Positions 1 through 64,000 of a stretch of 64,000 nt of DNA are shown here, in pieces; positions within the stretch are counted from its first letter, which is position 1; each line of letters begins with the position of its first letter. Source of the stretch: Salarchaeum sp. JOR-1 (lineage in GTDB: Archaea > Halobacteriota > Halobacteria > Halobacteriales > Halobacteriaceae); contig NZ_CP042241.1 of assembly GCF_007833275.1 (NCBI RefSeq), forward strand, positions 868,001 through 932,000, in the 5' to 3' direction. A program made the position numbers and the translations under genes. A model generated the notes under the pieces. The model was given only the letters and a program-made list of their open reading frames with translations, made no database searches and was not told the DNA's origin.

Positions 1-1554
1 TTCGTCCGCGCTGCGTTCGACGACGACGGGGAGGCGGGCGACGGAGCGAACCAGTTGGATTTCGGCGTCGTCAGTCAGGCGGCCTGCGTCGATGTCCTCG
101 GGAACGGTCTGGCCGTCGAGAATCCCGCAGCTGCGGGCGTGGGCGTACTGGACGTAGGGCGCGCTCTGTCCCTCGAAGTCGAGGGCGTCGTCCCAGTCGA
201 ACGTGATCGCCTTCTGGGGTTGCTTCGCGACGATGTCGTAGCGCACCGCGCCGATGCCCACTTGTCGGCTGATGCGTTCGATGTCGTCCTCGGTGAGGTC
301 GTCCTCGCGGATGCGGTCGTCGAGGCGTTTCTCGACCTCGTCGCGGGCGCGCGAGACGGCTTCGTCCAGGAGGTCGTCCATGTCGACGCCGGTGCCGGCG
401 CGCGTGCTCATCGACTCGCCGCCGGGGAGGTTCACCCAGCCGTAGAACAGCTCTTCGAGCTGGTCGGTGTCGTTCCCGAGGATGTCGAGCGCGGCGCGGA
501 GCTTGTTCGCGTGGAGCTCCTGGTCTTCGCCGAGCACGGTGATTGCGCGGTCGAACTCGTCGAACTTCCACTCGTGGTGCGCCAAATCCCGGGTCGTGTA
601 GAGGGTCGTGCCGTCGGAGCGGAGGAAGACGAACGACTGCTCGATGTCCCAGTCGTCGAGGTCGAGCTGCCACGCGCCCTCCTCCTTGTACGCGTACTCG
701 GCGTCCTTGAGGCGCTCCGTGACCTCCTGGGTTGAGTCGTCCTGGAGGAATCGGGTCTCCTTCACGAACTCGTCGAACTCCGCGGGGAGCCGACTGAGCG
801 TGTCCGTCATCCCGTCGAGAACCTGGTCGACGACTTCGCTCACGCGCTCGTACGTCTGCTCGTCGCCGCTGTCGAGGCCTTCGATGATGTCCGCGATTTC
901 GTCCTCGGCGGCCGCGACTTCGCTCTCCGAGGCCTCGTCGAGGAACGCGTTCCCCGTCCGGTAGTACCGGACGAGGTCGTAGTCGGACTTCTCGCGCTCG
1001 GGTTCGGGGAGGTCGGACTCGTCGAACGTCTCGTACGCCCACGTGAACACGGCCATCTGGCGGCCGGCGTCGTTCACGTAGTACTCGCGGGTCACGTCGT
1101 TGCCGGCGTAGTCGAGCACGCGCGCCGTCGCGTCCCCGATGATGGGGTTGCGGGCGCGCCCGACGTGCACGGGCCCGGTGGGGTTCGCGCTCGTGTGCTC
1201 CACGACCACGCTGTCGCCCGTGTCGGGGAGGCGGCCGAACCCCTCCTCGCGGGTCGCGGCGAGCGTGTCCGCGTCGTACTGGTCTGTGACCTCGAAGTTC
1301 ACGTACGGGCCCTGTGTCGTGACGTCGCCGAGGTAGTCGTATCCGCTCGCGTCGAGTTCGGCGGCGATGTCCGCGGCGACGCTGGCGGGCGCGGCGCCCG
1401 CCTCGCTGGCGAGGCGGAACGCGACGCTGGATGCGAGCACGGCGGGCACGTCCTCGGGCGGTTCTTCGAGTCCGAGGTCGTCTGTCGGGAGGTCGAGCGC
1501 CGAGAGCGCCCCCGAGAGGGCGTCCTCGACCTCCGCGCGAAAGGCCAGGAACAT
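1..1554 (-). CDS. argS: Arginyl-tRNA synthetase, 3' end cut by window edge
   Basis: Class I synthetase that charges tRNA-Arg in the cytosol. The 518 codons present begin at ATG 1554 ([13 protein letters not shown]) with the N-terminal tRNA-binding domain. The HIGH signature reads HVGRARN at residues 130-136, after TSANPTGP. The KMSKS-type loop reads MSTRAG near residue 382. The anticodon-binding DALR domain starts before the window edge ([12 protein letters not shown]). Haloarchaeal ArgRS proteins are near 580 residues, so roughly 60 C-terminal residues probably lie outside. It is divergent from the acidic small gene at 1647. Identity is certain from the signature motifs; completeness cannot be judged here. 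Confidence 0.96.
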
Positions 1555-1646
1555 ACGGATTCGTGGGGTTCCGCCGCCTAAAGGCGTTGTGAGTTACGGG
1601 AGCGGCCATCACGCCTTTCCGCGCGCGGGCAGTTCTTCCGTTCACA

Positions 1647-1892
1647 ATGTCCGACGACACAGACGCGGACGTTACGAACCGAGACCCGGACGTCGAGGAC
1701 GACGACGGCCACGGCGTGACAGTCGAGGGCGGCGGGGACGCGGGCGCGTCCGCACCCGAAGCCTCCGACGAGGTGGAGCCCGACCGCGCCGAGGACGCCG
1801 ACTTCGACGCGCAGGAACAGAAGCGGGAGGACGAGGCCGCGGACGCCGAGAACCTGGACAACCACCGCGACGAGGAGCCGTTCGAGACCTAA
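1647..1892 (+). CDS. Small highly acidic hypothetical protein
   Basis: This 81-residue protein is dominated by Asp, Glu, Ala and Gly and has no hydrophobic segment, so it is probably disordered and cytosolic. I recognise no domain. The ATG at 1647 is divergent from argS, and the stop at 1892 directly abuts the stop of the convergent BtuF-like gene. The strong haloarchaeal acidic bias in this frame, together with a length that exactly fills the space between two real genes, supports it being expressed. Its function is unknown. Confidence 0.6.
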   Translation: MSDDTDADVTNRDPDVEDDDGHGVTVEGGGDAGASAPEASDEVEPDRAEDADFDAQEQKREDEAADAENLDNHRDEEPFET

Positions 1893-2822
1893 CTAGGGTT
1901 CGACAGTCCGTTCTCCGATCGTTCGGTTCTCGACTCTGCGCACATCTTCCTCCGATGGATCCGGGAACGCCGCCGGGTGCAGGCACCACGCGAGGCGCTC
2001 GAGCGTGTCCACGAGCCGCGGCCCCGGCCGATTGACGTAGTGGTGGCCGTCCACCGCGAACACCCGCCCGGACTCGACCGCTGACAGGTCGCGCCAGCCC
2101 GCTCGCTCCCGGAGTTCGTCGAGATTGTCGAGCGTCTGATCCATTCCGAACCCGCAGGGCGCGGCGACGAACACCTCGGGGTCGAACGCGACGACGTCGT
2201 CCCAGTCCTCGTACTCGCTGTACGCGCCCGGTTCGGTGAGGCCGTACTCGCCGCCCGCCTTCTCGACGAGTTCGGGCACCCAGTGGCCCGCTATCATCGG
2301 CGGACGCATCCAGTCGCACACCAGGGTTCGCGGCCGCTCGCCGTCCGGGACGCGCTCCTCGACGGCGCGGACGCGCTCGCGGAGGTTCCCGACCAGTTCC
2401 GCCGCGCGTTCGTCCCGTCCGACCGCCGCGCCGATGCGTTCGATGTCGCCGAACACGTCAGCGAGGTGGTGGGGGTCGGTCGTCACGATCTCGCAGTCCA
2501 GCCCGAGGTCGCGCACGGCGTCCTCGACGAGGACTTCGTCCACGGCACAGACGTCGCAGACGCCCTGCGTCACCACGATATCGGGGTCGACCTCGCGCAG
2601 CACGTCCGTCTTTATCTCGTACACGTCGCTCGCGCTCGCCAGTTGGTCGTTGATTTCCTCGCTCGACACGTCCGGGTCGATGAGGAGGCGGTTCGCCGCC
2701 GGCTTCTCTGTCGCGTCGGGCGGGTGGTCGCACTCGTGGGAGACGGCGGCGGGTTCGCAGTCGAGCGCGTACAGTATCTCGGTCGCCGACGGCAGGAGGG
2801 AGACGACGGTCGGGTCGCTCAT
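1893..2822 (-). CDS. Cobalamin-binding protein, BtuF/periplasmic-binding-like
   Basis: A 309-residue member of the helical-backbone substrate-binding family (BtuF/FepB type). It opens with VVSLLPSATEILYAL, the typical first beta strand of BtuF-like proteins, and contains DIVVTQGVCDVC, WMRPPMIAGHW and GHHYVNRPGPR blocks seen in vitamin B12-binding paralogues. There is no signal peptide or lipobox, so unlike a transporter component it is likely cytosolic; such stand-alone homologues are common in haloarchaea and their ligand is unproven. I chose ATG 2822 over the upstream start at 2834 because the conserved strand begins right after it. No permease or ATPase gene is adjacent. Confidence 0.8.
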   Translation of the reverse strand: MSDPTVVSLLPSATEILYALDCEPAAVSHECDHPPDATEKPAANRLLIDPDVSSEEINDQLASASDVYEIKTDVLREVDPDIVVTQGVCDVCAVDEVLVEDAVRDLGLDCEIVTTDPHHLADVFGDIERIGAAVGRDERAAELVGNLRERVRAVEERVPDGERPRTLVCDWMRPPMIAGHWVPELVEKAGGEYGLTEPGAYSEYEDWDDVVAFDPEVFVAAPCGFGMDQTLDNLDELRERAGWRDLSAVESGRVFAVDGHHYVNRPGPRLVDTLERLAWCLHPAAFPDPSEEDVRRVENRTIGERTVEP

Positions 2823-2859
2823 ACCGGGATTCACGGACTACACGCCCTAAAGCGCTCGC

Positions 2860-3042
2860 CTACTCGCCGTCCTCGCTGTCGAGGTAGCCGTTGATGAGGA
2901 GGGGGAGGACGACGCCGATGCCGAGCAGGACGATAATCGAGGCCGTGTCCGCGGACGTGAACTCCGTGAGGAGGTACCAGCCGCTGAGCGCGACGGCCGC
3001 ACACCCCGCGACGACCGTGTTTTCGCGCGTGAACGCCACCAT
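2860..3042 (-). CDS. Small membrane protein, two predicted TM segments
   Basis: A 60-residue protein beginning MVAFTRENTVVAG. Residues about 9-28 and 36-53 form two hydrophobic segments separated by a short acidic turn (TSADT), and the tail is acidic (LDSEDGE). It matches no domain I can name. It lies upstream of, and in the same direction as, the BtuF-like gene, with a 37-base gap, so the two may share a transcript. The function is unknown; the call rests on the clear membrane pattern and acidic haloarchaeal tail. Confidence 0.6.
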   Translation of the reverse strand: MVAFTRENTVVAGCAAVALSGWYLLTEFTSADTASIIVLLGIGVVLPLLINGYLDSEDGE

Positions 3043-3131
3043 GTCCCTCCCGACGTGAACTGCCCGGAAGAACGTTCCCCCGAGGCGGCGAGCAACGACT
3101 ACTTGACCCGGGAGCGTGTGGGTTCCCGGTA

Positions 3132-4073
3132 ATGAGCGAGTCGGACGCGCCGAAGCAGGTGTCCTCGCCGGAGTACCACAGCGAGAACCACACCGCGGCG
3201 CAGACGTGCGGGTGGACGGCGAACTCGCTGCGCGGCGAAGGCACGTGCTACAAGTACGCGTTCTACGGGATTCGCTCCCACCGCTGCATTCAGATGACGC
3301 CCGTCGTCCGGTGCAACGAGCGCTGCGTGTTCTGCTGGCGCGACCACGCGGGCCACACGTACGAACTGGACGGCGTGGAGTGGGACGACCCCGAGGCGGT
3401 CGTGGACGCCTCCATCCGCCTCCAGAAGAAACTCCTCAGTGGGTTCGGCGGGAACGACGAGGTTCCGCGAGAGCGCTTCGAGGAGGCGATGGATCCCCAG
3501 CACGTCGCCATCAGTCTGGACGGCGAGCCCACGCTCTACCCGCATCTCCCCGAACTCGTCGAGGCGTTCCACGACCGCGGGATGACGACGTTCCTCGTGT
3601 CGAACGGCACGCGGCCGGACGTGCTCCGGGAGTGCGAGCCGACCCAGTTGTACGTCTCCGTGGACGCGCCGGAGCGCGCGACGTTCGAGGACGTGGTGGG
3701 TGCGATGGAGGAGGACGCGTGGGAGAAACTGGTCGAAACGCTGGACGTGCTTTCGGAGAAGGACTGCCGGACGACACTGCGGACGACGCTCGTGAACGGC
3801 GAGAACATGCAGAACCCGGACTGGTACGCGGGCCTCTACGAGCGCGCGGATCCGGATTTCGTGGAGCTGAAGGCGTACATGCACGTCGGGCACTCGCGGG
3901 GCCGCCTCGACCGGTCGGCGATGCCGCGCCACGAGGACGTGCTCGACTTCGCGCGCGAGGTCCAGTCGCACCTCCCCGAGCACTCGGTTCTCAAAGACCA
4001 GGAGCAGTCGTCGGTCGCGCTGCTGGCGCGCGAGGCGGACACGTGGGTGGAGGCGCTGAAACACCCCTCGTAA
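3132..4073 (+). CDS. taw1: 4-demethylwyosine synthase TYW1 (radical SAM)
   Basis: Archaeal TYW1/Taw1 makes 4-demethylwyosine at G37 of tRNA-Phe from N1-methylguanosine and pyruvate. The radical SAM cluster motif CNERCVFCW supplies C61, C65 and C68. Three further cysteines at 26, 39 and 52 match the set that binds the second Fe-S cluster in archaeal TYW1. LDGEPTLYP (substrate/SAM region) and the C-terminal [11 protein letters not shown] block also fit. At 313 residues it has the archaeal length and lacks the flavodoxin domain of eukaryotic TYW1. ATG 3132 follows a short intergenic region divergent from the small membrane gene. Confidence 0.95.
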
Positions 4074-4135
4074 GCCGTAGCAAAATTGAGAGGCATCCCA
4101 AAACCATTATAGCTCGCGGCGGATTAGTGAACTCC

Positions 4136-4837
4136 ATGTCGAACACGACGCGGGCGGCGGTCGGCTCGGACGAGCTAACCGTCCTCAAACTCCTCGCCCT
4201 GGACGGCGCGCGCCGCGGCGAGGTCAAGGTGTCCTGCGCGAACCTCGCAGACCGACTCGACGCCTCCAGCCAGACCGCCTCCCGTCGCCTCCAGTCCCTC
4301 GACGACGACGGCCTCGTCGAACGCGACCTCGTCAGCGACGGCCAGTGGGTGTGCGTCACCGCGGACGGCGAACGCCTCCTGGAGAGCGAGTACGAGGACT
4401 ACCGCCGCATCTTCGAGGAGTCGAGCGACCTCTCACTCACCGGCACCGTCACCGGCGGAATGGGCGAGGGCCGACACTACATCAGCCTCCCCGGCTACAA
4501 GCGCCAGTTCGCGGACAAACTCGGCTACGAGCCGTTCCCCGGCACGCTCAACGTCGCGCTCTCCGCGCAGAGCCGGCGCGAACGCGCCGCGATGGAATCG
4601 CTCGACGGCGTCCCCATCGACTCCTGGGCGGACGACGAGCGCACGTACGGAAGCGCGACCTGCTACCCGGGCGCGCTCGAAGCCGACGCGGGCACGTACG
4701 AACCCGTGCACGTCATCGTCCCCGACCGCACCCATCACGACGAAGACCAGCTCGAACTCATCGCGCCGGATCGATTGCGGGACGACCTCGACCTCGACGA
4801 TGGCGACGACGTGGTCGTGCACGTGGAGGACGAGTGA
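4136..4837 (+). CDS. ribK: CTP-dependent riboflavin kinase with N-terminal HTH
   Basis: Phosphorylates riboflavin to FMN, using CTP in archaea. The 233-residue protein joins an N-terminal winged-helix domain (about residues 10-85; [20 protein letters not shown] is the recognition region) to the archaeal RibK domain (from about 95: [16 protein letters not shown], then [11 protein letters not shown]). The HTH suggests it also binds DNA, perhaps to control riboflavin genes, as in other archaeal RibK-HTH fusions. ATG 4136 was chosen because the conserved HTH begins just after it; the open frame upstream overlaps taw1 and is a shadow. Its TGA overlaps the ATG of ribB by one base, so the two are co-translated. 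Confidence 0.94.
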
Positions 4838-5490
4838 TGGCCGCGCTCGACACCTCCGTGGACGCCGCAATCGACGCGTTCCGCGACGGCCGTCCCGTCC
4901 TCGTCCACGACTTCGCGGACCGCGAGGGCGAGGTCGACATCGTCTACCCGGCGCGCTCCGTCACGCCCGCTGACGTGGCGCGGATGCGCAGCGACGCCGG
5001 CGGCCTCATCTGCGTCGCGCTCTCCCACGAGGTCGCGACCGCCTTCGACCTCCCGTTCCTCGTCGACGAACTCGACCATCCCGCCGCGGACGGCGGCGAC
5101 CTCGGCTACGACTCCCGGTCGTCCTTTTCGCTGCCCGTGAACCACCGCGACACCTACACCGGCATCACGGACGACGACCGCGCGCGCACCATCGCGGAAC
5201 TCGGGCACGCCGCCGCCGACCCCGACAACACGGACTTCGCCGCGGAGTTCCGCGCGCCCGGCCACGTCCACGTCCTCCGCGCCGCGCCGTCGCTCGCCGA
5301 CCGGAAGGGCCACACCGAACTCGGTATCGCGCTCGCCGCCGCCGCCGACCGGGAACCCGCCGCCGTCGTCTGCGAGATGCTGGACGAGGAGACCGGCGGC
5401 GCGCGCTCCGTCGCCGACGCCCGCGCGTACGCCGACCGCCACGACCTCGTCTTCGTGGAGGGCGCGGCGCTCGTGGACGAACTCGCCTGA
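4837..5490 (+). CDS. ribB: 3,4-dihydroxy-2-butanone 4-phosphate synthase
   Basis: Makes the four-carbon unit of riboflavin from ribulose 5-phosphate. The 217-residue protein carries the family's acidic metal-binding loop as DFADREGEVDIVYPA near residues 26-40 and the FSLPVNHRDTYTGI segment that lines the active site. It is a stand-alone enzyme, with no GTP cyclohydrolase II domain, as usual in archaea. The ATG overlaps the ribK stop (TGATG), and a GGAGG at 4825-4829 sits at the right distance to act as its ribosome binding site. With ribK this pair links FMN formation to riboflavin synthesis. Confidence 0.94.
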   Translation: MAALDTSVDAAIDAFRDGRPVLVHDFADREGEVDIVYPARSVTPADVARMRSDAGGLICVALSHEVATAFDLPFLVDELDHPAADGGDLGYDSRSSFSLPVNHRDTYTGITDDDRARTIAELGHAAADPDNTDFAAEFRAPGHVHVLRAAPSLADRKGHTELGIALAAAADREPAAVVCEMLDEETGGARSVADARAYADRHDLVFVEGAALVDELA

Positions 5491-5550
5491 CCGACCGTTC
5501 ACTTCTCCCCCGTTTCGCGTGCGATTCTCCCCGATATCGAACTGACAACC

Positions 5551-5557
5551 TCTATAA
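5551..5557 (+). promoter_or_regulatory. TATA box for ilvE
   Basis: TCTATAA lies 24 bases before the ATG at 5581, a spacing that predicts a leaderless transcript. There is no Shine-Dalgarno motif before the start, which fits. Confidence 0.5.
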
Positions 5558-5580
5558 CGGGGGCTTTCGATGTCTCGGGT

Positions 5581-6516
5581 ATGGCTGGCTTCGACGAGAT
5601 GGAAGGCTCCGGCACCATCTGGATGAACGGCGAGTTCGTGGACTGGGACGACGCCCAGATTCACGTGCTCACGCACGGTCTCCACTACGGCACGGGTATC
5701 TTCGAGGGCGTTCGCGCCTACGACACCGAGGAGGGCACGGCCATCTTCCGCTGGGAGGAACACCTCGATCGCTTTTTCGCGTCCGCGAAACCGTACGACA
5801 TGGACATCGAGTTCACGCGCGAGGAGCTCACCGAGGCGACGCTCGAACTCCTCGACCGCAACGACCTCGAATCCGCGTACATCCGCCCGCTCGCCTACTA
5901 CGGCTACGATTCGCTGGGCGTCAGCCCGAAGGACTGCCCGACGGACGTGGCGCTCGCGGCGTGGCCGTGGGGCGCGTACCTCGGCGAGGAAGCCCTCGAG
6001 AACGGCATCGAGGTGATGGTGTCCTCGTGGCGCAAGCACGCGTCCAGTCAGGTTCCGACGAACGCCAAGACCACGGGCCTGTACGTGAACAGCCTGCTGG
6101 CGGGCGAGGAGGCGCGCCGGAACGGCTACGCGGAAGCCATCGTCCTGAACAAGGAGGGGAACGTCGCGGAAGGCCCCGGCGAGAACATCTTCCTAGTGCG
6201 GGACGGCGAGATCTTCACGCCCGGCCTCAGCGAGTCCATCCTCGACGGCATCACCCGGAACACCGTCATCGAACTCGCGGAAGAACGCGGCTACGAGGTC
6301 CACGACAACGTCTCCATCTCCCGGGGCGAACTCAACACCGCCGACGAACTGTTCTTCACCGGCTCCGCGGCCGAGGTCACGCCCATCCGTCAGGTGGACA
6401 ACGTCACCATCGGCGAGGGCACGCGCGGCCCCGTCACCGAGGAACTCCAGACCGCGTTCTTCGACCTCGTCGAGCGCCGCACCGACGACCACGACGAGTG
6501 GTTCACCTACGTCTAA
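5581..6516 (+). CDS. ilvE: Branched-chain amino acid aminotransferase
   Basis: Fold-type IV PLP aminotransferase that transfers the amino group between glutamate and the keto acids of Leu, Ile and Val. The N-terminal block HGLHYGTGIFEGVRAY is characteristic; the PLP lysine is K163 in NAKTTGLYVNS. NVAEGPGENIFLV and TRNTVIELA (phosphate-binding turn) follow in the expected order, and 311 residues is a normal length. The last four bases overlap the end of the convergent DUF502 gene. In this genome IlvA (20.1 kb) would supply 2-oxobutanoate for the isoleucine branch that IlvE finishes. Confidence 0.96.
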   Translation: MAGFDEMEGSGTIWMNGEFVDWDDAQIHVLTHGLHYGTGIFEGVRAYDTEEGTAIFRWEEHLDRFFASAKPYDMDIEFTREELTEATLELLDRNDLESAYIRPLAYYGYDSLGVSPKDCPTDVALAAWPWGAYLGEEALENGIEVMVSSWRKHASSQVPTNAKTTGLYVNSLLAGEEARRNGYAEAIVLNKEGNVAEGPGENIFLVRDGEIFTPGLSESILDGITRNTVIELAEERGYEVHDNVSISRGELNTADELFFTGSAAEVTPIRQVDNVTIGEGTRGPVTEELQTAFFDLVERRTDDHDEWFTYV

Positions 6517-7097
6517 TCGACTAAGTCCTTGACGTCTTTCTTCTCGTGCGCTTCGCCGAACCCAGCGGAGAGCACGCGCGTCAGGGCGTCCTCGGTGGAC
6601 TCGTCGAGGTCCTCGATGTCCTCGGGTTTCGCTTCGACGACGAACCCGGTGGTGATGTTGGGGCTGGTGGGGATGAAGACGATTTCGCGGCCGTCGTCGG
6701 TCGTTTTCCCGGTCTTGAACGCGGTCATGCGGAGGCCGTTCCACGTCTCGACTTTCACGGGCTTCTGGAACTCGCCCGTGCCGCCCGAGAGCACGGTCTC
6801 GACGCCCATCTTGGAGGCGTTGTAGACGACGCGCAGGCCCGGAAGACGGTTGATTGCGTCGTCGATGTAGCCCTCGGCGACGCTCCCGACCGCGGTCCGC
6901 ATCAGGTAGCCGACGGCGAACACGAGGCCGACGAACACGACGACGGCGAGCGCGACCCGGAGCGCCGGCGGTTCGATAGCGCCGAGCAGGCCGAAGTTCG
7001 CTATCTGTGAATAAACCCAGTACACCACGAACAGCGTCAGGAGGAGGGGGACCAGTACGATGAGGCCGCTCGCGGCGTCCCGTTTCCACGTTGCCAT
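6513..7097 (-). CDS. DUF502 family membrane protein
   Basis: A 194-residue protein of the DUF502 family. It has two N-terminal membrane segments (about residues 9-33 and 46-66) followed by a soluble domain with the family blocks LPGLRVVYNASK, FQKPVKVETWNG and VFIPTSPNITTGFV. Its molecular role is unknown; the family occurs in bacteria, plants and haloarchaea. The ATG at 7097 begins MATWKRDAASG. Its end overlaps ilvE by four bases in convergent orientation, and proline dehydrogenase lies upstream in the same direction with a 38-base gap, so joint transcription is possible. Confidence 0.88.
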   Translation of the reverse strand: MATWKRDAASGLIVLVPLLLTLFVVYWVYSQIANFGLLGAIEPPALRVALAVVVFVGLVFAVGYLMRTAVGSVAEGYIDDAINRLPGLRVVYNASKMGVETVLSGGTGEFQKPVKVETWNGLRMTAFKTGKTTDDGREIVFIPTSPNITTGFVVEAKPEDIEDLDESTEDALTRVLSAGFGEAHEKKDVKDLVD

Positions 7098-7135
7098 CGC
7101 GAAAGAGTCTCTCGTGCTGGACTATCAGCCTTCTC

Positions 7136-7972
7136 CTACCGTCCGAGAACGGCGCGCAGTGCGAACAGGAGGTTCTCCTTGCGCTCCATCGCGCGCCGGT
7201 AGAAGTAGGAGAACCACTTCCCCCCGTAGGGGACGTACTGGTAGACCTCGTAGTCGTCGGCGAGGTCGAACTGGGCGTCCTCCCGCACGCCCATCAGCAT
7301 CTGGAGTTCGAACGCGGTTCCGTGCTCCTCGTGCAGGCTCGTGGCGTGCTCTATCATCGCGGGGTCGTGGCTGCCGACCGCGATGCCGCCGTCGAAGTGC
7401 TCGAACATGTACTCGAGGCACTCCCGGTAGGCCTCGTTCACGCGCTCTTTCTTCCTGTGCGCGAGCTCCGCGGGTTCGTCGTACGCGCCCTTCACGAGGC
7501 GGACTTTTCCGGGGAGATCCGCGAGGCGTTCGAGGTCGTCGCGCGTACGCTTGAGGTTCGCCTGCACGCAGACGCCGACGCCGCCGTCGTACTCGGTCGC
7601 GAGGCGCTCGTAGGCGTCGAGCGTCACGTCCGTCGTCTCGTGGTCTTCCATGTCGATCCAGCAGAACACGCCGTGCTCGTCGGCGGCCGCCGCGATCCGC
7701 TCGACGTTCTCCTCGAACACCGCGTCCGCGACGCCGAGCCCGATCTGGGAGGGCTTCACGCTGATGCAGGCGTCCACGTCGCTGTGCGCGATGTCCGCCA
7801 CGAGGTCGACGTAGGCGTCCGCGTCCGCGTCCGCCGGCTCGCGGTCGTGGTAGTGCTCGCCGAGCAGGTTCACGATAGCCGTCACGCCGCCGTCGTTCAC
7901 GTCTGCGACGTGCTCGAGGGCTTCTGCCGGCGTCTCCCCCGCGACGAATCGGCTCGCGATGGGCGGGATCAT
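7136..7972 (-). CDS. Proline dehydrogenase (monofunctional)
   Basis: FAD-dependent oxidation of proline to pyrroline-5-carboxylate. The 278-residue TIM barrel shows the family motifs in order: KPSQIGLG, CWIDMEDHETTDVTL, VCVQANLKRT, RLVKGAYDEP, HDPAMIEHA, FELQMLMGVRE and, at the C-terminus, QYVPYGGKWFSYFYRR, whose Tyr and two Arg residues hold proline. The length matches the short monofunctional PutB-like type, without the aldehyde dehydrogenase half of PutA. No P5C dehydrogenase gene is present in this window. It is divergent from carS across a 56-base gap. Confidence 0.93.
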   Translation of the reverse strand: MIPPIASRFVAGETPAEALEHVADVNDGGVTAIVNLLGEHYHDREPADADADAYVDLVADIAHSDVDACISVKPSQIGLGVADAVFEENVERIAAAADEHGVFCWIDMEDHETTDVTLDAYERLATEYDGGVGVCVQANLKRTRDDLERLADLPGKVRLVKGAYDEPAELAHRKKERVNEAYRECLEYMFEHFDGGIAVGSHDPAMIEHATSLHEEHGTAFELQMLMGVREDAQFDLADDYEVYQYVPYGGKWFSYFYRRAMERKENLLFALRAVLGR

Positions 7973-8028
7973 ACACCAATATTTGCCGGTGGCCGGCTTA
8001 ACTTCCCTGCTCTCGACCCCGGCCGTTT

Positions 8029-8601
8029 ATGGCTCGCGCGCGCCGAGACTGGCGTGTGAGTCTCTACGCGACGGTCGTGACCGCGATGTGGGTGATGCTG
8101 CCCGCGTACGTCCCGAACAACGCCGCTGTGCTCGCGGGCGGCGGCGCGCCCCTCGACGGCGGCCGAACCTGGGGCGGCAGACGCATCCTCGGCGACGGGA
8201 AGACGTACCGCGGCACCCTCTTCGGCGTCCTCGCCGGGTTCGCCGTCGCCGCCGCGCTCGACGTCCTCCAGCGCGCCGCCATCAGCGCGTTCGGCGTCTC
8301 CCTCCCCTGGTTCCCGTTCGCGGCGATGGGTGCCCTTCCCGCGGGCGCGATGCTCGGCGACATCCTCGCGTCGTTCGTCAAGCGCCGCACCGGCCGCGAA
8401 CGCGGCGCCTCGTTCCCCCTCCTCGACCAGCTCGACTTCGTCGTCGTCGCGCTCGCCGTCACCGCCGTCGCCGCCCCCGCCTGGTTCGGCGACACCTTCA
8501 CGCTCGACGTGCTGCTCGCTATCCTCGTCCTCACCCCACTCCTCCACCTCCTCACCAACGCCATCGCCTACCAGTTCGGCCTGAAGGACGAACCCTGGTA
8601 G
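8029..8601 (+). CDS. carS: CDP-archaeol synthase
   Basis: Integral membrane enzyme that activates unsaturated archaeol (2,3-bis-O-geranylgeranylglycerol phosphate) with CTP to give CDP-archaeol, the branch point of archaeal phospholipid synthesis. Four to five hydrophobic segments surround the cytoplasmic signature [15 protein letters not shown] at about residues 50-64; [11 protein letters not shown] is a second conserved cytoplasmic block. The 190-residue length is typical for CarS. It is followed after 49 bases by pyrE in the same direction. Confidence 0.94.
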
Positions 8602-8650
8602 TGCGGGCAACGCGAACCGCTTTTCACGCGTCCTCTCGACGTTCTCCGTA

Positions 8651-9178
8651 ATGGCGAACGACGACCTCATTCGGGCGCTGCGGGACGCCGACTCGGTACG
8701 GTTCGGGGAGTTCGAGCTGTCGCACGGCGGCACCTCGGAGTACTACGTCGATAAGTACCTGTTCGAGACCGACCCGGGGTGTCTGCGGCTCATCGCGAGG
8801 GAGTTCGCGGCCCTCGTCGAGGACGAGAAACTGGGCGGCGTCGCGCTCGGCGGCGTGCCGCTGGCGGCGGTGACGAGCGTGGAGACGGACAACCCGTACG
8901 TCATCGCGCGCAAGCAGGCGAAGGAGTACGGAACCGGAAACCGCATCGAGGGACGGCTCTCCGAGGGCGAGGAGGTCGTGGTCGTGGAGGACATCGCGAC
9001 CACGGGGCAGTCGGCGGTCGACGCGGCGCAAGCCCTGCGGGAGGCCGGCGCGGAAGTCAACCGCGTGCTGGTCGTCGTCGACCGCGAGGAGGGCGGGAGC
9101 GACCTGCTCGCGGAGCACGACCTGGAACTCGAAGCGCTGGTGACGGCGGCGGAACTGCTCGCGGACGCCGACCGATAA
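8651..9178 (+). CDS. pyrE: Orotate phosphoribosyltransferase
   Basis: Converts orotate and PRPP to orotidine 5'-phosphate in pyrimidine synthesis. The type I PRTase fold is clear: the substrate hood [17 protein letters not shown] near the N-terminus, [30 protein letters not shown], and the PRPP-binding motif [14 protein letters not shown] at about residues 113-126. The length (175) is normal. A T-rich inverted-repeat element begins two bases after its stop, and the next gene encodes a DNA-binding PRTase-fold protein. Confidence 0.95.
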
Positions 9179-9180
9179 GC

Positions 9181-9200
9181 GCGCGGACGTGCTGCTTTCT
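9181..9200 (+). repeat. Copy 1 of a palindromic element after pyrE
   Basis: This 20-base element matches 17 of 20 bases with the copy at 9968-9987. It has the form GCxCGxACGTGCTG followed by a T-rich TTTCT tail and begins two bases after the pyrE stop. It is either a terminator-like hairpin or an operator for the PRTase-type regulator downstream. Confidence 0.55.
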
Positions 9201-9250
9201 CCCCTGAACGAATTCGAGTTATTCATGCTTGTGGAATCGTGAATAGGGGT

Positions 9251-9967
9251 ATGAATCGCGCCGAGAAGGCGACCCTCCAGTTGCAGGCGGTATCGGTTCT
9301 CCGAACCCTGAAGGAGACGCGGACGTACGACGAACTCGCCGAGGAGACGGGACTCCCGGCCGGCGACCTGAACCGGTACGTGAACGGCCACGTGCTCCCG
9401 AGCGCGGACCGCGCCCGTGACGTCGTCGAGGGCGTCGGGACGGAGACGCTCCGCGACGAACTCGAAGCCCGCGTCTCCGTGGACGACGAGGGGTACGTCG
9501 ACAACTCCGGGGTCGTGTTCGACCAGTCCTTCCTCGATTTGGTCGCGCCGGTCGCGGCGGAGTCCTACGACTTCGGGCAGCCGGACGTGGTGCTCACGGC
9601 CGCGACTGACGGGATCACGCTCGCCGCGGCCCTAGCCTCGTACTTCGACGCGCGGTGTGCGTACGCGAAGAAGTCGAAGGAGACGGCGGTGGACGAGTTC
9701 ATCGAGGCCCGCCAGCGCCTCGACTCCGGCATCGAACTCACGTACTACCTCCCCAAGTCGGCGCTCGACACGGGCGAGTCGGTGCTCGTCGTGGACGACC
9801 TCATCCGGTCCGGTGAGACGCAGGAACTCCTCCTCGACATCGCGGCGACGGCGGACGCGGACGTGGCGGGCGTGTTCACGCTCATCGCGGTCGGCGACGA
9901 GGGCGTCGAGCGCGCCCGCGAGCGCACGGACGCGCCGGTCGGTACCCTTACCGCGTTCGAGAAGTAA
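9251..9967 (+). CDS. HTH-PRTase transcriptional regulator, GfcR-like
   Basis: A 238-residue DNA-binding protein. An N-terminal helix-turn-helix (about residues 17-55; YDELAEETGLPAGDLNRYV) precedes a phosphoribosyltransferase domain with the PRPP-loop motif VLVVDDLIRSGETQEL near residues 175-190. It belongs to the haloarchaeal family that includes GfcR, the regulator of sugar catabolism genes. Its position between pyrE and a purine permease suggests that this paralogue instead senses PRPP or a nucleobase; that is inference. I prefer ATG 9251 to the GTG at 9239 because the conserved region starts at MNRAEKATLQLQ. Palindromic repeats lie on both sides of the gene. Confidence 0.85.
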   Translation: MNRAEKATLQLQAVSVLRTLKETRTYDELAEETGLPAGDLNRYVNGHVLPSADRARDVVEGVGTETLRDELEARVSVDDEGYVDNSGVVFDQSFLDLVAPVAAESYDFGQPDVVLTAATDGITLAAALASYFDARCAYAKKSKETAVDEFIEARQRLDSGIELTYYLPKSALDTGESVLVVDDLIRSGETQELLLDIAATADADVAGVFTLIAVGDEGVERARERTDAPVGTLTAFEK

Positions 9968-9987
9968 GCACGAACGTGCTGTTTTCT
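9968..9987 (+). repeat. Copy 2 of the palindromic element, after the regulator gene
   Basis: GCACG-AA-CGTGC is a perfect inverted repeat (9968-9979) followed by TGTTTTCT, and it begins directly after the regulator's stop codon. It shares 17 of 20 bases with the element at 9181. The T tail would suit a terminator, but a third related copy sits over the permease start site, which favours an operator role. Confidence 0.6.
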
Positions 9988-10036
9988 GGTGGATAGGGGT
10001 CAATTATTGCACGTCTAGCACAATCGTGTGGTAACG

Positions 10037-10046
10037 TTTAAGTAAA
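10037..10046 (+). promoter_or_regulatory. TATA box of the purine permease gene
   Basis: TTTAAGTAAA lies 28 bases before the ATG at 10075, predicting transcription start near 10068 and a very short leader. Confidence 0.6.
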
Positions 10047-10059
10047 CTCTGTCGTGTAG

Positions 10060-10071
10060 GCTCGAACGTGC
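10060..10071 (+). promoter_or_regulatory. Third copy of the palindrome over the predicted start site
   Basis: GCTCGAACGTGC differs at one base from GCACGAACGTGC at 9968. It covers the predicted transcription start of the permease gene, the right place for a repressor operator. Confidence 0.5.
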
Positions 10072-10074
10072 ATC

Positions 10075-11511
10075 ATGGGACTCGCTGATACCCTCGCCGA
10101 CTACTTCGGGTTCGACGAACACGACACGGACCTCAGGACAGAGACCGTCGCGGGAGTCACCACCTTCCTCGCGATGAGCTACATTATCGTCGTCAACCCC
10201 GCCACGCTCGCCAAGAAGGGCGACGAGTTCGGCGGGTTCGTCGTCGAGGGCTACACGTACGCCGAGACGGTGCAGATGCTCGCCGTCGTCACCATCCTCG
10301 CGTCCGCCGCGGCGATACTCGTGATGGCGTTCTACGCCAACCGGCCGTTCGGACTGGCGCCCGGCCTCGGCCTGAACGCCTTCTTCGCGTTCACCGTCGT
10401 CGGCGCGCTCGGCGTCCCCTGGCAGACCGCGCTCGCCGCCGTCGTCACCGAGGGCGTGCTCTTCATCGTCCTCACCGCCATCGGCGCCCGCGAGTACGTC
10501 ATCCAGCTCTTCCCCGAACCCGTGAAGTTCGCCGTCGGCACCGGTATCGGGCTGTTCCTCGCGCTCATCGGCTTCCAGGCGATGGGCGTCGTCGTCACCG
10601 ACCCCGCGACCGCCGTCTCCCTCGGCAACCTCGCGCAGAACCCCGTCGCCATCCTCGCCATCGTCGGCCTGTTCTTCACGTTCGCGCTCTACGCCCGCGG
10701 CGTCACCGGCAGCATCATCTTCGGCATCGTCGGTACCACTGTCGTCGGCGTCGCCCTCACCCTCGCCGGCTTCGGCGGCGGCAACCTCGCCGCCGACTTC
10801 GTCACTACCTCCGGCTTCCAGTGGAGCGAACTCCCCGAAGCCCAGTACGACATCACGCCGCTCGCCGGCGCGTTCATCGAGGGCTTCCAGAACGTCGAAG
10901 CGCTGAGCTTCGCGCTCATCGTCTTCACGTTCTTCTTCGTCGACTTCTTCGACACCGCGGGCACCCTCGTCGGCGTCGGGCAGGCCGGCGGGTTCCTCGA
11001 CGAGGATGGCGACCTCCCCGACGCCGATAAGTCCCTCATGGCGGACGCGGTTGGCACCACCGTCGGCGGGATGCTCGGTACGTCCACCGTCACCGCCTAC
11101 ATCGAATCCGCGACCGGCGTCGAGGAAGGCGGCCGCACCGGCATGACCGCGCTCGTCATCGCCATCCTCTTCCTCGTCTCCCTCGTGTTCGTTCCGTTCG
11201 CCGCCGTCATCCCCCAGTACGCGAGCCACATCGCGCTCGTCGTCATCGGCGTCATCATGCTCGGGAACGTCACCAGCATCGACTGGAACGACCTCACGTA
11301 CGCCATCCCCGCCGGCCTCACCATCCTCGTCATGCCCTTCACGTACAGCATCGCGTACGGCATCGCCGCCGGCATCGTCTCCTACCCCGTCGTCAAGACC
11401 GCCGTCGGCGAGTACGACGAGGTCAGCGTCGGCCAGTGGCTGCTCGCCGCCGCCTTCGTGCTCTACTTCTTCGTCCGCACCAGCGGCATCCTCCAGAGCG
11501 CCGTCGCGTAA
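10075..11511 (+). CDS. NCS2 purine permease, AzgA type
   Basis: A 478-residue membrane transporter for hypoxanthine, adenine or guanine, probably proton-coupled. It has the AzgA-subfamily motifs FGLAPGLGLNAFFAF, FFVDFFDTAGTLVGV and GTSTVTAYIESATGV..GGRTG, and 12-14 hydrophobic segments. The soluble N-terminus (FGFDEHDTDLRTE) is also typical. The gene stands downstream of a PRTase-fold regulator, and its promoter carries palindromes shared with the regulator gene's flanks, so it is the likely target. The exact base specificity cannot be read from sequence. Confidence 0.93.
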   Translation: MGLADTLADYFGFDEHDTDLRTETVAGVTTFLAMSYIIVVNPATLAKKGDEFGGFVVEGYTYAETVQMLAVVTILASAAAILVMAFYANRPFGLAPGLGLNAFFAFTVVGALGVPWQTALAAVVTEGVLFIVLTAIGAREYVIQLFPEPVKFAVGTGIGLFLALIGFQAMGVVVTDPATAVSLGNLAQNPVAILAIVGLFFTFALYARGVTGSIIFGIVGTTVVGVALTLAGFGGGNLAADFVTTSGFQWSELPEAQYDITPLAGAFIEGFQNVEALSFALIVFTFFFVDFFDTAGTLVGVGQAGGFLDEDGDLPDADKSLMADAVGTTVGGMLGTSTVTAYIESATGVEEGGRTGMTALVIAILFLVSLVFVPFAAVIPQYASHIALVVIGVIMLGNVTSIDWNDLTYAIPAGLTILVMPFTYSIAYGIAAGIVSYPVVKTAVGEYDEVSVGQWLLAAAFVLYFFVRTSGILQSAVA

Positions 11512-11557
11512 CGCCGCTTCCCCGGTGCTCTTAGGCCTCCACGCTCTCCCCTTCCGT

Positions 11558-11803
11558 ATGGGAACCATCACGCTCTACAACCTCCCCGGCTGTCCGTACT
11601 GCGCGAAAGTCACGGACAAACTCGCCGAACTCGACCTCGACTACGAGCGAATCGACGTGCCGCGCGCCCACTCGGAGCGCACGGAAGTCGAGAACGTCAG
11701 CGGCCAGACCGGCGTCCCCGTCCTCGTCGACCCCGAGAACGGCGTCGACGGGATGCCCGAATCCGACGACATCGTCGAGTACCTCGAAAAACAGTACGCT
11801 TAG
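11558..11803 (+). CDS. Glutaredoxin-like thiol protein
   Basis: An 81-residue thioredoxin-fold protein with the redox motif C12-P-Y-C15 right after the first beta strand ([13 protein letters not shown]). The cis-proline (TGVPVLVD) and the [10 protein letters not shown] helix match glutaredoxin or the N-terminal domain of glutathione S-transferases. Haloarchaea use gamma-glutamylcysteine rather than glutathione, so the physiological thiol partner is uncertain. ATG 11558 sits at the conserved beta strand. The final four bases overlap the convergent HTH regulator gene. Confidence 0.88.
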
Positions 11804-12759
11804 GCTTCGCTCGGTTCGCCGCGGTCTTTGAGGAGGTCGCGGAACTCCTCGGGGTCGTCCATGTCCTCGACCTCGCTGCGCTCGATGATGGCGGTGCCGT
11901 CGATGGACGTCTGCTTGGACTTATCCACGAAGTAGACGGAGCGCGTGTGGGTGATGCGGCCGACGCTCGCCATGATGCGCGCCCGCTTGACGGCGGCTTC
12001 GGTGAGGTCGCTGTTTCCGGTGAGGAGGCTGGGTTCGCGTTCGTCCTCGCTCACGGCCTTGAACGGCGCGCGCGTCGTCGGGTGCACGTCGAACCCGACG
12101 CGGGTGAGGACGGTGAGCACGGGCTGGTCGGCGGGGTCGACGTCCGGGTCCTCCGGCGTTGGGTCGGCGTCCCGCACGTCCTCCGCGCCCTCCATGACGT
12201 TCACCGGACTCGTGAGCGAATCCCCGAACAGGTCTTCGAGCTGAACGGCCACGTCGATGCTGGCGTTCATGCCGTCCTCGTACTTCGAGACGGTGCGCCG
12301 GGAGACGCCGAGCTCCTGGGCGAGCTGGCCGAGGCTCAACCCCTGTTCTTCGCGTTCGTCCGCGAGCACGTCGCCGTCGATGTTCACGTAGAGCCCGCCG
12401 GGCGCGGCGTAGATGAGCGGCGGGACGCCCTCGAGGAAGTAATCGAGCGCGGTGTCCGGGCTGATGGCAGGGACGCCGTGCCGGAAGTAGACCACGCCGT
12501 GTTCCAGTTCCTCGTCGCGGCTCCGCAGGCCGACCAAGAGCGGGGTGGCGTTCAGGTAGTGGCCGAGCCGCCGCATCTCCGCGCCCGTCGGCGCGTCGAA
12601 CGCGTCGATGTTCGCTAGGATTTTGAGGAGCACGACGTCCTCGCCGCGGCGGGCGGCGACGTCGAAGCTCTTCGGTCGGATGGTGGCGCGGTCGCTCACC
12701 GAAAACCCGGCGTCCGCGAGCATCGCGGTGACGTTCTCGATGAGGGCCGACCGTGACAT
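11800..12759 (-). CDS. XRE-type HTH regulator with N-terminal nuclease-like domain (COG1395)
   Basis: A 319-residue archaeal protein of the 'putative HTH-type transcriptional regulatory protein' family (COG1395). The Cro/C1-type HTH is at about residues 137-165 ([23 protein letters not shown]). The N-terminal domain ([18 protein letters not shown]) resembles the core of restriction-endonuclease-like folds but has LLK where a catalytic ExK would be, so I infer a non-catalytic role. The C-terminus contains an acidic linker and a conserved domain of unknown role. The ATG at 12759 lies 21 bases from a perfect 12-base palindrome, suggesting autoregulation. Confidence 0.88.
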
Positions 12760-12780
12760 AGATGGAGATAAACCGTTCGG

Positions 12781-12792
12781 CGCATATATGCG
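12781..12792. promoter_or_regulatory. Perfect 12-bp palindrome in divergent promoter region
   Basis: CGCATATATGCG reads the same on both strands. Its ATATAT core sits about 25-30 bases before the regulator's ATG at 12759, so it can be both TATA box and operator for that leaderless gene. It lies in the space shared with tiaS. Confidence 0.55.
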
Positions 12793-12849
12793 TTGTGCCG
12801 CCGGGAGAGCGTCCGAAAGCTGTTAATTCACTGCGAGAGAACTGCGCGT

Positions 12850-14106
12850 GTGACTATCGTCGGCCTGGACGACACGGACTCCCGGGAGCGCGGGATGTGT
12901 ACGACGTACGCCGCTCACGAGGTCGCAGAACGTCTCGAAGCAGCGGGCGACGGTGTCGAACGCGTGCTGCTCGTCCGCCTGAACCCCGCCGCCCCGCACA
13001 AGACCCGGGGGAACGCCGCGCTCGCCGTGCACACCGACGCCGACCCCGAGACGGCGTTCGACGCCGCGAGCGCGGTGGTGAGCGACGCGGCCGAGGTCGA
13101 CGACCCGAACACGCAGCCGGGGGTCGTGGTCGCGCCCGACGACGGCGCGGGCGCGAGCGAGTTCGCGCGGCGGGCCGTCCGCGACCTCCTTGCCCTCGGT
13201 GACGCGATCGCGCTCGCCGACGACCTGGGCTACCGCCACGAGGGCTGGCGGGGCGGCCGCGGCCGCATCGGCGCGCTCGCCGCAGTCGGCGCGTCGACCG
13301 CCTTTTCGGACTGGACGTACGAACGCATCTCGTACCGCCAGCCCGACCGCTGGGGCACTCCCCGGGAGTTCTCTCACCAGTCCGTGTTCGCCGCGGCGGA
13401 CGCGGGATACCCCGCCGTCTGGGATACCGTCGATAGGGGCGAGGGCGAAGCGGTCTGCGTGCCGCACACGCCCGGCCCCGTCCTCCACGGGATTCGCGGC
13501 GACGACCCGGACGCCGTCCGTACGGTCGCCGACGCAATCGAGTCCGAGCCCGCACACGCCGCGCGGACGTTCGTCACGAACCAGGGAACCGACGCCCACC
13601 TCCGGGACGCTCCGCTCTCGGACGTCTCGGACGGCGGCGCGTACCGCGTCGCGGGAACCGTCGCGTCCGGCCCGGAGACCCGGCGGGGCGGCCACGTCTT
13701 CCTCACGCTCGAAGCCGACGGCGACGCCCTGGCCTGCGCGGCGTTCGAGCCGACGAAGCGCTTTCGCGAGCGGGTGCGCGCGCTCCGCCCCGGCGACGGC
13801 GTGCTCGCCTGTGGCGAGGTGAGCGACGGCACGCTCAAACTCGAAAAGCTCCGCGTCGACGCGCTCGTCTCCGTGGAGCGCGTCACCCCGACGTGTCCCG
13901 AGTGCGGGAACCGAATGGAGTCCGCGGGCCGCGACCAGGGCTATCGCTGTCGGGACTGCGACACCAGCGCGCCCGGGAAGACCGAGCGACCGCTCCGCCG
14001 CGACCTCTCACCGGGCTGGTACGAGGTTCCGCCCTGTGCGCGTCGGCACGTCGCCAAGCCCCTCGTCCGCGGCGGGTTCGACGCGCCGACGCATCCCGAA
14101 GGATAG
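12850..14106 (+). CDS. tiaS: tRNA(Ile2) 2-agmatinylcytidine synthetase
   Basis: Attaches agmatine to C34 of the AUA-reading tRNA-Ile, so that CAU is read as isoleucine rather than methionine; ATP-dependent and archaea-specific. The N-terminus begins TIVGLDDTDSRERGMCTTY, the catalytic TCKD domain signature. HKTRGNAA, a ferredoxin-like region, an OB-fold (about 270-350) and a C-terminal zinc ribbon (CPECGN...CRDCD) follow in order. I place the start at GTG 12850 because the TiaS family begins with this strand; the 19 upstream residues in the open frame look non-coding. The length (418) is normal. Confidence 0.94.
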   Translation: MTIVGLDDTDSRERGMCTTYAAHEVAERLEAAGDGVERVLLVRLNPAAPHKTRGNAALAVHTDADPETAFDAASAVVSDAAEVDDPNTQPGVVVAPDDGAGASEFARRAVRDLLALGDAIALADDLGYRHEGWRGGRGRIGALAAVGASTAFSDWTYERISYRQPDRWGTPREFSHQSVFAAADAGYPAVWDTVDRGEGEAVCVPHTPGPVLHGIRGDDPDAVRTVADAIESEPAHAARTFVTNQGTDAHLRDAPLSDVSDGGAYRVAGTVASGPETRRGGHVFLTLEADGDALACAAFEPTKRFRERVRALRPGDGVLACGEVSDGTLKLEKLRVDALVSVERVTPTCPECGNRMESAGRDQGYRCRDCDTSAPGKTERPLRRDLSPGWYEVPPCARRHVAKPLVRGGFDAPTHPEG

Positions 14107-14299
14107 GCTGGATATTGACGAACGCCGATCTACTCCGGGACTGTTTCGACGTATATTTCTTCGGGCCGATTTCGGATGGGGTTTGTATACTTTCGATTTT
14201 AATTCCGGGACGGGATAGGTAGGTGTAAATACGGGGGGTGTGAATCTCCGGGTAGCCGATGCGCGATCTGACTGTCGCACCCACAGCGGAGGTGGCCGC
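14107..14299 (+). other. AT-rich intergenic stretch before a small gene
   Basis: This 193-base gap has lower GC content than its surroundings, with TTTGTATAC (about 14182) and TTTTAATTCC (about 14198) TATA-like runs. It probably carries the promoter of the small DUF7511-like gene and the end of the tiaS transcript. I see no RNA gene in it. Confidence 0.4.
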
Positions 14300-14521
14300 A
14301 TGAGCGGCGCCGACGCTCACGACGCTGCGACGTGCGCCGAGCGCGGCGAACTACCCCGCGCGAGCCAGCGGTGGCCGCGATTCGACCTCGTCTGCCGCGT
14401 GGAGTCCTACCCGGGCGGCGACGAGTGCACGGTGTCCCCCGCTGACGCCCCCGAAGAGGACGTGACGACGTGGCTCACCGCGAAAGACGACGCGTTCGTT
14501 TCGCTCGCCGACTGCCGCTAA
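14300..14521 (+). CDS. Small haloarchaeal protein, DUF7511-like
   Basis: A 73-residue protein whose second half (RFDLVCRVESYPGGDE, then CTVSPADAPEEDVTTWLTA, then FVSLADCR at the very end) resembles the small haloarchaeal DUF7511 family as I remember it. The family's function is unknown. I chose ATG 14300, with an upstream GTG at 14240 as a less likely alternative. Its stop at 14521 touches the stop of the convergent threonine synthase gene with no gap. The low-GC stretch upstream suggests its own promoter. Confidence 0.65.
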   Translation: MSGADAHDAATCAERGELPRASQRWPRFDLVCRVESYPGGDECTVSPADAPEEDVTTWLTAKDDAFVSLADCR

Positions 14522-15589
14522 CTACGTTTTCAGTCCGCTCCCGGTGAGCGGCACCACCACGTCTTCTCCCGCAGTGATTTCGCCGCGTTCGCGGTACGCG
14601 CGGAGGCCGGCGGGCGCGACGGCGCTCGTCGGCTCGCAGTAGAAGCCTCCGTCGTGCAGGCGCTCCAGCTCCCGCTTCGTAGTGTCGGCGTCGAGCGCGA
14701 TGGCGTCCCCGCCCGTCGCGTCGATGGCGTCGAGAATCTGGTCGGCGCGCGCGGGGTCGGCTATCTGGATGCCGTCCGGCACGTCGTTCTCCCCGTCGCC
14801 GTCGGCGTGCAGGCGGTTCGCGATAGGGGCGACGCCCGCCGCCTGGACGCCGTACAGTCGCGGGATCGAGTCCGTCCAGCCCGCCTCGTGGAGGCGTCGG
14901 AACCCGCGGTACGCGCCGAGGAAGAGCGTGCCGTGGCCGAGCGGGAGGACGACGGCGTCCGGCGCGCTCCTGTCGCGCTGGACGGCGAGTTCGTACGCGA
15001 ACGTCTCCGTACCCGCGTAGAACGCGGGGTTCCAGGCGTGGCTCGCGTACCAGCCCTCGCCCGCCGCCACCGCCTCGACGCAGGCGTCCGTCACGTCGCT
15101 CCGGGTTCCCTCGATTCGCACGGGAGTCGCGCCCGCGGCCTCGATGGCGCGGAGCTTCGACGGTTTCGCGTCCGCCGGCACGTAGATGTCCGCGTCGATA
15201 CCGGCGCGCGCGGCGTACTGCGCGACGGCCGCGCCCGCGTTCCCCGAGGAGTCCTCCAGCACGCGCTCCACGCCGAGTTCCGCCGCGCGCGACAGCAGAA
15301 CGGTCGCGCCGCGATCCTTGTAACTCCCGGACGGGAAGACGAAGTCGAGCTTGAACTGGGCGTCCCACGCGGGCGCGTCAGTCAGCGGTGTGAACCCCTC
15401 GCCGAGCGACACGTCGGGGGGCGCGGGGAGGAACGACTCGAACGCCCACAGCCCCCGAGAGGCGTCCACGTCGCGAGGATCGGGGAGCGCGCGCTCCGCG
15501 AAGTCGAGCGCGTGTCCGCAGTCGCAGCGCCACGGCTCGTCGGGGCCTTCCGCGTACGTCGCGCCGCACGCGCGACACTCCAGGGTCAT
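14522..15589 (-). CDS. thrC: Threonine synthase
   Basis: PLP enzyme that converts O-phosphohomoserine to threonine. The 355-residue protein begins with a zinc ribbon (C5, C8, C22, C24), common in archaeal threonine synthases. The PLP lysine is K91 in FPSGSYKDRG; EDSSGNAGAAVA and the phosphate-binding GHGTLFLGAYRGF follow. Another fold-type II enzyme cannot be fully excluded. The ATG overlaps the stop of the deacylase gene (TGA at 15586-15588 within a 4-base overlap), so the two genes form an operon. Its product could feed the threonine ammonia-lyase at 20.1 kb. Confidence 0.88.
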   Translation of the reverse strand: MTLECRACGATYAEGPDEPWRCDCGHALDFAERALPDPRDVDASRGLWAFESFLPAPPDVSLGEGFTPLTDAPAWDAQFKLDFVFPSGSYKDRGATVLLSRAAELGVERVLEDSSGNAGAAVAQYAARAGIDADIYVPADAKPSKLRAIEAAGATPVRIEGTRSDVTDACVEAVAAGEGWYASHAWNPAFYAGTETFAYELAVQRDRSAPDAVVLPLGHGTLFLGAYRGFRRLHEAGWTDSIPRLYGVQAAGVAPIANRLHADGDGENDVPDGIQIADPARADQILDAIDATGGDAIALDADTTKRELERLHDGGFYCEPTSAVAPAGLRAYRERGEITAGEDVVVPLTGSGLKT

Positions 15590-16542
15590 GCGGTGTCGAC
15601 GCTCGTGCCCACGGAGCAGACGTACTCGCCGGTCGCGACCTGCGGGAGTCGCCGAGAGCGCCAGAAGACGCCGTCGCTGCGCGCCGCGACCTCGGCCTTC
15701 AGCGACCCGAACACGTCCGTCACGCGGAACAGCACGTCGCCCGCCGACACCTCGTCCCCGAGCTCGACTTCGAAGTTCACGATACCGCCCGCGGGCGCGC
15801 CGTACCGGTCGAAGCGCTTCGCGCGCGTCTGCGACTCCGGCTCCGCGTCACCCTCGACGAACCCGTAGTGTTCGAGGACGTTCCAGACGCCCCGGACGCC
15901 GTACTCGATGGACTCCTCGTCCCAGCCCACGGCGCCGCCAAGCTCGGGGTCGATGGTCGGAATGCCCTCGTCGGGCGCGGCGCGCGCGAGCTGGCCGTCC
16001 GGCCCCTTCTGGTCGAGGACGTGCCCGCAGTCGAACACCTTCGCGAGCTCGAGACACTCGTCGTGCAGTCGGTGGCGGCGCCCACACCGCACCCGCACCT
16101 CGTTCAGCATCCGACTCGTCGAGCCCTGATGGAGGTCGAGCACGAGGTCGGCGCGCTGCGCGGCCTCGAACGTCGCGTGCGCGATCCGCTCCGAGGAGGA
16201 ACCGTTCGCGTCCCCGGGGTACGCGCGGTTCATCTTCGTGTCGTCGATGGGGTTGCGGTGCTCCGCGACCTGAAAGGCGTGCCAGTTCGTGATGCCGACG
16301 ACGAGCACCGTCCCCGCGAGTTCCTGGGGGTCGAGCTGGGGGACGACGCGGTTCACGACGCCGACGCCGTTGAGTTCGTCGCCGTCGCTCGCCGCCTGCA
16401 CGTACAGCGTCTCTCCCTCGTCGGCGCCGTTGATCACGGCGACGGGGAGTCCGATGGTGGTTCCGTCCCGCGTCTCGCCGACGTCGAGGCGGCCGAACCC
16501 GGCCTCCCCCGGCTCGGCGCTCGCGGAGCCCAGCGTGGTCAT
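15586..16542 (-). CDS. Succinylglutamate desuccinylase/aspartoacylase-family deacylase
   Basis: A 318-residue member of the zinc carboxypeptidase-like AstE/AspA superfamily; the substrate is unknown. The first zinc-binding motif, normally H-G-x-E, reads ASDGDELNG (residues 51-59), with D53 at the histidine position. The second ligand histidine is H138 in LVLDLHQGS, and the PTIDPELGG block (about 195) supplies the catalytic Glu. The C-terminal domain (GGIVNFEVELGDEVSAGDVLF) is a biotinyl-like fold typical of COG3608. It is upstream of and overlaps thrC, so co-translation is likely. The Asp-for-His change may define a subfamily. Confidence 0.85.
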   Translation of the reverse strand: MTTLGSASAEPGEAGFGRLDVGETRDGTTIGLPVAVINGADEGETLYVQAASDGDELNGVGVVNRVVPQLDPQELAGTVLVVGITNWHAFQVAEHRNPIDDTKMNRAYPGDANGSSSERIAHATFEAAQRADLVLDLHQGSTSRMLNEVRVRCGRRHRLHDECLELAKVFDCGHVLDQKGPDGQLARAAPDEGIPTIDPELGGAVGWDEESIEYGVRGVWNVLEHYGFVEGDAEPESQTRAKRFDRYGAPAGGIVNFEVELGDEVSAGDVLFRVTDVFGSLKAEVAARSDGVFWRSRRLPQVATGEYVCSVGTSVDTA

Positions 16543-16616
16543 TACCTACAATCCGCCGCTGGAAGGTATTGATTGATTCGGTCCGGGGAGAACCACAGGA
16601 GAGCGCGGTAGCGCGG

Positions 16617-17807
16617 TCACGCGGACGCGAGCGCGTCGAGGCGTTCCGCGCCGGCGCGGGTTCCCTTCGCGAGCAGTACGTCACCCGCGCGGAGCGCCGT
16701 GTCGGGACCGGGCTGCACCACCCACTCGTCGTCGGTGTCCGGTCGCCGCACGGCGATGACGCGCATTCCCGTCTCGGTCTTCACCGCGCGCTCGCCGAGC
16801 GTCGTTCCGTCGAGCGCGCTCCCCGCGTCGACCGTCTGCCGGACGATAACCTCGTCTGACTCCTCGACTGCCTCCTGTACGACGACGTGCGTGTCCAGTC
16901 CGCGGAGGACGCCCTCGCTGATTTCGAGCGCGGCGTCGCTGATGACCTCCGTCGCGGTCGCGAGGTGCACCAGCCCCCGCAACTGGACGGGGTCGGGTAC
17001 GTCCGCCGCCGCCCCCAGCGTCCACGCCTCGAAGCGCGACTTCAGCGCGTCCACCTCGGCTTCGAGTTCCACGACCTCCTCGGCTATCTCCGTCGAGTCG
17101 AACAGCACGCTCCCGTACGCGAGGTCGACGGCGAGCTCGCTCATGTTCTTCATCAACACGAGCGAATCGACGGCGCGTTCGAGGTCCGCGATGTCCGGTT
17201 CTACGGGTTCTGGCGGCTGGTACGCTCGTCCGGTCGCGGTCTCCACCACGCCGCCGATGGTCTCTCCGGGGCCGCGAAGGAGGAGTACGTCACCGGCCTC
17301 GAACGCCGTCTCCCGGTCGGGATTGAGAAGCCAGTCGCCACCCCGCCGGACGGCGATGACGCGCACGCCCGTCTCGGTTTCGAGGTTCACGTCCGCGAAC
17401 GTCCGGCCCGCGTACGCGGAGTCGGGCGAGAGTTCCGCGCGCACCAGCGTCTCCACGGCCTCCGGGAGCGCCGACCGAATCGCCTCCGGCAGCCCGATGT
17501 CATCCAGCACGATTTTCGCGATGTCACCCGCGGCGTCGCTCACCTTCTCCGCCGCCCCCGTAATGCCGAGCACGGGCGCGAGCGACTCCACCTCCTCGGG
17601 GTTGCGCGCCGCCATCATCACGCTCATCCGCGCCCGCATCTGCAACACGTCCATGCGTTCTTCCAGCGCGAGCACTTCCTCGGCAACGTCGTCGCTCCCG
17701 TGGAGAACCGCCGAGTACGAGAGGTCGATGAGGAGTTCCGCGGTGTCCTTCATCTCCGCGAGGAGGTCTTTCACGCTCGCGGGCTCGTACTCGACGCGTC
17801 CGCTCAT
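16617..17807 (-). CDS. Tandem PhoU/TrkA-C (RCK_C) protein
   Basis: A 396-residue cytosolic protein made of two similar halves, each a PhoU-like helical part followed by an RCK_C/TrkA-C ligand-binding domain. The first RCK_C includes SAYAGRTFADVNLETETGVRVIAVRRGG, the second GSALDGTTLGERAVKTETGMRVIAVRRPD (each quoted only in part by its shared core, ETG-RVIAVRR). Such proteins accompany potassium channels or transporters and probably sense a nucleotide; no channel gene is adjacent here. ATG 17807 (MSGRVEYEPAS) was chosen because the large open frame beyond it is antisense to citrate synthase. The gene is divergent from citZ across 87 bases. Confidence 0.86.
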   Translation of the reverse strand: MSGRVEYEPASVKDLLAEMKDTAELLIDLSYSAVLHGSDDVAEEVLALEERMDVLQMRARMSVMMAARNPEEVESLAPVLGITGAAEKVSDAAGDIAKIVLDDIGLPEAIRSALPEAVETLVRAELSPDSAYAGRTFADVNLETETGVRVIAVRRGGDWLLNPDRETAFEAGDVLLLRGPGETIGGVVETATGRAYQPPEPVEPDIADLERAVDSLVLMKNMSELAVDLAYGSVLFDSTEIAEEVVELEAEVDALKSRFEAWTLGAAADVPDPVQLRGLVHLATATEVISDAALEISEGVLRGLDTHVVVQEAVEESDEVIVRQTVDAGSALDGTTLGERAVKTETGMRVIAVRRPDTDDEWVVQPGPDTALRAGDVLLAKGTRAGAERLDALASA

Positions 17808-17894
17808 GCACTCGGATTCAGCGGCCGCGAATAAAAACCCTCGCGCGCTTCCTAATAGACAATCCTTTTGAAAGACCGCGAAGAACCCCTGGCT

Positions 17895-19046
17895 ATGGCA
17901 GACGAACTTCACAAGGGGCTTGAAGGCGTGCTCGTCGCCGAGTCCTCGCTGAGTTACATCGACGGTGACGAGGGTAAACTCGTCTACCGTGGGTACACCA
18001 TCGAGGATCTCGCCGAGAACGCGAGCTACGAGGAAGTCCTCTACCTCCTCTGGCACGGCGAACTTCCGACCCGAGCGGAACTCGACACGTTCGAGTCCGA
18101 GATGGCCGCCGAACGCGACATCGACGACGCCGTCGTCGACCTCCTCCGCGACCTCGTGGACGCGGACGAAGACCCGATGAACGCGCTCCGGACCGCCGTC
18201 AGCCAGCTTTCCGCGTACGAACCCGAGGACGACGCCGACCCCGAAGACCTCGACGCGAGCCTCCGGAAGGGCCGCCGCATCACCGCGAAAATCCCGACTA
18301 TCCTCGCGGCCTACGACCGCCTCCGCCGCGGCGAAGACGTGGTCGAGCCCCGCGAGGATCTCGGGCACGCCGCGAACTTCCTCTACATGTTCACCGGCGA
18401 GGAACCCGACGACGTGGCCGCCGAGACGTTCGACATGGCGCTCACGCTCCACGCCGACCACGGCCTGAACGCCTCTACGTTCACGAGCATGGTCGTCGCC
18501 TCGACGCTCGCGGACATGTACTCCTCCGTCACCGGCGGCATCGGCGCGCTCTCCGGCAGCCTCCACGGCGGCGCGAACCAGGATGTCATGGAACTCCTCG
18601 TCGAAGTCGAGGAGTCCGGCAAGGATCCCCTCAAGTGGGTGGACGACGCTATCGCGGACGGCCTCCGCGTCCCCGGCTGGGGGCACCGCGTCTACAACGT
18701 CAAAGACCCGCGCGCCGTCATCCTCGAACGCAAATCGAAGGATCTCGGGAACGCGAGCGGCGAGAAGAAGTGGTACGACATCGCCCACGACATCGAGCAG
18801 TACCTCGTGGAGGAGAAGAACTTCGACGAGAAGGGACTCGCCCCCAACGTCGACTTCTACTCCGGCACCGTCTACTACCAGCTCGGCATCCCCCTCGACC
18901 TCTACACGCCCATCTTCGCCATGAGTCGCGTCGGCGGCTGGGTCGGCCACGTCCTCGAATACCAGGAGGACAACCGCCTCATCCGCCCGCGCGGCCGCTA
19001 CATCGGCGACAAGAACAACGACTGGACGCCGATCGACGAACGGTAG
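17895..19046 (+). CDS. gltA: Citrate synthase
   Basis: Condenses acetyl-CoA with oxaloacetate to citrate, the entry step of the citric acid and glyoxylate cycles. The 383-residue protein carries the three catalytic residues in family motifs: His in GSLHGGANQ, His in VPGWGHRVYN, and Asp in NVDFYSG. GLEGVLVAESSLSYIDG and YRGYTIEDLA at the N-terminus are typical of archaeal and Gram-positive enzymes. ATG 17895 begins MADELHKGL; the earlier start at 17868 would overlap the promoter. In this genome it would use the acetyl-CoA made by the two Acs enzymes near 45 and 49 kb. Confidence 0.96.
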   Translation: MADELHKGLEGVLVAESSLSYIDGDEGKLVYRGYTIEDLAENASYEEVLYLLWHGELPTRAELDTFESEMAAERDIDDAVVDLLRDLVDADEDPMNALRTAVSQLSAYEPEDDADPEDLDASLRKGRRITAKIPTILAAYDRLRRGEDVVEPREDLGHAANFLYMFTGEEPDDVAAETFDMALTLHADHGLNASTFTSMVVASTLADMYSSVTGGIGALSGSLHGGANQDVMELLVEVEESGKDPLKWVDDAIADGLRVPGWGHRVYNVKDPRAVILERKSKDLGNASGEKKWYDIAHDIEQYLVEEKNFDEKGLAPNVDFYSGTVYYQLGIPLDLYTPIFAMSRVGGWVGHVLEYQEDNRLIRPRGRYIGDKNNDWTPIDER

Positions 19047-19070
19047 GAATCGGACGACGTTCTTTTCCGA

Positions 19071-19796
19071 TTACGCGGCGAGTCGCTGAACGATGTCGCG
19101 CAGTTCTTCTTCGAGCCCGCTGGTGTCGGTGACGGTGAGTCGTTCGTAGCGCTCGTCGGCGTCCGCGAGCTCGGCGAACGCGCTGCCTCGGCGGTCGACT
19201 TCGACGACGAGGTCGAGGCTGTCCGATTTGGGGCGGGCGGTGACTTCGACTTCGTCCACGTCGCCGGCGAAGTCGCCGCCGCGGGGGCGGAAGTCGAACT
19301 CTTGAACGAAGTGGTGGCTGAACACGCCGCGGCCGGCGGCGGTTGGTTCGGCCGCGTGGACGGAGAAGCCGAGGGCGTCGAAGGCGTCCAGCACCGCGCC
19401 GAGGCGGTCGCCGGGTTCGACGTGGAGGTGGTCGGTGTCGTCGGGGTCGAGCGCCCAGTCGATGTCGAGCCCGGTTTCCACCCAGACCTTGGTGCGGCCG
19501 AGCGTCACCGGCGTGTCGTAGGGGATGTCGATGGTCGCGTCGAACGTGCGGTCGTCGTCGGGGGTGATGGTGAACGATTCGGTGAGGCGCTGTTTCGAGA
19601 CGACGCCGGTGTCGTAGCCGTCTTCGGTGTGGTAGCGGGTTTCGAGCGCGAAGTAGATGCCGTCGACGTCCTGTTCGCTGTCGCCGCCGGCGACGCGGAC
19701 TTCGACGTCCACGGAGTCGCCCGCGGTGACGGTGTCGGAGGGGAAGACGGTGTCGACGGTCGCTGCGCCGATGCCGACGCGGGAGAGTACGTCCAT
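19071..19796 (-). CDS. Spo0M-like arrestin-fold protein
   Basis: A 241-residue protein of the sporulation-control Spo0M family, which in archaea is unrelated to sporulation and of unknown role. The N-terminal arrestin-like half (VGIGAATVDTVFPSDTV, AGDSVDVEVRV, GIYFALETRY) and the later FSHHFVQEFDFRPRG block are family hallmarks. ATG 19796 (MDVLSRVGIG) matches the family start; a TATAAA read as TTTATA on this strand at 19821-19826 gives leaderless spacing. It is convergent with citrate synthase. Confidence 0.87.
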   Translation of the reverse strand: MDVLSRVGIGAATVDTVFPSDTVTAGDSVDVEVRVAGGDSEQDVDGIYFALETRYHTEDGYDTGVVSKQRLTESFTITPDDDRTFDATIDIPYDTPVTLGRTKVWVETGLDIDWALDPDDTDHLHVEPGDRLGAVLDAFDALGFSVHAAEPTAAGRGVFSHHFVQEFDFRPRGGDFAGDVDEVEVTARPKSDSLDLVVEVDRRGSAFAELADADERYERLTVTDTSGLEEELRDIVQRLAA

Positions 19797-19805
19797 GTCC
19801 CTCAC

Positions 19806-20069
19806 TGGGGCGTCTCGTCGTATAAACGTTCACCGCCCCGGCGCCGGCAGACCACCCCGGTGAAACTGAACGCGTCCGGTGTACCCGCCGGACATGGAGT
19901 TGCCTGGCCGTCCGGAAGTCGTTTGGCGGTTGGCGAAAACCGCCCGCGCTCCACTTTCACTCCGCTTCCCGCGGGTTTATGATTCGCCCGGGCGTAGGCG
20001 TGAGTGGAGTCACACGCTCCCTCTCCCCTATACCGCTATTCTTACTGTAGCCCCTGCTCTCTCCCCCGT
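19806..20069 (+). other. 264-base intergenic region before ilvA
   Basis: The longest gene-free stretch in the window. It holds the TATA box for the Spo0M-like gene at its left end, a 7-bp hairpin GGCGGTT/AACCGCC (19925-19944), and TATA-like GGTTTATG near 19973 and CCTATACC near 20030 for ilvA. If the first of these is used, ilvA has a leader of about 70 bases. I see no further feature. Confidence 0.4.
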
Positions 20070-21281
20070 ATGCTCGAACTCGCGGACGTGCTCGAAGCCG
20101 AAGACCGCGTGAGCGACGTCGCCCGCCACACGCCGCTCGACTACTCGCACACGTTCTCCGACATCACCGGCGCGGAAGTCCACCTGAAACTGGAGTGCTT
20201 CCAGCGAACCGGGTCGTTCAAGATCCGGGGGGCGGCGAACCGCATCCGCACGCTCTCCGAGGAGGAGGCGGATGCGGGCGTCGTCACCGCCAGCGCCGGC
20301 AACCACGCGCAGGGCGTCGCGCTCGCCGCCAGCCGCTCCGGCGTGGACGCGAAGGTCGTGATGCCCGAGACCGCGCCTATCTCGAAAATCAAGGCGACCC
20401 GGAGTTACGGCGCGGAGGTCGTCCTGCACGGCGTGGACTACGACGCCGCCCAGGAGCGCGCGCACGAACTCGAATCCCAGGAGGGCCGGACGTACGTCCA
20501 CGCGTTCGACGACGAGCGCGTGATGGCGGGCCAGGGAACCATCGGCCTCGAAATCCTCGACCACCTCCCCGAGGTCGAGACGGTCGTCGTCCCCATCGGC
20601 GGCGGCGGCCTCATCTCCGGCATCGCCACCGCCATCAAGGCCCGCAGCCCCGACACGCGGGTCGTCGGCGTGCAGGCCGACGGCGCGTCGACCGTCGCGC
20701 AGTCCCTCCGGAAGGGAAGCCCGGAAGCCATCGACTCCGTGGACACCATCGCGGACGGCATCGCCGTGCGGCGGGTCGGCGAGCAGACGTTCCCCGTCAT
20801 CCGCGAGCGCGTGGACGACGTGGTCACCGTCACTGACGACGAGATCGCGAGCGCGCTCACGATGCTCCTCGAACGCGGGAAGACGCTGGTCGAGGGTGCG
20901 GGCGCGGTGCCGCTCGCCGCGCTCCTCGAAGGCAAGTTCGTCTACGAGAAGGACGAGGTCATCGTCCCCGCGCTCTGCGGCGGGAACATCGACCTCAACC
21001 TCCTCACCACCGTCATCACGCGCGGACTGGTCGCGTCCGGCCGCTACATCAAGATTCGCACCGTCCTCAAGGACCGGCCCGGCGCGCTCGACGACCTCAT
21101 CGAGGTGCTCAGCGACGCCCGCGCGAACATCTACGCCATCCAGCACGACCGCACCAACCGCGACATCGCGATGAACGCCGCCGAAGTCGAACTCGACCTC
21201 GAAACCCGCGGCGAAGACCACGTCGAGGAACTCCTCGACAGCCTCCGCGAACGCGGCTACGACGTCGAAGTCCTCGTCTGA
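20070..21281 (+). CDS. ilvA: Threonine ammonia-lyase with C-terminal ACT domain
   Basis: Deaminates threonine to 2-oxobutanoate and ammonia, the first step of isoleucine synthesis (biosynthetic) or threonine breakdown (catabolic). The 403-residue PLP protein shows the lysine motif RTGSFKIRGAANRI, SAGNHAQGVALAA, the glycine-rich IGGGGLISG, and a C-terminal ACT domain (from about 330; RPGALDDLIEVLSDARANIYAI) for allosteric control. The short single-ACT form is common to catabolic-type and archaeal enzymes. ATG 20070 begins MLELADVLEAEDRV. A RidA gene lies 0.9 kb downstream, matching the toxic enamine this enzyme releases. Confidence 0.94.
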   Translation: MLELADVLEAEDRVSDVARHTPLDYSHTFSDITGAEVHLKLECFQRTGSFKIRGAANRIRTLSEEEADAGVVTASAGNHAQGVALAASRSGVDAKVVMPETAPISKIKATRSYGAEVVLHGVDYDAAQERAHELESQEGRTYVHAFDDERVMAGQGTIGLEILDHLPEVETVVVPIGGGGLISGIATAIKARSPDTRVVGVQADGASTVAQSLRKGSPEAIDSVDTIADGIAVRRVGEQTFPVIRERVDDVVTVTDDEIASALTMLLERGKTLVEGAGAVPLAALLEGKFVYEKDEVIVPALCGGNIDLNLLTTVITRGLVASGRYIKIRTVLKDRPGALDDLIEVLSDARANIYAIQHDRTNRDIAMNAAEVELDLETRGEDHVEELLDSLRERGYDVEVLV

Positions 21282-21282
21282 G

Positions 21283-22128
21283 CTATCGCGTAATCCCGTA
21301 CGTCACGGTGAGGAATTTCCCGCCGAGCAGCCACATCTCGTGGGTCGCCACCACCGGCCCGTCGCCGGGTGCGTCCGGCGCGTTCGTGGCGTCCGCCGGC
21401 CACACCGTGAACGTCTGCTCCATCGGCAGCCAGAACCCCGTTCCACCGCGCACCCAGTAGAGCCCGGGGTCGCCGGGCGCGCGCGTCGTCAACCGCAAGC
21501 CGTCACCCCGCGCGCTGTCCGTCGCGACCGATTCGAGGTGGAGTACCGTCGAGAGGTTCCCGCCCGGGAGGGGGGCGGCGATGTTCACGAAGCGCTCGTT
21601 TCGCGCGTCGTGGTGGGCGTAGAGCGCGACGAACACTGCCTCGCCGGTGTCAGGGTCGGTGCGTATCCACGCTCGCGCGCCGGGCCGCGGGTCGGCGTCG
21701 GGGTCGATGGGGACGAACCGGCTCTCCAGGGTTCGCGTCCCGGCGTCCCCGGGTGCGGGGAGGTTCAGTTGCTGGATGTGGGTCGTGAGGGGGGCGGCGA
21801 GTCGCGCGCCGGTGCGGAACGGCCGGTGCCAGCGCGCGCGGTAGGTCATTTCGAAGTCGCTCGTCGTCTCGTAGAACGCGCGGATGTCGGGGGCGACGCG
21901 GTCGGTGTCGAAGTCCGGGCGCGCGAACGCGTCGAAGTCGTCCATCTCGCCTGCGGGTGTCGCCGCGTTGTCGTCCACGAGACCCGCGCGCTCTGGAAAT
22001 CCGGAGCCGATGCGACTGCCGCCGTCCACGGGGCTGAACGGGATCCCGCGCGCCCGCGAGCGGGACTCGGCGACGCCCGCCAGCCCGACGAGTCCTGCGA
22101 GAGCACCGCCCGTTCTCCACTTGTTCAT
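21283..22128 (-). CDS. Membrane-anchored hypothetical protein
   Basis: A 281-residue protein with one hydrophobic N-terminal segment (GALAGLVGLAGVAE) and a soluble remainder. Blocks such as FYETTSDFEMTYRARWHRPFR and LPMEQTFTVWP look like a conserved haloarchaeal family, but I cannot name it. The abundance of beta-type residues suggests a lipid- or ligand-binding sandwich outside the membrane; that is a guess. It is convergent with ilvA with one base between the stops and divergent from ridA. Confidence 0.7.
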   Translation of the reverse strand: MNKWRTGGALAGLVGLAGVAESRSRARGIPFSPVDGGSRIGSGFPERAGLVDDNAATPAGEMDDFDAFARPDFDTDRVAPDIRAFYETTSDFEMTYRARWHRPFRTGARLAAPLTTHIQQLNLPAPGDAGTRTLESRFVPIDPDADPRPGARAWIRTDPDTGEAVFVALYAHHDARNERFVNIAAPLPGGNLSTVLHLESVATDSARGDGLRLTTRAPGDPGLYWVRGGTGFWLPMEQTFTVWPADATNAPDAPGDGPVVATHEMWLLGGKFLTVTYGITR

Positions 22129-22208
22129 ACTCTCAGTTTGCGGTGGTTCGGCATCAGGTCGGCGGCTAGTCGCGGGGAGTTAAGTCCTCCCGTGGCGTCC
22201 CTTCGGGT

Positions 22209-22589
22209 ATGAAGCGAACGATCTCCACCGGTGACGCACCCGAGGCCGTCGGCGCGTACAGTCAGGCGACGACGGACGGCGACCTCGTGTTCACCGCCGG
22301 CCAGATTCCGATGACGCCGGACGGCGACCTGCTCGACGACGAACCCATCGCCACCCAGACCCGGCAGAGCCTCGAAAACGTGAAAGCCATCCTCGAAGAG
22401 GAAGGCCTCACCACCCAGGACGTGCTCAAGACGACGGTGTTCCTCGCTGACATCGACGACTTCGACGAGATGAACGAGACGTACGAGGAGTACTTCCAGG
22501 ACAACCCGCCCGCGCGGAGCGCCGTGCAGGCGGGCGCGCTTCCGAAGGGTGTCGGCGTCGAGATCGAAGCCATCGCCACCCGCGACTAG
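22209..22589 (+). CDS. ridA: RidA-family enamine/imine deaminase
   Basis: Hydrolyses reactive 2-aminoacrylate/2-aminocrotonate released by PLP enzymes such as threonine ammonia-lyase. The 126-residue protein contains the family motifs VGAYSQA, FTAGQIPM, NVKAILEEEG, DFDEMNETYEEYF and ARSAVQAGALPKGVGVEIEA; the Arg in PARSAV is the substrate-binding residue. Trimeric and cytosolic in the family. Its closeness to ilvA, with only an opposite-strand gene between, fits a functional link. The stop codon is directly followed by the ATG of a small membrane protein. Confidence 0.94.
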   Translation: MKRTISTGDAPEAVGAYSQATTDGDLVFTAGQIPMTPDGDLLDDEPIATQTRQSLENVKAILEEEGLTTQDVLKTTVFLADIDDFDEMNETYEEYFQDNPPARSAVQAGALPKGVGVEIEAIATRD

Positions 22590-22775
22590 ATGAACCGCGC
22601 CGCCGCCGTCTGGGGGCTCGTCGGCGCGCTCGCGTTCCTCGTTCTCGCGCAGGCGTATCGCCTCGCCACCGGCGACGGCCCCGGCCTCCCCGTCCTGCTC
22701 GGCGTCGCCCTCGCGGTCTTCCTCGCCACCGCGCTCACCGTCCCCGCCGTCGCCGCCCGAATGAGAAGGGTTTAA
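22590..22775 (+). CDS. Small membrane protein downstream of ridA
   Basis: A 61-residue protein with two hydrophobic segments (about 7-24 and 33-53) and a basic C-terminus (ARMRRV). The ATG follows the ridA stop with no gap (TAGATG), so it is almost certainly co-translated. The TATA box of the next tRNA gene overlaps its stop codon. No family recognised. Confidence 0.65.
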   Translation: MNRAAAVWGLVGALAFLVLAQAYRLATGDGPGLPVLLGVALAVFLATALTVPAVAARMRRV

Positions 22776-22776
22776 A
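22771..22776 (+). promoter_or_regulatory. TATA box of the tRNA-Ser gene
   Basis: TTTAAA overlaps the TAA stop (22773-22775) of the preceding small gene and lies 28 bases before the tRNA 5' end. Confidence 0.6.
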
Positions 22777-22804
22777 CGCCGGAGTCGGCTACGAAGTGGT
22801 GTAA

Positions 22805-22886
22805 GCCGGGATGGCCGAATGGCAAAGCGCACGCCTGGAAAGCGTGTCCCCTTACGGGGTTCTGGGTTCAAATCCCAGTCCCGGCG
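22805..22886 (+). tRNA. tRNA-Ser (anticodon GGA)
   Basis: The acceptor stem GCCGGGA (22805-22811) pairs with TCCCGGC (22879-22885) and is followed by discriminator G at 22886. The anticodon stem CACGC/GCGTG encloses loop CTGGAAA, giving anticodon GGA at 22837-22839, which reads UCC/UCU. A long variable arm (CCCC..GGGG) marks a class II tRNA, as expected for serine. The T arm is CTGGG-TTCAAAT-CCCAG. CCA is not encoded. No intron is seen. Confidence 0.97.
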
Positions 22887-22934
22887 CTTCTCTCTGACTC
22901 GCACCGCGGAGCAACGATTCCGTGTGTTTTCTCG

Positions 22935-23807
22935 TTACACCACGCCTGCGCCGTACGCGATGGCGGCGATGCCGGCGATGGTGGCGATAGCTGCACCGGC
23001 GTACGCGTACGTGTAGCGGCCGAAGGTTTCGACGAGTTCGCTTTCGGGTTTGTCGGAGACGATGAAGGTCTCGCCGTCGACGGGTTCGATGACGACGTCG
23101 TCGGGTTTGAGGGGGTGGGTGGCGGTGTCGGTGGCGCGGGCGTGCCCGAGGACGTAGACGTCGTCGCCGGGGGAGAGCGTGGCTTCGTAGTAGCGGCGTT
23201 CGCCGTGGGCGTTCCCGATGTCGATGACGTTCGTGACTGAGTCAGATTGCGTGGCGACGCCGGTTTCGCCGCGCACGAACGCCGCGATGCGTTCGGGGGG
23301 TTCGGCGTCCGGCGGGACGGTGGTTTCGGCGGAGAAGCCGTCGATGGCGGCGGTGACGCCGTCGACGGTGACGCCGGTGGAGAGGAAGCGGTCCACGTCG
23401 ACGGCGCTCACTTGAATGTCGTCGATGCCGGTTCCGGAGGACACGTCGTCAACGTGGGTGCCGACGTCGATGGTGACGCTGTCGGTGCCGTCGTCGAGCG
23501 TGAACGGTGTGGCGTAGACGCCTTCGGCGCGCGTCTCCCACATCTCGGTGTCGCCGCGTTCGTCCCACTCCTCGACTTCCCACGCGGAGACCACGGCGGG
23601 GTCGCCGCGGATGGGGGAGTCGAACGCGTTCTCGGTTCGGACCGTGCCTTTCAGTTCGACGCGTCCTTCCTCGCGGATGTCTCTCACGTCGGTGGTTTCG
23701 GTTCCTTCGACGAGCGCGCTCCGGCGGTGCTGGCGGCGGCCGTAGACGCCGGCGAACGCCGCAATCAGGAGGAGGACGACGCCGACGACGATGGGAAGGG
23801 CGGACAT
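22935..23807 (-). CDS. GIDE-domain-like membrane protein
   Basis: A 290-residue protein with one N-terminal membrane segment (PIVVGVVLLLIAAFAGVYG) and one or two near the C-terminus (YAYAGAAIATIAGIAAI). The central part (RVELKGTVRTENAFDSPI, then YYEATLSPGDDVYVLGHA) resembles the GIDE domain of eukaryotic mitochondrial E3 ligases and its prokaryotic relatives. There is no RING finger, so ligase activity is not implied. The role in haloarchaea is unknown. The ATG at 23807 precedes the first membrane segment. It is convergent with the tRNA gene. Confidence 0.75.
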   Translation of the reverse strand: MSALPIVVGVVLLLIAAFAGVYGRRQHRRSALVEGTETTDVRDIREEGRVELKGTVRTENAFDSPIRGDPAVVSAWEVEEWDERGDTEMWETRAEGVYATPFTLDDGTDSVTIDVGTHVDDVSSGTGIDDIQVSAVDVDRFLSTGVTVDGVTAAIDGFSAETTVPPDAEPPERIAAFVRGETGVATQSDSVTNVIDIGNAHGERRYYEATLSPGDDVYVLGHARATDTATHPLKPDDVVIEPVDGETFIVSDKPESELVETFGRYTYAYAGAAIATIAGIAAIAYGAGVV

Positions 23808-23854
23808 GCGTGGCTGGTTCTCCTCCGCGTTTCGACGTAAAACCAGGGGAGTGC

Positions 23855-24094
23855 TCAGATGTCCGTGTGGACGCGGACTTCCTCGCCGGTGACGGTGTCC
23901 ACGGCGTCGCCGCTCACGGTGTAGTCGTCCTCGCCTTTCTCCGTCCAGCCGAAGGCGGCGAGCACTGACTCACCGAGTCCGGGTTCGGGGTCGACCCAGG
24001 CGGTGTTGTCCTCGACTGCGGTGACGATGCCGAGCTGTTCGCCTTCGATGTCCACGAGGAACTTGCCCTCGTCATCCGGCGTGAGTGTCGCCAT
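23855..24094 (-). CDS. Small PRC-barrel-like protein
   Basis: A 79-residue acidic protein, MATLTPDDEGKFLVDIEG at its start, rich in short beta strands (QLGIVTAVEDNTAWVDPEPG). The strand pattern is like PRC-barrel-type domains seen in many haloarchaeal small proteins, but assignment is tentative. It is upstream of the GIDE-like gene in the same direction (47-base gap). An inverted repeat TGTGT-GA-ACACA lies about 70 bases upstream (24164-24175) in the region shared with the thermosome promoter. Confidence 0.6.
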   Translation of the reverse strand: MATLTPDDEGKFLVDIEGEQLGIVTAVEDNTAWVDPEPGLGESVLAAFGWTEKGEDDYTVSGDAVDTVTGEEVRVHTDI

Positions 24095-24235
24095 ATTTGG
24101 GGGTTCTCGGAGCGGCGTGAAAGGCGTGGTGGGCGGATCACGTGCCCCCGGATCGGACTGTACTGTGTGAACACACGACACGAATTCTGGGGGCTCCGGG
24201 CGTCTCACCGCCCTTCTCCCCCCTTCGGCCCAAGG

Positions 24236-24244
24236 TTTTATATA
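24236..24244 (+). promoter_or_regulatory. Strong TATA box of the thermosome gene
   Basis: TTTTATATA lies 27 bases before the ATG at 24272, one of the best TATA matches in the window, fitting a highly expressed leaderless chaperonin gene. Confidence 0.7.
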
Positions 24245-24271
24245 GAAGGACAAACAATCATTCGAGTAGCT

Positions 24272-25939
24272 ATGTCGCAACAGCGTATGCAGGGCCAGCC
24301 CATGATTATCATGGGAGATGACGCCCAGCGAGTGAAGGACAAGGACGCGCAGGAACACAACATCTCCGCGGCGCGCGCCGTCGCGGACGCCGTGCGCTCC
24401 ACCCTCGGTCCGAAGGGGATGGACAAGATGCTCGTCGACTCGATGGGTGACGTAACCATCACGAACGACGGCGTCACCATCCTCGAGGAGATGGACATCG
24501 ACAACCCCACCGCGGAGATGATCGTGGAAGTCGCCGAGACCCAGGAGGACGAGGCCGGCGACGGCACCACGACCGCGGTCGCCATCGCGGGCGAACTCCT
24601 CAAGGAGGCCGAAGACCTCCTCGAACAGGACATCCATCCGACGGCCATCATCAAGGGCTACAACCAGGCCGCCGAGAAGGCCCGCGAGGAAGTCGACGAC
24701 ATCGCCGTCTCCGTCGACCCCGAGGACGAAGCCCTCATCCGCTCCGTCGCGGAGACGTCCATGACGGGCAAGAGCGCTGAAATCGACAAGGAACTCCTCA
24801 GCAGCCTCATCTACGAGGCGCTCGATCAGGTGTCCGTCGACGCCGAGGACGGCTCCACCGTCGTCGACGTGGCGAACATCAACATCGAGACCCAGACCGG
24901 TCGCGCCGTCGGCGAGTCCGACCTCCTCAAGGGCGCGGCCATCGACAAGGATCCCGTCCTCGACTCGATGCCCACGGAGCTCGACGACGCGAACACGCTC
25001 CTCCTCAACGAAGCCATCGAGGTCGAAGAGGCGAACGCCGACACCTCGGTGAGTATCGACAGCCCCGACCAGCTCCAGAGCTTCCTCGACCAGGAGGAAA
25101 AACAGCTCCAGGAGAAGGTCGACAAGATCGTCGAGACCGGCGTGGACGTCGTGTTCTGCCAGAAGGGTATCGACGACATGGCGCAGCACTACCTCGCGAA
25201 GGAGGGCGTGCTCGCCGTCCGCCGCGTGAAGAAATCGGACATCGGCTTCCTCAAGAACGTCCTCGGCGGCAGCGTCGTCCAGGACCTCGACAGCCTCACC
25301 GAGGACGACCTCGGGCGCGGCAGCGTCCGCCGCGACGACGAGGACGACCTCTTCTACGTCGAAGGCCTCGAGGAGGAGGCCCACGGCGTCACACTCCTCC
25401 TCCGCGGCAGCACGGATCACGTCGTCGACGAACTCGAACGCGGCGTCACGGACGCTCTCGACGTGGCCGCGCAGACGCTCACTGACGGCCGCGTCCTCCC
25501 CGGCGGCGGCGCAATCGAGGTCGAACTCGCCGACCGACTCCGCTCGTACGCGGACTCCGTCAGCGGCCGCGAGCAGCTCGCCGTCGAGTCCTTCGCGAAC
25601 GCGCTCGAACTCATCCCGCGCGTCCTCGCCGAGAACGCGGGCCTCGACCCCATCGACATTCTCGTCGACCTCCGCGCGGCCCACGAGACCGGCGAGCAGA
25701 ACACCGGCCTGAACGTCCTCACCGGCGATCTCGAAGACACCTACGAGGGCGGTGTCGTCGAACCCGCGCACGCCAAGGAGCAGGCGCTCTCCAGCGCCAC
25801 CGAGGCCGCGAACCTCGTGCTCAAGATCGACGACATCATCTCCGCGGGCGACCTGTCCACCGACAAGGGCGACGACGAAGGTGGCGCGCCCGGCGGCGGC
25901 ATGGGCGGCATGGGCGGCGGCATGGGCGGCATGATGTAA
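24272..25939 (+). CDS. Thermosome subunit (group II chaperonin)
   Basis: ATP-dependent protein folding in a double-ring complex in the cytosol. The 555-residue subunit contains the chaperonin motifs [31 protein letters not shown], the nucleotide-binding [12 protein letters not shown], and the C-terminal [12 protein letters not shown]. It ends in a Gly-Met-rich tail ([15 protein letters not shown]), typical of haloarchaeal CCT proteins. ATG 24272 ([14 protein letters not shown]) matches the family; longer open-frame starts lie upstream of the TATA box. Haloarchaea usually encode two or three paralogues, so I do not assign a number. Confidence 0.97.
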
Positions 25940-26007
25940 AATCGGCCACCTGCCCGCTCCCGTCCCCCGACCGCGCTGCGTTCGCACCGCTCGACGACTA
26001 TCTTCTG

Positions 26008-26024
26008 CGTTCTTTTCGAGAACG
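26008..26024. terminator. Possible hairpin terminator between thermosome and lrp
   Basis: CGTTCT-TTTCG-AGAACG forms a 6-bp stem in the 102-base convergent gap. The T-rich loop and flanks could end transcription from either side. Weakly supported. Confidence 0.3.
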
Positions 26025-26041
26025 AAAGAGCGCGCGTCCGG

Positions 26042-26500
26042 CTACTCCTGGATGTCGAGTTCGAACTGTTCGTGCTCGGCGGCGGCGTTGAGGACGACGC
26101 TCGTGCTGGATTCCTTGATGTCGGCGTCGCCGAGGAGCGTCTTGATGAGGTCGTTCATGTCGTCGGTGTCGCGGAACTTCCCGACGGCGAAGATGTCGTA
26201 GTCGCCGGTGACTTCGTACACCGACACCATCTGCTTGTGAGCGCGCATACGGTCGGTGATGTCGGGGAGGCTGTTCCCCTCGACCTTGAGCTGGAGGACG
26301 GCGGTGACGTCGTAGCCGAGTTCGTCGTAGTCGACGACGGGCGTGTAGCCGTCGATGACGCCGGCGTCTTCGAGGTCTTTGAGGTGGTTGGAGACGGTGG
26401 TGACGGACACGTTGAGGTCGTCTGCGAGGCTGCGGAGGCTGGCCCGACCGTCGCCGAGTAGTGCGTTGATGAGTTTTGCGTCGAGGTTTTCGTACGTCAT
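26042..26500 (-). CDS. Lrp/AsnC-family transcriptional regulator
   Basis: A 152-residue regulator with an N-terminal HTH ([15 protein letters not shown], then [20 protein letters not shown]) and a C-terminal RAM/AsnC ligand-binding domain (about 65-150; [15 protein letters not shown]). The start at 26500 is divergent from glutamine synthetase, so control of glnA and of itself is likely; Lrp-glnA pairs are known in haloarchaea. TTAAATTCTAAA on this strand (about 26524-26535) gives leaderless spacing. A perfect 7-bp inverted repeat lies between the two genes. Confidence 0.92.
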
Positions 26501-26555
26501 CGAACCCTACTACGGTATCGGGGGTTTAGAATTTAACGAATGTCCAGTTAGGGGT

Positions 26556-26580
26556 CGGTTGGTGGAGATTGCGCCAACCG
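26556..26580. promoter_or_regulatory. Inverted repeat upstream of glnA, candidate Lrp operator
   Basis: CGGTTGG and CCAACCG are perfect 7-bp arms with an 11-base spacer. The right arm ends just before TAATAT (26588-26593), the likely glnA TATA box, placing the element over or next to the BRE. Confidence 0.5.
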
Positions 26581-26626
26581 GTACGGCTAATATGGTGGCT
26601 CCTGTCTCGTATTACTGTCGAAACCA

Positions 26627-27997
26627 ATGACAAAAGGGAACCTTTCTCCGGACGGCGGGCTGAGCGAGACGGAACAGGACGTCCTCGACGAGATCGAGGC
26701 GAAGAACGTCGACTTCCTCCGCTTGCAGTTCACGGACATCCTCGGCACGGTGAAGAACGTCTCCGTCCCCGCCGACCAGGCGGAGAAGGCCTTCACTGAC
26801 GGCATCTACTTCGACGGCTCCAGCATCGAGGGCTTCGTCCGCATCCAGGAGTCCGACATGCGCCTCAAGCCGGATCCGGAGACGTTCGCCATCCTGCCGT
26901 GGCGCCAGCGCGAGGAGACGGCGTCCGCTCGCCTCATCTGTGACGTCATCGACACGTCGACGGGCGAGCCGTTCGAGGGCGACCCGCGCCGCGTCCTGAA
27001 GAACGTCCTCGACCGCGCCGAGGAGATGGGGTACACGGTGAACGCCGCGCCCGAACCCGAGTTCTTCCTGTTCGAGGAGGACGAGCGCGGCCGCGCCACC
27101 ACCGAACTCTCCGACTTCGGCGGATACTTCGACCTCGCGCCGAAGGATCCCGCGTCCGACGTTCGCCGCGACATCATCAACGGCCTCGAATCGATGGGGT
27201 TCGAAATCGAGGCGTCCCACCACGAGGTCGCCGAGTCCCAGCACGAGATCAACTTCGAGTACGACGACGCGCTCACGACGGCCGACAACGTCGCGACGTT
27301 CCGCACGGTCGTCCGCGCCATCGCCGCCGAGCACGACCTGCACGCGACGTTCATGCCGAAGCCCATCGCGGAGATCAACGGCTCCGGGATGCACACGCAC
27401 TTCTCGCTGTTCGAGGACGGCGAGAACGCGTTCCACGACGAGGACGACGAGTTCGACCTCTCCGAGACCGCCCACCAGTTCCTCGCGGGCATCCTCGAAC
27501 ACGCGCCCGCCATCACGGCCGTCTCGAACCCGACCGTGAACTCCTACAAGCGCCTCGTTCCTGGCTACGAAGCGCCCGTGTACGTCGCGTGGTCCGACCG
27601 GAACCGCAGCGCGCTCATCCGGAAACCCGCCGCCCGCGTTCCCGCCGCGTCCCGCATCGAAGCGCGGTTCCCCGACCCCTCGTGCAACCCGTACCTCGCG
27701 TTCGCGGCGCTCATCGCCGCCGGACTCGACGGCATCGAGAGGGGCCTCGACGCGCCCGACCCGGTTCGCGAGAACATCTACGAGTTCGACGAGGCCAAAC
27801 GCGAGGAGCACGGCATCGAGACGCTACCGTCCAACCTCGGCGAAGCCGTGGACGCCCTCGAATCGAACGAGGTCATGTTGGACACGCTCGGCGAGCACAT
27901 CGCGGAGAAGTTCGTCGAGGCGAAACGCGAGGAACACACCGGCTACCGCATTCAGGTGTCGGACTGGGAACTCGAGCGCTACCTCGAGACGTTCTAG
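26627..27997 (+). CDS. glnA: Glutamine synthetase, type I
   Basis: Makes glutamine from glutamate, ammonia and ATP; the main ammonia-assimilating enzyme. The 456-residue protein shows the type I motifs [18 protein letters not shown] (metal ligands), [12 protein letters not shown] (ATP/metal loop), [19 protein letters not shown] and the [16 protein letters not shown] block. There is no obvious adenylylation loop of the GS-I-beta kind, so it is GS-I-alpha-like. Divergent lrp and the inverted repeat at 26556 suggest nitrogen- or amino-acid-responsive control. Its last bases overlap the convergent PAP2 gene by four. Confidence 0.97.
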
Positions 27998-28797
27998 AGG
28001 CGCGTCGGCACCCACATCACGCCGAACCCTAACACTATTCCTCCCGCCGCCGCGACCGGCACGGGCGGTTCTATCGCGAGCGGCAGTCCGCCGACGGCGA
28101 GCAGTGGCACGAGCGCGAGCACAGACCACGCGGACGCGTCGGCGAGTCGCTGGACGCGCTCTCGGGCGGCCTGCCAGCCGACGATACCGCCGAGGGTCGC
28201 GCCGAACACGGTCGCGGCCTCGGCCGTCCACGCGAGCGCGAGACCCGCGGTGCCGGCGGCGAGCGCGACGAAGAACGCGTTTGCGACACTGTCCCGGGAG
28301 ACGGCGAGCGCGAACGCGGCGTGGAGGCTTCCCGCGACGACGCCCGCAACCACGTCCGGGAGGTAGTGGACGCCGAGCGCGAGTCGCGTGACCGCGACGA
28401 CGGCGACGACGACGCCCGCGACCGCGTATCGGGTTCGCCGGGTGCCAGCGCGGAGGAGCGCGGCGAGCGCGCCGTAGAAGACGGCCGCGCCGGTCGCGTG
28501 GCCGCTCGGGAAGCCGTAGCCGTCCGCGTGAACGAGCGCGACTGTGGCCGGCGGGCGGTGGAACCCGAACAGGCTCTTGAGCGCGACGACGAGCGCCAGT
28601 CCGCCGACGACGATGCCGAGGAAGCGCGCCGCGCGTTCGGGCGAGAGCACGTCGTATCGGGGGCCGAGCCAGTAGAGGAGTGGCGCGGCGACGAGGAACA
28701 GTTCGGGGTCGCCGAGCGCGGTGAGCGCGCGCAGAAGCGGGACGAGCGCCTCGGGAACCCGTCCGGCGAGCGCGTCGGAGACGCCGAGACCGTGCAT
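27994..28797 (-). CDS. PAP2-family membrane phosphatase
   Basis: A 267-residue integral membrane phosphatase of the type 2 phosphatidic acid phosphatase family; candidate substrates are isoprenoid or lipid phosphates. The three active-site motifs are present: [10 protein letters not shown] (C1), [10 protein letters not shown] (C2) and [15 protein letters not shown] (C3), with the catalytic histidines in C2 and C3. Five to seven hydrophobic segments follow the family pattern. The ATG directly follows the stop of the upstream YihY gene (TAGATG), so they are co-translated. Confidence 0.92.
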
Positions 28798-29961
28798 CTA
28801 TCGGCGGTCGTTCACCCAGTCGGCGATGCGACCGGGGACGCCGGCGGCGTTGAGTCCGACGCCGAACAGCAACATGAGGGCGTAGAGGCCGAGGGTGGAC
28901 AGCCAGACCACGACCATCGCCAGGATGGCCCAGCCGCCGGAGAGGAAGTAGAACGCCCCGAGCGTCATCAGCGTCCCGTAGAGGAGGACGAGGTAGGGCC
29001 CCCAGCCGCGGGCGTGATTGCGACGCAGCCGCTTGCGGACGTACGTCCGGAGGTCCGATTCGAGATCGTTCTTCGACACCGTCTTCGCGTCGAGCTCGGC
29101 GCGCAGCGCGCGTACTTCCCGCTCCATCTCCGCGATGTCCGGAGCGGAGTCCGGTTCGTCGACTTCGTCGTGTACGTCGGTTTCGTCGGTTCGTCCCGCG
29201 AGCACGGCGTTCAGTACCGCCCCGACCATGATAATCGTACCGCCAACGTACAGTATCGTCACCAGCAGGAGCGCGGCGCCGAGGATGCCGTACGCCTGGT
29301 ACTTCCCCGCGAGCGGCGCGTACGCCTCGAAGATGCCGCTGAGGGCGGTCCAGCCGGCGGCGGCGAGCAGCGTGCCGGGCACGGCCTCTCTCGGGGTGAT
29401 GTCGGCGTCGGGGAAGATGTAGAAGATGGGGAAGAAGACGAGGCAGAGCGTAACGGCGAGCAGGCCGAACGCGACGACGCCGACGAACGGGCCGGTGGCG
29501 ACGAACCCGGCGACGAACCCGGCGACGACGGCGGCGACGACGCCCGCGGCGATAGCGCCGAGGACGAGCACGCCGTCCCGTAGCTGGTGAGTGAGCGGGC
29601 GCGCGCCGACCACGCCGTAGACGTGCGCGAACGCCACGTCCAGCCCGCGGAAGAGCTTGAGGCCCGACCACGCGAGCACGACGAGGGAGACGACGGTGGC
29701 GGTTCCGCGGCCGCTCGCGCCCCGCAGCGCGTTCCGCACGGCGTCGCTCCCCTCAGCGGTGAGCAGGGTGCCGACGAGTTGGACTATCTGCTCGCCGATG
29801 GATTCGACGCCGAGGTAGGACGCGGCGGCGAGCGTCAGCAGGAGGAGGGGGATGAGGGAGACGAACGCGTAGTAGGCGACGGCGGCCGCGAGGAACGTTA
29901 TCTGGCTGTCCTGCGCCTCGGCGACGACCTCGCGGGCGACCGAGACGGCGTTTCGTGACAC
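28798..29961 (-). CDS. YihY/BrkB-family membrane protein
   Basis: A 387-residue polytopic protein once misnamed 'ribonuclease BN'. The family signature ITFLAAAVAYYAFVSLIPLLLL is at about residues 20-41; FYIFPDADITPREAVPGTLLA and YGILGAALLLVTILYVGGTIIMVG follow. An acidic cytosolic stretch and two further hydrophobic segments make up the C-terminus, an extension in haloarchaea. Function is unproven. The start is GTG 29961 (VSRNAVSVAREV); the open frame further upstream is antisense shadow of trm1. It sits between trm1 (32-base gap) and the PAP2 gene in one operon. Confidence 0.88.
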   Translation of the reverse strand: MSRNAVSVAREVVAEAQDSQITFLAAAVAYYAFVSLIPLLLLTLAAASYLGVESIGEQIVQLVGTLLTAEGSDAVRNALRGASGRGTATVVSLVVLAWSGLKLFRGLDVAFAHVYGVVGARPLTHQLRDGVLVLGAIAAGVVAAVVAGFVAGFVATGPFVGVVAFGLLAVTLCLVFFPIFYIFPDADITPREAVPGTLLAAAGWTALSGIFEAYAPLAGKYQAYGILGAALLLVTILYVGGTIIMVGAVLNAVLAGRTDETDVHDEVDEPDSAPDIAEMEREVRALRAELDAKTVSKNDLESDLRTYVRKRLRRNHARGWGPYLVLLYGTLMTLGAFYFLSGGWAILAMVVVWLSTLGLYALMLLFGVGLNAAGVPGRIADWVNDRR

Positions 29962-29993
29962 ACGCTGCGTTCGACCTCCGGTCTGAAAAACCC

Positions 29994-31106
29994 TTACGGG
30001 GCGAGGTCGCGCAACGCTGCGACGGACGCCGTCGTCTTGAACGTCGTCCCGCCGTAGTGGGCGCGCGACGCCTCGTAGCCGCCGTCGCGAACCGCGTCCA
30101 GGAACTCGTCCATCCCGACCGCGGGTTCGTTCCAGCGCTTGTAGAGCTTGTGCTGGTCGTAGTGCGTGGGTTCGTGGAGTTCGCTCGCAATGCGTTCGAG
30201 AAGGCGCTCGGCGCGCTCCGCCGCCCCCATCTCGCCCGTGAGCTCTCGAACCACGTCCGCGACGAACTCGGCGTCGTGGGCGGCGCCGAGCCAGACCGGG
30301 CCGGCGGTCTGCACGCCCTCCCCGCAGTTCGGGCAGGCGTCCGGCGATTCGGGAAGGAGGGTCTTCTCGGTCCGGCGGTGGAGGCAGGCCTCGCAGTGGT
30401 GGATGTAGCCGAGTTCGTCGATTGCGGCGTTGGCGTCGGTCGCGCGGTGGGAGAGGTCGAGGTAGGTGCGGACGTAGTGGTCGCTCACGTGACTCAGGAT
30501 CGGCGTGACGCCCACGTCGTAGCGCGCGGCGGTTCGGGCGAACGCGCCGAGCAGCACTCGCAGCCCCATCTCGGCGTGGTACTCGGTGTTCCGGGGGACG
30601 GTGGAGTACTTGCGGACGCCGGACTCGAAGTGCGCGCCACACAGCGGCGCGGTGTCGGTCGCGGTGACGCAGACGAGGTCGCGGGCGTTCGCGAGCGCGG
30701 CGTCCGCGAACGGAATCGGCGTGCCAAAGGGGTCGATATCGACCACGTCGACGTAGGCGTCCTTGTCGTGGAGAACGGCGTTCGCGTCCTGATGGACGAC
30801 CGCCCCCTGGAGGTCGTTCCGTTCGAGGTTCCGGCGCGCGAGGGTGACGGCGTCCGGGTCGGTATCGGCGAGCGTGACGTTCCAGCCCTCGTTCGCCGCG
30901 CGAACGCCCCGGATACCGCTCGCGGCGGTCGCGTCGAGGTAGCTGTCGGCCTCCGGCGTGCGCTCGCCGTACGCGCGGAGCGCCGCGACGGTGATATCGC
31001 GGTTAAGCTCCTGACCGGGGTTGAAGAACACGCCCTCCGCCGCGCCCTCGCCGCCGCCGGACGCGGACTCGACCTCCACCGTCACCGCACCCTCCTCTAC
31101 GAGCAT
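29994..31106 (-). CDS. trm1: tRNA (guanine-26-N2)-dimethyltransferase
   Basis: SAM-dependent formation of N2,N2-dimethylguanosine at G26 of tRNAs. The 370-residue protein includes [20 protein letters not shown], the SAM-binding [31 protein letters not shown] (catalytic DPFG), and a C-terminal zinc-binding set (CEACLHRR...CPNCGEG). All are standard for archaeal Trm1. The ATG at 31106 is divergent from nothing; aceB lies upstream in the same direction with a 42-base gap. It leads the trm1-yihY-PAP2 operon. Confidence 0.95.
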
Positions 31107-31148
31107 ACGCGGACTCCGCGACCCGCGGAAAAAAGCCCCGCGGATCGG

Positions 31149-32459
31149 TTACTCGCCGACCGCGGCCGCGCGCTCCACGACGTCCTCGCTGTACCGCTCC
31201 GCGAGTTCGTCGTGCTGATCGGGGCGGTGCTCGTACACGTCCTGGAACAGCGTGATGGGCGTCTTCGCCGCCTGATAGGTGGCTTCGTCCCACATCCGGT
31301 CGTTCTCGATGTCCACGGTCACGCCGTCCACCTCGATGGTGGCCTCGCGCGTCATCGCGATTGCGCCGGTGCCGGCTTCCTTCGCGGCCTCGAACTGCTC
31401 CATCGAGTCCACGATGTCGTCCATGCTCGGGACGTAGGACGCCCGATTGAGCAGTTCCTCACGGAGTTCGTCCGCGTCGAGCTCGCGTTCTTCGCCGCCG
31501 ATTTCGAGCTCGTAGCCCGTGTCCGTCTCCTCGAGTTCGAGGCGGTCGCCCCGGTAGATCTGGCGGCCGCCCTGCGCGTCGAGTTCGACCTCGTCGCCGC
31601 CGTCGTCGAGCAGCCACTGGCCGGACTCCGGCGGGAGCGGGGCCGTGTTCGCCTCGACGACCTGTCCGGGCGTGAGCGACCAGATTCCGGTCATGCCCTT
31701 CGCGCGGTTCTCCTCCATCCGCTCGCGGTAGCCCGCGACGTCCCGGATGTCGTCGTAGGGGCCGTCCACGGCCACGAGGCCGGCGGCGCTCGCGCCCCGG
31801 GACGTGTTGTGCCGCAACTCGGGCCACTCGGGGAGTTCGCCGGTGGGCGTCATCGCCCGCATGTCCTTCGTGTAGTCGACCTCGCCGTCCACGAGCAGGA
31901 ACATCCGTTCGAGGTTGTTGCTCGGGTTCCCGAGTTCAGCGCGGAGGTCGCTCATCGCGAGTTCGGCCTCCCCGGACTCGATGATGACGGACATCGAGAG
32001 GCTGCCGGGTTCGAGGCCGTGTTCGGTCTCCACGATGGTGATGAACTCGTCGGCCTTCTTCCAGTCGTCGAGGTCGCCGACCTCGGGAATGACGAACCCG
32101 TCGATGTGCTCGACCGCGCCGTTCTCGGGGTCGGCGATCTCGAGCATGTGCTGGAACCCTCGGTACCGGGTTTCGGGGCTGTCGCGGTGCCAGACGACCC
32201 GCGGATGGATTTCGCCGGGGAAGTCCGCGCCGTGCTCTGAAACGACCTCCGCGATGTTCCGCGCGCCCTCGTCACGCATCGAGGGGGCGGTCGCGTCCTC
32301 GTTGTCCGGCACCCACACGTCGGGCGCTTCGAGGCCGCGGAGCTGGGCGGCGCGCCGCAGCATCTTCGCGGAGTCGTCCTCGCCGTCCACCGCCGTCGGA
32401 CTCGTGAAGAACGACCGAACGAACTCGCGGTCGTAGTGGCGGTCTGTCGGATCAGTCAT
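31149..32459 (-). CDS. aceB: Malate synthase, haloarchaeal type
   Basis: Condenses glyoxylate with acetyl-CoA to malate, the second step of the glyoxylate bypass. The 436-residue protein belongs to the short haloarchaeal class, distinct from bacterial types A (about 530) and G (about 720). Recognisable blocks are [48 protein letters not shown] and [17 protein letters not shown] (given here as partial strings), consistent with the TIM-barrel active site. The start overlaps the aceA stop by eight bases, so the two enzymes are co-translated. Confidence 0.94.
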
Positions 32460-33501
32460 CCTGCGTCTGCTCCGGCGTGTCTCCGTCGGCCGTGATCGGG
32501 TCGGACTCGTCTTCGGTGAAGCCGGCCGATTCCTCCATCCGCTGCTTGGCGTCCGGGTCGAACTCCGCCTCGATCTCCTGGTAGCGCGGCACGAGCGACA
32601 TCTCGTGGTGGCTCTCCGTCTCGTGACCCAGGTAGCGGTCTTCGAGGTCGAACTGCGCCTGTTCGTCGTTCTCCGCGATGTTCTTCATGTCCTCGTACAC
32701 CGCGTGCGCGCCGGAGTGGAGGGCGTACAGCGTGATGAACTGGTACTTGTAGCCGAGGTCGCCGAGCTCCTCGAACGTCAGCGGATCCTCTTCTTCGCTC
32801 CACGCGAACGAGGAGGAGTAGTTGAACGCGAGGTCGAGGTCGGGGTGGGTCTCGTGGATCGTTTCGGCGTACTCGACGGCGTCCTCTCGGCTCGGATCCG
32901 GCATCTCGGGCCAGACGAGGTCGACGCCGGCGTCGGCGTAGATGCGGCCGCGTTCGAGGTGTTCCTCCCAGTCGCCGTTCGCGGAGCCGTAGGCGTCCGT
33001 GCGGGCGATGATGACGGTGTCCTCGGACTGCTTCGCGTCCACGGCGGCTTCGAAGCGCGAGCGCGCGGTCTCGCGGTCTTCGATCTGCTTGCCGGCGATG
33101 TGGCCGCAGCGCTTCGGCGAGGTCTGGTCTTCGATGTGGATGGCGGCGACGCCGGCCTTCTCGTACTCGCGGACGGCGCGTCGGACGTTGTGCACGCCGC
33201 CGTACCCGGTGTCGGCGTCCGCGACGACGGGGAGTTCGGTGGCGTCGACGATGCGCTTCGCGTTCTCCACCATCTCGGTCATCGTGACCATCTCGAGGTC
33301 GGGGAAGCCGAACTGGCCGAGGACGGTGGAGTACCCGCTCATGTAGGCGGCGTCGAGACCGGCGCGTTCGGCGAGCCGGGCGTCGAGCGCGTGGTACAGG
33401 CCGGGCGCGAACACGTAGTCCTGGTTCTCCAGCTTGTCGCGGAACTCGCGGCCGGCTGGGTTGTCGATGTCTCGGTGCGTATAGTCTGGGTAGTCACTCA
33501 T
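32452..33501 (-). CDS. aceA: Isocitrate lyase
   Basis: Cleaves isocitrate to glyoxylate and succinate, allowing growth on acetate or fatty acids. The catalytic cysteine is C132 in K-R-C-G-H (residues 130-134), the isocitrate lyase signature that distinguishes it from methylisocitrate lyase and PEP mutase relatives, although some overlap in specificity is possible. [11 protein letters not shown] and [10 protein letters not shown] are the metal and substrate loops. The 349-residue length is normal for the archaeal enzyme. Its ATG lies inside the last codons of a 41-codon ORF, and an elaborate AT-rich control region lies upstream. Confidence 0.95.
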
Positions 33502-33619
33502 TGGTCTGGATTCGGTGGCTGAGGACGGTTTCGTCGTAGTCCTCGCGGGGGTCGGTGGTGTTCGTCAGATCCGGGACGGCCGGCGCGCCGGTGTTCTCTA
33601 TATCGGTGTATTCGGACAT
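33494..33619 (-). CDS. 41-residue ORF overlapping the aceA start
   Basis: A short frame, ATG 33619 to TGA 33494, begins [18 protein letters not shown] and ends LSHRIQTNE. It is acidic, like other haloarchaeal proteins, and its stop overlaps the aceA ATG by eight bases (ATGAGTGA), exactly as aceA overlaps aceB. That layout is typical of translational coupling. It may be a small protein or a regulatory leader peptide. I recognise no family. No Shine-Dalgarno motif precedes it, so it would be the first, nearly leaderless, cistron. Confidence 0.55.
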
Positions 33620-33699
33620 TATGTCGTGGTGGCTGGGGTTGGTCGATAGGCGGTGCGGGCGTCGGAGGTCCGGTGGTGTACTGCCATTGCGTCCAGGTA

Positions 33700-33712
33700 G
33701 GTGTGGAACACC
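33700..33712. promoter_or_regulatory. Palindrome GGTGT-GGA-ACACC in the aceA promoter
   Basis: Five-base perfect arms surround a 3-base centre. On the aceA strand it directly follows ACTTTAT (about 33716-33722), a plausible TATA box, so it lies between TATA and start site, where a repressor would block transcription. Confidence 0.5.
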
Positions 33713-33721
33713 ACGATAAAG

Positions 33722-33770
33722 TTAATGATTGATAATGTAATATGGGTGGATAAGAATTAATAATCATTAA
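33722..33770. promoter_or_regulatory. AT-rich 9-bp inverted repeat upstream of aceA
   Basis: TTAATGATT (33722-33730) and AATCATTAA (33762-33770) are perfect inverted 9-mers with a 31-base spacer, 40 bases centre to centre. The region is far richer in A+T than its surroundings and lies between aceA and the divergent SWIM gene. Confidence 0.5.
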
Positions 33771-33826
33771 GGACGCGCTGGTGGGCCAATCGAACCGGCT
33801 AAACCACGCCCCCACCAAACCCGGCC

Positions 33827-34165
33827 GTGACGGACGACTGGCGCGACGACCTCCGAAACGCGGGAGCCCTCACGCCCAGCATCGTCCAACGAATCCTCCA
33901 CGCGCACGGCGACCGCGGCCGACGCGCCATCGAAGCCGTCAGTGAACGCCGCGTCAAAGAATACAACGACTTCACCGTCGTCGTCGGCCACCACGACGAA
34001 TACGTCGTCGAAAACGGCGGCTGCCACTGCCAGGACTCCACCTACAACATCGACCCCGACGACGGCCAACGCTGCTGGCACGCCCTCGCCGCCGACATCG
34101 CCCACGCTATCGACGAACTCGACCACCACGACATGTACTACTCGGACGTCCGGGACTTCATCTGA
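33827..34165 (+). CDS. Small SWIM zinc-finger protein
   Basis: A 112-residue protein with a SWIM-type zinc site C66-H-C68 and C83-W-H85 (CxCx14CxH). The N-terminal half is a helical basic region (SIVQRILHAHGDRGRRAIEA). SWIM domains bind DNA or proteins; archaeal SWIM proteins have been linked to recombination paralogues, but this short one could equally be a regulator. The start is GTG 33827, about 26 bases after a GCTAAACC TATA-like motif. It is divergent from the aceA operon and is followed by a strong hairpin just past its stop. Confidence 0.75.
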   Translation: MTDDWRDDLRNAGALTPSIVQRILHAHGDRGRRAIEAVSERRVKEYNDFTVVVGHHDEYVVENGGCHCQDSTYNIDPDDGQRCWHALAADIAHAIDELDHHDMYYSDVRDFI

Positions 34166-34171
34166 AAGCCC

Positions 34172-34204
34172 TCAGCCCGACGCGAAGCGTCGGGCTGACC
34201 CCTT
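34172..34204 (+). terminator. Strong hairpin after the SWIM gene
   Basis: TCAGCCCGACGC (34172-34183) pairs perfectly over 12 bases with GCGTCGGGCTGA (34187-34198) around loop GAA, and is followed by CCCCTTTT. It begins eight bases after the SWIM gene stop, so it fits a transcription terminator, but further hairpins follow it. Confidence 0.6.
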
Positions 34205-34397
34205 TTCATGTCCCACCCCTGCCGTGGGCGCACGCAGACGGCGGCCTGCCGGCCGCCGCGTCATCCCCGAACCTACCACCGCGACCGCGTCCGTCTCCGT
34301 ACCGCGACGGCGGTGTCTTCCGCCCACTCCATGCTTGTTTTTCTCACAGTTCGCGCGAATCATCACGTTCAGGTGCCTGCCCGTTCTGACCCGACGG
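34205..34397. other. Structured non-coding stretch between SWIM and MFS genes
   Basis: Two more hairpins follow the terminator-like one: CCCAC/GTGGG (34212-34228) and CGGCGGCC/GGCCGCCG (34239-34258). The remainder contains GCTTGTTTTTCTC near 34333, a T-rich run. No reading frame here looks coding on either strand. It may be a leader for the MFS gene or the remnant of a mobile element end. Confidence 0.4.
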
Positions 34398-35552
34398 GTG
34401 GACAGTCGCTATCGCTACCCCGCGCTCTACTTCGTGTTCTTCGCGGCGTTCAGCGGGTTCGCCGCGTTCCGGAACGTCCTCTTAGAGGAGATGGGGATGT
34501 CCGGCGTCGAGATGGGCATCGTCGGGATGGTGATGATCACCGCGGGCGTCGTCGTCCAACCCCTCTGGGGGTTCGTCGCGGACTACACGCGCTCGCCCGC
34601 CCGCGTGCTCGTCGTCGCCGCCACCGTCTCCGCGCTGTCCCTCCTCTCCTATCCCCTCGGCGCAAGCCTCCCCGGCGACGCCTTCCTCCTCATCACCGCC
34701 GGCACCGCCCTGTTCGCCGTCGGCCGCGCCCCCATCGTCCCGCTGTCGAACGCGCTCGTCCTCCGCGAGGGCTTCGACTACGGCTACGCCCGAAGCTTCG
34801 GCTCCACATCCTTCGGCATCGCCGTCCTCGTCATCGGCTTCCTGCTCGCCTACACCACCACCCTGCTCGTCGTCTACCTCTACATCGCCGGCATGGCCGT
34901 GTTCGTCGCGCTCGCGCTCACCATCCCCGACGACGAGGAGTCCATCCTGGAGGGCGGCCTCGGCACGCAAGCCATCGGCCTGCTCGCGCGCCGCCAGTTC
35001 CAGGTCGTGCTCGTCGCCGCGTTCCTCCTCGGGTTCGTCTCCCGATCCGGCGACGCATTCTTCTCCGTCTACATGCGCGCCGTCGGCCTCGGCGACGGCT
35101 ACACGGGTGCGGCGTGGGCGCTCAAGACTGTCGCGGAAACCGTCGTCTTCCTCGCCGTCGGACGCACCGCGCTCTCCTACGGCAGCCTCGTCTCCGTCGG
35201 CGGCCTCGGGTTCGCCGCCGGCTACGCCGGCCTCACGCTCTTCCCCACGCTCGGCTCCGTCCTCCTCGCGAACGTCGGCCTCGGCGTCGGCCTCGCCCTC
35301 CTCTTCTTCGCGCTCGTCAACCTCGCGCACGACTGCGCGCCCGACGGCCTCCACTCCACCGCCCAGACCCTCCTCACGAGCGTCGGCGTCGGCGCGGGCG
35401 GCGCGCTCGGCCACATCGTCGCCGGCTGGCTCGTCGACGCCGTCGGCGTCCAGTCCATGTTCGCCTACCTCGCCGCCGCCTCAGTCCTCCTCGCGCTCGT
35501 CGGCGTCGCCGTGCACGCCGTCGCCGACGCCCGCCACCCCACGACGGCGTAA
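34398..35552 (+). CDS. MFS transporter
   Basis: A 384-residue major facilitator protein with about 12 membrane segments. The first is YPALYFVFFAAFSGFAAF; the loop between TM2 and TM3 reads GFVADYTRSPARVLV, the usual MFS D-R region. The pattern is closest to the nucleoside-permease or PucC/lactose-permease-like group (MFS_1_like), so the substrate is undefined. I place the start at GTG 34398 (VDSRYRYPAL), right at the first segment; the long open frame further up is a shadow of the SWIM gene. It converges on hisH. Confidence 0.87.
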   Translation: MDSRYRYPALYFVFFAAFSGFAAFRNVLLEEMGMSGVEMGIVGMVMITAGVVVQPLWGFVADYTRSPARVLVVAATVSALSLLSYPLGASLPGDAFLLITAGTALFAVGRAPIVPLSNALVLREGFDYGYARSFGSTSFGIAVLVIGFLLAYTTTLLVVYLYIAGMAVFVALALTIPDDEESILEGGLGTQAIGLLARRQFQVVLVAAFLLGFVSRSGDAFFSVYMRAVGLGDGYTGAAWALKTVAETVVFLAVGRTALSYGSLVSVGGLGFAAGYAGLTLFPTLGSVLLANVGLGVGLALLFFALVNLAHDCAPDGLHSTAQTLLTSVGVGAGGALGHIVAGWLVDAVGVQSMFAYLAAASVLLALVGVAVHAVADARHPTTA

Positions 35553-35596
35553 CCGCTCGCCGACCCACCCAACACGCCCGACACACCGCCCGCGGC

Positions 35597-36307
35597 TCAC
35601 TCGGCGCAGATGTCGACGAAGTTCCGCAGAATCCTCAGCCCCGTCTCACCGGACTTCTCCGGGTGGAACTGCGTGCCGAACACGTTCCCCGCCTCGTTCG
35701 CGACGACGGACGCGAACTCGACCTCGTAGTCGGTCGTCGCAACGACGTTCACGCCGTTGTCGGGCTCCGCGTAGTAGGAGTGCACGAAGTACGCGTACTC
35801 GCCGTCGACGGAACCGCCCGCGGTTCCGTCGGCCAACCGCGTCTCCGACGAGACACTGTCGACGCCCTCAACGAGGGGGTGGCTGCGCTGCACGTCCAGT
35901 TCGTTCCAGCCCATGTGCGGCACCTTCTGGCCCTGGCTGAACCGGACGTTCCGTCCCGGAATCAGCCCGAGACCGTCCACGTCGCCCTCGCCGTCCCGAC
36001 TGGCTTCCTCGCTGCCCTCCAGCAGCATCTGCATCCCGAGGCAGATGCCGAACAGGGGCGTCCCCGACTCCGCCACGTCGAGCAGGGTGTCGCGGAACGG
36101 CCCCGCGTTCTCCATGCCCTCGCTGAACGCGCCGACGCCGGGGAGGACGACGCCGTCCGCGTTCAGGATCTCGTCGGTGTCCTCGGTGATGGTGACGGAC
36201 GCGCCCGCGCGTTCGAGGCCGCGCGTCACGCTCCGCAGGTTCCCCAGGCCGTAGTCCACGACGACGACCGACGCCGCCGCCTGCCGCTGGGCGTCCGTAG
36301 TGCTCAT
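35597..36307 (-). CDS. hisH: Imidazole glycerol phosphate synthase, glutaminase subunit
   Basis: Supplies ammonia from glutamine to HisF in histidine synthesis. The 236-residue class I amidotransferase begins with SVVVVDYGLGNLRSV; the nucleophile Cys is in FGICLGMQMLLE, and the His-Glu pair is in GTQFHPEKSG. KVPHMGWNEL is a HisH-specific block. ATG 36307 begins MSTTDAQRQ. Other his genes are not in this window, as usual for scattered haloarchaeal his genes. It is the last gene of a run after DUF5786, DUF99 and UDG, 53 bases from the UDG stop. Confidence 0.95.
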   Translation of the reverse strand: MSTTDAQRQAAASVVVVDYGLGNLRSVTRGLERAGASVTITEDTDEILNADGVVLPGVGAFSEGMENAGPFRDTLLDVAESGTPLFGICLGMQMLLEGSEEASRDGEGDVDGLGLIPGRNVRFSQGQKVPHMGWNELDVQRSHPLVEGVDSVSSETRLADGTAGGSVDGEYAYFVHSYYAEPDNGVNVVATTDYEVEFASVVANEAGNVFGTQFHPEKSGETGLRILRNFVDICAE

Positions 36308-36360
36308 GCGAGTGGGTACGCCGACCGCGGGCAAGTCGTTTTCCCCTCCGTCGTTCGGCC

Positions 36361-36957
36361 TCAGTAGTCGTCGAACGTCGCCTGTCCGCCCGCGACGCCC
36401 GCGACGGTCGCGGCCTTCTCGATGGTCGCGTCGAACGTCTCCTCCTGACTGCGGTCGTAGAGCGTCGCCGCCGGATGCACGCAGACGAGGACGTCCCGGC
36501 GCTTGCTCCCGAGTTCGACGGTTTCGACGGTGCCCGCTTCGCTCGTCACCGCCACGTCCCGTCCGAGCAGGTGCTCACTCGGCACCTTCCCGAGCGTCAC
36601 CACGACCTCGGGGTCGATCTGGTCGAGTTCGGCTTCCAGATATGGCCGGCAGTTCGCGAGTTCCTCCGTGCTGGGGTCGCGGTTGTCCGGCGGGCGACAC
36701 CGCACGCAGTTCGTGATTCGCACCCGCTTCCGGGGGAGGCCGTGCTCGCCGAGCGCGCTGTCGAGCACGTCGCCGCTCCGCCCGACGAACGGCACGCCCT
36801 CCCGGTCTTCCTGCTCGCCCGGTGCCTCCCCGACGAACACCACGTCCGCGTCCGCGGGCCCCGTGCCGTTCACGATGCGCGAGCGCGACTCCACGAGGTC
36901 GCCGCAGCGCTCGCACGCGGTCACGTCGAGGCCGTCCATGTTCTCCATACCCGCCAC
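36361..36957 (-). CDS. Family 4 uracil-DNA glycosylase (Fe-S)
   Basis: Removes uracil from DNA. The 198-residue protein shows the family 4/5 motif A as GEAPGEQED (residues 43-51) and motif B as VCVHPAATLYD. Cysteines C15, C18, C87 and C103 fit the 4Fe-4S ligands of family 4 enzymes. The ATG at 36957 is used here; in-frame ATGs at 36948 and 36939 are equally close to the first conserved Cys. It lies 16 bases after the DUF99 stop in the same operon, joining a repair enzyme to an endonuclease V-like protein. Confidence 0.93.
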   Translation of the reverse strand: MAGMENMDGLDVTACERCGDLVESRSRIVNGTGPADADVVFVGEAPGEQEDREGVPFVGRSGDVLDSALGEHGLPRKRVRITNCVRCRPPDNRDPSTEELANCRPYLEAELDQIDPEVVVTLGKVPSEHLLGRDVAVTSEAGTVETVELGSKRRDVLVCVHPAATLYDRSQEETFDATIEKAATVAGVAGGQATFDDY

Positions 36958-36973
36958 GTCGGCCGACGGGGGG

Positions 36974-37516
36974 TTAACCGGTGCGGTAGTCGTCCGCCGC
37001 GCGCGCCGCGAGTCGCGCCACCCGAACCGGTTCGGGCCGCCCGCCCGCCGGCGTGAACGCCCGCACCACGCTCGCGGGGTCGTCGCAGCCGACCGACCGC
37101 ACGAACACCGACTCGTCGTCCACCACCACCTCCTCGCGCGGCGGCTGGCGCTCGTAGATGGCGAGACGGCGCCCGGGGTCGTCGAACTCGCGTCGGATGG
37201 CGTCGCCGAGGCCGGGGCTCTCCTCGAACGACACGGAGAGCGTCGGTCGTTCGACGGACTCGTGAATCCGCGGGAGGTCGAGAACGTTGAACCACGCCGG
37301 CGCGACGCCCGCCACGAAGAGGTACTGTACGTCGGGTCGGTCGAGGTCGTTCCAGATGTCGATAACGCAGTCGGTGGCGTCGAGGCCGCCGACGGTGCAC
37401 GAACCGAACGAAAAGCCGTCTACGACGCGGTCTGCACGCACCACGGCCCCGGCGAGCGTCGACTCCTCGCCGGTGTAGGATTCGGCGAGGCCGAGCGCGC
37501 GCGTCCCCGACTTCAC
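36974..37516 (-). CDS. DUF99/UPF0215 protein, endonuclease V homologue
   Basis: A 180-residue archaeal protein of COG1628, related in fold to endonuclease V. Motifs are LGLAESYTGEESTLAGAVVR, VDGFSFGSCTVGGLDATD and AGVAPAWFNVLDLPRIHES (partial strings). Whether these proteins cut deaminated nucleic acid is not established. The ATG overlaps the end of the DUF5786 gene by four bases, and the UDG gene follows within 16 bases. That context, next to uracil repair, favours a role in handling deaminated bases. Confidence 0.9.
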   Translation of the reverse strand: MKSGTRALGLAESYTGEESTLAGAVVRADRVVDGFSFGSCTVGGLDATDCVIDIWNDLDRPDVQYLFVAGVAPAWFNVLDLPRIHESVERPTLSVSFEESPGLGDAIRREFDDPGRRLAIYERQPPREEVVVDDESVFVRSVGCDDPASVVRAFTPAGGRPEPVRVARLAARAADDYRTG

Positions 37517-37689
37517 TCGCTCTTGATGTCCTTGAGCTTGTCCAGCAGCTCGTCGTTCGACGCGTCTATCTCGTAATCGACCTCCCCCCTGTGTGCGTGT
37601 TCTTCGGTATCGACGCTCGCGCTCTCGTCGATGTCCGAGTCGAGGTTCTGGTTCTCCTGTTCGGACTCGTCGTAACTACCGAAGCCCAT
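37513..37689 (-). CDS. Small DUF5786 protein
   Basis: A 58-residue acidic protein that begins MGFGSYDESEQENQ and ends with a short helix SNDELLDKLKDIKSE. These two blocks match the haloarchaeal DUF5786 family as I know it. Its function is unknown; the conserved helix suggests a protein-binding tail. Its stop overlaps the DUF99 start by four bases, so it is the first cistron of the DUF5786-DUF99-UDG-hisH run. The gene is divergent from the MBL gene at 37759. Confidence 0.85.
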   Translation of the reverse strand: MGFGSYDESEQENQNLDSDIDESASVDTEEHAHRGEVDYEIDASNDELLDKLKDIKSE

Positions 37690-37758
37690 GTGTGTTCCAT
37701 GGGGCGACGGATTCAAAAATTCCCCGCCTATTTGACGCGCCCGCCCGTCTCCCCGCGT

Positions 37759-38370
37759 ATGAACGTCACGACCGTCACCGCGGACGCGGACACCTTCACC
37801 TGTAACGCCTACCTCGCGCTCGACGACACCGCGACGCTCGTCGACGCCGGCGCGATGCCCGGCGTCGAGGATGTCGTCCGCGAGCACACCGACACCCTCG
37901 ACCGCGTCGTCCTCACCCACCAGCACGGCGACCACGTCGCGGAACTCGACGCCGTCGTCGAGGCGTTCGACCCCGACGTGTACGCGTACGCCGACCACTC
38001 CCACAGAACCCACGAACTCGCGGACGGCGACACCGTCACTATCGCCGACGAGTCCTTCGAGGTCGTGCACACGCCCGGACACGCCGACGACCACGTCTCC
38101 CTCGTCTCCCAGTCCAGCCTCTTCAGCGGCGACGTGGTCGTTCACGACGACGGCGCGTTCGACGACGGGAGCTTCGGCCGCACCGACATGCCCGGCCAGA
38201 GTCGAGAAGCGCTCATCGAGAGCATTCAGCGCCTCCTCTCGCGAATGGACGACGCCGTCGAACACATGTACAGCGGCCACGGCGGCGTCTTCCACGGCGA
38301 CGTGCGCGCGGTCGTCGAACGCGCGCTCGAACGCGCCGAACGCCGCGAACCGAAATACCCCGACGAGTAA
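37759..38370 (+). CDS. MBL-fold metallohydrolase
   Basis: A 203-residue metallo-beta-lactamase-fold hydrolase in the glyoxalase II-like group. The metal motif T-H-Q-H-G-D-H is at about residues 53-59; [12 protein letters not shown] and the FSGDVV aspartate supply further ligands, and SGHGGVFHG the last histidine. The substrate is unknown. ATG 37759 begins [16 protein letters not shown], the usual first strand. It is divergent from DUF5786 and followed by the L40e gene. Confidence 0.9.
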
Positions 38371-38414
38371 GCCGTAGCGGTGGTCGTGTCCGCGAGTGGG
38401 CGTGTTTCTCAAGG

Positions 38415-38420
38415 TTTAAA
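38415..38420 (+). promoter_or_regulatory. TATA box for L40e
   Basis: TTTAAA lies 24 bases before the ATG at 38445, predicting a leaderless messenger. Confidence 0.6.
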
Positions 38421-38444
38421 CGCCTCGCCGTCGAGAACTCCCGT

Positions 38445-38594
38445 ATGAGCAAGGAAATCTCCGTCGAAGACCGACTCCTCGACAAACAGGTGTGCATGCG
38501 CTGCAACGCCCGCAACCCCAAGGAGGCCGACAACTGCCGGAAGTGCGGCTACGGGAACCTCCGCCCGAAGGCCCGCGAACGCCGCTCCGCCTAA
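38445..38594 (+). CDS. rpl40e: 50S ribosomal protein L40e
   Basis: A 49-residue ribosomal zinc-ribbon protein. The two pairs C18-x-x-C21 (VCMRCNARN) and C32-x-x-C35 (CRKCGYGN) and the basic tail [10 protein letters not shown] are diagnostic of L40e. It would be part of the large subunit. In the same neighbourhood Tsr3 (rRNA modification) supports a translation-related region. It has its own TATA box at 38415. Confidence 0.95.
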
Positions 38595-38647
38595 TTCTCG
38601 ACACGTCCGTTCGTTTCGACCGCACCGCGAGCGGGGTGCTTACCCGC

Positions 38648-38848
38648 TCAGTTCAGCGCGTGGTCTGCGAGGAACGCGAGCGAGACGACGAGAAGCGCCG
38701 CGCCGCCGAGGAACGCCATCCCCGATATTATCCCTGAGCTCCCTCCGTTGAGTTGAGCGAGTTCGGTGACTCCTCGCGAGGCCGTTAACACCAGAAGTGC
38801 GAGCCCCACGAGTATGAGCGTCACTCCTATCGGAGGGCGGTCTTCCAT
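38648..38848 (-). CDS. Small membrane protein, two TM segments
   Basis: A 66-residue protein with two hydrophobic segments (PIGVTLILVGLALLVLTASR and the segment from about 44 to 63), ending in ADHALN. ATG 38848 begins MEDRPP. It lies 41 bases downstream of tsr3 on the same strand and converges on L40e. No family recognised; function unknown. Confidence 0.6.
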   Translation of the reverse strand: MEDRPPIGVTLILVGLALLVLTASRGVTELAQLNGGSSGIISGMAFLGGAALLVVSLAFLADHALN

Positions 38849-38889
38849 CTTGTCGGCGACAACTCCCGTTCCACAAGTAAAAATTCCGA

Positions 38890-39390
38890 CTATTCTCCGC
38901 CGGCGTCGAGGTACTCCTGCTGGATTTCGACGACCTCCGTCGAGTCCTCGCACTCCGCGTATCGCCGAAGCGGTTCCTCGTTGAGTTCGAGGAAGGTGTG
39001 TCCCCAGGTGAACTTCGCCAGGATTTCCTCCGCGTGCTCTCGCTCGCCGAGGATGCAGAGCGCGCCGGCGAACGCCTCGACGGTGTTGAGTTGGAAGGGC
39101 TGGCCGTAGTTCACGGGGTTCGCGGCGACCAAAAAGGGGAGGGCGCGGTGGTCGCCCGGCATCTCGAACATCGCTTTCTCCGCGGTCTCCCACGAGCAGT
39201 CGAGTGCGACGAGCCGCTGGTGGTCGGCGTCCGCGGGGCTGAGCGCGACCTCGGCGTGCGGGTTCAGGACGACGCCGTACGGGGTCGCGCTCGCGGAGCG
39301 GTGTAACTCCGCGAGGTCGAAGCGCGCGAGCTTTCGCGCCGTGCACTTCTCGGGGTCGTCGTCGCCCTCGTACCGGACGTGTAACTCCAC
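38890..39390 (-). CDS. tsr3: 16S/18S rRNA aminocarboxypropyltransferase
   Basis: Transfers the 3-amino-3-carboxypropyl group from SAM to a modified uridine of small-subunit rRNA; archaeal Tsr3 proteins make the acp3U-type residue in helix 31. The 166-residue protein carries the DUF367 signature [16 protein letters not shown], then [18 protein letters not shown] and [16 protein letters not shown], with [13 protein letters not shown] near the end. Standard length. It begins at 39390 and is divergent from the NTF2-like gene. Confidence 0.94.
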
Positions 39391-39469
39391 GCCTCCGTTT
39401 CGCCCGCGTCGGGCAAAAGCGCCGCGTTCGCCCCGCGGTTTCTTGTCCGTCGAGCGCTCACCACCGGGT

Positions 39470-39790
39470 ATGGACTCGGTCGACCTCGCGCACGCCTACT
39501 ACGACGCCATCGACGCGGGCGACTACGAGGCGCTCCGAGCGGTACTCGCGCCCGACTTCACCCACGTCCGGCCCGACCGCACGCTCGCGGGCCGCGAGGA
39601 GTTCGTCTCCTTCATGCGGGACGACCGCCCGCGCACCGACACGAAACACGTCGTGGACTCGGTGACGGCGGGCGTGGACGGCGCGGTCGCGCACGGCCAC
39701 CTGTTCGCGCCCGACGAACTCCTGTTCGCGTTCGTGGACGTGTTCGAGACCGGCGAAAAGATAGAACGACTGCGGACGTACGCGGATTAG
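39470..39790 (+). CDS. SnoaL/NTF2-like protein
   Basis: A 106-residue protein of the cone-shaped NTF2-like fold. [20 protein letters not shown] followed by [20 protein letters not shown] and a C-terminal beta-rich half are typical of SnoaL-like domains; the family covers small-molecule isomerases and non-catalytic binders, so no activity can be named. ATG 39470 was chosen at the first conserved helix. The stop overlaps the convergent serS gene by four bases. Confidence 0.85.
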
Positions 39791-41160
39791 TCCTGCGCGC
39801 CGAGCGCGGACTCCCCGACCTTCTCGCCGCCCTCGATGACCGCCTGGCCGCCCATGTACGGCCGGAGCGCCTCGGGCACGTCGACCGTTCCGTCCTCGTT
39901 CTGGTAGTATTCGAGGATCGCGACGACGATGCGCGGCACGGCGAGCCCCGACCCGTTCAGGGTGTGGACGTACTCCGCGCTCTCGTGCTTCTCCGGCCGG
40001 TACTGGATGCCCGCGCGGCGCGCCTGGAAGTCCTCGAAGTTCGACACCGACGACACTTCGAGCCACCGCCCTCCGACATCGGGCCCCTCTTCCATGTCGT
40101 CGCCGGGCGCCCACACTTCGAGGTCGTACTTCTTCGCCTGCGTGAACCCCAGGTCGCCCGTGCACATCTCCAGGATGCGGTAGGGGAGTTCGAGGCGGCG
40201 AAGCACTTCTTCCGCTTCGTTCACGAGGCCCTCGAAGCGCTCGTAGCTGTTCTCTGGCTCGACGAAGTTCACCATCTCCACCTTGTTGAACTGGTGGACG
40301 CGCACGATACCCCGGGTCTCGGTGCCGTGCTCGCCGGCCTCCCGGCGGAAGTTCGGACTGTAGGCCTGGTGCTTGAGCGGGAGGTCTTCGCTGAGCAGAA
40401 TCTCGTCCCGGTACATGTTCGTCACCGGGACTTCGGCGGTCGGGAGGAGCCAGAGGTCGTCGTCGTCGTACGCCTCCTCGTTCGATCCGCCGAGTCGGTA
40501 CGCGTCCTCGGTGAACTTCGGGAACTGCCCCGTCCCCCGCATCGACGCCGAATTCACGGGTATCGGCGGGAACACGTCCACGTAGTCCTGTTCGCGGTGG
40601 ACGTCCAGCATGAACTGGACGAGAGCGTGTTCGAGTTTCGCGCCGTCCCCCTTCGCGAAGTAGAACCCGCCGCCGGAGACTTTCGCGCCGCGCTCGAAGT
40701 CGAGGATGTCGAGTTCCTCGCCGAGGTCGTAGTGCGGCACCACCTCCTCGGGGAGGTCGCGCAGGTCGTCGAACAGCTCGCGGCGGCGCTCGACGTTCTC
40801 CGACTCGTCTTCGCCGACGGGAACGCTCTCGTGCGGAATCTGGGGGAGTTCGAGCAGGCGTTCTTCGAGTTCGGCTTCGAGTTCGTCCGCCCGGTCCTCG
40901 ACCGCCTCGATGCGCTCCTTGAGTTCGCTCGACCGCTCGATGGCGTCCTCGGCCTCCGCCTCCTTGCCTTCCTGCTTGAGTTCGCCGATCTTCGAGCTGA
41001 CTTCGTTCCGTTCGTGGCGGAGGTCGTCGCCCTCGGCCTTGAGGTCGCGCCACTCCTCGTCCACTTCGAGGATGCGGTCGAGGTCGACGTCGACGCCCTT
41101 GTTGTCGAGGGCTTCGCGGACCGCCTCAGGGTTCTCCCGGACGAACTGACGGCTGAGCAT
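39787..41160 (-). CDS. serS: Seryl-tRNA synthetase
   Basis: Class II synthetase that charges tRNA-Ser, including the tRNA-Ser(GGA) encoded at 22.8 kb. The 457-residue protein has the N-terminal coiled-coil arm (about 25-105, dense Glu/Arg heptads) that contacts the long variable arm. Motif 2 is [19 protein letters not shown] and motif 3 is [16 protein letters not shown]. This is the common bacterial-type SerRS, not the methanogen-type enzyme. The ATG at 41160 begins [14 protein letters not shown]. Confidence 0.96.
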
Positions 41161-41212
41161 ACGCTCGCTTCTGTCGGGGCCGCCAAAATCGTGTCGGAGT
41201 GCGGGGCGCGGG

Positions 41213-41416
41213 CTACTGCTGCGCCCGCGCCATCTCCAGCGACGTGAAGAACCCGAAGTACGCGATTACCCCCGCGAACATGCAGAGGTAGTACGCCCAC
41301 TCGGGGCCGTTCGTCAGGTCGAACAGGAGGTTCACGCCCACGACCCAGGCGACGGCGAACACGAGGTCCGCCATCATTCCGGACTTCTGCTCGCGGACGG
41401 AGTCGATGACGCCCAT
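41213..41416 (-). CDS. Small membrane protein at the end of the acetate operon
   Basis: A 67-residue protein with two hydrophobic segments ([16 protein letters not shown] and [19 protein letters not shown]). ATG 41416 lies one base after the UspA stop, so it is the last cistron of the acs-DUF4212-actP-usp run. No known family; the position suggests a role with the transporter, which is inference. Confidence 0.65.
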
Positions 41417-41417
41417 C

Positions 41418-41878
<461 letters not shown>

Positions 41879-41879
<1 letters not shown>

Positions 41880-43567
41880 CACGCGTCACCTCCCTCGATG
41901 TCCTCGCCGCCGTCGGTGGACACCGCTTCCTCCGCGGACTCCATGCGGTCCATCGGTTCGGGGCTGTGACACTGCCGGACGAGCTGTTTCGTCTCCATGT
42001 CCGGTTCCTCCGTCACGAGCGACACGCCGATGGTGACGACGAACACGACGGGAACCGCGATGAGCGCGGAGCCGATGGCGGGCACCCACTGCGCGAGCGT
42101 CGGGGAGATAGTGCTGTCGAGCGACGCCACGTACGCCGGCAGCACCTCGTTGATCATCGGGATTATCCAGATGACGAGGCCCGTGGTCATGCCGGCGAGC
42201 GCGCCCTGACGGTTCGTGTTCTCCCACCACAGACCGAGGAAGAACATCGGGAACAGCACCGCGCCGGCGAGCGAGAACGCGTACGACACGAGCGCCGCGA
42301 TGGGGGCTGCCGGGTTGAGCGCGGCGAGCGTCGTGATGACGCCGAGCGCGACGATGCTCAGGCGGCCGACGAGCACCTGCTGGCGCTGGGTCGCGTCCGG
42401 GTTGATGATGTTCGCGTAGATGTCGTGCGAGATGGCGGACGACCCGGCGATGAACAGGCCGGCGACCGTCGCGATGGCGGCGGCGATACCGCCAGCCGCG
42501 ACGAGACCGACGAACCACTGCGGGAGGTTCGAGAGCTGCGCGGCGAGCACGACGATGACGTCGCCGGCCGCGCTCGTCATCCCGGGGTCGCCGTACACGT
42601 CACCGATCTGGTTCGAGTAGAGGTCGGTGCCGAACGCGGCGAACGCGGGCGAGCTCAGGTAGAGGAGGCAGATGAAGCCGAGCCCCCACACCGTCGACCA
42701 GCGCGCGGTGCGCTCGGAGTCGACCGTGTAGAACCGAACGAGGACGTGCGGGAGGCCGCAGGTTCCGACCACGAGCGAGAACGCGGTCGCGATCCAGAGG
42801 TAGTAGCTCTGGTGGACGAACGGCTCGCTGAACTCGTTGCTCAGCACGCTGAACAGCTGGCCGTACTCGATGTGCGGCAGGACGGTGGAATAGCCGTTCA
42901 CGTAGCCGACGGCGTAGAGACCGGCGAGGAACGCGACGATGAGGATGACGTACTGGACGGCCATGTTCTTCGTCGCACCCATCATGCCGGAGATGCTCAG
43001 GTAGCCGACCGTGATGGCCATCATGAAGACGACCATCGACTGATAGCCGGTGAGGCCGAGGATGCCGAGGTCGCCGAAGATGTAGAGGCCGACGAGAGCC
43101 ATGCCGCGCGCCTGCCCGATGGCGTACACGAACCCGATGAGGAACGTGGTGACGGCGGCGATTGCGCGCGCGGTGTCGGAGTTGTAGCGGTCGCCGACGA
43201 AGTCGGGCGCGGTGTACTTCCCGAACCGCCGCATCTGGGCGGCCATGAAGATGAGGAGGATGAAGTACCCGGTCGACCAGCCGACGACGAACGCGAGTCC
43301 GTAGAACCCGCTGAGTGCGATGAGCGCGGCCATGCCGAGGTAGGACGCGGCGCTCATCCAGTTCGCGCCGATGGCCATGCCGTTCTCGACGTTCCCGATG
43401 GAGCGTCCGGCGACCCACATGCCCTCGGTGTCGGCGACCTTGAACACGAAGCCGATGACGAGGAACAATGCGAGCATCGCCAGCACGAGGATGGCGGGAA
43501 TGAGCTTGAACGAGACGTTCAGTCCCTCGGGGAGCAGGCCGCTCTGCATCGGGAGGAGCAGACTCAT
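41879..43567 (-). CDS. Sodium:solute symporter, ActP-like acetate permease
   Basis: A 562-residue SSS-family transporter with about 13 membrane segments. FWVAGRSIGNVENGMAIGAN-like and MSAASYLGMAALIAL blocks form the sodium site region, and TCGLPHVLVRFYTV is the ActP-type signature. It pairs with the upstream DUF4212 small subunit, a known arrangement (VC_2705-type symporters). Location after acs and DUF4212 in one operon points to acetate or another short monocarboxylate as substrate. The ATG at 43567 overlaps the DUF4212 stop by one base and has a Shine-Dalgarno. Confidence 0.92.
41886..41893 (-). promoter_or_regulatory. Shine-Dalgarno of usp inside actP
   Basis: GGAGGTGA, read on the minus strand within the last actP codons, is 6 bases from the usp ATG. 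The same GGAGGTGACGC-x-TGATG string precedes actP itself. Confidence 0.7.
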
Positions 43568-43953
43568 CAGGCGTCACCTCCGTGGCTGATGCCGTACTTC
43601 TCGTCGAGCGCGTCGCGTCGGCGCGCGTACCAGAACGAGAGGATGAGCGCCCCTGCGGGAGCGCAGACGGCGACGAGGAAGTAGTGCAGCGGGAAGCCGC
43701 CGGGGATGGTCATCGTCATCGTCTCGGGCGCGAGCGCGGTCGCCGTCACCGGGCCGAAGACGAGCACCGCCCAGATGATGAAGCCGGTCCAGATGAGGCG
43801 GAGGTGGTCGCGCATGAACTCCGTGCTCGGATTGAGGAGGTTCACTTCCTCTTGGAGGTAGTTCGTCTCCCGGTGGCGTTGCGCCGCCGTGGCGGTGCCG
43901 CCGTCGGGAGCGGTTCGTTCGTCGTCCGAATCGTGCCTGTCATTTTCTGTCAT
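43567..43953 (-). CDS. DUF4212 symporter small subunit
   Basis: A 128-residue membrane protein with an acidic N-terminus (about 30 residues) and two hydrophobic segments (IWTGFIIWAVLVFGP and FPLHYFLVAVCAPAGALILSF). This is the DUF4212 'sodium/substrate symporter small subunit' that accompanies ActP-like SSS transporters. FWYARRRDALDEKYGI is its C-terminal signature. It precedes actP with a one-base overlap and follows acs after 42 bases. Confidence 0.9.
   Translation of the reverse strand: MTENDRHDSDDERTAPDGGTATAAQRHRETNYLQEEVNLLNPSTEFMRDHLRLIWTGFIIWAVLVFGPVTATALAPETMTMTIPGGFPLHYFLVAVCAPAGALILSFWYARRRDALDEKYGISHGGDA
43574..43581 (-). promoter_or_regulatory. Shine-Dalgarno of actP inside the DUF4212 gene
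   Basis: GGAGGTGA on the minus strand lies 6 bases before the actP ATG at 43567, within the last codons of the DUF4212 gene, supporting coupled translation of the two transporter subunits. Confidence 0.7.
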
Positions 43954-43995
43954 AGTGTCTCACGTTGAATATGGTGGAACCGCTGTTTCGAGTGG

Positions 43996-45990
43996 TTAGT
44001 TCTCTGCCTGGTCGCGGATCTCTTCGACGATTTCGGGGTTCCGGAGCGTCGAGGTGTCGCCGAGCTCCTCCTCGTTCGCGACGTCCTCCAGGAGGCGACG
44101 CATAATCTTCCCGGAACGCGTCTTCGGGAGCTCGGGCGTGAACACGACGCTCTCGGGCCGCGCGATGGGGCCGATGGCGTCCTCGATGCCCGCGACGATG
44201 TCCTCGCGGAGGTCGTCGTCGCCCTCGTAGCCGTCCTCCGTGATGACGTACGCGTACACGGCTTCGCCCTTGATGTCGTGGTCGCCGCCGACGACGGCGG
44301 CTTCAGCGACGCCCTCGACGCCGACGATGGCGGACTCGATCTCCATCGTCCCCAGCCGGTGGCCGGAGACGTTGATGACGTCGTCGACGCGGCCGAGGAC
44401 GGTGATGTAGCCGTCCTCGTCTATCTTCGCGCCGTCCTCCGGGAAGTACACCCAGTCGTCGGGGTCGTCCGAGTCGGTGTCGGAGTACTCGGCCCAGTAC
44501 TCGTCGATGTAGCGCTCGTCGTTCTTGTAGAGCGTGCGCAACATCCCGGGCCACGGCTTCTGCACCGTGAGGTAGCCCGCGCGGCCGGGCTCGATCTCGT
44601 CGCCGTTCGTGTCGACGATTTCCACGTCGAGACCGGGGAGCGGCGGGCCGGCGCTCCCCGGCTTCATCTGCTTCACGCCGGGGAGCGTGGTTATCATCAT
44701 TCCGCCGGTCTCGGTCTGCCACCACGTGTCGACGATGGGGCAGTTCTCCTTCCCGATGTGCTTGTAGTACCACTTCCACGCGCGGGGGTTGATGGGTTCA
44801 CCCACCGTGCCGAGGAGGCGGAGGCTGGAGAGGTCGTGCTGGTCGGGGAACTCGGAGCCCCACTTCATGAACGACCGAATCGCGGTCGGCGCGGTGTACA
44901 GCTGGGTCGCCTCGTACTCCTCGATGATCTCCCAGAGCCGGTCGCGCTCGGGGTAGTCCGGCGTTCCCTCGTACATCATCGTCGTCGTTCCGAGCGCGAG
45001 CGGGCCGTACACGATGTAGGAGTGGCCGGTGATCCAGCCGATGTCGGCGCTGCAGAAGTAGGTGTCCTCGGGCTTGATGTCGAGGACCGCTTGACTCGTC
45101 CACGCCGCCCACGAGAGGTAGCCGCCCGTGGTGTGTTTCACGCCCTTCGGCTCCCCGGTCGTTCCCGAGGTGTACATCAGGAAGAGCATGTCCTCCGCGT
45201 CGCGCTCGACCGGGTCGACCTCCGCGCCCTCGTTGGCGGCGACCACGTCGTCGTAGTCGCGCTGGGTGTCGGTGAGGTCGTGGCCGAAGCCGTCGTCGCC
45301 GAGGCGGTCGACGACCACCACGTCAGAGACGTCGTGTTCGACGCCGCTCAGTCCCTCGTTCGCCTTGTCGAGGTGGTCGAGCGGGTCGCCGCGGCGGTAG
45401 TAGCCGTCGCACGTCACGAGGTACTCGGAGTCCGCCGCGTTCATCCGGGTGGCGAGCGCGTCGGCGCTGAACCCGGCGAACACGACCGAGTGCGGCGCCC
45501 CGATGCGCGCACACGCCAGCATCGCGATGGGGAGTTCGGGAATCATCGGCATGTAGAGGGTGACGATGTCGCCCTCGCCGACACCCATCTCCCGGAGTCC
45601 GGCCGCGAACTCGTTGACCTCCCGGTGGAGATCCTCGTACGTGTACGTCCGGTTCTCCTCGTCCGTCGGTTCCCCGACCCACTCGATTGCGGCCTCGTCG
45701 CCGCGCTCGTCGAGGTGCCGGTCGAGACAGTTCGCTGAAGCGTTCAGACTGCCGTTCGTGAACCACTCGAAGAATGGCGGGTTCGAGTCGTCCAGCACCT
45801 GGTCGTAGTCGTCGTCCCAGTCGAGGAGGTCGGCGGCCGCCTCCCAGCACTCGGGCCAGTTCTCGTCGAAGTCGTCGTAGATGCCTTCGTCGGAGACGTT
45901 CGCCTGTTCGACGAACGCCTCCGGCGGCTCGAACTCGGCCTGCTCTTCGAGCCGTGCTTCCAGTTCGACATCCGCGTCGTCGCCTGACAT
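43996..45990 (-). CDS. acs: Acetyl-CoA synthetase (Acs1)
   Basis: AMP-forming activation of acetate to acetyl-CoA. The 664-residue protein has intact ANL motifs: A3 YTSGTTGEPKGVKHT, A5 WWQTETGG, A8 NVSGHRLGTMEIESA and the catalytic lysine in KTRSGKIMRR, the usual acetylation site of Acs. TYTYEDLHREVN and HSVVFAGFSADAL are Acs-specific. It leads the operon with DUF4212, ActP, UspA and a small membrane protein. Inverted CGATAAT/ATTATCG repeats flank its TATA region upstream. Confidence 0.96.
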   Translation of the reverse strand: MSGDDADVELEARLEEQAEFEPPEAFVEQANVSDEGIYDDFDENWPECWEAAADLLDWDDDYDQVLDDSNPPFFEWFTNGSLNASANCLDRHLDERGDEAAIEWVGEPTDEENRTYTYEDLHREVNEFAAGLREMGVGEGDIVTLYMPMIPELPIAMLACARIGAPHSVVFAGFSADALATRMNAADSEYLVTCDGYYRRGDPLDHLDKANEGLSGVEHDVSDVVVVDRLGDDGFGHDLTDTQRDYDDVVAANEGAEVDPVERDAEDMLFLMYTSGTTGEPKGVKHTTGGYLSWAAWTSQAVLDIKPEDTYFCSADIGWITGHSYIVYGPLALGTTTMMYEGTPDYPERDRLWEIIEEYEATQLYTAPTAIRSFMKWGSEFPDQHDLSSLRLLGTVGEPINPRAWKWYYKHIGKENCPIVDTWWQTETGGMMITTLPGVKQMKPGSAGPPLPGLDVEIVDTNGDEIEPGRAGYLTVQKPWPGMLRTLYKNDERYIDEYWAEYSDTDSDDPDDWVYFPEDGAKIDEDGYITVLGRVDDVINVSGHRLGTMEIESAIVGVEGVAEAAVVGGDHDIKGEAVYAYVITEDGYEGDDDLREDIVAGIEDAIGPIARPESVVFTPELPKTRSGKIMRRLLEDVANEEELGDTSTLRNPEIVEEIRDQAEN

Positions 45991-46006
45991 GGTGTAGCGT
46001 AATAGT

Positions 46007-46043
46007 CGATAATAGGCATAAAAAGCACCCTCGCTAATTATCG
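46007..46043. promoter_or_regulatory. Inverted CGATAAT/ATTATCG repeats at the acs promoter
   Basis: CGATAAT (46007-46013) and ATTATCG (46037-46043) are perfect arms 30 bases apart centre to centre. CTTTTTATG on the minus strand (about 46017-46025) between them is the likely TATA box of the acs operon. Confidence 0.45.
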
Positions 46044-46074
46044 TAATCCCGCCCGCGAAATCGAAGCCGTCATC

Positions 46075-47751
46075 CTACGCGTCGTCGGTGAACGCGGCCG
46101 TCAGCAACTTTTGCTGGGCCTTGCGCAGGTGGTTGTGGAGCGTCGGCGCCGAGACGTCCATCGCGTCCGCCAACTCCTCCGCCGTGCTCCCGCGCGGCCA
46201 CTCGAAGTAGCCGCCGAAGTACGCCGCGCGGAGGGTGGCGCGCTGTTTCTCCGTCAGGTCTTCCTGAATGGTCTGCCGGAGGTCGGTCGTCTGCGGGCGG
46301 CGCTCCGTCTCGCGTTTCGCGCGGAGTTCCACGCCGCCGAAGCGGTCGGTGACGGCCTCTACGACCCCCCGCACGTCCACGGCCTTCGGGAAGACCGCGG
46401 TGAGGTCGCCGTCGCCGTCAGCGATCGAGAGCGCCTCGACCGCGCCCCCGCGATCCACCACGACGCCGGTCGGCGTATCCGCGGAGACGATGCACTCGAG
46501 GTGCGCGCGGTCGCCGTGGTCGCGGATGAGGCGTACGTCCCGCACCCTGTCGTCTCCGTCCGCGTGCGCGAGGATGTCCTCCACGGACGCGCCGCTCGCG
46601 ATGACGAAACACAGGAGGTCGCCGTCCTCCACGGGCACCAACCCCTCCAGGTCGAACGCGCAGTCCAGCTCGCGCGACGCCGTGACGAAGAACGACCCGT
46701 CGGTGACGCCGAAGGAGAGTTCGACGCCGGTGTCCGCGACGAGCAGGCGCTTGCGCTTGACCGCGGCAGTCGTCCAGCCGATCCGTCGGCCCGCGTCCAC
46801 GAGGAACTCCCGCAGCCCCTCGGTCTCACCGTTTTCGGTGACGGCACAGAGGAGGCCGTGGGGCGTCCCGTTCGACCGTATCGCGCTCGCCGCGACCGTC
46901 CCGTCTCGCCCCCAGCGCTCGGCGTCGAGCGCGCGCTCGGCGAACGCGCCCCGCTCGTCCACGCCGTGGCGATCCAGCAGGCCCGTCTCCCGCACGCTCT
47001 CTCGGAGGGTCGCGCTCGCGGTCTCCGCGTCCACGCCCGCGCACTCCTGGAGGTCGCCGTGCTCGTCGCACGTCCAGACCGCGGGGAACGCCGGTGCGAG
47101 CGCCTCACAGGCCGCGCGATCCACCGCGTCCCGTGTCGACACGTCGTCGAGCGCCGCGCCGAGCCGCCGCGACGCACCCGCGAACGGCACCGCGTCCCCT
47201 GCGACCGTCTGTTCGTCGTCGGTCATCGCGGCCGCTATCTCGCGGTCGGTCGGCTGTTCGATGTACGGTTCGAGGCTGTCGAGGCCCGCCCAGCCACCGG
47301 TCGCGCGCACCACTCGGGGGTCGACGCCGTCGTCGAGGTGGCGGCGCGCGAACCCGCCGCGGAGGTCGCGCGCCGCGGCGTCTGCGAGCCGGTCGCCGTC
47401 GGCGTCGTCCGCGGCCCGAGTCGCGACCTCGGAGACGAGCATCTGGAGGCGGCGCGGCGTCACGTCGAACACGCACTCGTCCGCGCCGACGCTGTTCGCG
47501 TTCACGTACCGCTCGAACTCCCGCGACACGTCGGCGGGCACGTACGCGCGCCTGCCGTCGTTCGGCACGCGCAGGAAGGCGTGCGTCCGGCCGTCGAAAG
47601 ACCGTTCGGTCAGGTGACTCGGCTTCACGTCAGCGAGTTCGCCGGAGCGGAGGCCGACGCGCCCGCAGAGCGCGACGACGAGCGCCTCCCGGTACGTTCG
47701 CGCTGCCCGCGCGACGCGCTCGTACTCCGCCACCGTGAGCGCCCTCGACAT
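46075..47751 (-). CDS. Bat-type HTH-10 regulator fused to a tyrosine-recombinase-like domain
   Basis: A 558-residue protein. Residues 1-170 look like a tyrosine recombinase: R35 in GRVGLRSGELADVK, R131 in ARDLRGGFARRHL, and Y163 in EPYIEQ align with the catalytic Arg I, Arg II and Tyr. The box II histidine is R128 and the second position W154, so cleavage activity is doubtful. The middle (about 200-480) is a sensor region like the bacterio-opsin activator (Bat) family. The end is an HTH-10 domain (LTEKQRATLRAAYFGGYFEW, then AEELADAMDVSAPTLHNHL). Lying between two acs genes, it likely controls acetate genes. Confidence 0.88.
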   Translation of the reverse strand: MSRALTVAEYERVARAARTYREALVVALCGRVGLRSGELADVKPSHLTERSFDGRTHAFLRVPNDGRRAYVPADVSREFERYVNANSVGADECVFDVTPRRLQMLVSEVATRAADDADGDRLADAAARDLRGGFARRHLDDGVDPRVVRATGGWAGLDSLEPYIEQPTDREIAAAMTDDEQTVAGDAVPFAGASRRLGAALDDVSTRDAVDRAACEALAPAFPAVWTCDEHGDLQECAGVDAETASATLRESVRETGLLDRHGVDERGAFAERALDAERWGRDGTVAASAIRSNGTPHGLLCAVTENGETEGLREFLVDAGRRIGWTTAAVKRKRLLVADTGVELSFGVTDGSFFVTASRELDCAFDLEGLVPVEDGDLLCFVIASGASVEDILAHADGDDRVRDVRLIRDHGDRAHLECIVSADTPTGVVVDRGGAVEALSIADGDGDLTAVFPKAVDVRGVVEAVTDRFGGVELRAKRETERRPQTTDLRQTIQEDLTEKQRATLRAAYFGGYFEWPRGSTAEELADAMDVSAPTLHNHLRKAQQKLLTAAFTDDA

Positions 47752-47762
47752 ACTGTTTCGGA
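47750..47762 (-). repeat. TCCGAAACAGTAT repeat at the regulator start codon
   Basis: On the minus strand this 13-mer runs into the regulator's ATG. A perfect second copy lies at 47845-47857, and a GTTTCGGA inverted partner at 47871-47878. Confidence 0.55.
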
Positions 47763-47844
47763 AAACCTCGCTCTTGCGAATAAGTGTTGGGGTCTATACA
47801 GCCCATTACTTCGAAACTAGCTCGAAAGCGGTCGGAATTCCGGA

Positions 47845-47857
47845 ATACTGTTTCGGA
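47845..47857 (-). repeat. Second TCCGAAACAGTAT copy upstream of the regulator
   Basis: Identical over 13 bases to 47750-47762, 95 bases apart. Its GTTTCGGA core (47850-47857) forms an 8-bp inverted repeat with TCCGAAAC at 47871-47878, which overlaps the end of acs2. Confidence 0.55.
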
Positions 47858-47863
47858 CTCCGT

Positions 47864-49807
47864 CTACGATTCCGAAACGCCGTCGACGATGGATTCGAGT
47901 TCGCCGACGATTTCGGGGTTCCGGAGCGCGGACGTGTCCTCGATGTCCTCGCCGTTCGTGATGCGTTCGAGGTACCGCCGCATCAGCTTCCCCGAGCGCG
48001 TCTTCGGGAGGTCGGGCGTGAACACGACCACGTCGGGCGCGGCGAACCGACCGATGGCGTCCGCGACCGCTTCCCGAACGCGCTCGCGGAGCGGATCGGT
48101 CGCGCTCACGTTCTTCCGCGGGCTGACGTACGCGTACAGTGACGTGCCAGCCCCGCCCCCGCCACCGACGACGGCGGCCTCGGCGACGCCCTCGACGCCG
48201 ACGATGGCGGACTCCACCTCCGCGGTTCCGAGGCGGCGGCCCGCGACGTTCAAGAGGTCGCCGCGCCGCCCGAGCAACCGGATGTAGCCCGCCTCGTCGA
48301 CCGTCGCCGTGTCGCCCGTATCGTACGTCCAGCCGCCCCGGGTCGCCGCGTCGCGGAGTGAGTCCGCCATCCCCGGCCACGGCCGCGTCACCGCGAGCAT
48401 CCCGGATTCGTCCGGGTCGACGGGGTCGCCGCGCGCGTCCACCACGTCCGCGTCGACGCCCGGAATCGGCGGGCCCGCCGCGCCCGGCCGCATTCCGTCC
48501 ACCCCGGGAAGCGTCGAGAGGAGGATGCCCCCCGTCTCGGTCTGCCACCACGTGTCCACGATGGGGCACTCCCCGTTCCCGATGTGCTCGTAGTACCACC
48601 ACCACGCCGTCTCGTCGATCGGCTCGCCGACCGTGCCGAGGAGGCGGAGGCTGGAGAGGTCGTGCTTCTCCGGGTACTCCGCGCCCCACTTCATGAAGGA
48701 GTGGATGGCGGTCGGCGCGGTGTAGAACACGTCCACGGCGTTGCGCTCCACGATCTCCCAGATGCGGTTGCGCTCGGGGTGGTCGGGCGCGCCCTCGTAC
48801 ATCACGGTGGTCGCGCCGAGCGCGAGCGGGCCGTACACGATGTAGGAGTGGCCGGTGATCCAGCCCACGTCCGCGCTGCACCAGTGGGTGTCCTCGTGGG
48901 AGAGGTCGAGAACGGTCTCGCTCGTCCACGCGACGTGCGCGAGGTAGCCCCCGGTGGCGTGGCGGACCGCCGTCGGCTCCCCGGTCGTGCCCGACGTGTG
49001 GATGACGAACAGCGCGTCGTCGGCGTCCCGCGGCACTGGGTCGACCTCCGCGCCCGCGTGGTCGGCCACGAGGCTGTCGTAGGCGTGGTCGCCGTCGAGC
49101 GCGCGGCCGTCCCCGAGTCGGTCGACGACGACCTGCTGAACGGACTGCTCCACCGCGAGCGCGGCGTTGTCCGCCTTGCTCTTCAGGTCGTACGCGGTGC
49201 CGCGGCGGTAGTAGCCGTCGCACGTCACCAGCAGGGTGGAGCCGGTCTGTTCGAGGCGGGTCGCCAGCGCGTCCTTCGAGAACCCCGCGAACACCACGGA
49301 GTGTACGGCGCCGATGCGCGCGCAGGCGAGCATCGCGATGGGGAGTTCGGGAACCATCGGGAGGTAGAGCGTCACCACGTCGTCCTCGGCGACGCCGAGG
49401 TCGCGGAGCGCGGCCGCGAACGCGTTCACCTCGCGGTGGAGGTCTTGGTACGTGTACGTCCGCGTCTCCCCGCGCTTTCCCTCCCACTTGATGGCGGCGC
49501 GGTTCTTCCGCCCCGCCTCGACGTGGCGGTCCACGCAGTTCGCCGCGGCGTTCAACCGCCCGCCCGCGAACCAGGTCGCGCGCTCGCCGTCGCGGTCTAA
49601 CACCTCGTCGTAGTCGTCTATCCAGTCGAGGCTGTCGCCCGCGGCCGCCCAACACTCGGGCCAGTTCGCGTCGTACTCGTCGCGCAGCGGGGCCGTGACG
49701 TTCGCGTCCGCCGCGAACGCTTCGGGTGGCGCTACGTCCGCCGGGCGCTCACGCCCGGGTCGTCCATCGTCCATCGTCTCACGTACGGCTTCGGGGCGCG
49801 CGCCCAT
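47864..49807 (-). CDS. Second acetyl-CoA synthetase-like enzyme (Acs2), motif-divergent
   Basis: A 647-residue ANL ligase that aligns with Acs along its length (TYTYQDLHREVN, HSVVFAGFSKDAL, WWQTETGG) and keeps the catalytic lysine in KTRSGKLMRR. Key motifs are altered: A3 reads HTSGTTGEPTAVRHA, with Thr-Ala in place of Lys-Gly, and A8 reads RRGDLLNVAGRRLG rather than RVDDVINVSGHRLG. It may have a different substrate or slower kinetics. Start: ATG 49807, or ATG 49774 (MDDGRPGRER), which is equally plausible. It is upstream of the Bat-like gene on the same strand. Confidence 0.88.
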   Translation of the reverse strand: MGARPEAVRETMDDGRPGRERPADVAPPEAFAADANVTAPLRDEYDANWPECWAAAGDSLDWIDDYDEVLDRDGERATWFAGGRLNAAANCVDRHVEAGRKNRAAIKWEGKRGETRTYTYQDLHREVNAFAAALRDLGVAEDDVVTLYLPMVPELPIAMLACARIGAVHSVVFAGFSKDALATRLEQTGSTLLVTCDGYYRRGTAYDLKSKADNAALAVEQSVQQVVVDRLGDGRALDGDHAYDSLVADHAGAEVDPVPRDADDALFVIHTSGTTGEPTAVRHATGGYLAHVAWTSETVLDLSHEDTHWCSADVGWITGHSYIVYGPLALGATTVMYEGAPDHPERNRIWEIVERNAVDVFYTAPTAIHSFMKWGAEYPEKHDLSSLRLLGTVGEPIDETAWWWYYEHIGNGECPIVDTWWQTETGGILLSTLPGVDGMRPGAAGPPIPGVDADVVDARGDPVDPDESGMLAVTRPWPGMADSLRDAATRGGWTYDTGDTATVDEAGYIRLLGRRGDLLNVAGRRLGTAEVESAIVGVEGVAEAAVVGGGGGAGTSLYAYVSPRKNVSATDPLRERVREAVADAIGRFAAPDVVVFTPDLPKTRSGKLMRRYLERITNGEDIEDTSALRNPEIVGELESIVDGVSES

Positions 49808-49938
49808 AAGAGTCGCCCCGTCGCCGCTACCCGGTCAGTTTAGTGGGAGCTGTCGTATAGCGCCGCTTCCTCGGCCCGCGCTCACTGTACGTCTCACTCG
49901 TCCACAAGATTTGTGTGGCGAGGTGAACGAAACGCGTC

Positions 49939-50454
49939 ATGAACCGACGCGCGTTCGTCGCCAGCGGCCTCGGCGGACTGGCCGCGCTCGCCGGCTGTAC
50001 CTCCTACTTGGACGCCGATGAATAACTCCCGCGTGCATATCGAACGTCGTTCTTTTTCGACGACGAGCATCTCACCACGCTCTCCGTCGATTCGGGCGAT
50101 ATCGTTCCGTCGGCCCAGGCGCTGGTACACGACCCGGACGACGCGCGCGCTGTCTTTCGAGATATCGAGGCGTTCTCGCGGGCGTACTCGCGGTACGTCC
50201 GGATGGACTACGAGGACCGGTTCGTGGGGGTTACCACGCTCAAACTGCCGGCCGACCGAACTGTTTCGGGGGCGCGCTCCCGCCTCGACGGGCGGACGTA
50301 CTCGGTGACGGTCGACATCAAACCGCAGGAGCCCACGAATAGCGAGCCGAACTGGGAGTCCATCGTCGAAACGTGGCTCCTCGGGGAGACCGAGCCACCG
50401 CGACGCACCGAGCTACAGGTAATCGTGAACTCCGGGACGCGGACGACGACGTGA
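49939..50454 (+). pseudogene. Tat lipoprotein gene interrupted by an in-frame TAA
   Basis: The frame from ATG 49939 encodes a Tat signal and lipobox (MNRRAFVASGLGGLAALAGC) and then meets TAA at 50023-50025. The same frame continues without another stop for 142 codons to TGA 50452, giving acidic, protein-like sequence (FFFDDEHLTTLSVDSGDIVP, later RFVGVTTLKLPADRTV). One base change would restore a lipoprotein of about 171 residues. I read this as a recent nonsense mutation, a sequencing error, or two separate small proteins. Family unknown; it would be an exported lipid-anchored protein. Confidence 0.7.
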
Positions 50455-50502
50455 CCACTCGGTGCATCAACGCTTTTGGGTGCGCGCCACCGCGCTTCGA
50501 GT

Positions 50503-51414
50503 ATGCAACCCGGAGACGTCGCCGCCGTCCCCTCCTGCACCGACATCCATTACGTCGACACCGGCATGTACGACACCGCGGAGTACGGCGCGGTCTACGT
50601 CGTGGACGCGGAGCGCCCCGCTATCGTCGACGCCGGCATCGGCACGAACTACGAGCGCATCCTCGACGCGCTCGACGCGGCCGGTATCGCCCGCGAGGAC
50701 GTCGAAGTCATCGCGCCGACGCACGTCCACCTCGACCACGCGGGCGGCGCGGGCCTGCTCGCGGAGGCCTGCCCGAACGCGGACGTGTACGTCCACGAAC
50801 TCGGCGCGCGCCACCTCGTCGACCCGAGCCGGCTCGTCGCGGGCACGAAGAACGCGGTCGGCGACCAGTGGCAGTTCTACGTCGAACCGACGCCCGTCCC
50901 CGAGGAGCGCGTGGTCGAGCTCACGGACGGCGACACGATCGACCTCGGTTCTCGCGCGCTCGACGTGCATCACGCGCCCGGCCACGCCCCCCACCAGGTC
51001 GTGTTCCGCGACGACCGCGACGACGCCGTCTTCGTCGCGGACGCCGCCGGCATCTACGTCCCCGACCGCGACGCCGTCCGGGAGACGAGTCCGCCGCCGA
51101 ACTTCGACCTCGAACAGTGCCTCGACGACGTGTCGATGATTCGCGACCTCGACCCCGACGCACTGCTCTATCCGCACTTCGGGCCGGTCGCGGACGACGT
51201 GGACGACCGACTCGCCGGCTACGCGGACACACTCACGGAGTGGGTCGAGGCGGTCGAGGCGAAGTACGCGGAACTCGGCGACGGGGAGGCGGTACAGGAG
51301 TACTTCGCGGAGAACACGGACATCTCCGCGGTCTGGGGGTCGCGGAAGGCCCGCGAGGAAACCGCGATGAACGTGCGTGGCGTGTTGGGATACCTTAAGA
51401 ACTCCCGGGACTAA
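50503..51414 (+). CDS. MBL-fold hydrolase in an operon with acyl-CoA ligase
   Basis: A 303-residue metallo-beta-lactamase-fold protein. The metal motif is APTHVHLDHAGG (H-x-H-x-D-H), with HHAPGHAPHQVVF and FVADAAG giving further ligands and LYPHFGP the final histidine. It resembles glyoxalase II-like/RNase Z-like thioesterases. The ATG at 50503 (MQPGDVAAVPSCTDIHYVD) matches the first strand. Ten bases separate it from the acyl-CoA ligase gene, so a thioesterase or related role on acyl-CoA substrates is a reasonable guess. Confidence 0.88.
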   Translation: MQPGDVAAVPSCTDIHYVDTGMYDTAEYGAVYVVDAERPAIVDAGIGTNYERILDALDAAGIAREDVEVIAPTHVHLDHAGGAGLLAEACPNADVYVHELGARHLVDPSRLVAGTKNAVGDQWQFYVEPTPVPEERVVELTDGDTIDLGSRALDVHHAPGHAPHQVVFRDDRDDAVFVADAAGIYVPDRDAVRETSPPPNFDLEQCLDDVSMIRDLDPDALLYPHFGPVADDVDDRLAGYADTLTEWVEAVEAKYAELGDGEAVQEYFAENTDISAVWGSRKAREETAMNVRGVLGYLKNSRD

Positions 51415-51423
51415 CCCCATGGT

Positions 51424-53355
51424 ATGAATTGGCAGGACGCGGAGCGGGAGTACGAGGACGCGGTCATCGGCCGAACGACGCTCCCCCGGCTCTTCGAGGA
51501 CGCGGCCGAGCGACACGCCGACCGCCCCGCACAGGGGTACAAGGGCGGTGTCTACGACCGCACGCTCACTCCGGACGTGCTGCCGGCGGCCCCCGGAGGC
51601 GAGTACGCGAACGTCACGTACGACGAGATGCGCGCGCTGGTTCGGAACCTCGCCGCCGGCTTCCGCGACCTCGGCCTCCGTCCCGACGACCGCGTCGGCG
51701 TGTTCGCACACACCCGCATGGAGTGGGCGCAGACCGACTTCGCCGTGCTCGCCGCGGGCGGCGTCATCACCACCGTCTATCCGAGTTCGAGCGAACGCCA
51801 GGTGTCCTACCTCCTCGGGGACTCCGGCGCGACCGGGGTCGTCGTCGAGGATCAGGAACTCCTGGAGCGCGTGCTCGCCGTGGAGGACGACCTCGACGTG
51901 GAGTGGGTGGTCGTGATGGACGAATTCGAGAGCGGCCGCGACGACGTGTACTCGTTCGCCGAGATTCACGAGCGCGGCCGCGAGGTCTACGACGAGGACG
52001 CCTACCTCGGATGGCTGGACGAGCGCGACCCCGACGACCTCGCGAGCCTCATCTACACGTCCGGGACGACCGGCCAGCCGAAGGGCGTGGAACTCACGCA
52101 CTGGAACTTCCGGTCGAACGTCAACCAGTGCCGGAAACGCTTCGGTCCGCGGCCCGACAAGGGAGACCTCCCCGTCATCGACGAGGAGAGCCGTCTCGTC
52201 TCCTACCTCCCGCTCTCGCACGTCTTCGAGCGACTCTCCGGGCACTTCCTTCAGTTCGGGAGCGGCGCGCACGTCTGTTACGCGGAGTCCCCCGACACCC
52301 TCCAGGAGGACATGGGCCTGGTCGAGCCGACGACCGGGACGAGCGTCCCGCGCGTGTACGAGAAACTCTACGACGCGGTGCGCGAGCAGGCGTCCGGCTC
52401 CGACCTCAGCGAGCGCATCTTCGAGTGGGCGGTCGGCGTCGCACGCGACCACTACACCGCCGAGAACCCCGGTCTCGTGCTCTCCGCGAAGCACGCGATC
52501 GCGGACAAACTCGTCTACTCGAAGGTTCGAGAGGCGCTCGGCGGGAACGTCGAGTACTTCATCAGCGGCGGCGGCAGCCTCGACCCCGGACTCGCCCGCG
52601 TCTTCCACGGGATGGGCCTCCCGATGCTCGAAGGCTACGGCCTCACCGAAACGAGTCCCGTCATCTCGGTCAATCCGCCCGAGGAGCCGAAGGTCGGCAC
52701 CATCGGCCCCGTCGTCGTCGACACGGAGATCGAACTCGACGAGTCCGTCGCGACGCCCGAGCAGCGCGAGCGCGCCGATGGCCGGGTGGGCGAACTGCTC
52801 GTGAAGGGCCCCCAGGTGTTCTCGGGCTACTGGGAACTCCCCGACGAGACCGACGCGGCGTTCACCGAGGACGAGTACTTCCGCACCGGCGACGTGGTCG
52901 ACCTCCGATCCGACGGCTACATCCAGTTCCTCGAACGCGCGAAACAGCTCCTCACGCTCTCGACGGGGAAGAACGTCGCGCCCGGCCCCATCGAGGACGC
53001 GTTCGCGCAGTCGCCGCTCGTCGAGCAGGTGATGGTCGTCGGGGACGACCGGAAGTTCGTCGGCGCGGTCGTCGTCCCGAACGTCGAGGGCGTCCGGACG
53101 TGGGCGGATCGCGAGGGATTCGAGCTCCCCGAGTCGCCCGCGGAACTCTGCCGGGACGACCGCGTGCACGAGCGCATCCAGCGCGAGGTCGACGCCGTGA
53201 ACGAGAGCCTCGAGGACTTCGAGACGATCAAGCGGTTCGCGCTCGTTCCGGAGGAGTTCACGGAGGAGAACGACATGCTCACCCCCTCGCTGAAGAAGAA
53301 GCGCCGGAACATCGAGGCGCGGTACGCGGACGAAATCGAATCTCTCTACGAGTAA
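51424..53355 (+). CDS. Long-chain fatty acid-CoA ligase
   Basis: AMP-forming activation of fatty acids to acyl-CoA. The 643-residue ANL enzyme contains A3 IYTSGTTGQPKGVELTH, the gate-region LPLSHVFERLSGHF, A5 LEGYGLTETSPVI, A7 YFRTGDVVDLRSDGYI and A10 TPSLKKKRRNI. These motifs place it with long-chain (FadD/ACSL-like) ligases rather than acetyl-CoA synthetases. Together with the thiolase at 55.9 kb and the glyoxylate bypass it suggests use of fatty acids or other acyl substrates for growth. Confidence 0.93.
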   Translation: MNWQDAEREYEDAVIGRTTLPRLFEDAAERHADRPAQGYKGGVYDRTLTPDVLPAAPGGEYANVTYDEMRALVRNLAAGFRDLGLRPDDRVGVFAHTRMEWAQTDFAVLAAGGVITTVYPSSSERQVSYLLGDSGATGVVVEDQELLERVLAVEDDLDVEWVVVMDEFESGRDDVYSFAEIHERGREVYDEDAYLGWLDERDPDDLASLIYTSGTTGQPKGVELTHWNFRSNVNQCRKRFGPRPDKGDLPVIDEESRLVSYLPLSHVFERLSGHFLQFGSGAHVCYAESPDTLQEDMGLVEPTTGTSVPRVYEKLYDAVREQASGSDLSERIFEWAVGVARDHYTAENPGLVLSAKHAIADKLVYSKVREALGGNVEYFISGGGSLDPGLARVFHGMGLPMLEGYGLTETSPVISVNPPEEPKVGTIGPVVVDTEIELDESVATPEQRERADGRVGELLVKGPQVFSGYWELPDETDAAFTEDEYFRTGDVVDLRSDGYIQFLERAKQLLTLSTGKNVAPGPIEDAFAQSPLVEQVMVVGDDRKFVGAVVVPNVEGVRTWADREGFELPESPAELCRDDRVHERIQREVDAVNESLEDFETIKRFALVPEEFTEENDMLTPSLKKKRRNIEARYADEIESLYE

Positions 53356-53399
53356 CGCGCTCACACTCGAATTTTCCGTCTATGTGCTATTTTATGCGG

Positions 53400-53426
53400 G
53401 AGAAATTGTAGAGTTCAACATTTCTC
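53400..53426. promoter_or_regulatory. Inverted repeat GAGAAAT/ATTTCTC before the antiporter
   Basis: Perfect 7-bp arms (53400-53406 and 53420-53426) with a 13-base spacer end 17 bases before the TTTTATG TATA box at 53444. It may be an upstream operator, or the end signal of the ligase transcript. Confidence 0.4.
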
Positions 53427-53443
53427 TGAGGGGAAACGCATCC

Positions 53444-53450
53444 TTTTATG
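53444..53450 (+). promoter_or_regulatory. TATA box of the antiporter gene
   Basis: TTTTATG lies 25 bases before GTG 53476 and decides that start over TTG 53455. Confidence 0.55.
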
Positions 53451-53475
53451 ACGCTTGGATACCTGTTTTCGAGTA

Positions 53476-55335
53476 GTGTCAGGGTCGGAAGTCATCCCAC
53501 TGGTCGCGGCTATCATCGCGCTCGGCGTCGGATCGCAGATACTGTCCGATAAGTTCCAGGTGCCGAGCGTGCTGTTCCTCATCCTCTCCGGCATCGTGAT
53601 GGGGCCGGAAGGCTTCGGTCTCATCACGCCGAGCGCTCTCGGCCTCGACGCGCTCTCCGCCATCGTCGGCCTCTCGGTCGCCATCATCGTCTTCGAGGGC
53701 GCATTCCACCTGAAGTGGGAGAAACTCCGAGAAGCCCCCGGTGAGACCTTACGGCTCGTGACTATCGGCGCAGTCATCGCGCTCGTCGGCACGTCAGTCG
53801 CCGTGCACTTCCTGCTCGGCGCGGCGTGGGATCTCTCCTTCCTCATCGGCGCGTTACTCGTCGCGACGGGGCCGACGGTCATCACGCCGATTCTCGAAGT
53901 CGTCCCCGTCCGCGACCGCGTCGGCGCGGCGATGGAGACGGAAGGCGTCGTGAACGACGTGACGGCCGCCATCCTCGCCATCGTCGTGTTCGAAGTAGTG
54001 AACCCCAGCCACTCCTCGATGGGGATCGTGCAGTCGTTCGCGTCCCGACTCGGCGCCGGCATCGCCATCGGCGCGCTCGTCGCCGGCATCATCTGGTACC
54101 TCCTCCGGCACGTCGATCTCTCCGCGGGCGGCGCGGTGCAGAACGCCCGCCTGCTCGTGCTCGCCGGCGCGCTCGTCGCGTACGCGGCCGCTAACTCTCT
54201 CTTCTCGGAAGCCGGCATCGCCGCGGTCGCGACCGCCGGCGTCCTCCTCGGGAACGCCGACCTCCCCTACGAGAAGGAGATAGAGACGTTCAAGGGCGAC
54301 ATCACGCTCATCGTGCTGTCGTTCGTCTTCATCGCGCTCGCCGCGCTTCTCCAGTTCGAAGACCTCATCCGTCTCGGCCTCGGCGGCATCGGTGTCGCAA
54401 TCCTCGTCGCGGCCGTCATCCGGCCGCTCGCCGTGTTCGCGTCCACGTTCGGCGACCGGTACACGGTCGCAGAGCGCGCGTTCATGAGCGCGGTCGGCCC
54501 GCGCGGCATCATTCCGGCGTCCGTCGCGACGCTGTTCGCCGTCCAACTCCAGAACGCCGGACAGGAACTCGCGGCGAGCACGCTCGTCGGCACCGTCTTC
54601 CTCGTCATTCTCCTCACGGTCGTCTTCGAAGGCGGCCCGGCCCGGCAGTTCGCGGAACTACTCGACATCATACCCATGCGCGTCATCATCGTCGGCGGCG
54701 GCACCGTCGGTCGAGCGCTCGCGGAGCGCCTCGAAGACCGCGGTGAGAACGTCGTCATCATCGAATCGGACGAATCGATCATCGAACTCGCACGCAACGA
54801 AGGCTTCACCGTCCACCAGGGCGACGGCACCGACACCGAAGTCCTCCGGAAGGCCGGCGCGGAGAAGGCGAAAATCATGGTCGCCGCGACCGGTGACGAC
54901 GACGCGAACCTCCTGGTCAGCCAGCTCGCGGACTCCAAGTTCGACATCGAGACGGTCATCGCCCGCGCGAACAACCCCGATAACGTGGACGCCTTCGAGG
55001 ATCTCGGCGTCCGCACCGTCTCCAGCGCGATGGCGACCGCGTGGGGCATCGACAACCTCATCGAGCGCCCCGCGCTCGCGAACTGGATGACCGAAATCGG
55101 CCGCTCGGGCGACGTCCAAGAGATCGAGGTCACCGCGGACGACCTCGTCGGCATGACCATCGACGAACTCGACGAGAAACTCCCGAACGGCTGCATCATC
55201 GCGCTCGTCGGCCGCAGCGGCGAGAACGAAGTGCCGAACCGCGACCGCACCCTCCAGAAGGGCGACCACCTCACCTTCCTCGGCCGAAAGGAAGCCGTCC
55301 GGGAAGCCCTCGAGATGTGCCACCCGCGCGAGTGA
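53476..55335 (+). CDS. Cation:proton antiporter with C-terminal RCK domains
   Basis: A 619-residue protein joining a CPA1/NhaP-like membrane domain (about 1-390, some 12 segments; GPTVITPILEV and METEGVVNDVTAAI form the ion site, with the conserved Asp after N) to a TrkA-N Rossmann domain (VIIVGGGTVGRALAERL at about 400) and a TrkA-C domain at the end. RCK domains allow control by nucleotide or NAD(H). It would exchange Na+ or K+ for H+, important in high salt. The start is GTG 53476 (VSGSEVIPLVAA). Confidence 0.92.
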   Translation: MSGSEVIPLVAAIIALGVGSQILSDKFQVPSVLFLILSGIVMGPEGFGLITPSALGLDALSAIVGLSVAIIVFEGAFHLKWEKLREAPGETLRLVTIGAVIALVGTSVAVHFLLGAAWDLSFLIGALLVATGPTVITPILEVVPVRDRVGAAMETEGVVNDVTAAILAIVVFEVVNPSHSSMGIVQSFASRLGAGIAIGALVAGIIWYLLRHVDLSAGGAVQNARLLVLAGALVAYAAANSLFSEAGIAAVATAGVLLGNADLPYEKEIETFKGDITLIVLSFVFIALAALLQFEDLIRLGLGGIGVAILVAAVIRPLAVFASTFGDRYTVAERAFMSAVGPRGIIPASVATLFAVQLQNAGQELAASTLVGTVFLVILLTVVFEGGPARQFAELLDIIPMRVIIVGGGTVGRALAERLEDRGENVVIIESDESIIELARNEGFTVHQGDGTDTEVLRKAGAEKAKIMVAATGDDDANLLVSQLADSKFDIETVIARANNPDNVDAFEDLGVRTVSSAMATAWGIDNLIERPALANWMTEIGRSGDVQEIEVTADDLVGMTIDELDEKLPNGCIIALVGRSGENEVPNRDRTLQKGDHLTFLGRKEAVREALEMCHPRE

Positions 55336-55372
55336 CCCTAGCTTTAGGGCGCCGTTTCCGTTCACTATACTC

Positions 55373-55651
55373 GTGTCCGAGGAGCTAGCGCGAGCGCTCA
55401 CTCGCGCCGCGCCCGGCGACCGCGCGCACGCAACCACCGACAGCCAGCGCTATACCGCCGTCGTCACCGCCACCGAACACGACGACACCGGCGTCCGCGT
55501 CGCCGCCGTCCCCGAATCCGGCGACGACTGGCTCGAACTCCGCGCCACCCGCACCGCCGGCGAATGGACGCCACCGACCGTCCACCGCCTCCAGCACCCC
55601 GAGGACGACTGGACGAAACTCGGTCGGCTCGTCACGCTCGACCTCGAATAA
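55373..55651 (+). CDS. Small hypothetical protein
   Basis: A 92-residue soluble protein beginning with GTG 55373 (VSEELARALTRA). It is beta-rich (RYTAVVTATEHDDTGVRVAA, later DWLELRATRTAGEW) and acidic overall, as in conserved haloarchaeal proteins of unknown function. CTTTAGG about 28 bases upstream (55341-55347) may be its TATA box. The stop is followed closely by the duplicated DNA at 55661. Confidence 0.65.
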   Translation: MSEELARALTRAAPGDRAHATTDSQRYTAVVTATEHDDTGVRVAAVPESGDDWLELRATRTAGEWTPPTVHRLQHPEDDWTKLGRLVTLDLE

Positions 55652-55699
55652 CCCTCGCTCGCGCTCGCTGCGGGAACCACTCGCGGAAAAAGCTACGGT

Positions 55700-55725
55700 A
55701 AAAAGGCCGCTCGCGGTGCGAGCGG
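55700..55725 (-). terminator. Duplicate copy of the thiolase terminator
   Basis: Same hairpin and T tract as 55844-55869, shifted by 144 bases in the left copy of the direct repeat. Confidence 0.5.
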
Positions 55726-55843
55726 TCGGATTAGTCGCGCTTGAACGTGATCGCCGCGCCCTGGCGCGAGTACCTTTTTCCGCGTCGGGTTTCCTCGCGC
55801 CGCTGCGCTCGCTGCGGGAACCACTCGCGGAAAAAGCTACGGT

Positions 55844-55869
55844 AAAAAGGCCGCTCGCGGTGCGAGCGG
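55844..55869 (-). terminator. Hairpin terminator of the thiolase gene
   Basis: On the minus strand CCGCTCGC-ACC-GCGAGCGG (55851-55869) forms an 8-bp stem followed by CCTTTTT (T tract 55844-55848). It starts five bases after the thiolase stop. Confidence 0.65.
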
Positions 55870-55874
55870 TCGGA

Positions 55875-57020
55875 TTAGTCGCGCTTGAACGTGATCGCCG
55901 CGCCCTGGCCGAAGCCGACGCAGAGCGTCGCGAGTCCCTTCTTCGCGTCGCGCTTCTGCATCTCGTGGATGAGCGTGACGGGGAGGCGTGCGCCGGACGC
56001 GCCGAGCGGGTGGCCGATGGCGATTGCGCCGCCGTTCACGTTGAACTTGTCGTCGTCCACGCCGAGCTTGCGCTGGCTGTAGAGCGTCTGGGACGCGAAC
56101 GCCTCGTTCAGCTCCACGAGGTCGAACTCCTCGATGTCCTCGCCGGTGCGCTCGAGGAGCCCCTGCGTGGCGGGGACGGGGCCGACGCCCATGATGGTGG
56201 GGTCGACGCCCGCGACGTTGTTGTCGCCGACGTACGCGAGGATTTCGAGGTCGTGTTCCTCCGCGAACTCCTCGCTCGTGACGAGCGTCGCGGCCGCGCC
56301 GTCCGAGATCTGGCTCGCGTTCCCGGGCGTGACCGTGCCGTCGCTCTTGAACACGGTCGGGAGGCTGCTGAGCGTCTCGAGGTCGGTGTCGGGCCGGATG
56401 CCCTCGTCCTCCTCGACGACGCCGTCCTCTGTCTCGACGGGCACGATTTCGTCGTCGAACCGACCGGACTCGGTCGCCTCGGCGGCGCGCTGGTGGCTGC
56501 GGAGCGCGTACTCGTCCTGTTCTTCTCGGGACACGTCGAACTCCTCGGAGACCTTCTCCGCGGTCATTCCCATCTGGAGGTCGGACACGTCGTACTTCTC
56601 GCCGAGTTCCGGGTGGAGGTGGCTGTAGGAGTCGCCGCCCATCGGAACGCGGCTCATGTTCTCCACGCCGCCCGCGATGATGGCGTCGCGCTGGCCGGCG
56701 CGAATCGCGTCGCTCGCGCTGATGACGGCCTGCATCGAGGACGCGCACCAGCGGTTGATGCTGGTCGCGGGCGTGTTCTCTCCGAGTTCGGAGAGCAGCG
56801 CGATGACGCGCGCGACGTTGTTGTCCTGTTCGGTGCGCTGCTGCGCGACGCCCCACATCAGGTCGTCGATGTGCTCGGCGTCGAGTCCGGTCTCGTCGAG
56901 GATGTGGTCGATGAGCGTCACCGAGAGGTCTTCGCTACGCGTGTCCGCGAACACGCCGTCCTCCTTGCCTTGGGGCGTTCGGACGGCCTTCGCGACGACT
57001 GGCGTGGGCATTTCTCCCAT
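55875..57020 (-). CDS. Acetyl-CoA C-acetyltransferase (thiolase)
   Basis: Condenses two acetyl-CoA or cleaves 3-ketoacyl-CoA. The 381-residue protein has the nucleophilic Cys in NRWCASSMQA, the acid-base His in GGAIAIGHPLGASGAR, and the second Cys in TLCVGFGQGAA. PTPVVAKAVRTPQGK is the usual N-terminus. I chose ATG 57020 (MGEMPTPVV) because CTTAAGG, a TATA-like motif, lies 23-28 bases upstream; ATG 57011 is a close alternative. Possible roles are beta-oxidation, isoprenoid or polyhydroxyalkanoate synthesis. The last codons lie inside a duplicated segment. Confidence 0.95.
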   Translation of the reverse strand: MGEMPTPVVAKAVRTPQGKEDGVFADTRSEDLSVTLIDHILDETGLDAEHIDDLMWGVAQQRTEQDNNVARVIALLSELGENTPATSINRWCASSMQAVISASDAIRAGQRDAIIAGGVENMSRVPMGGDSYSHLHPELGEKYDVSDLQMGMTAEKVSEEFDVSREEQDEYALRSHQRAAEATESGRFDDEIVPVETEDGVVEEDEGIRPDTDLETLSSLPTVFKSDGTVTPGNASQISDGAAATLVTSEEFAEEHDLEILAYVGDNNVAGVDPTIMGVGPVPATQGLLERTGEDIEEFDLVELNEAFASQTLYSQRKLGVDDDKFNVNGGAIAIGHPLGASGARLPVTLIHEMQKRDAKKGLATLCVGFGQGAAITFKRD

Positions 57021-57146
57021 ACCGTCGTCTCGCGCCCACAGGGCCTTAAGCCTGCCACAACGGGCCACACGTTCCGAGACGTTTCTTCGACCGGCCGGAC
57101 GCGGGAGAGGACAAACGGTTTATCGGGCGCTGCGCTACGCGAACGC

Positions 57147-58919
57147 ATGCGTCGGTTCCTCCGCCGTCTCGCTCGCCCACTCCCCGCGCTCTTCCTCGTG
57201 AGCGCGCTCGCGCTCGCCGTCCGCCTCTACGACCTCGGCCACCGGGTCGCTCACCAGGACGAGGCCCGGGTCGCGGACTGGATTCTCCAGTACATGGCGA
57301 TGGGCACCTGGGAGTACCGCCCGATCATTCACGGCCCCTTCCTCCCGCACGCCAACGGCGTCCTGTTCGACCTCCTCGGCCCCTCTGACTTCGCGATGCG
57401 CCTCCTCCCCGCGGTCGCGGGCGCGCTCCTCCCCCTGGCGGCCCTCCTCTACCGCACCCGCCTGCGGGACGGCGAGACCATCGCGCTCGGCCTCCTGCTC
57501 GCCGCGAACCCCCTCCTCCTCTACTACAGTCGGTTCATGCGGAACGACCTCCTGCTCGCCGCGGTGATGTTCGCCGCCGTCGGCTGTTTCGTCCGCGCGT
57601 GGGACACCAAACGCCTGCGCTGGCTGCCAGTCGCCGCCCTCCTCTTCGGCCTCGGGTTCACGATGAAAGAAAACGCCCTGCTCTACCCGGTCGCGTGGGT
57701 CGGCGCGCTCGCGCTCGTCGCCGACAGCCGCGTCGTCACCGGCGACCGCGGCTGGGTCGGACGCGCCGTCGCCGGCGCGCGCCGCGTCTACCGCTGGCTC
57801 CTCGGACTGGTGGACGTGCTCGCCGGCGGCCCCCGCGACCCCGGCCACGGCCTCGCCGCGCACGTCCGCGACGGCCTCCGTGCCGCCCGGCGGAACCCCG
57901 TCGTTCGGTACGTTCCGCTCGCGCTCCTCCTGCTCGCGGAGGCGCTCGTCGTCGCCGTCCTGTTCTACGCGCCGAAACCCGACCTCTACACCGCGCTCTC
58001 GGGCGGCCGCCCCCTCCTCCCCGTGCTCCGGGAGGCGACGGTCGGCGTCTGGTTCGAGTTCCTCGGCACGTGGGGCGGCGCGAGCATGCACTCACACTCC
58101 ATGGTGGCGTTCCTCGGCCAACTCCTCGAAATCACCATCGTCGGCGCGCCCTCCCTCCTCCCGCTCGCCGTCGTCGGATTCGTCGCCGACCGCTACGCCG
58201 GCGACTCCCCCCGCGACCTCGTCGCCTTCTGCGCGTACTGGGGGTTCGCGTCCATCTTCGGGTACGCCGCTATCACGGACATCATGGCCGGGTGGACGGC
58301 GATTCACGCGGTCGTCCCGCTCGCCGTCCCCGCCGCCGTCGCGCTCGCCGCGCTCTACCGGATGGGCCGGGAGGCGTTCGCGACCGACCGCCCGTCGCTC
58401 GCCGCGGGCGTCGTCGCCGCGCTCGCGCTCAGCGCCCTCGTGACCGGCGGCGTCGCGGCCGGCGCGTCCTTCGCCTACGACCAGTCCACGGAGAACCCGC
58501 TCGTCCAGTACGCACAGCCCGCGGGCGACATGAAGCCCGTCCTCCACGACATCCGCGAGGTCTCCCAGTCGAACGACGGCGTCGACGTGCTGTTCTACGG
58601 CGACGAGTTCCACAACCCGACCGGCAGCCAGGCGTTCACCATCGACGACTGGGACGTCCCCGGTGACGCGGGCGGCGCGTACCCCGGGTGGTTCGCGCGC
58701 CTCCCGCTCCCCTGGTACCTCGACCAGTACGACGCGAACGTCTCCAGCGTCCAGTCCGTCGCCGCGTTCCCCGACAGCCCGCCGCCGGTCGTCGTCACGC
58801 TCGACCGCGAGAGCGACGACATCGACGACCGCCTCGACGGCTACGCGCGCTACACGTTCCCGCGCTACCTCACCTCGGGCCACGGCGACCTCGCCATCTA
58901 CGTCCGCACGGACGCGTAG
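57147..58919 (+). CDS. Agl23-like flippase-activity-associated protein
   Basis: A 590-residue membrane protein of the TIGR03663 family, called Agl23 in haloarchaea and connected with N-glycosylation. It has about 11 membrane segments and a soluble tail. The first luminal loop has YDLGHRVAHQDEARVADW; its Asp-Glu pair is typical of GT-C glycosyltransferase folds. YYSRFMRNDLLLAA and MKENALLYPVAW are conserved. It may carry sugars from lipid carriers. ATG 57147 is the first start after a GGTTTATCGG TATA-like motif; the longer open frame upstream is antisense to thiolase. Confidence 0.88.
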   Translation: MRRFLRRLARPLPALFLVSALALAVRLYDLGHRVAHQDEARVADWILQYMAMGTWEYRPIIHGPFLPHANGVLFDLLGPSDFAMRLLPAVAGALLPLAALLYRTRLRDGETIALGLLLAANPLLLYYSRFMRNDLLLAAVMFAAVGCFVRAWDTKRLRWLPVAALLFGLGFTMKENALLYPVAWVGALALVADSRVVTGDRGWVGRAVAGARRVYRWLLGLVDVLAGGPRDPGHGLAAHVRDGLRAARRNPVVRYVPLALLLLAEALVVAVLFYAPKPDLYTALSGGRPLLPVLREATVGVWFEFLGTWGGASMHSHSMVAFLGQLLEITIVGAPSLLPLAVVGFVADRYAGDSPRDLVAFCAYWGFASIFGYAAITDIMAGWTAIHAVVPLAVPAAVALAALYRMGREAFATDRPSLAAGVVAALALSALVTGGVAAGASFAYDQSTENPLVQYAQPAGDMKPVLHDIREVSQSNDGVDVLFYGDEFHNPTGSQAFTIDDWDVPGDAGGAYPGWFARLPLPWYLDQYDANVSSVQSVAAFPDSPPPVVVTLDRESDDIDDRLDGYARYTFPRYLTSGHGDLAIYVRTDA

Positions 58920-58967
58920 CGCGCGTTCGGCGACGGTCTTAAGCGGGTCGCACGGCAAGGGTAGGCG

Positions 58968-60311
58968 ATGAGCGAAAGGGCGCTCGACGTCATCGAAGTT
59001 CTCCTCACCGCTCGCGTCTACGGGCGGACGCCGAGTCTCGACGAAGACGACCTCCCACCCCACCTCCGGGAGGCGTTCTGGGCCGAGGACGGCGTGCCGG
59101 ACTCCCCGACGGTGGACGAAGACACCGTCCGCGAGGCCACGGGCATCACCGAGCCGTGGGAGGAGATTTCGGGACTGATGTTCACCGACCGCGACACCTT
59201 CAGCGGGCGGCTGAACCTCGTGAACGACGACATGGCGCGCGAGTGGTACGACGAGCGGGCGGACGCCGACCGACTGAACCGGAACCCGGCGCTCGCACAC
59301 GAGTTCGAGGACCGCGAGGGCGTGGACTACGAGGCCGCCCGGTCGGAGAACCGGCCGGTCCGCGCGGATCCGCAGTGGATAGACGGCTTGCTCGCGGAGT
59401 TCTTCGACGAGGAGGACGAGGAGATGCTCGACCTCGTGGAGGTTCGCGCGCCCTCCGAAATCGACGTGACGATGGACGACCTCGTCCTCACGCCCGAACA
59501 GGAGGCGGAAATCGGGAAGGTCGGAAAGGCGATCGAACACCGTGACTTCCTCGCCGAGGTCGGCCTGTACGAGATCGGGAAACTCCTCTTCGTCGGCCCG
59601 CCCGGCACGGGGAAGACGTCGACGGCGAAGGCGCTCGCGCACAGCCTCGACCTCCCGTTCGTCGAGGTGAAGCTCTCGATGATAACGAGTCAGTACCTCG
59701 GTGAGACGGCGAAGAACGTCGATAAGGTGTTCGAGGTTGCGCGCCGGCTGTCGCCCTGCATCTTCTTCATCGACGAGTTCGACTTCGTCGCGAAAACCCG
59801 GAGTTCGGACGAGCACGCGGCGATCAAGCGCGCCGTCAACACCCTCCTGAAGAGCATCGACGAAATCAGCCTGATTCGGGACGAAGTCCTCCTCATCGGC
59901 GCGACGAACCACCCGGACGACCTCGACTCGGCGGTGTGGCGGCGGTTCGACGAGATTCTCGCGTTCCCGAACCCGTCGGAGCCGATGCGGGCGGACATCC
60001 TCCGCCTCATCACGCACGACATGGACATCGAGAACTTCGACCCCGAGGAGATCGCGGCGGCGACGGACGGACTCACCGGAAGCGACCTCCGGCTCGTGAT
60101 GCGCGAGGCCGTGCTGGACGCGCTGACCGAAGACCGCACGACGCTGACGCAGGACGACCTCCTCGGCGCGGTCGAGCAGTTCGAGGAGCGCGACCACCTC
60201 CGCAACCTCGACAACCTGGAGGACGCGCTCACGCACGGCGACTCGGTCGAGGGCGACGAGGGCGCAGGCGAGGACTCGGGCGACGCACACGACCACGTTC
60301 ACACGCACTAG
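58968..60311 (+). CDS. AAA-family ATPase with acidic N-domain and His-rich tail
   Basis: A 447-residue single-ring AAA ATPase. The N-terminal 190 residues are very acidic and lack a known domain (an adaptor or substrate-binding region). The AAA core has Walker A GPPGTGKT (210-217), Walker B IFFIDEFD (265-272), sensor 1 GATN (311-314) and Arg finger RRF (325-327). It resembles Cdc48/proteasome-activating relatives but has only one AAA domain and no recognised protease neighbour. The tail (DAHDHVHTH) is His-rich. An MBL gene follows directly. Confidence 0.88.
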   Translation: MSERALDVIEVLLTARVYGRTPSLDEDDLPPHLREAFWAEDGVPDSPTVDEDTVREATGITEPWEEISGLMFTDRDTFSGRLNLVNDDMAREWYDERADADRLNRNPALAHEFEDREGVDYEAARSENRPVRADPQWIDGLLAEFFDEEDEEMLDLVEVRAPSEIDVTMDDLVLTPEQEAEIGKVGKAIEHRDFLAEVGLYEIGKLLFVGPPGTGKTSTAKALAHSLDLPFVEVKLSMITSQYLGETAKNVDKVFEVARRLSPCIFFIDEFDFVAKTRSSDEHAAIKRAVNTLLKSIDEISLIRDEVLLIGATNHPDDLDSAVWRRFDEILAFPNPSEPMRADILRLITHDMDIENFDPEEIAAATDGLTGSDLRLVMREAVLDALTEDRTTLTQDDLLGAVEQFEERDHLRNLDNLEDALTHGDSVEGDEGAGEDSGDAHDHVHTH

Positions 60312-61136
60312 ATGCGCGTCACACTCCTCGGAACGGGCGACACGACCGGCACGCCGACGCCGGGGTGCGACTGCGACACCTGTCTGGAGGCCCGCGCACG
60401 CGGTGTCGAACGAACCCGGTTTTCGGTGCACGTCGAGAACGAACGCACGGGCGACTCCCTCCTCCTCGACGCGAGCCCGGACTTCCGCCACCAGTTTCTC
60501 ACGCAGGACGTGTCTCTCCCGGACGAAGCCGTCGTGACGCACGTGCACTTCGACCATCTCGACGGTCTCGGGAACGCGTACCGCCTCGTCGACGACCTGC
60601 CCGTGCACGCGACGAACGAACGCGACCCCGAGACCGGACAGTCCGTCGCGGGGACGGTGCGGGAGAAGTACGACTACCTCGACCCCGTCACCGTCCACGG
60701 GCACGCGCCCTGCGAGACCTTCCGCGCGGCGGGGTTCGACGTGACGCTCGTCCCGGTGGACCATCCGCCGCTCGTCTGCTACGGCGCCGTCGTGCAGGAT
60801 CCGGAGACGGGCGCGAAACTCTCACTCACCGGGGACACGACCTACGACGTCCCGGCGAAGTCCCGGGACGCGCTCAGGGACGCCGACCTCCTGCTCGCGG
60901 ACGCCATCGTCCCCGCCGCGCTCTGCGACCATCACCCGATGGGCGGCCGACACGAGGACGGAGACGGGATTCCGCGGACGTTCGGCACGAAGCATATGAC
61001 GCGGGAGGGCGCGGTCTCGCTCGCGGACGAACTCGACGCCGACCGCACTCGGCTGGTGCACGTCTCTCACTTCTATCCGGTCGAGGCGGCGTTCGACGAC
61101 CCGCTCGCGGTGGACGGCGAGCAGCACGAGCTCTAG
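60312..61136 (+). CDS. PhnP-like MBL metallohydrolase
   Basis: A 274-residue metallo-beta-lactamase-fold protein resembling PhnP phosphodiesterases. The N-terminal GTGDTTGTPTPGCDCDTCLEA includes the Cys cluster (C19, C21, C24) that in PhnP binds an extra zinc; THVHFDHLDGLGN is the main metal motif, and DADLLLADAI, then VHVSHFYPVE contain later ligands. Its ATG directly follows the stop of the AAA gene (TAGATG), so the two are co-translated. The substrate is unknown; cyclic phosphates are possible. Confidence 0.9.
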   Translation: MRVTLLGTGDTTGTPTPGCDCDTCLEARARGVERTRFSVHVENERTGDSLLLDASPDFRHQFLTQDVSLPDEAVVTHVHFDHLDGLGNAYRLVDDLPVHATNERDPETGQSVAGTVREKYDYLDPVTVHGHAPCETFRAAGFDVTLVPVDHPPLVCYGAVVQDPETGAKLSLTGDTTYDVPAKSRDALRDADLLLADAIVPAALCDHHPMGGRHEDGDGIPRTFGTKHMTREGAVSLADELDADRTRLVHVSHFYPVEAAFDDPLAVDGEQHEL

Positions 61137-61230
61137 CGAGGCGCCGACGGCGACCTCGAATAGGCGACGCCGAGACCGAGGCGGCCGTTGCGGGGCTCAT
61201 GTGCGGGAATGCAAGCGTCCCGGTGCAGCC

Positions 61231-62202
61231 TCAACTGAAACGGTCGAGGCTGGCCTGCCGGCGCTTCTCGCCGGCGTCGGGCGTCCACGCGGTTCGCGCC
61301 GCGCGCTCCCCGTCGAGGTCGGCGGCCGGCGAGTCCCCCGGTTCGTAGCCGGGGCAGTCCGGGCCGCACTCGCTCGCGGCATCGACCAGCCGCTGTTTGA
61401 ACGCGCAGTGTGGGAGCGTCGCGGCGCCCGCCTCCCGGCCGGGACGGCTCTGCGCGCAGTCGGGGAGCCCGTAGGTTCGCCATCCCTTCCCGAACGCGCG
61501 CTCCGCCAGTCGCCGGCGCTTCGCCGCCTTCTCGTCGGGCGACACGAACCCGACCCTCGTTTCGAGTCCGCGCTCGTCCCGGATTTCGACGCCCGGCGCG
61601 GACGGGTCGAGCGGCGTCCCCTCCCGCACTACCTCTATCGGGTCGTCGCGATCGAAGTCCACGCGCCACACCCCGACGCCTTCGGGGATGCGGTTCAAGT
61701 GAGCGCGCGTCACGTAGGACTCCGTCGCCAACACCACCTCGTCGAGGAGGCCGAGCGCGGCGTCGTGCCGGAGCTGGAAGTCGAGGTCGCCCGGCGTCCC
61801 GAGGTCGGGCTTGTTCTCGATGCCGACGAGTCGCCCGAACCAGTCGTCGGGGTAGCGCGCGACCTGCCGCGCGACTCGCTGACCGCGCTTCCGATCGAGT
61901 TCGAGGAAGCCCGCGTCCGCGCCGGCTTCCGCGAGTCGGTGTGCGCGCTCCGGCGGTCCGTCGAACGCGTCCGTGACGCGCCGCCACCGCCCCACGCCCA
62001 CGTCCGCGTCGAGGACGCCGCTCGGGATCTCGTCCGGCGTGAGCGCCACGCGCTCGTCGAACGCCGGGCCGGGCGCGACCGTCACCACGTCCAGAATCCG
62101 GTTTCCGGTTCCGTGAACGCTCGCGCCGAGCTGTCGGCTCACGACGCCCTCGCGGGGTTCGAGGTGGGCGCAGAGCCGGAGTTCGAACGCGAACTCGCGC
62201 AT
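61231..62202 (-). CDS. DUF5787 protein with RecB/Cas4-like nuclease motifs
   Basis: A 323-residue haloarchaeal protein that I assign to DUF5787. It shows a pattern like PD-(D/E)XK nucleases of the RecB/Cas4 type: C11 near the N-terminus, G33-NRIL-D38-VV as the metal Asp motif, I-E129-N-K131 as the ExK motif, Q143 in DFQLRHDAA, and C-terminal cysteines C249, C266, C279 and C283 that could bind an Fe-S cluster. These are visible residues; nuclease activity is my inference. No cas gene is near. The gene is 30 bases before the flippase-like gene's stop on the same strand. Confidence 0.75.
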   Translation of the reverse strand: MREFAFELRLCAHLEPREGVVSRQLGASVHGTGNRILDVVTVAPGPAFDERVALTPDEIPSGVLDADVGVGRWRRVTDAFDGPPERAHRLAEAGADAGFLELDRKRGQRVARQVARYPDDWFGRLVGIENKPDLGTPGDLDFQLRHDAALGLLDEVVLATESYVTRAHLNRIPEGVGVWRVDFDRDDPIEVVREGTPLDPSAPGVEIRDERGLETRVGFVSPDEKAAKRRRLAERAFGKGWRTYGLPDCAQSRPGREAGAATLPHCAFKQRLVDAASECGPDCPGYEPGDSPAADLDGERAARTAWTPDAGEKRRQASLDRFS

Positions 62203-62232
62203 GCGGTGAGGAAGGCTGTCGTCGCGGAAAAG

Positions 62233-63246
62233 CTAGTCGGCGATGACGGCCGCGGCCGCGCCGCCGAGCACCATCGGGAAGAGGTAGGTGGCGACGCGGT
62301 GGACGAGCGCGGCGGCGGCGACGGCGGCCGCGGGAACCGGGGTGAGGGTGGCGACGACGAGGACGAGCAGGGCTTCGAGGCCGCCGAGGCCGCCCGGAAT
62401 CGGGACGACGGCGGCGAGGTCGCCAACGGGGATGGCGACCAGCGCGACGACGAGCGGTATCGTGTACCCGAGCGCGTAGAGCGAACTCCAGAGGGAGGCG
62501 GCGAGCGCCAGCCAGCCGAGCGCGGAGAACCCGATTGCGAGCAGGAGGCCGCGGCGGTCGGCGGCGACGCGGTCGATGGCGCGGAAGAACTCGTCGACGC
62601 GCGCCTCCACGGCCGCCGCGTCCGGCGTGTCGATTCGCGGGACGACGCGGCCGACGAGGCGAGCGACGGGCGCGACGGCGCGGGCGACGCCGCGCTCGAC
62701 GGGGTCGCGGTTCGTCCACGCGAGGTAGACGAGGACGGGGAGGCCGACCGCGAGGACGGCGACGGCGGCGGCGACGAACGTCAGCCGGTCGCCGAGCGTC
62801 GCGGTCGCGGCGAGGTAGCCGAACCCGGCGACGCCGAGCGTGAGCGACGGGACGAAGTGGAGGGCGTCCACGCTCGAAATCGCCGCGAACCCCGTGCCGT
62901 ACTCCACGTTGGTCTCCCGCGAGATGAGGTACGCGCTGAACGGTTCACCGCCCGCCTGCCCGAACGGCGTGACGTTGTTCGCGAACGTCGTCGAGGCGTA
63001 CACGGCGACCGCTCGCAGCACGCTCACGTCCCGTCCGAGCACGCGGAGGACGGTGCGGAGGCTGAGCGCCCACGCGACCAGCCAGCAGACCGCGGCCGCG
63101 GCGACGAGCAGGAGGCGGCGCGGGCGCGCTCTGGAGAGCGCGTCTACGACCGTTCCGACGCCGACGACCCAGAGCAGGAGCGCGGTGAGCAGCACTCCCG
63201 CGAGGAAGCCGACGACCACCGACCGGGTTTCGACGGGTGTGTCCAC
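62233..63246 (-). CDS. Flippase-like membrane protein (LPG synthase TM family)
   Basis: A 337-residue polytopic protein of the lysylphosphatidylglycerol synthase TM region/UPF0104 family. The family signature ASTTFANNVTPFGQAGGEPF is at about residues 84-103 and VVPIPGGLGGLEALL near 278. Around eight membrane segments are visible. In haloarchaea, relatives take part in N-glycosylation (AglD-type flippase-like), often with glycosyltransferases; a link with the Agl23 gene upstream is possible but unproven. Its ATG at 63246 is divergent from aIF2-gamma. Confidence 0.87.
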   Translation of the reverse strand: MDTPVETRSVVVGFLAGVLLTALLLWVVGVGTVVDALSRARPRRLLLVAAAAVCWLVAWALSLRTVLRVLGRDVSVLRAVAVYASTTFANNVTPFGQAGGEPFSAYLISRETNVEYGTGFAAISSVDALHFVPSLTLGVAGFGYLAATATLGDRLTFVAAAVAVLAVGLPVLVYLAWTNRDPVERGVARAVAPVARLVGRVVPRIDTPDAAAVEARVDEFFRAIDRVAADRRGLLLAIGFSALGWLALAASLWSSLYALGYTIPLVVALVAIPVGDLAAVVPIPGGLGGLEALLVLVVATLTPVPAAAVAAAALVHRVATYLFPMVLGGAAAAVIAD

Positions 63247-63305
63247 GCACCCGACTGGGGACGGCGACGGGATGTAGCTGACGGGCGTCGAACTGTAACA
63301 GTAGG

Positions 63306-63311
63306 TTTATC
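63306..63311 (+). promoter_or_regulatory. TATA box of the aIF2-gamma gene
   Basis: TTTATC lies 35 bases before the ATG at 63347, implying a leader of about 10 bases. Confidence 0.45.
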
Positions 63312-63346
63312 AGGCGCTCGGGGCGAAAATCACGCAAGATTACTCA

Positions 63347-64000
63347 ATGGCCCAAAACAATCGACAACCGGAGGTGAACATCGGCCTCGTCGGACACGTC
63401 GACCACGGCAAGACGACGCTCGTGCGCGCGCTGTCCGGCGAATGGACCGACCAGCACTCCGAGGAGATGAAGCGAGGCATCTCCATTCGGCTCGGGTACG
63501 CGGACGCGACGTTCCGCAAGTGCCCCGAGTGCGAGGAACCCGAGGCGTTCACCGTCGAGGAGACTTGCCCCGAACACGGCGTGGATACCGAGGTTCTGCG
63601 AACCGTCTCGTTCGTGGACGCACCGGGTCACGAGACGCTGATGGCGACGATGCTCTCCGGCGCGGCGCTGATGGACGGCGCGGTGCTCGTCGTCTCCGCG
63701 AACGAACCCGTCCCGCAGCCGCAGACCGAAGAGCACCTGATGGCGCTCGACATCATCGGCATCGAGAACGTCGTCATCGCGCAGAACAAGGTCGACCTCG
63801 TGGACGCCGAGCAGGCGCGCGAGAACTACGAGCAGATCAAGGAGTTCGTCGCGGGAACGGTCGCGGAGGACGCGCCCATCGTGCCCGTGAGCGCCGAACA
63901 GGATATCAACACGGATCTCGTCATCGACGCCATCGAGCGCGAGATCCCGACGCCCGACCGCGACCCGAACGCCGACCCCGAGATGTTCGTCGCGCGCTCC
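63347..64000 (+). CDS. eif2g: Translation initiation factor aIF2 gamma subunit, 3' end cut by window edge
   Basis: GTPase that carries Met-tRNAi to the small ribosomal subunit. The 218 codons present start at ATG 63347 ([10 protein letters not shown]). G1 is GHVDHGKT (residues 16-23), the [11 protein letters not shown] switch region follows, then a zinc-ribbon insertion (C59, C62, C74), G3 DAPGHE and G4 NKVD. SAEQ near residue 188 is G5. The archaeal gene normally has about 410 codons, so half lies outside. Confidence 0.95.

Follow-up and report, generated by a model that had tools for sequence, protein, structure and literature searches.

A tyrosine-recombinase domain fused to a Bat-type regulator: a candidate regulator of acetate uptake and activation in haloarchaea

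Between two acetyl-CoA synthetase genes of Salarchaeum sp. JOR-1 lies a gene whose product joins a degenerate tyrosine-recombinase catalytic domain to a Bat-type regulator. The best overall explanation is that this fusion protein is a haloarchaeal regulator of acetate uptake and activation, and we give this reading as a whole a probability of about 0.5. The window, a 64,000-nucleotide stretch of contig NZ_CP042241.1 (positions 868,001 to 932,000), was analyzed together with related loci. In it, acsB, the regulator gene, acsA and the genes for a DUF4212 protein, an SSF symporter and a Usp protein form an array on one common strand (Table 1). As an earlier note on this DNA had proposed, the regulator is indeed flanked by acs genes: acsA and acsB both encode AMP-forming acetyl-CoA synthetases with PF00501, PF13193 and PF16177 (Pfam).

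Table 1. Features of the regulator locus, with positions in the window
Feature	Position	Strand	Basis
Regulator gene, 558 aa, ATG start	46075..47751	-	ORF, Pfam, orthologs
Degenerate tyrosine-recombinase catalytic domain, residues 5-178, without core-binding domain	47218..47739	-	PF00589, XerA profile, fold
Middle region, residues 190-339, putative sensor, least conserved	46735..47184	-	GAF-like in relatives; identity
BAT domain, residues 340-490	46282..46734	-	PF15915 4.8e-39
HTH_10 DNA-binding domain, residues 499-550	46102..46257	-	PF04967 1.9e-20
acsA promoter upstream element, conserved, TTACGATAATTAG	46034..46046	-	PWM site 46021-46046
acsA TATA-like CTTTTTAT, 8 bp past the upstream element	46018..46025	-	Sequence and motif alignment
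Distal dyad GTTTCG-N17-CGAAAC, overlapping the acsB stop codon	47850..47878	-	Dyad search
Proximal dyad ATTCG-N16-CGAAA, past the TATA-like sequence and before the regulator ATG	47756..47781	-	Dyad search
acsB, acetyl-CoA synthetase, upstream of regulator	47864..49807	-	Pfam
acsA, acetyl-CoA synthetase, downstream of regulator; predicted target promoter	43996..45990	-	Pfam
DUF4212 protein, symporter small subunit	43567..43953	-	PF13937 4.8e-22
actP-like sodium:solute symporter	41879..43567	-	PF00474 2.3e-52
Universal stress protein (Usp), last gene of the array	41418..41882	-	PF00582 2.8e-39

From N- to C-terminus, the regulator consists of a tyrosine-recombinase catalytic domain (N-domain), a weakly conserved middle region, a BAT domain and an HTH_10 domain. 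In the window protein, BAT (134.1 bits, 5e-39) and HTH_10 (72.9 bits, 2e-20) both score above the curated Pfam cut-offs, in agreement with the fusion to a Bat-type activator suggested before. An N-terminal REC or PAS domain as in Bat was not found by Pfam in the window protein. A core-binding domain is absent as well: in sequence and AlphaFold model the catalytic domain stands at the very N-terminus. The middle region of one relative (L010) matched GAF_3 (3.9e-6, Pfam), and in two longer orthologs of 740-840 aa (L060, L095) an inserted PAS domain separates the recombinase domain from the GAF/BAT part.

Taken alone, the window protein displays a weak likeness to recombinases that is nevertheless above chance. 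It matched PF00589 at E=8e-4 over residues 5-165 (19.7 bits, sub-threshold at a gathering score of 27.1), an integrase family in PHROGs (PHROG_216, 6e-8) and XerA in the PDB (4a8e, 1.7e-5). Its recombinase identity is secure because of an alignment of 84 N-domains, comprising 83 regulators and one stand-alone recombinase (L093): 80 of the 84 sequences matched PF00589 (best 3e-12), and a PDB search with the profile retrieved XerA 4a8e at 9e-17 and 5hxy at 1.4e-9, XerD being weaker. Further support is provided by structure prediction. An AlphaFold model of residues 1-184, computed from an alignment of four sequences, reached a pLDDT of 70.6 and a pTM of 0.70, with low confidence at 152-165. In a Foldseek search with this model, ranks 1-48 were taken by tyrosine recombinases and the recombinase-fold repressor MrpR (rank 42); Cre and XerA came out on top, and lambda Int, XerH, IntI4 and Flp were matched as well. 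The full-length model was poor (pLDDT 49.5) and served for fold search only. Profile search and fold match rule out a chance resemblance to integrases, and the N-domain almost certainly has the tyrosine-recombinase fold. The recombinase-like character read earlier from residues 1-170 is thus borne out by profile and predicted structure alike. A recombinase-profile match (6e-6) was also obtained with PDB chain 9i5v_14, 401 aa, which is named ribosome-associated inhibitor RaiA, perhaps through mislabelling.

The closest relatives of the N-domain are stand-alone haloarchaeal recombinases of 200-240 aa, which likewise have no core-binding domain and in which R, K (in a GKDTT hairpin), H, R, W and Y are intact. 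In a quick tree, built without columns 128 and 163 and with long branches among the outgroups, the 83 regulators form one clade (SH-aLRT 99) adjoining stand-alone proteins (support 84). Because of this placement, the tree fits a derivation of the N-domain from a single recruitment of a catalytically intact haloarchaeal recombinase of ~200 aa. Among 293 genomes of the order, 194 gave an N-domain match at E<=1e-20, although a few of these may hold the stand-alone form; a single-genome oddity is thereby ruled out. A viral origin was rejected, as scans of viral contigs yielded no relative. A family of minimal, catalytic-domain-only recombinases of about 200 aa with intact catalytic residues was recorded at L093:6831-7430, L136-L142 and L177-L226; many of its members have an inverted repeat ahead of the gene (see below). 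The Salarchaeum genome itself encodes a more distant 226-aa relative (L151, G000:C2:1834451-1834942) with an HxxR box and GGW, in which His is aligned at the position of the nucleophilic Tyr and a Tyr follows one residue later; relatives of this protein occur in many haloarchaeal genomes.

The residues named by the earlier note were all found where it had placed them: the window protein has R35, R131, W154 and Y163, and at the box II His position it has Arg (R128). Among the 83 regulators, Arg I is kept in 73, Arg II in all and Trp in 77. The box II His remains in four only (Arg in 52, Ser in 13), and these four belong to one small clade and all lack the hairpin Lys, which is lost in 82/83 and present in a single regulator. 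The nucleophilic Tyr is retained in 54 and lost in 29 (Phe 10, Leu 9, others 10), with at least 13 changes of Tyr state on the tree, and the regulator of Hfx. gibbonsii has neither Arg I nor Tyr. The catalytic set R, K, H/K, R, H/W, Y that an enzyme needs is therefore incomplete in the regulators. At the same time all regulators share E38, R67, R100, R101 and M104, and 82/83 have Q103; R100/R101 mark what we take to be the start of the helix that bears base-contacting residues in XerD. Mean pairwise identity is 48% in the N-domain, 34% in the middle region, 40% in BAT and 70% in HTH_10. Because the N-domain is better conserved than the middle region and BAT while its catalytic residues are lost, it appears to be under constraint with the chemistry gone. 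We are highly confident that catalysis was lost, and the degenerate domain probably still binds DNA. One clade among stand-alone enzymes, lost residues and this conservation together uphold the view that a recombinase fold was turned into part of a regulator.

An acs gene adjoins the regulator in all 96 loci sampled (82 plus 14 more distant), and the order is nearly always acsB-regulator-acsA-DUF4212-actP. This order is broken at contig ends, in L056 and L167, where acsA is missing, and in L166, where the stretch has no acsB. Similarity to the N-domain guided the choice of loci, and the 14 distant ones show the same synteny. Copies on Hfx. gibbonsii pHG2 and in Haladaptatus salinisoli are annotated merely as 'bacterio-opsin activator domain-containing protein'. 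At one locus (L101; G146:C1, 8962-9561) the regulator frame is cut to 199 aa, with acs genes intact and the acsA element and dyads present; this is possibly a broken copy. In Hfx. volcanii, the genes are acs8 (HVO_A0158), acs7 (HVO_A0156), HVO_A0155, ssf/actP (HVO_A0154) and uspA28 (PMC7746861). There, the acs7-HVO_A0155-ssf-uspA transcript was present on acetate and absent on glucose and casamino acids, and the actP-like symporter is an acetate transporter (PMC7746861). acs7 and acs8, 64% identical, are the acs pair of this locus, and HVO_A0157 is expected from the gene numbering to be the regulator ortholog. No paper naming HVO_A0157 was found among the open-access papers searched, and no named regulator of acetate induction in the haloarchaeal acetate papers among them.

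A conserved predicted operator, TTnnnATAnTTAG, is located beside the acsA TATA box. About 72 of the 75 loci have the motif TT(T/G)GnATAnTTAG between regulator and acsA. It precedes a TATA-like TTTA/CTTAT by 8 bp and the acsA ATG by 54-56 bp, and its information content is 26.5 bits compared to at most 8.8 in shuffles. When 80 loci (2.7 Mb of strand) were scanned, 65 of 65 strong matches were upstream of acsA, including two that had been scored as 'elsewhere'. The motif was the top match in 16/16 held-out loci, and the sole PWM match in the window is the acsA promoter site. A clear acsA element was not found in a few divergent regulator loci (L073, L085). A second exact copy in the Salarchaeum genome (L174, G000:C2:414-426) lies near a contig start with no clear gene beside it. 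The variant TTTGnACAnCTAGA marks one regulator clade, in which the HTH_10 region ends in HLRKGQHELL and not HLRKAQQKLL. This co-change, essentially one evolutionary split, hints that HTH_10 reads the acsA element. Very probably, the regulator controls the acsA operon. The link to acetate use made earlier stands, with acs-actP synteny, an acsA-specific promoter element and a homologous operon expressed on acetate only (PMC7746861).

The second predicted operator is a pair of ~28-bp dyads with the pattern TTTCG-N16-CGAAA, in front of the regulator gene itself. Of 83 loci, 80 have TTCG-N15/16-CGAA there, against a mean of 0.35 and a maximum of 3 in shuffles, and the mirror control GCTT/AAGC was nearly nil. 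A scan of 1.34 Mb for the strict form TTTCG-N15/16-CGAAA gave 93 copies, and 80 of these are no more than 400 bp upstream of the regulator. Exactly two dyads are present in 62/83 loci. The distal one, at about -125, often overlaps the acsB stop codon; the proximal one, at about -30, separates the TATA box from the ATG. A dyad was also present in 15 of 16 held-out loci, almost always with a copy at -27 to -30. The window's own locus has no exact TTTCG-N16-CGAAA because its two copies have N17 and ATTCG, respectively. Centre-to-centre distances show two peaks, 95-98 and 106-109, and one clade has 77; among these related loci, helical phasing of the spacing is weakly supported. The outer arms are conserved and the interior, where a recombinase would cut, is not. 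The earlier note had imagined one operator bound by two modules, an expectation that finds no support here, as two promoters of the locus each carry a conserved operator of a different kind.

These observations suggest the following model. A minimal, catalytic-domain-only tyrosine recombinase would have been fused to a Bat-type sensor/HTH_10 regulator, and its chemistry lost afterwards. The C-terminal HTH_10 domain would bind TTnnnATAnTTAG and activate acsA-DUF4212-actP(-usp), and the recombinase-fold domain would sit as a dimer on a dif-like dyad. Both dyads before the regulator's own gene, about 96 bp apart in most loci, would be occupied, and through the downstream one the regulator would repress or tune its own synthesis. 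The two dyads may be paired, as recombinases do in synapsis. Looping between them is doubtful, and we put forward only tentatively that a tetramer bridges both dyads and loops its own promoter shut while HTH_10 activates the acetate operon at the separate element. The distal dyad could be the descendant of an ancestral recombination site brought with the gene.

The regulator protein is likely to bind the dyads, and the domain responsible can be approached through the stand-alone recombinases, which have no HTH_10. Several of them carry an inverted repeat of 25-27 bp about 110 bp before their own start, of the form TTGACGACTT-N7-AAGTCGTCAA in one subgroup and TTTCGTAGTT-N7-AACTACGACA in another. 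The nearest one, L093, has a perfect TTCGTAGTTAT-CCG-ATAACTACGAA with outer arms TTCG/CGAA that resemble those of the regulator dyads. The repeats also resemble the regulator dyads in geometry, with CG pairs 15-17 bp apart, and are probably the core sites of these recombinases. At many stand-alone loci, no dyad was better than in shuffled sequence. Because proteins without HTH_10 carry similar dyads, we lean towards the recombinase domain as the dyad reader. HTH_10 might instead make all DNA contacts, at the acsA element and at the CGAA half-sites, with the recombinase domain serving only to contact other proteins or as a scaffold for dimers or tetramers. Well-known Bat-type activators do work without a recombinase domain, and CGAAYATDKTYG, a CGAA-type motif, occurs at denitrification promoters with suspected Bat-type activators (PMC11218638), so HTH_10 could read the dyads. 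We consider this unlikely given the like-geometry dyads of the stand-alone proteins, the clade in which the acsA element has changed along with the end of HTH_10 while the dyad arms stay fixed, and the invariance of the putative DNA-contacting residues of the N-domain.

The signal of the proposed acetate regulator would be acetate-related. A regulator of the acs locus that instead responds to redox, oxygen or energy state is comparably unlikely. GAF and PAS domains of some members would suit such a role, and Bat-family regulators have been described as responsive to oxygen, light or redox (PMC11218638); however, the homologous Hfx. volcanii operon is acetate-specific (PMC7746861), and Pfam recognised no redox motif in the middle region of the window protein. 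Motif discovery does not tell which protein binds, and another regulator might occupy the conserved elements while the window protein, with a different job, merely shares the neighbourhood. This is improbable, as the elements are almost confined to the acs-regulator locus, the regulator gene is present at every sampled locus and regulators usually act on adjacent genes. An N-domain that still inverts or integrates DNA at the dyads, as the four conserved residues of the window protein and the paired dyads of core-site size might suggest, was rejected on the residue counts of the 83 regulators and on the unconserved dyad interior, the expected cleavage region.

The architecture is already on record. 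Family fam30-04 comprises large haloarchaeal proteins of Phage_integrase-BAT-HTH_10 composition, some with GAF (Badel et al. 2021, PMC8371274), and the window protein has the same domain order with all three domains. In the passages on it found in that review, the family is classed among recombinases, and gene neighbourhood, catalytic loss, operators and a regulatory role are not given (PMC8371274). The role, degeneration and operators of the regulator are apparently undescribed, although literature beyond open access could hold more. The best functional precedent is MrpR, the master repressor of prophage SPbeta, which has a recombinase fold and has lost most catalytic residues (PDB 8A0A, PMC10516654). 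The window regulator shares fold and catalytic loss and would likewise act by binding DNA without recombination, a role that its residue loss and the conserved dyads would fit; MrpR, in contrast, keeps a core-binding domain, has no BAT or HTH_10 and controls a bacterial prophage. With Bat, NarO and DmsR the regulator shares HTH_10, and BAT with many of them, and the acsA element lies just upstream of the TATA box, as expected of an activator site. It differs from them in an N-terminal recombinase domain in place of REC/PAS (PMC5847659) and in a second operator type. XerA and Cre are alike in catalytic-domain fold and in an inverted-repeat site of about 28 bp; unlike them, the regulator has no core-binding domain, has lost hairpin Lys and box II His, and its Tyr is dispensable.

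The MrpR authors suggested that tyrosine recombinases recruited as transcription factors may be commoner than anticipated (PMC10516654). To this, the present locus adds an acetate setting, two predicted operators and the fusion of a recombinase to a sensor and a second DNA-binding domain. It offers a well-documented case of a recombinase catalytic domain reused as the predicted DNA-binding part of a cellular transcription factor, and extant relatives that kept their catalytic residues, together with the apparent core sites of these proteins, allow a direct comparison. For haloarchaea, it provides a named candidate regulator and predicted operators for acetate-specific induction.
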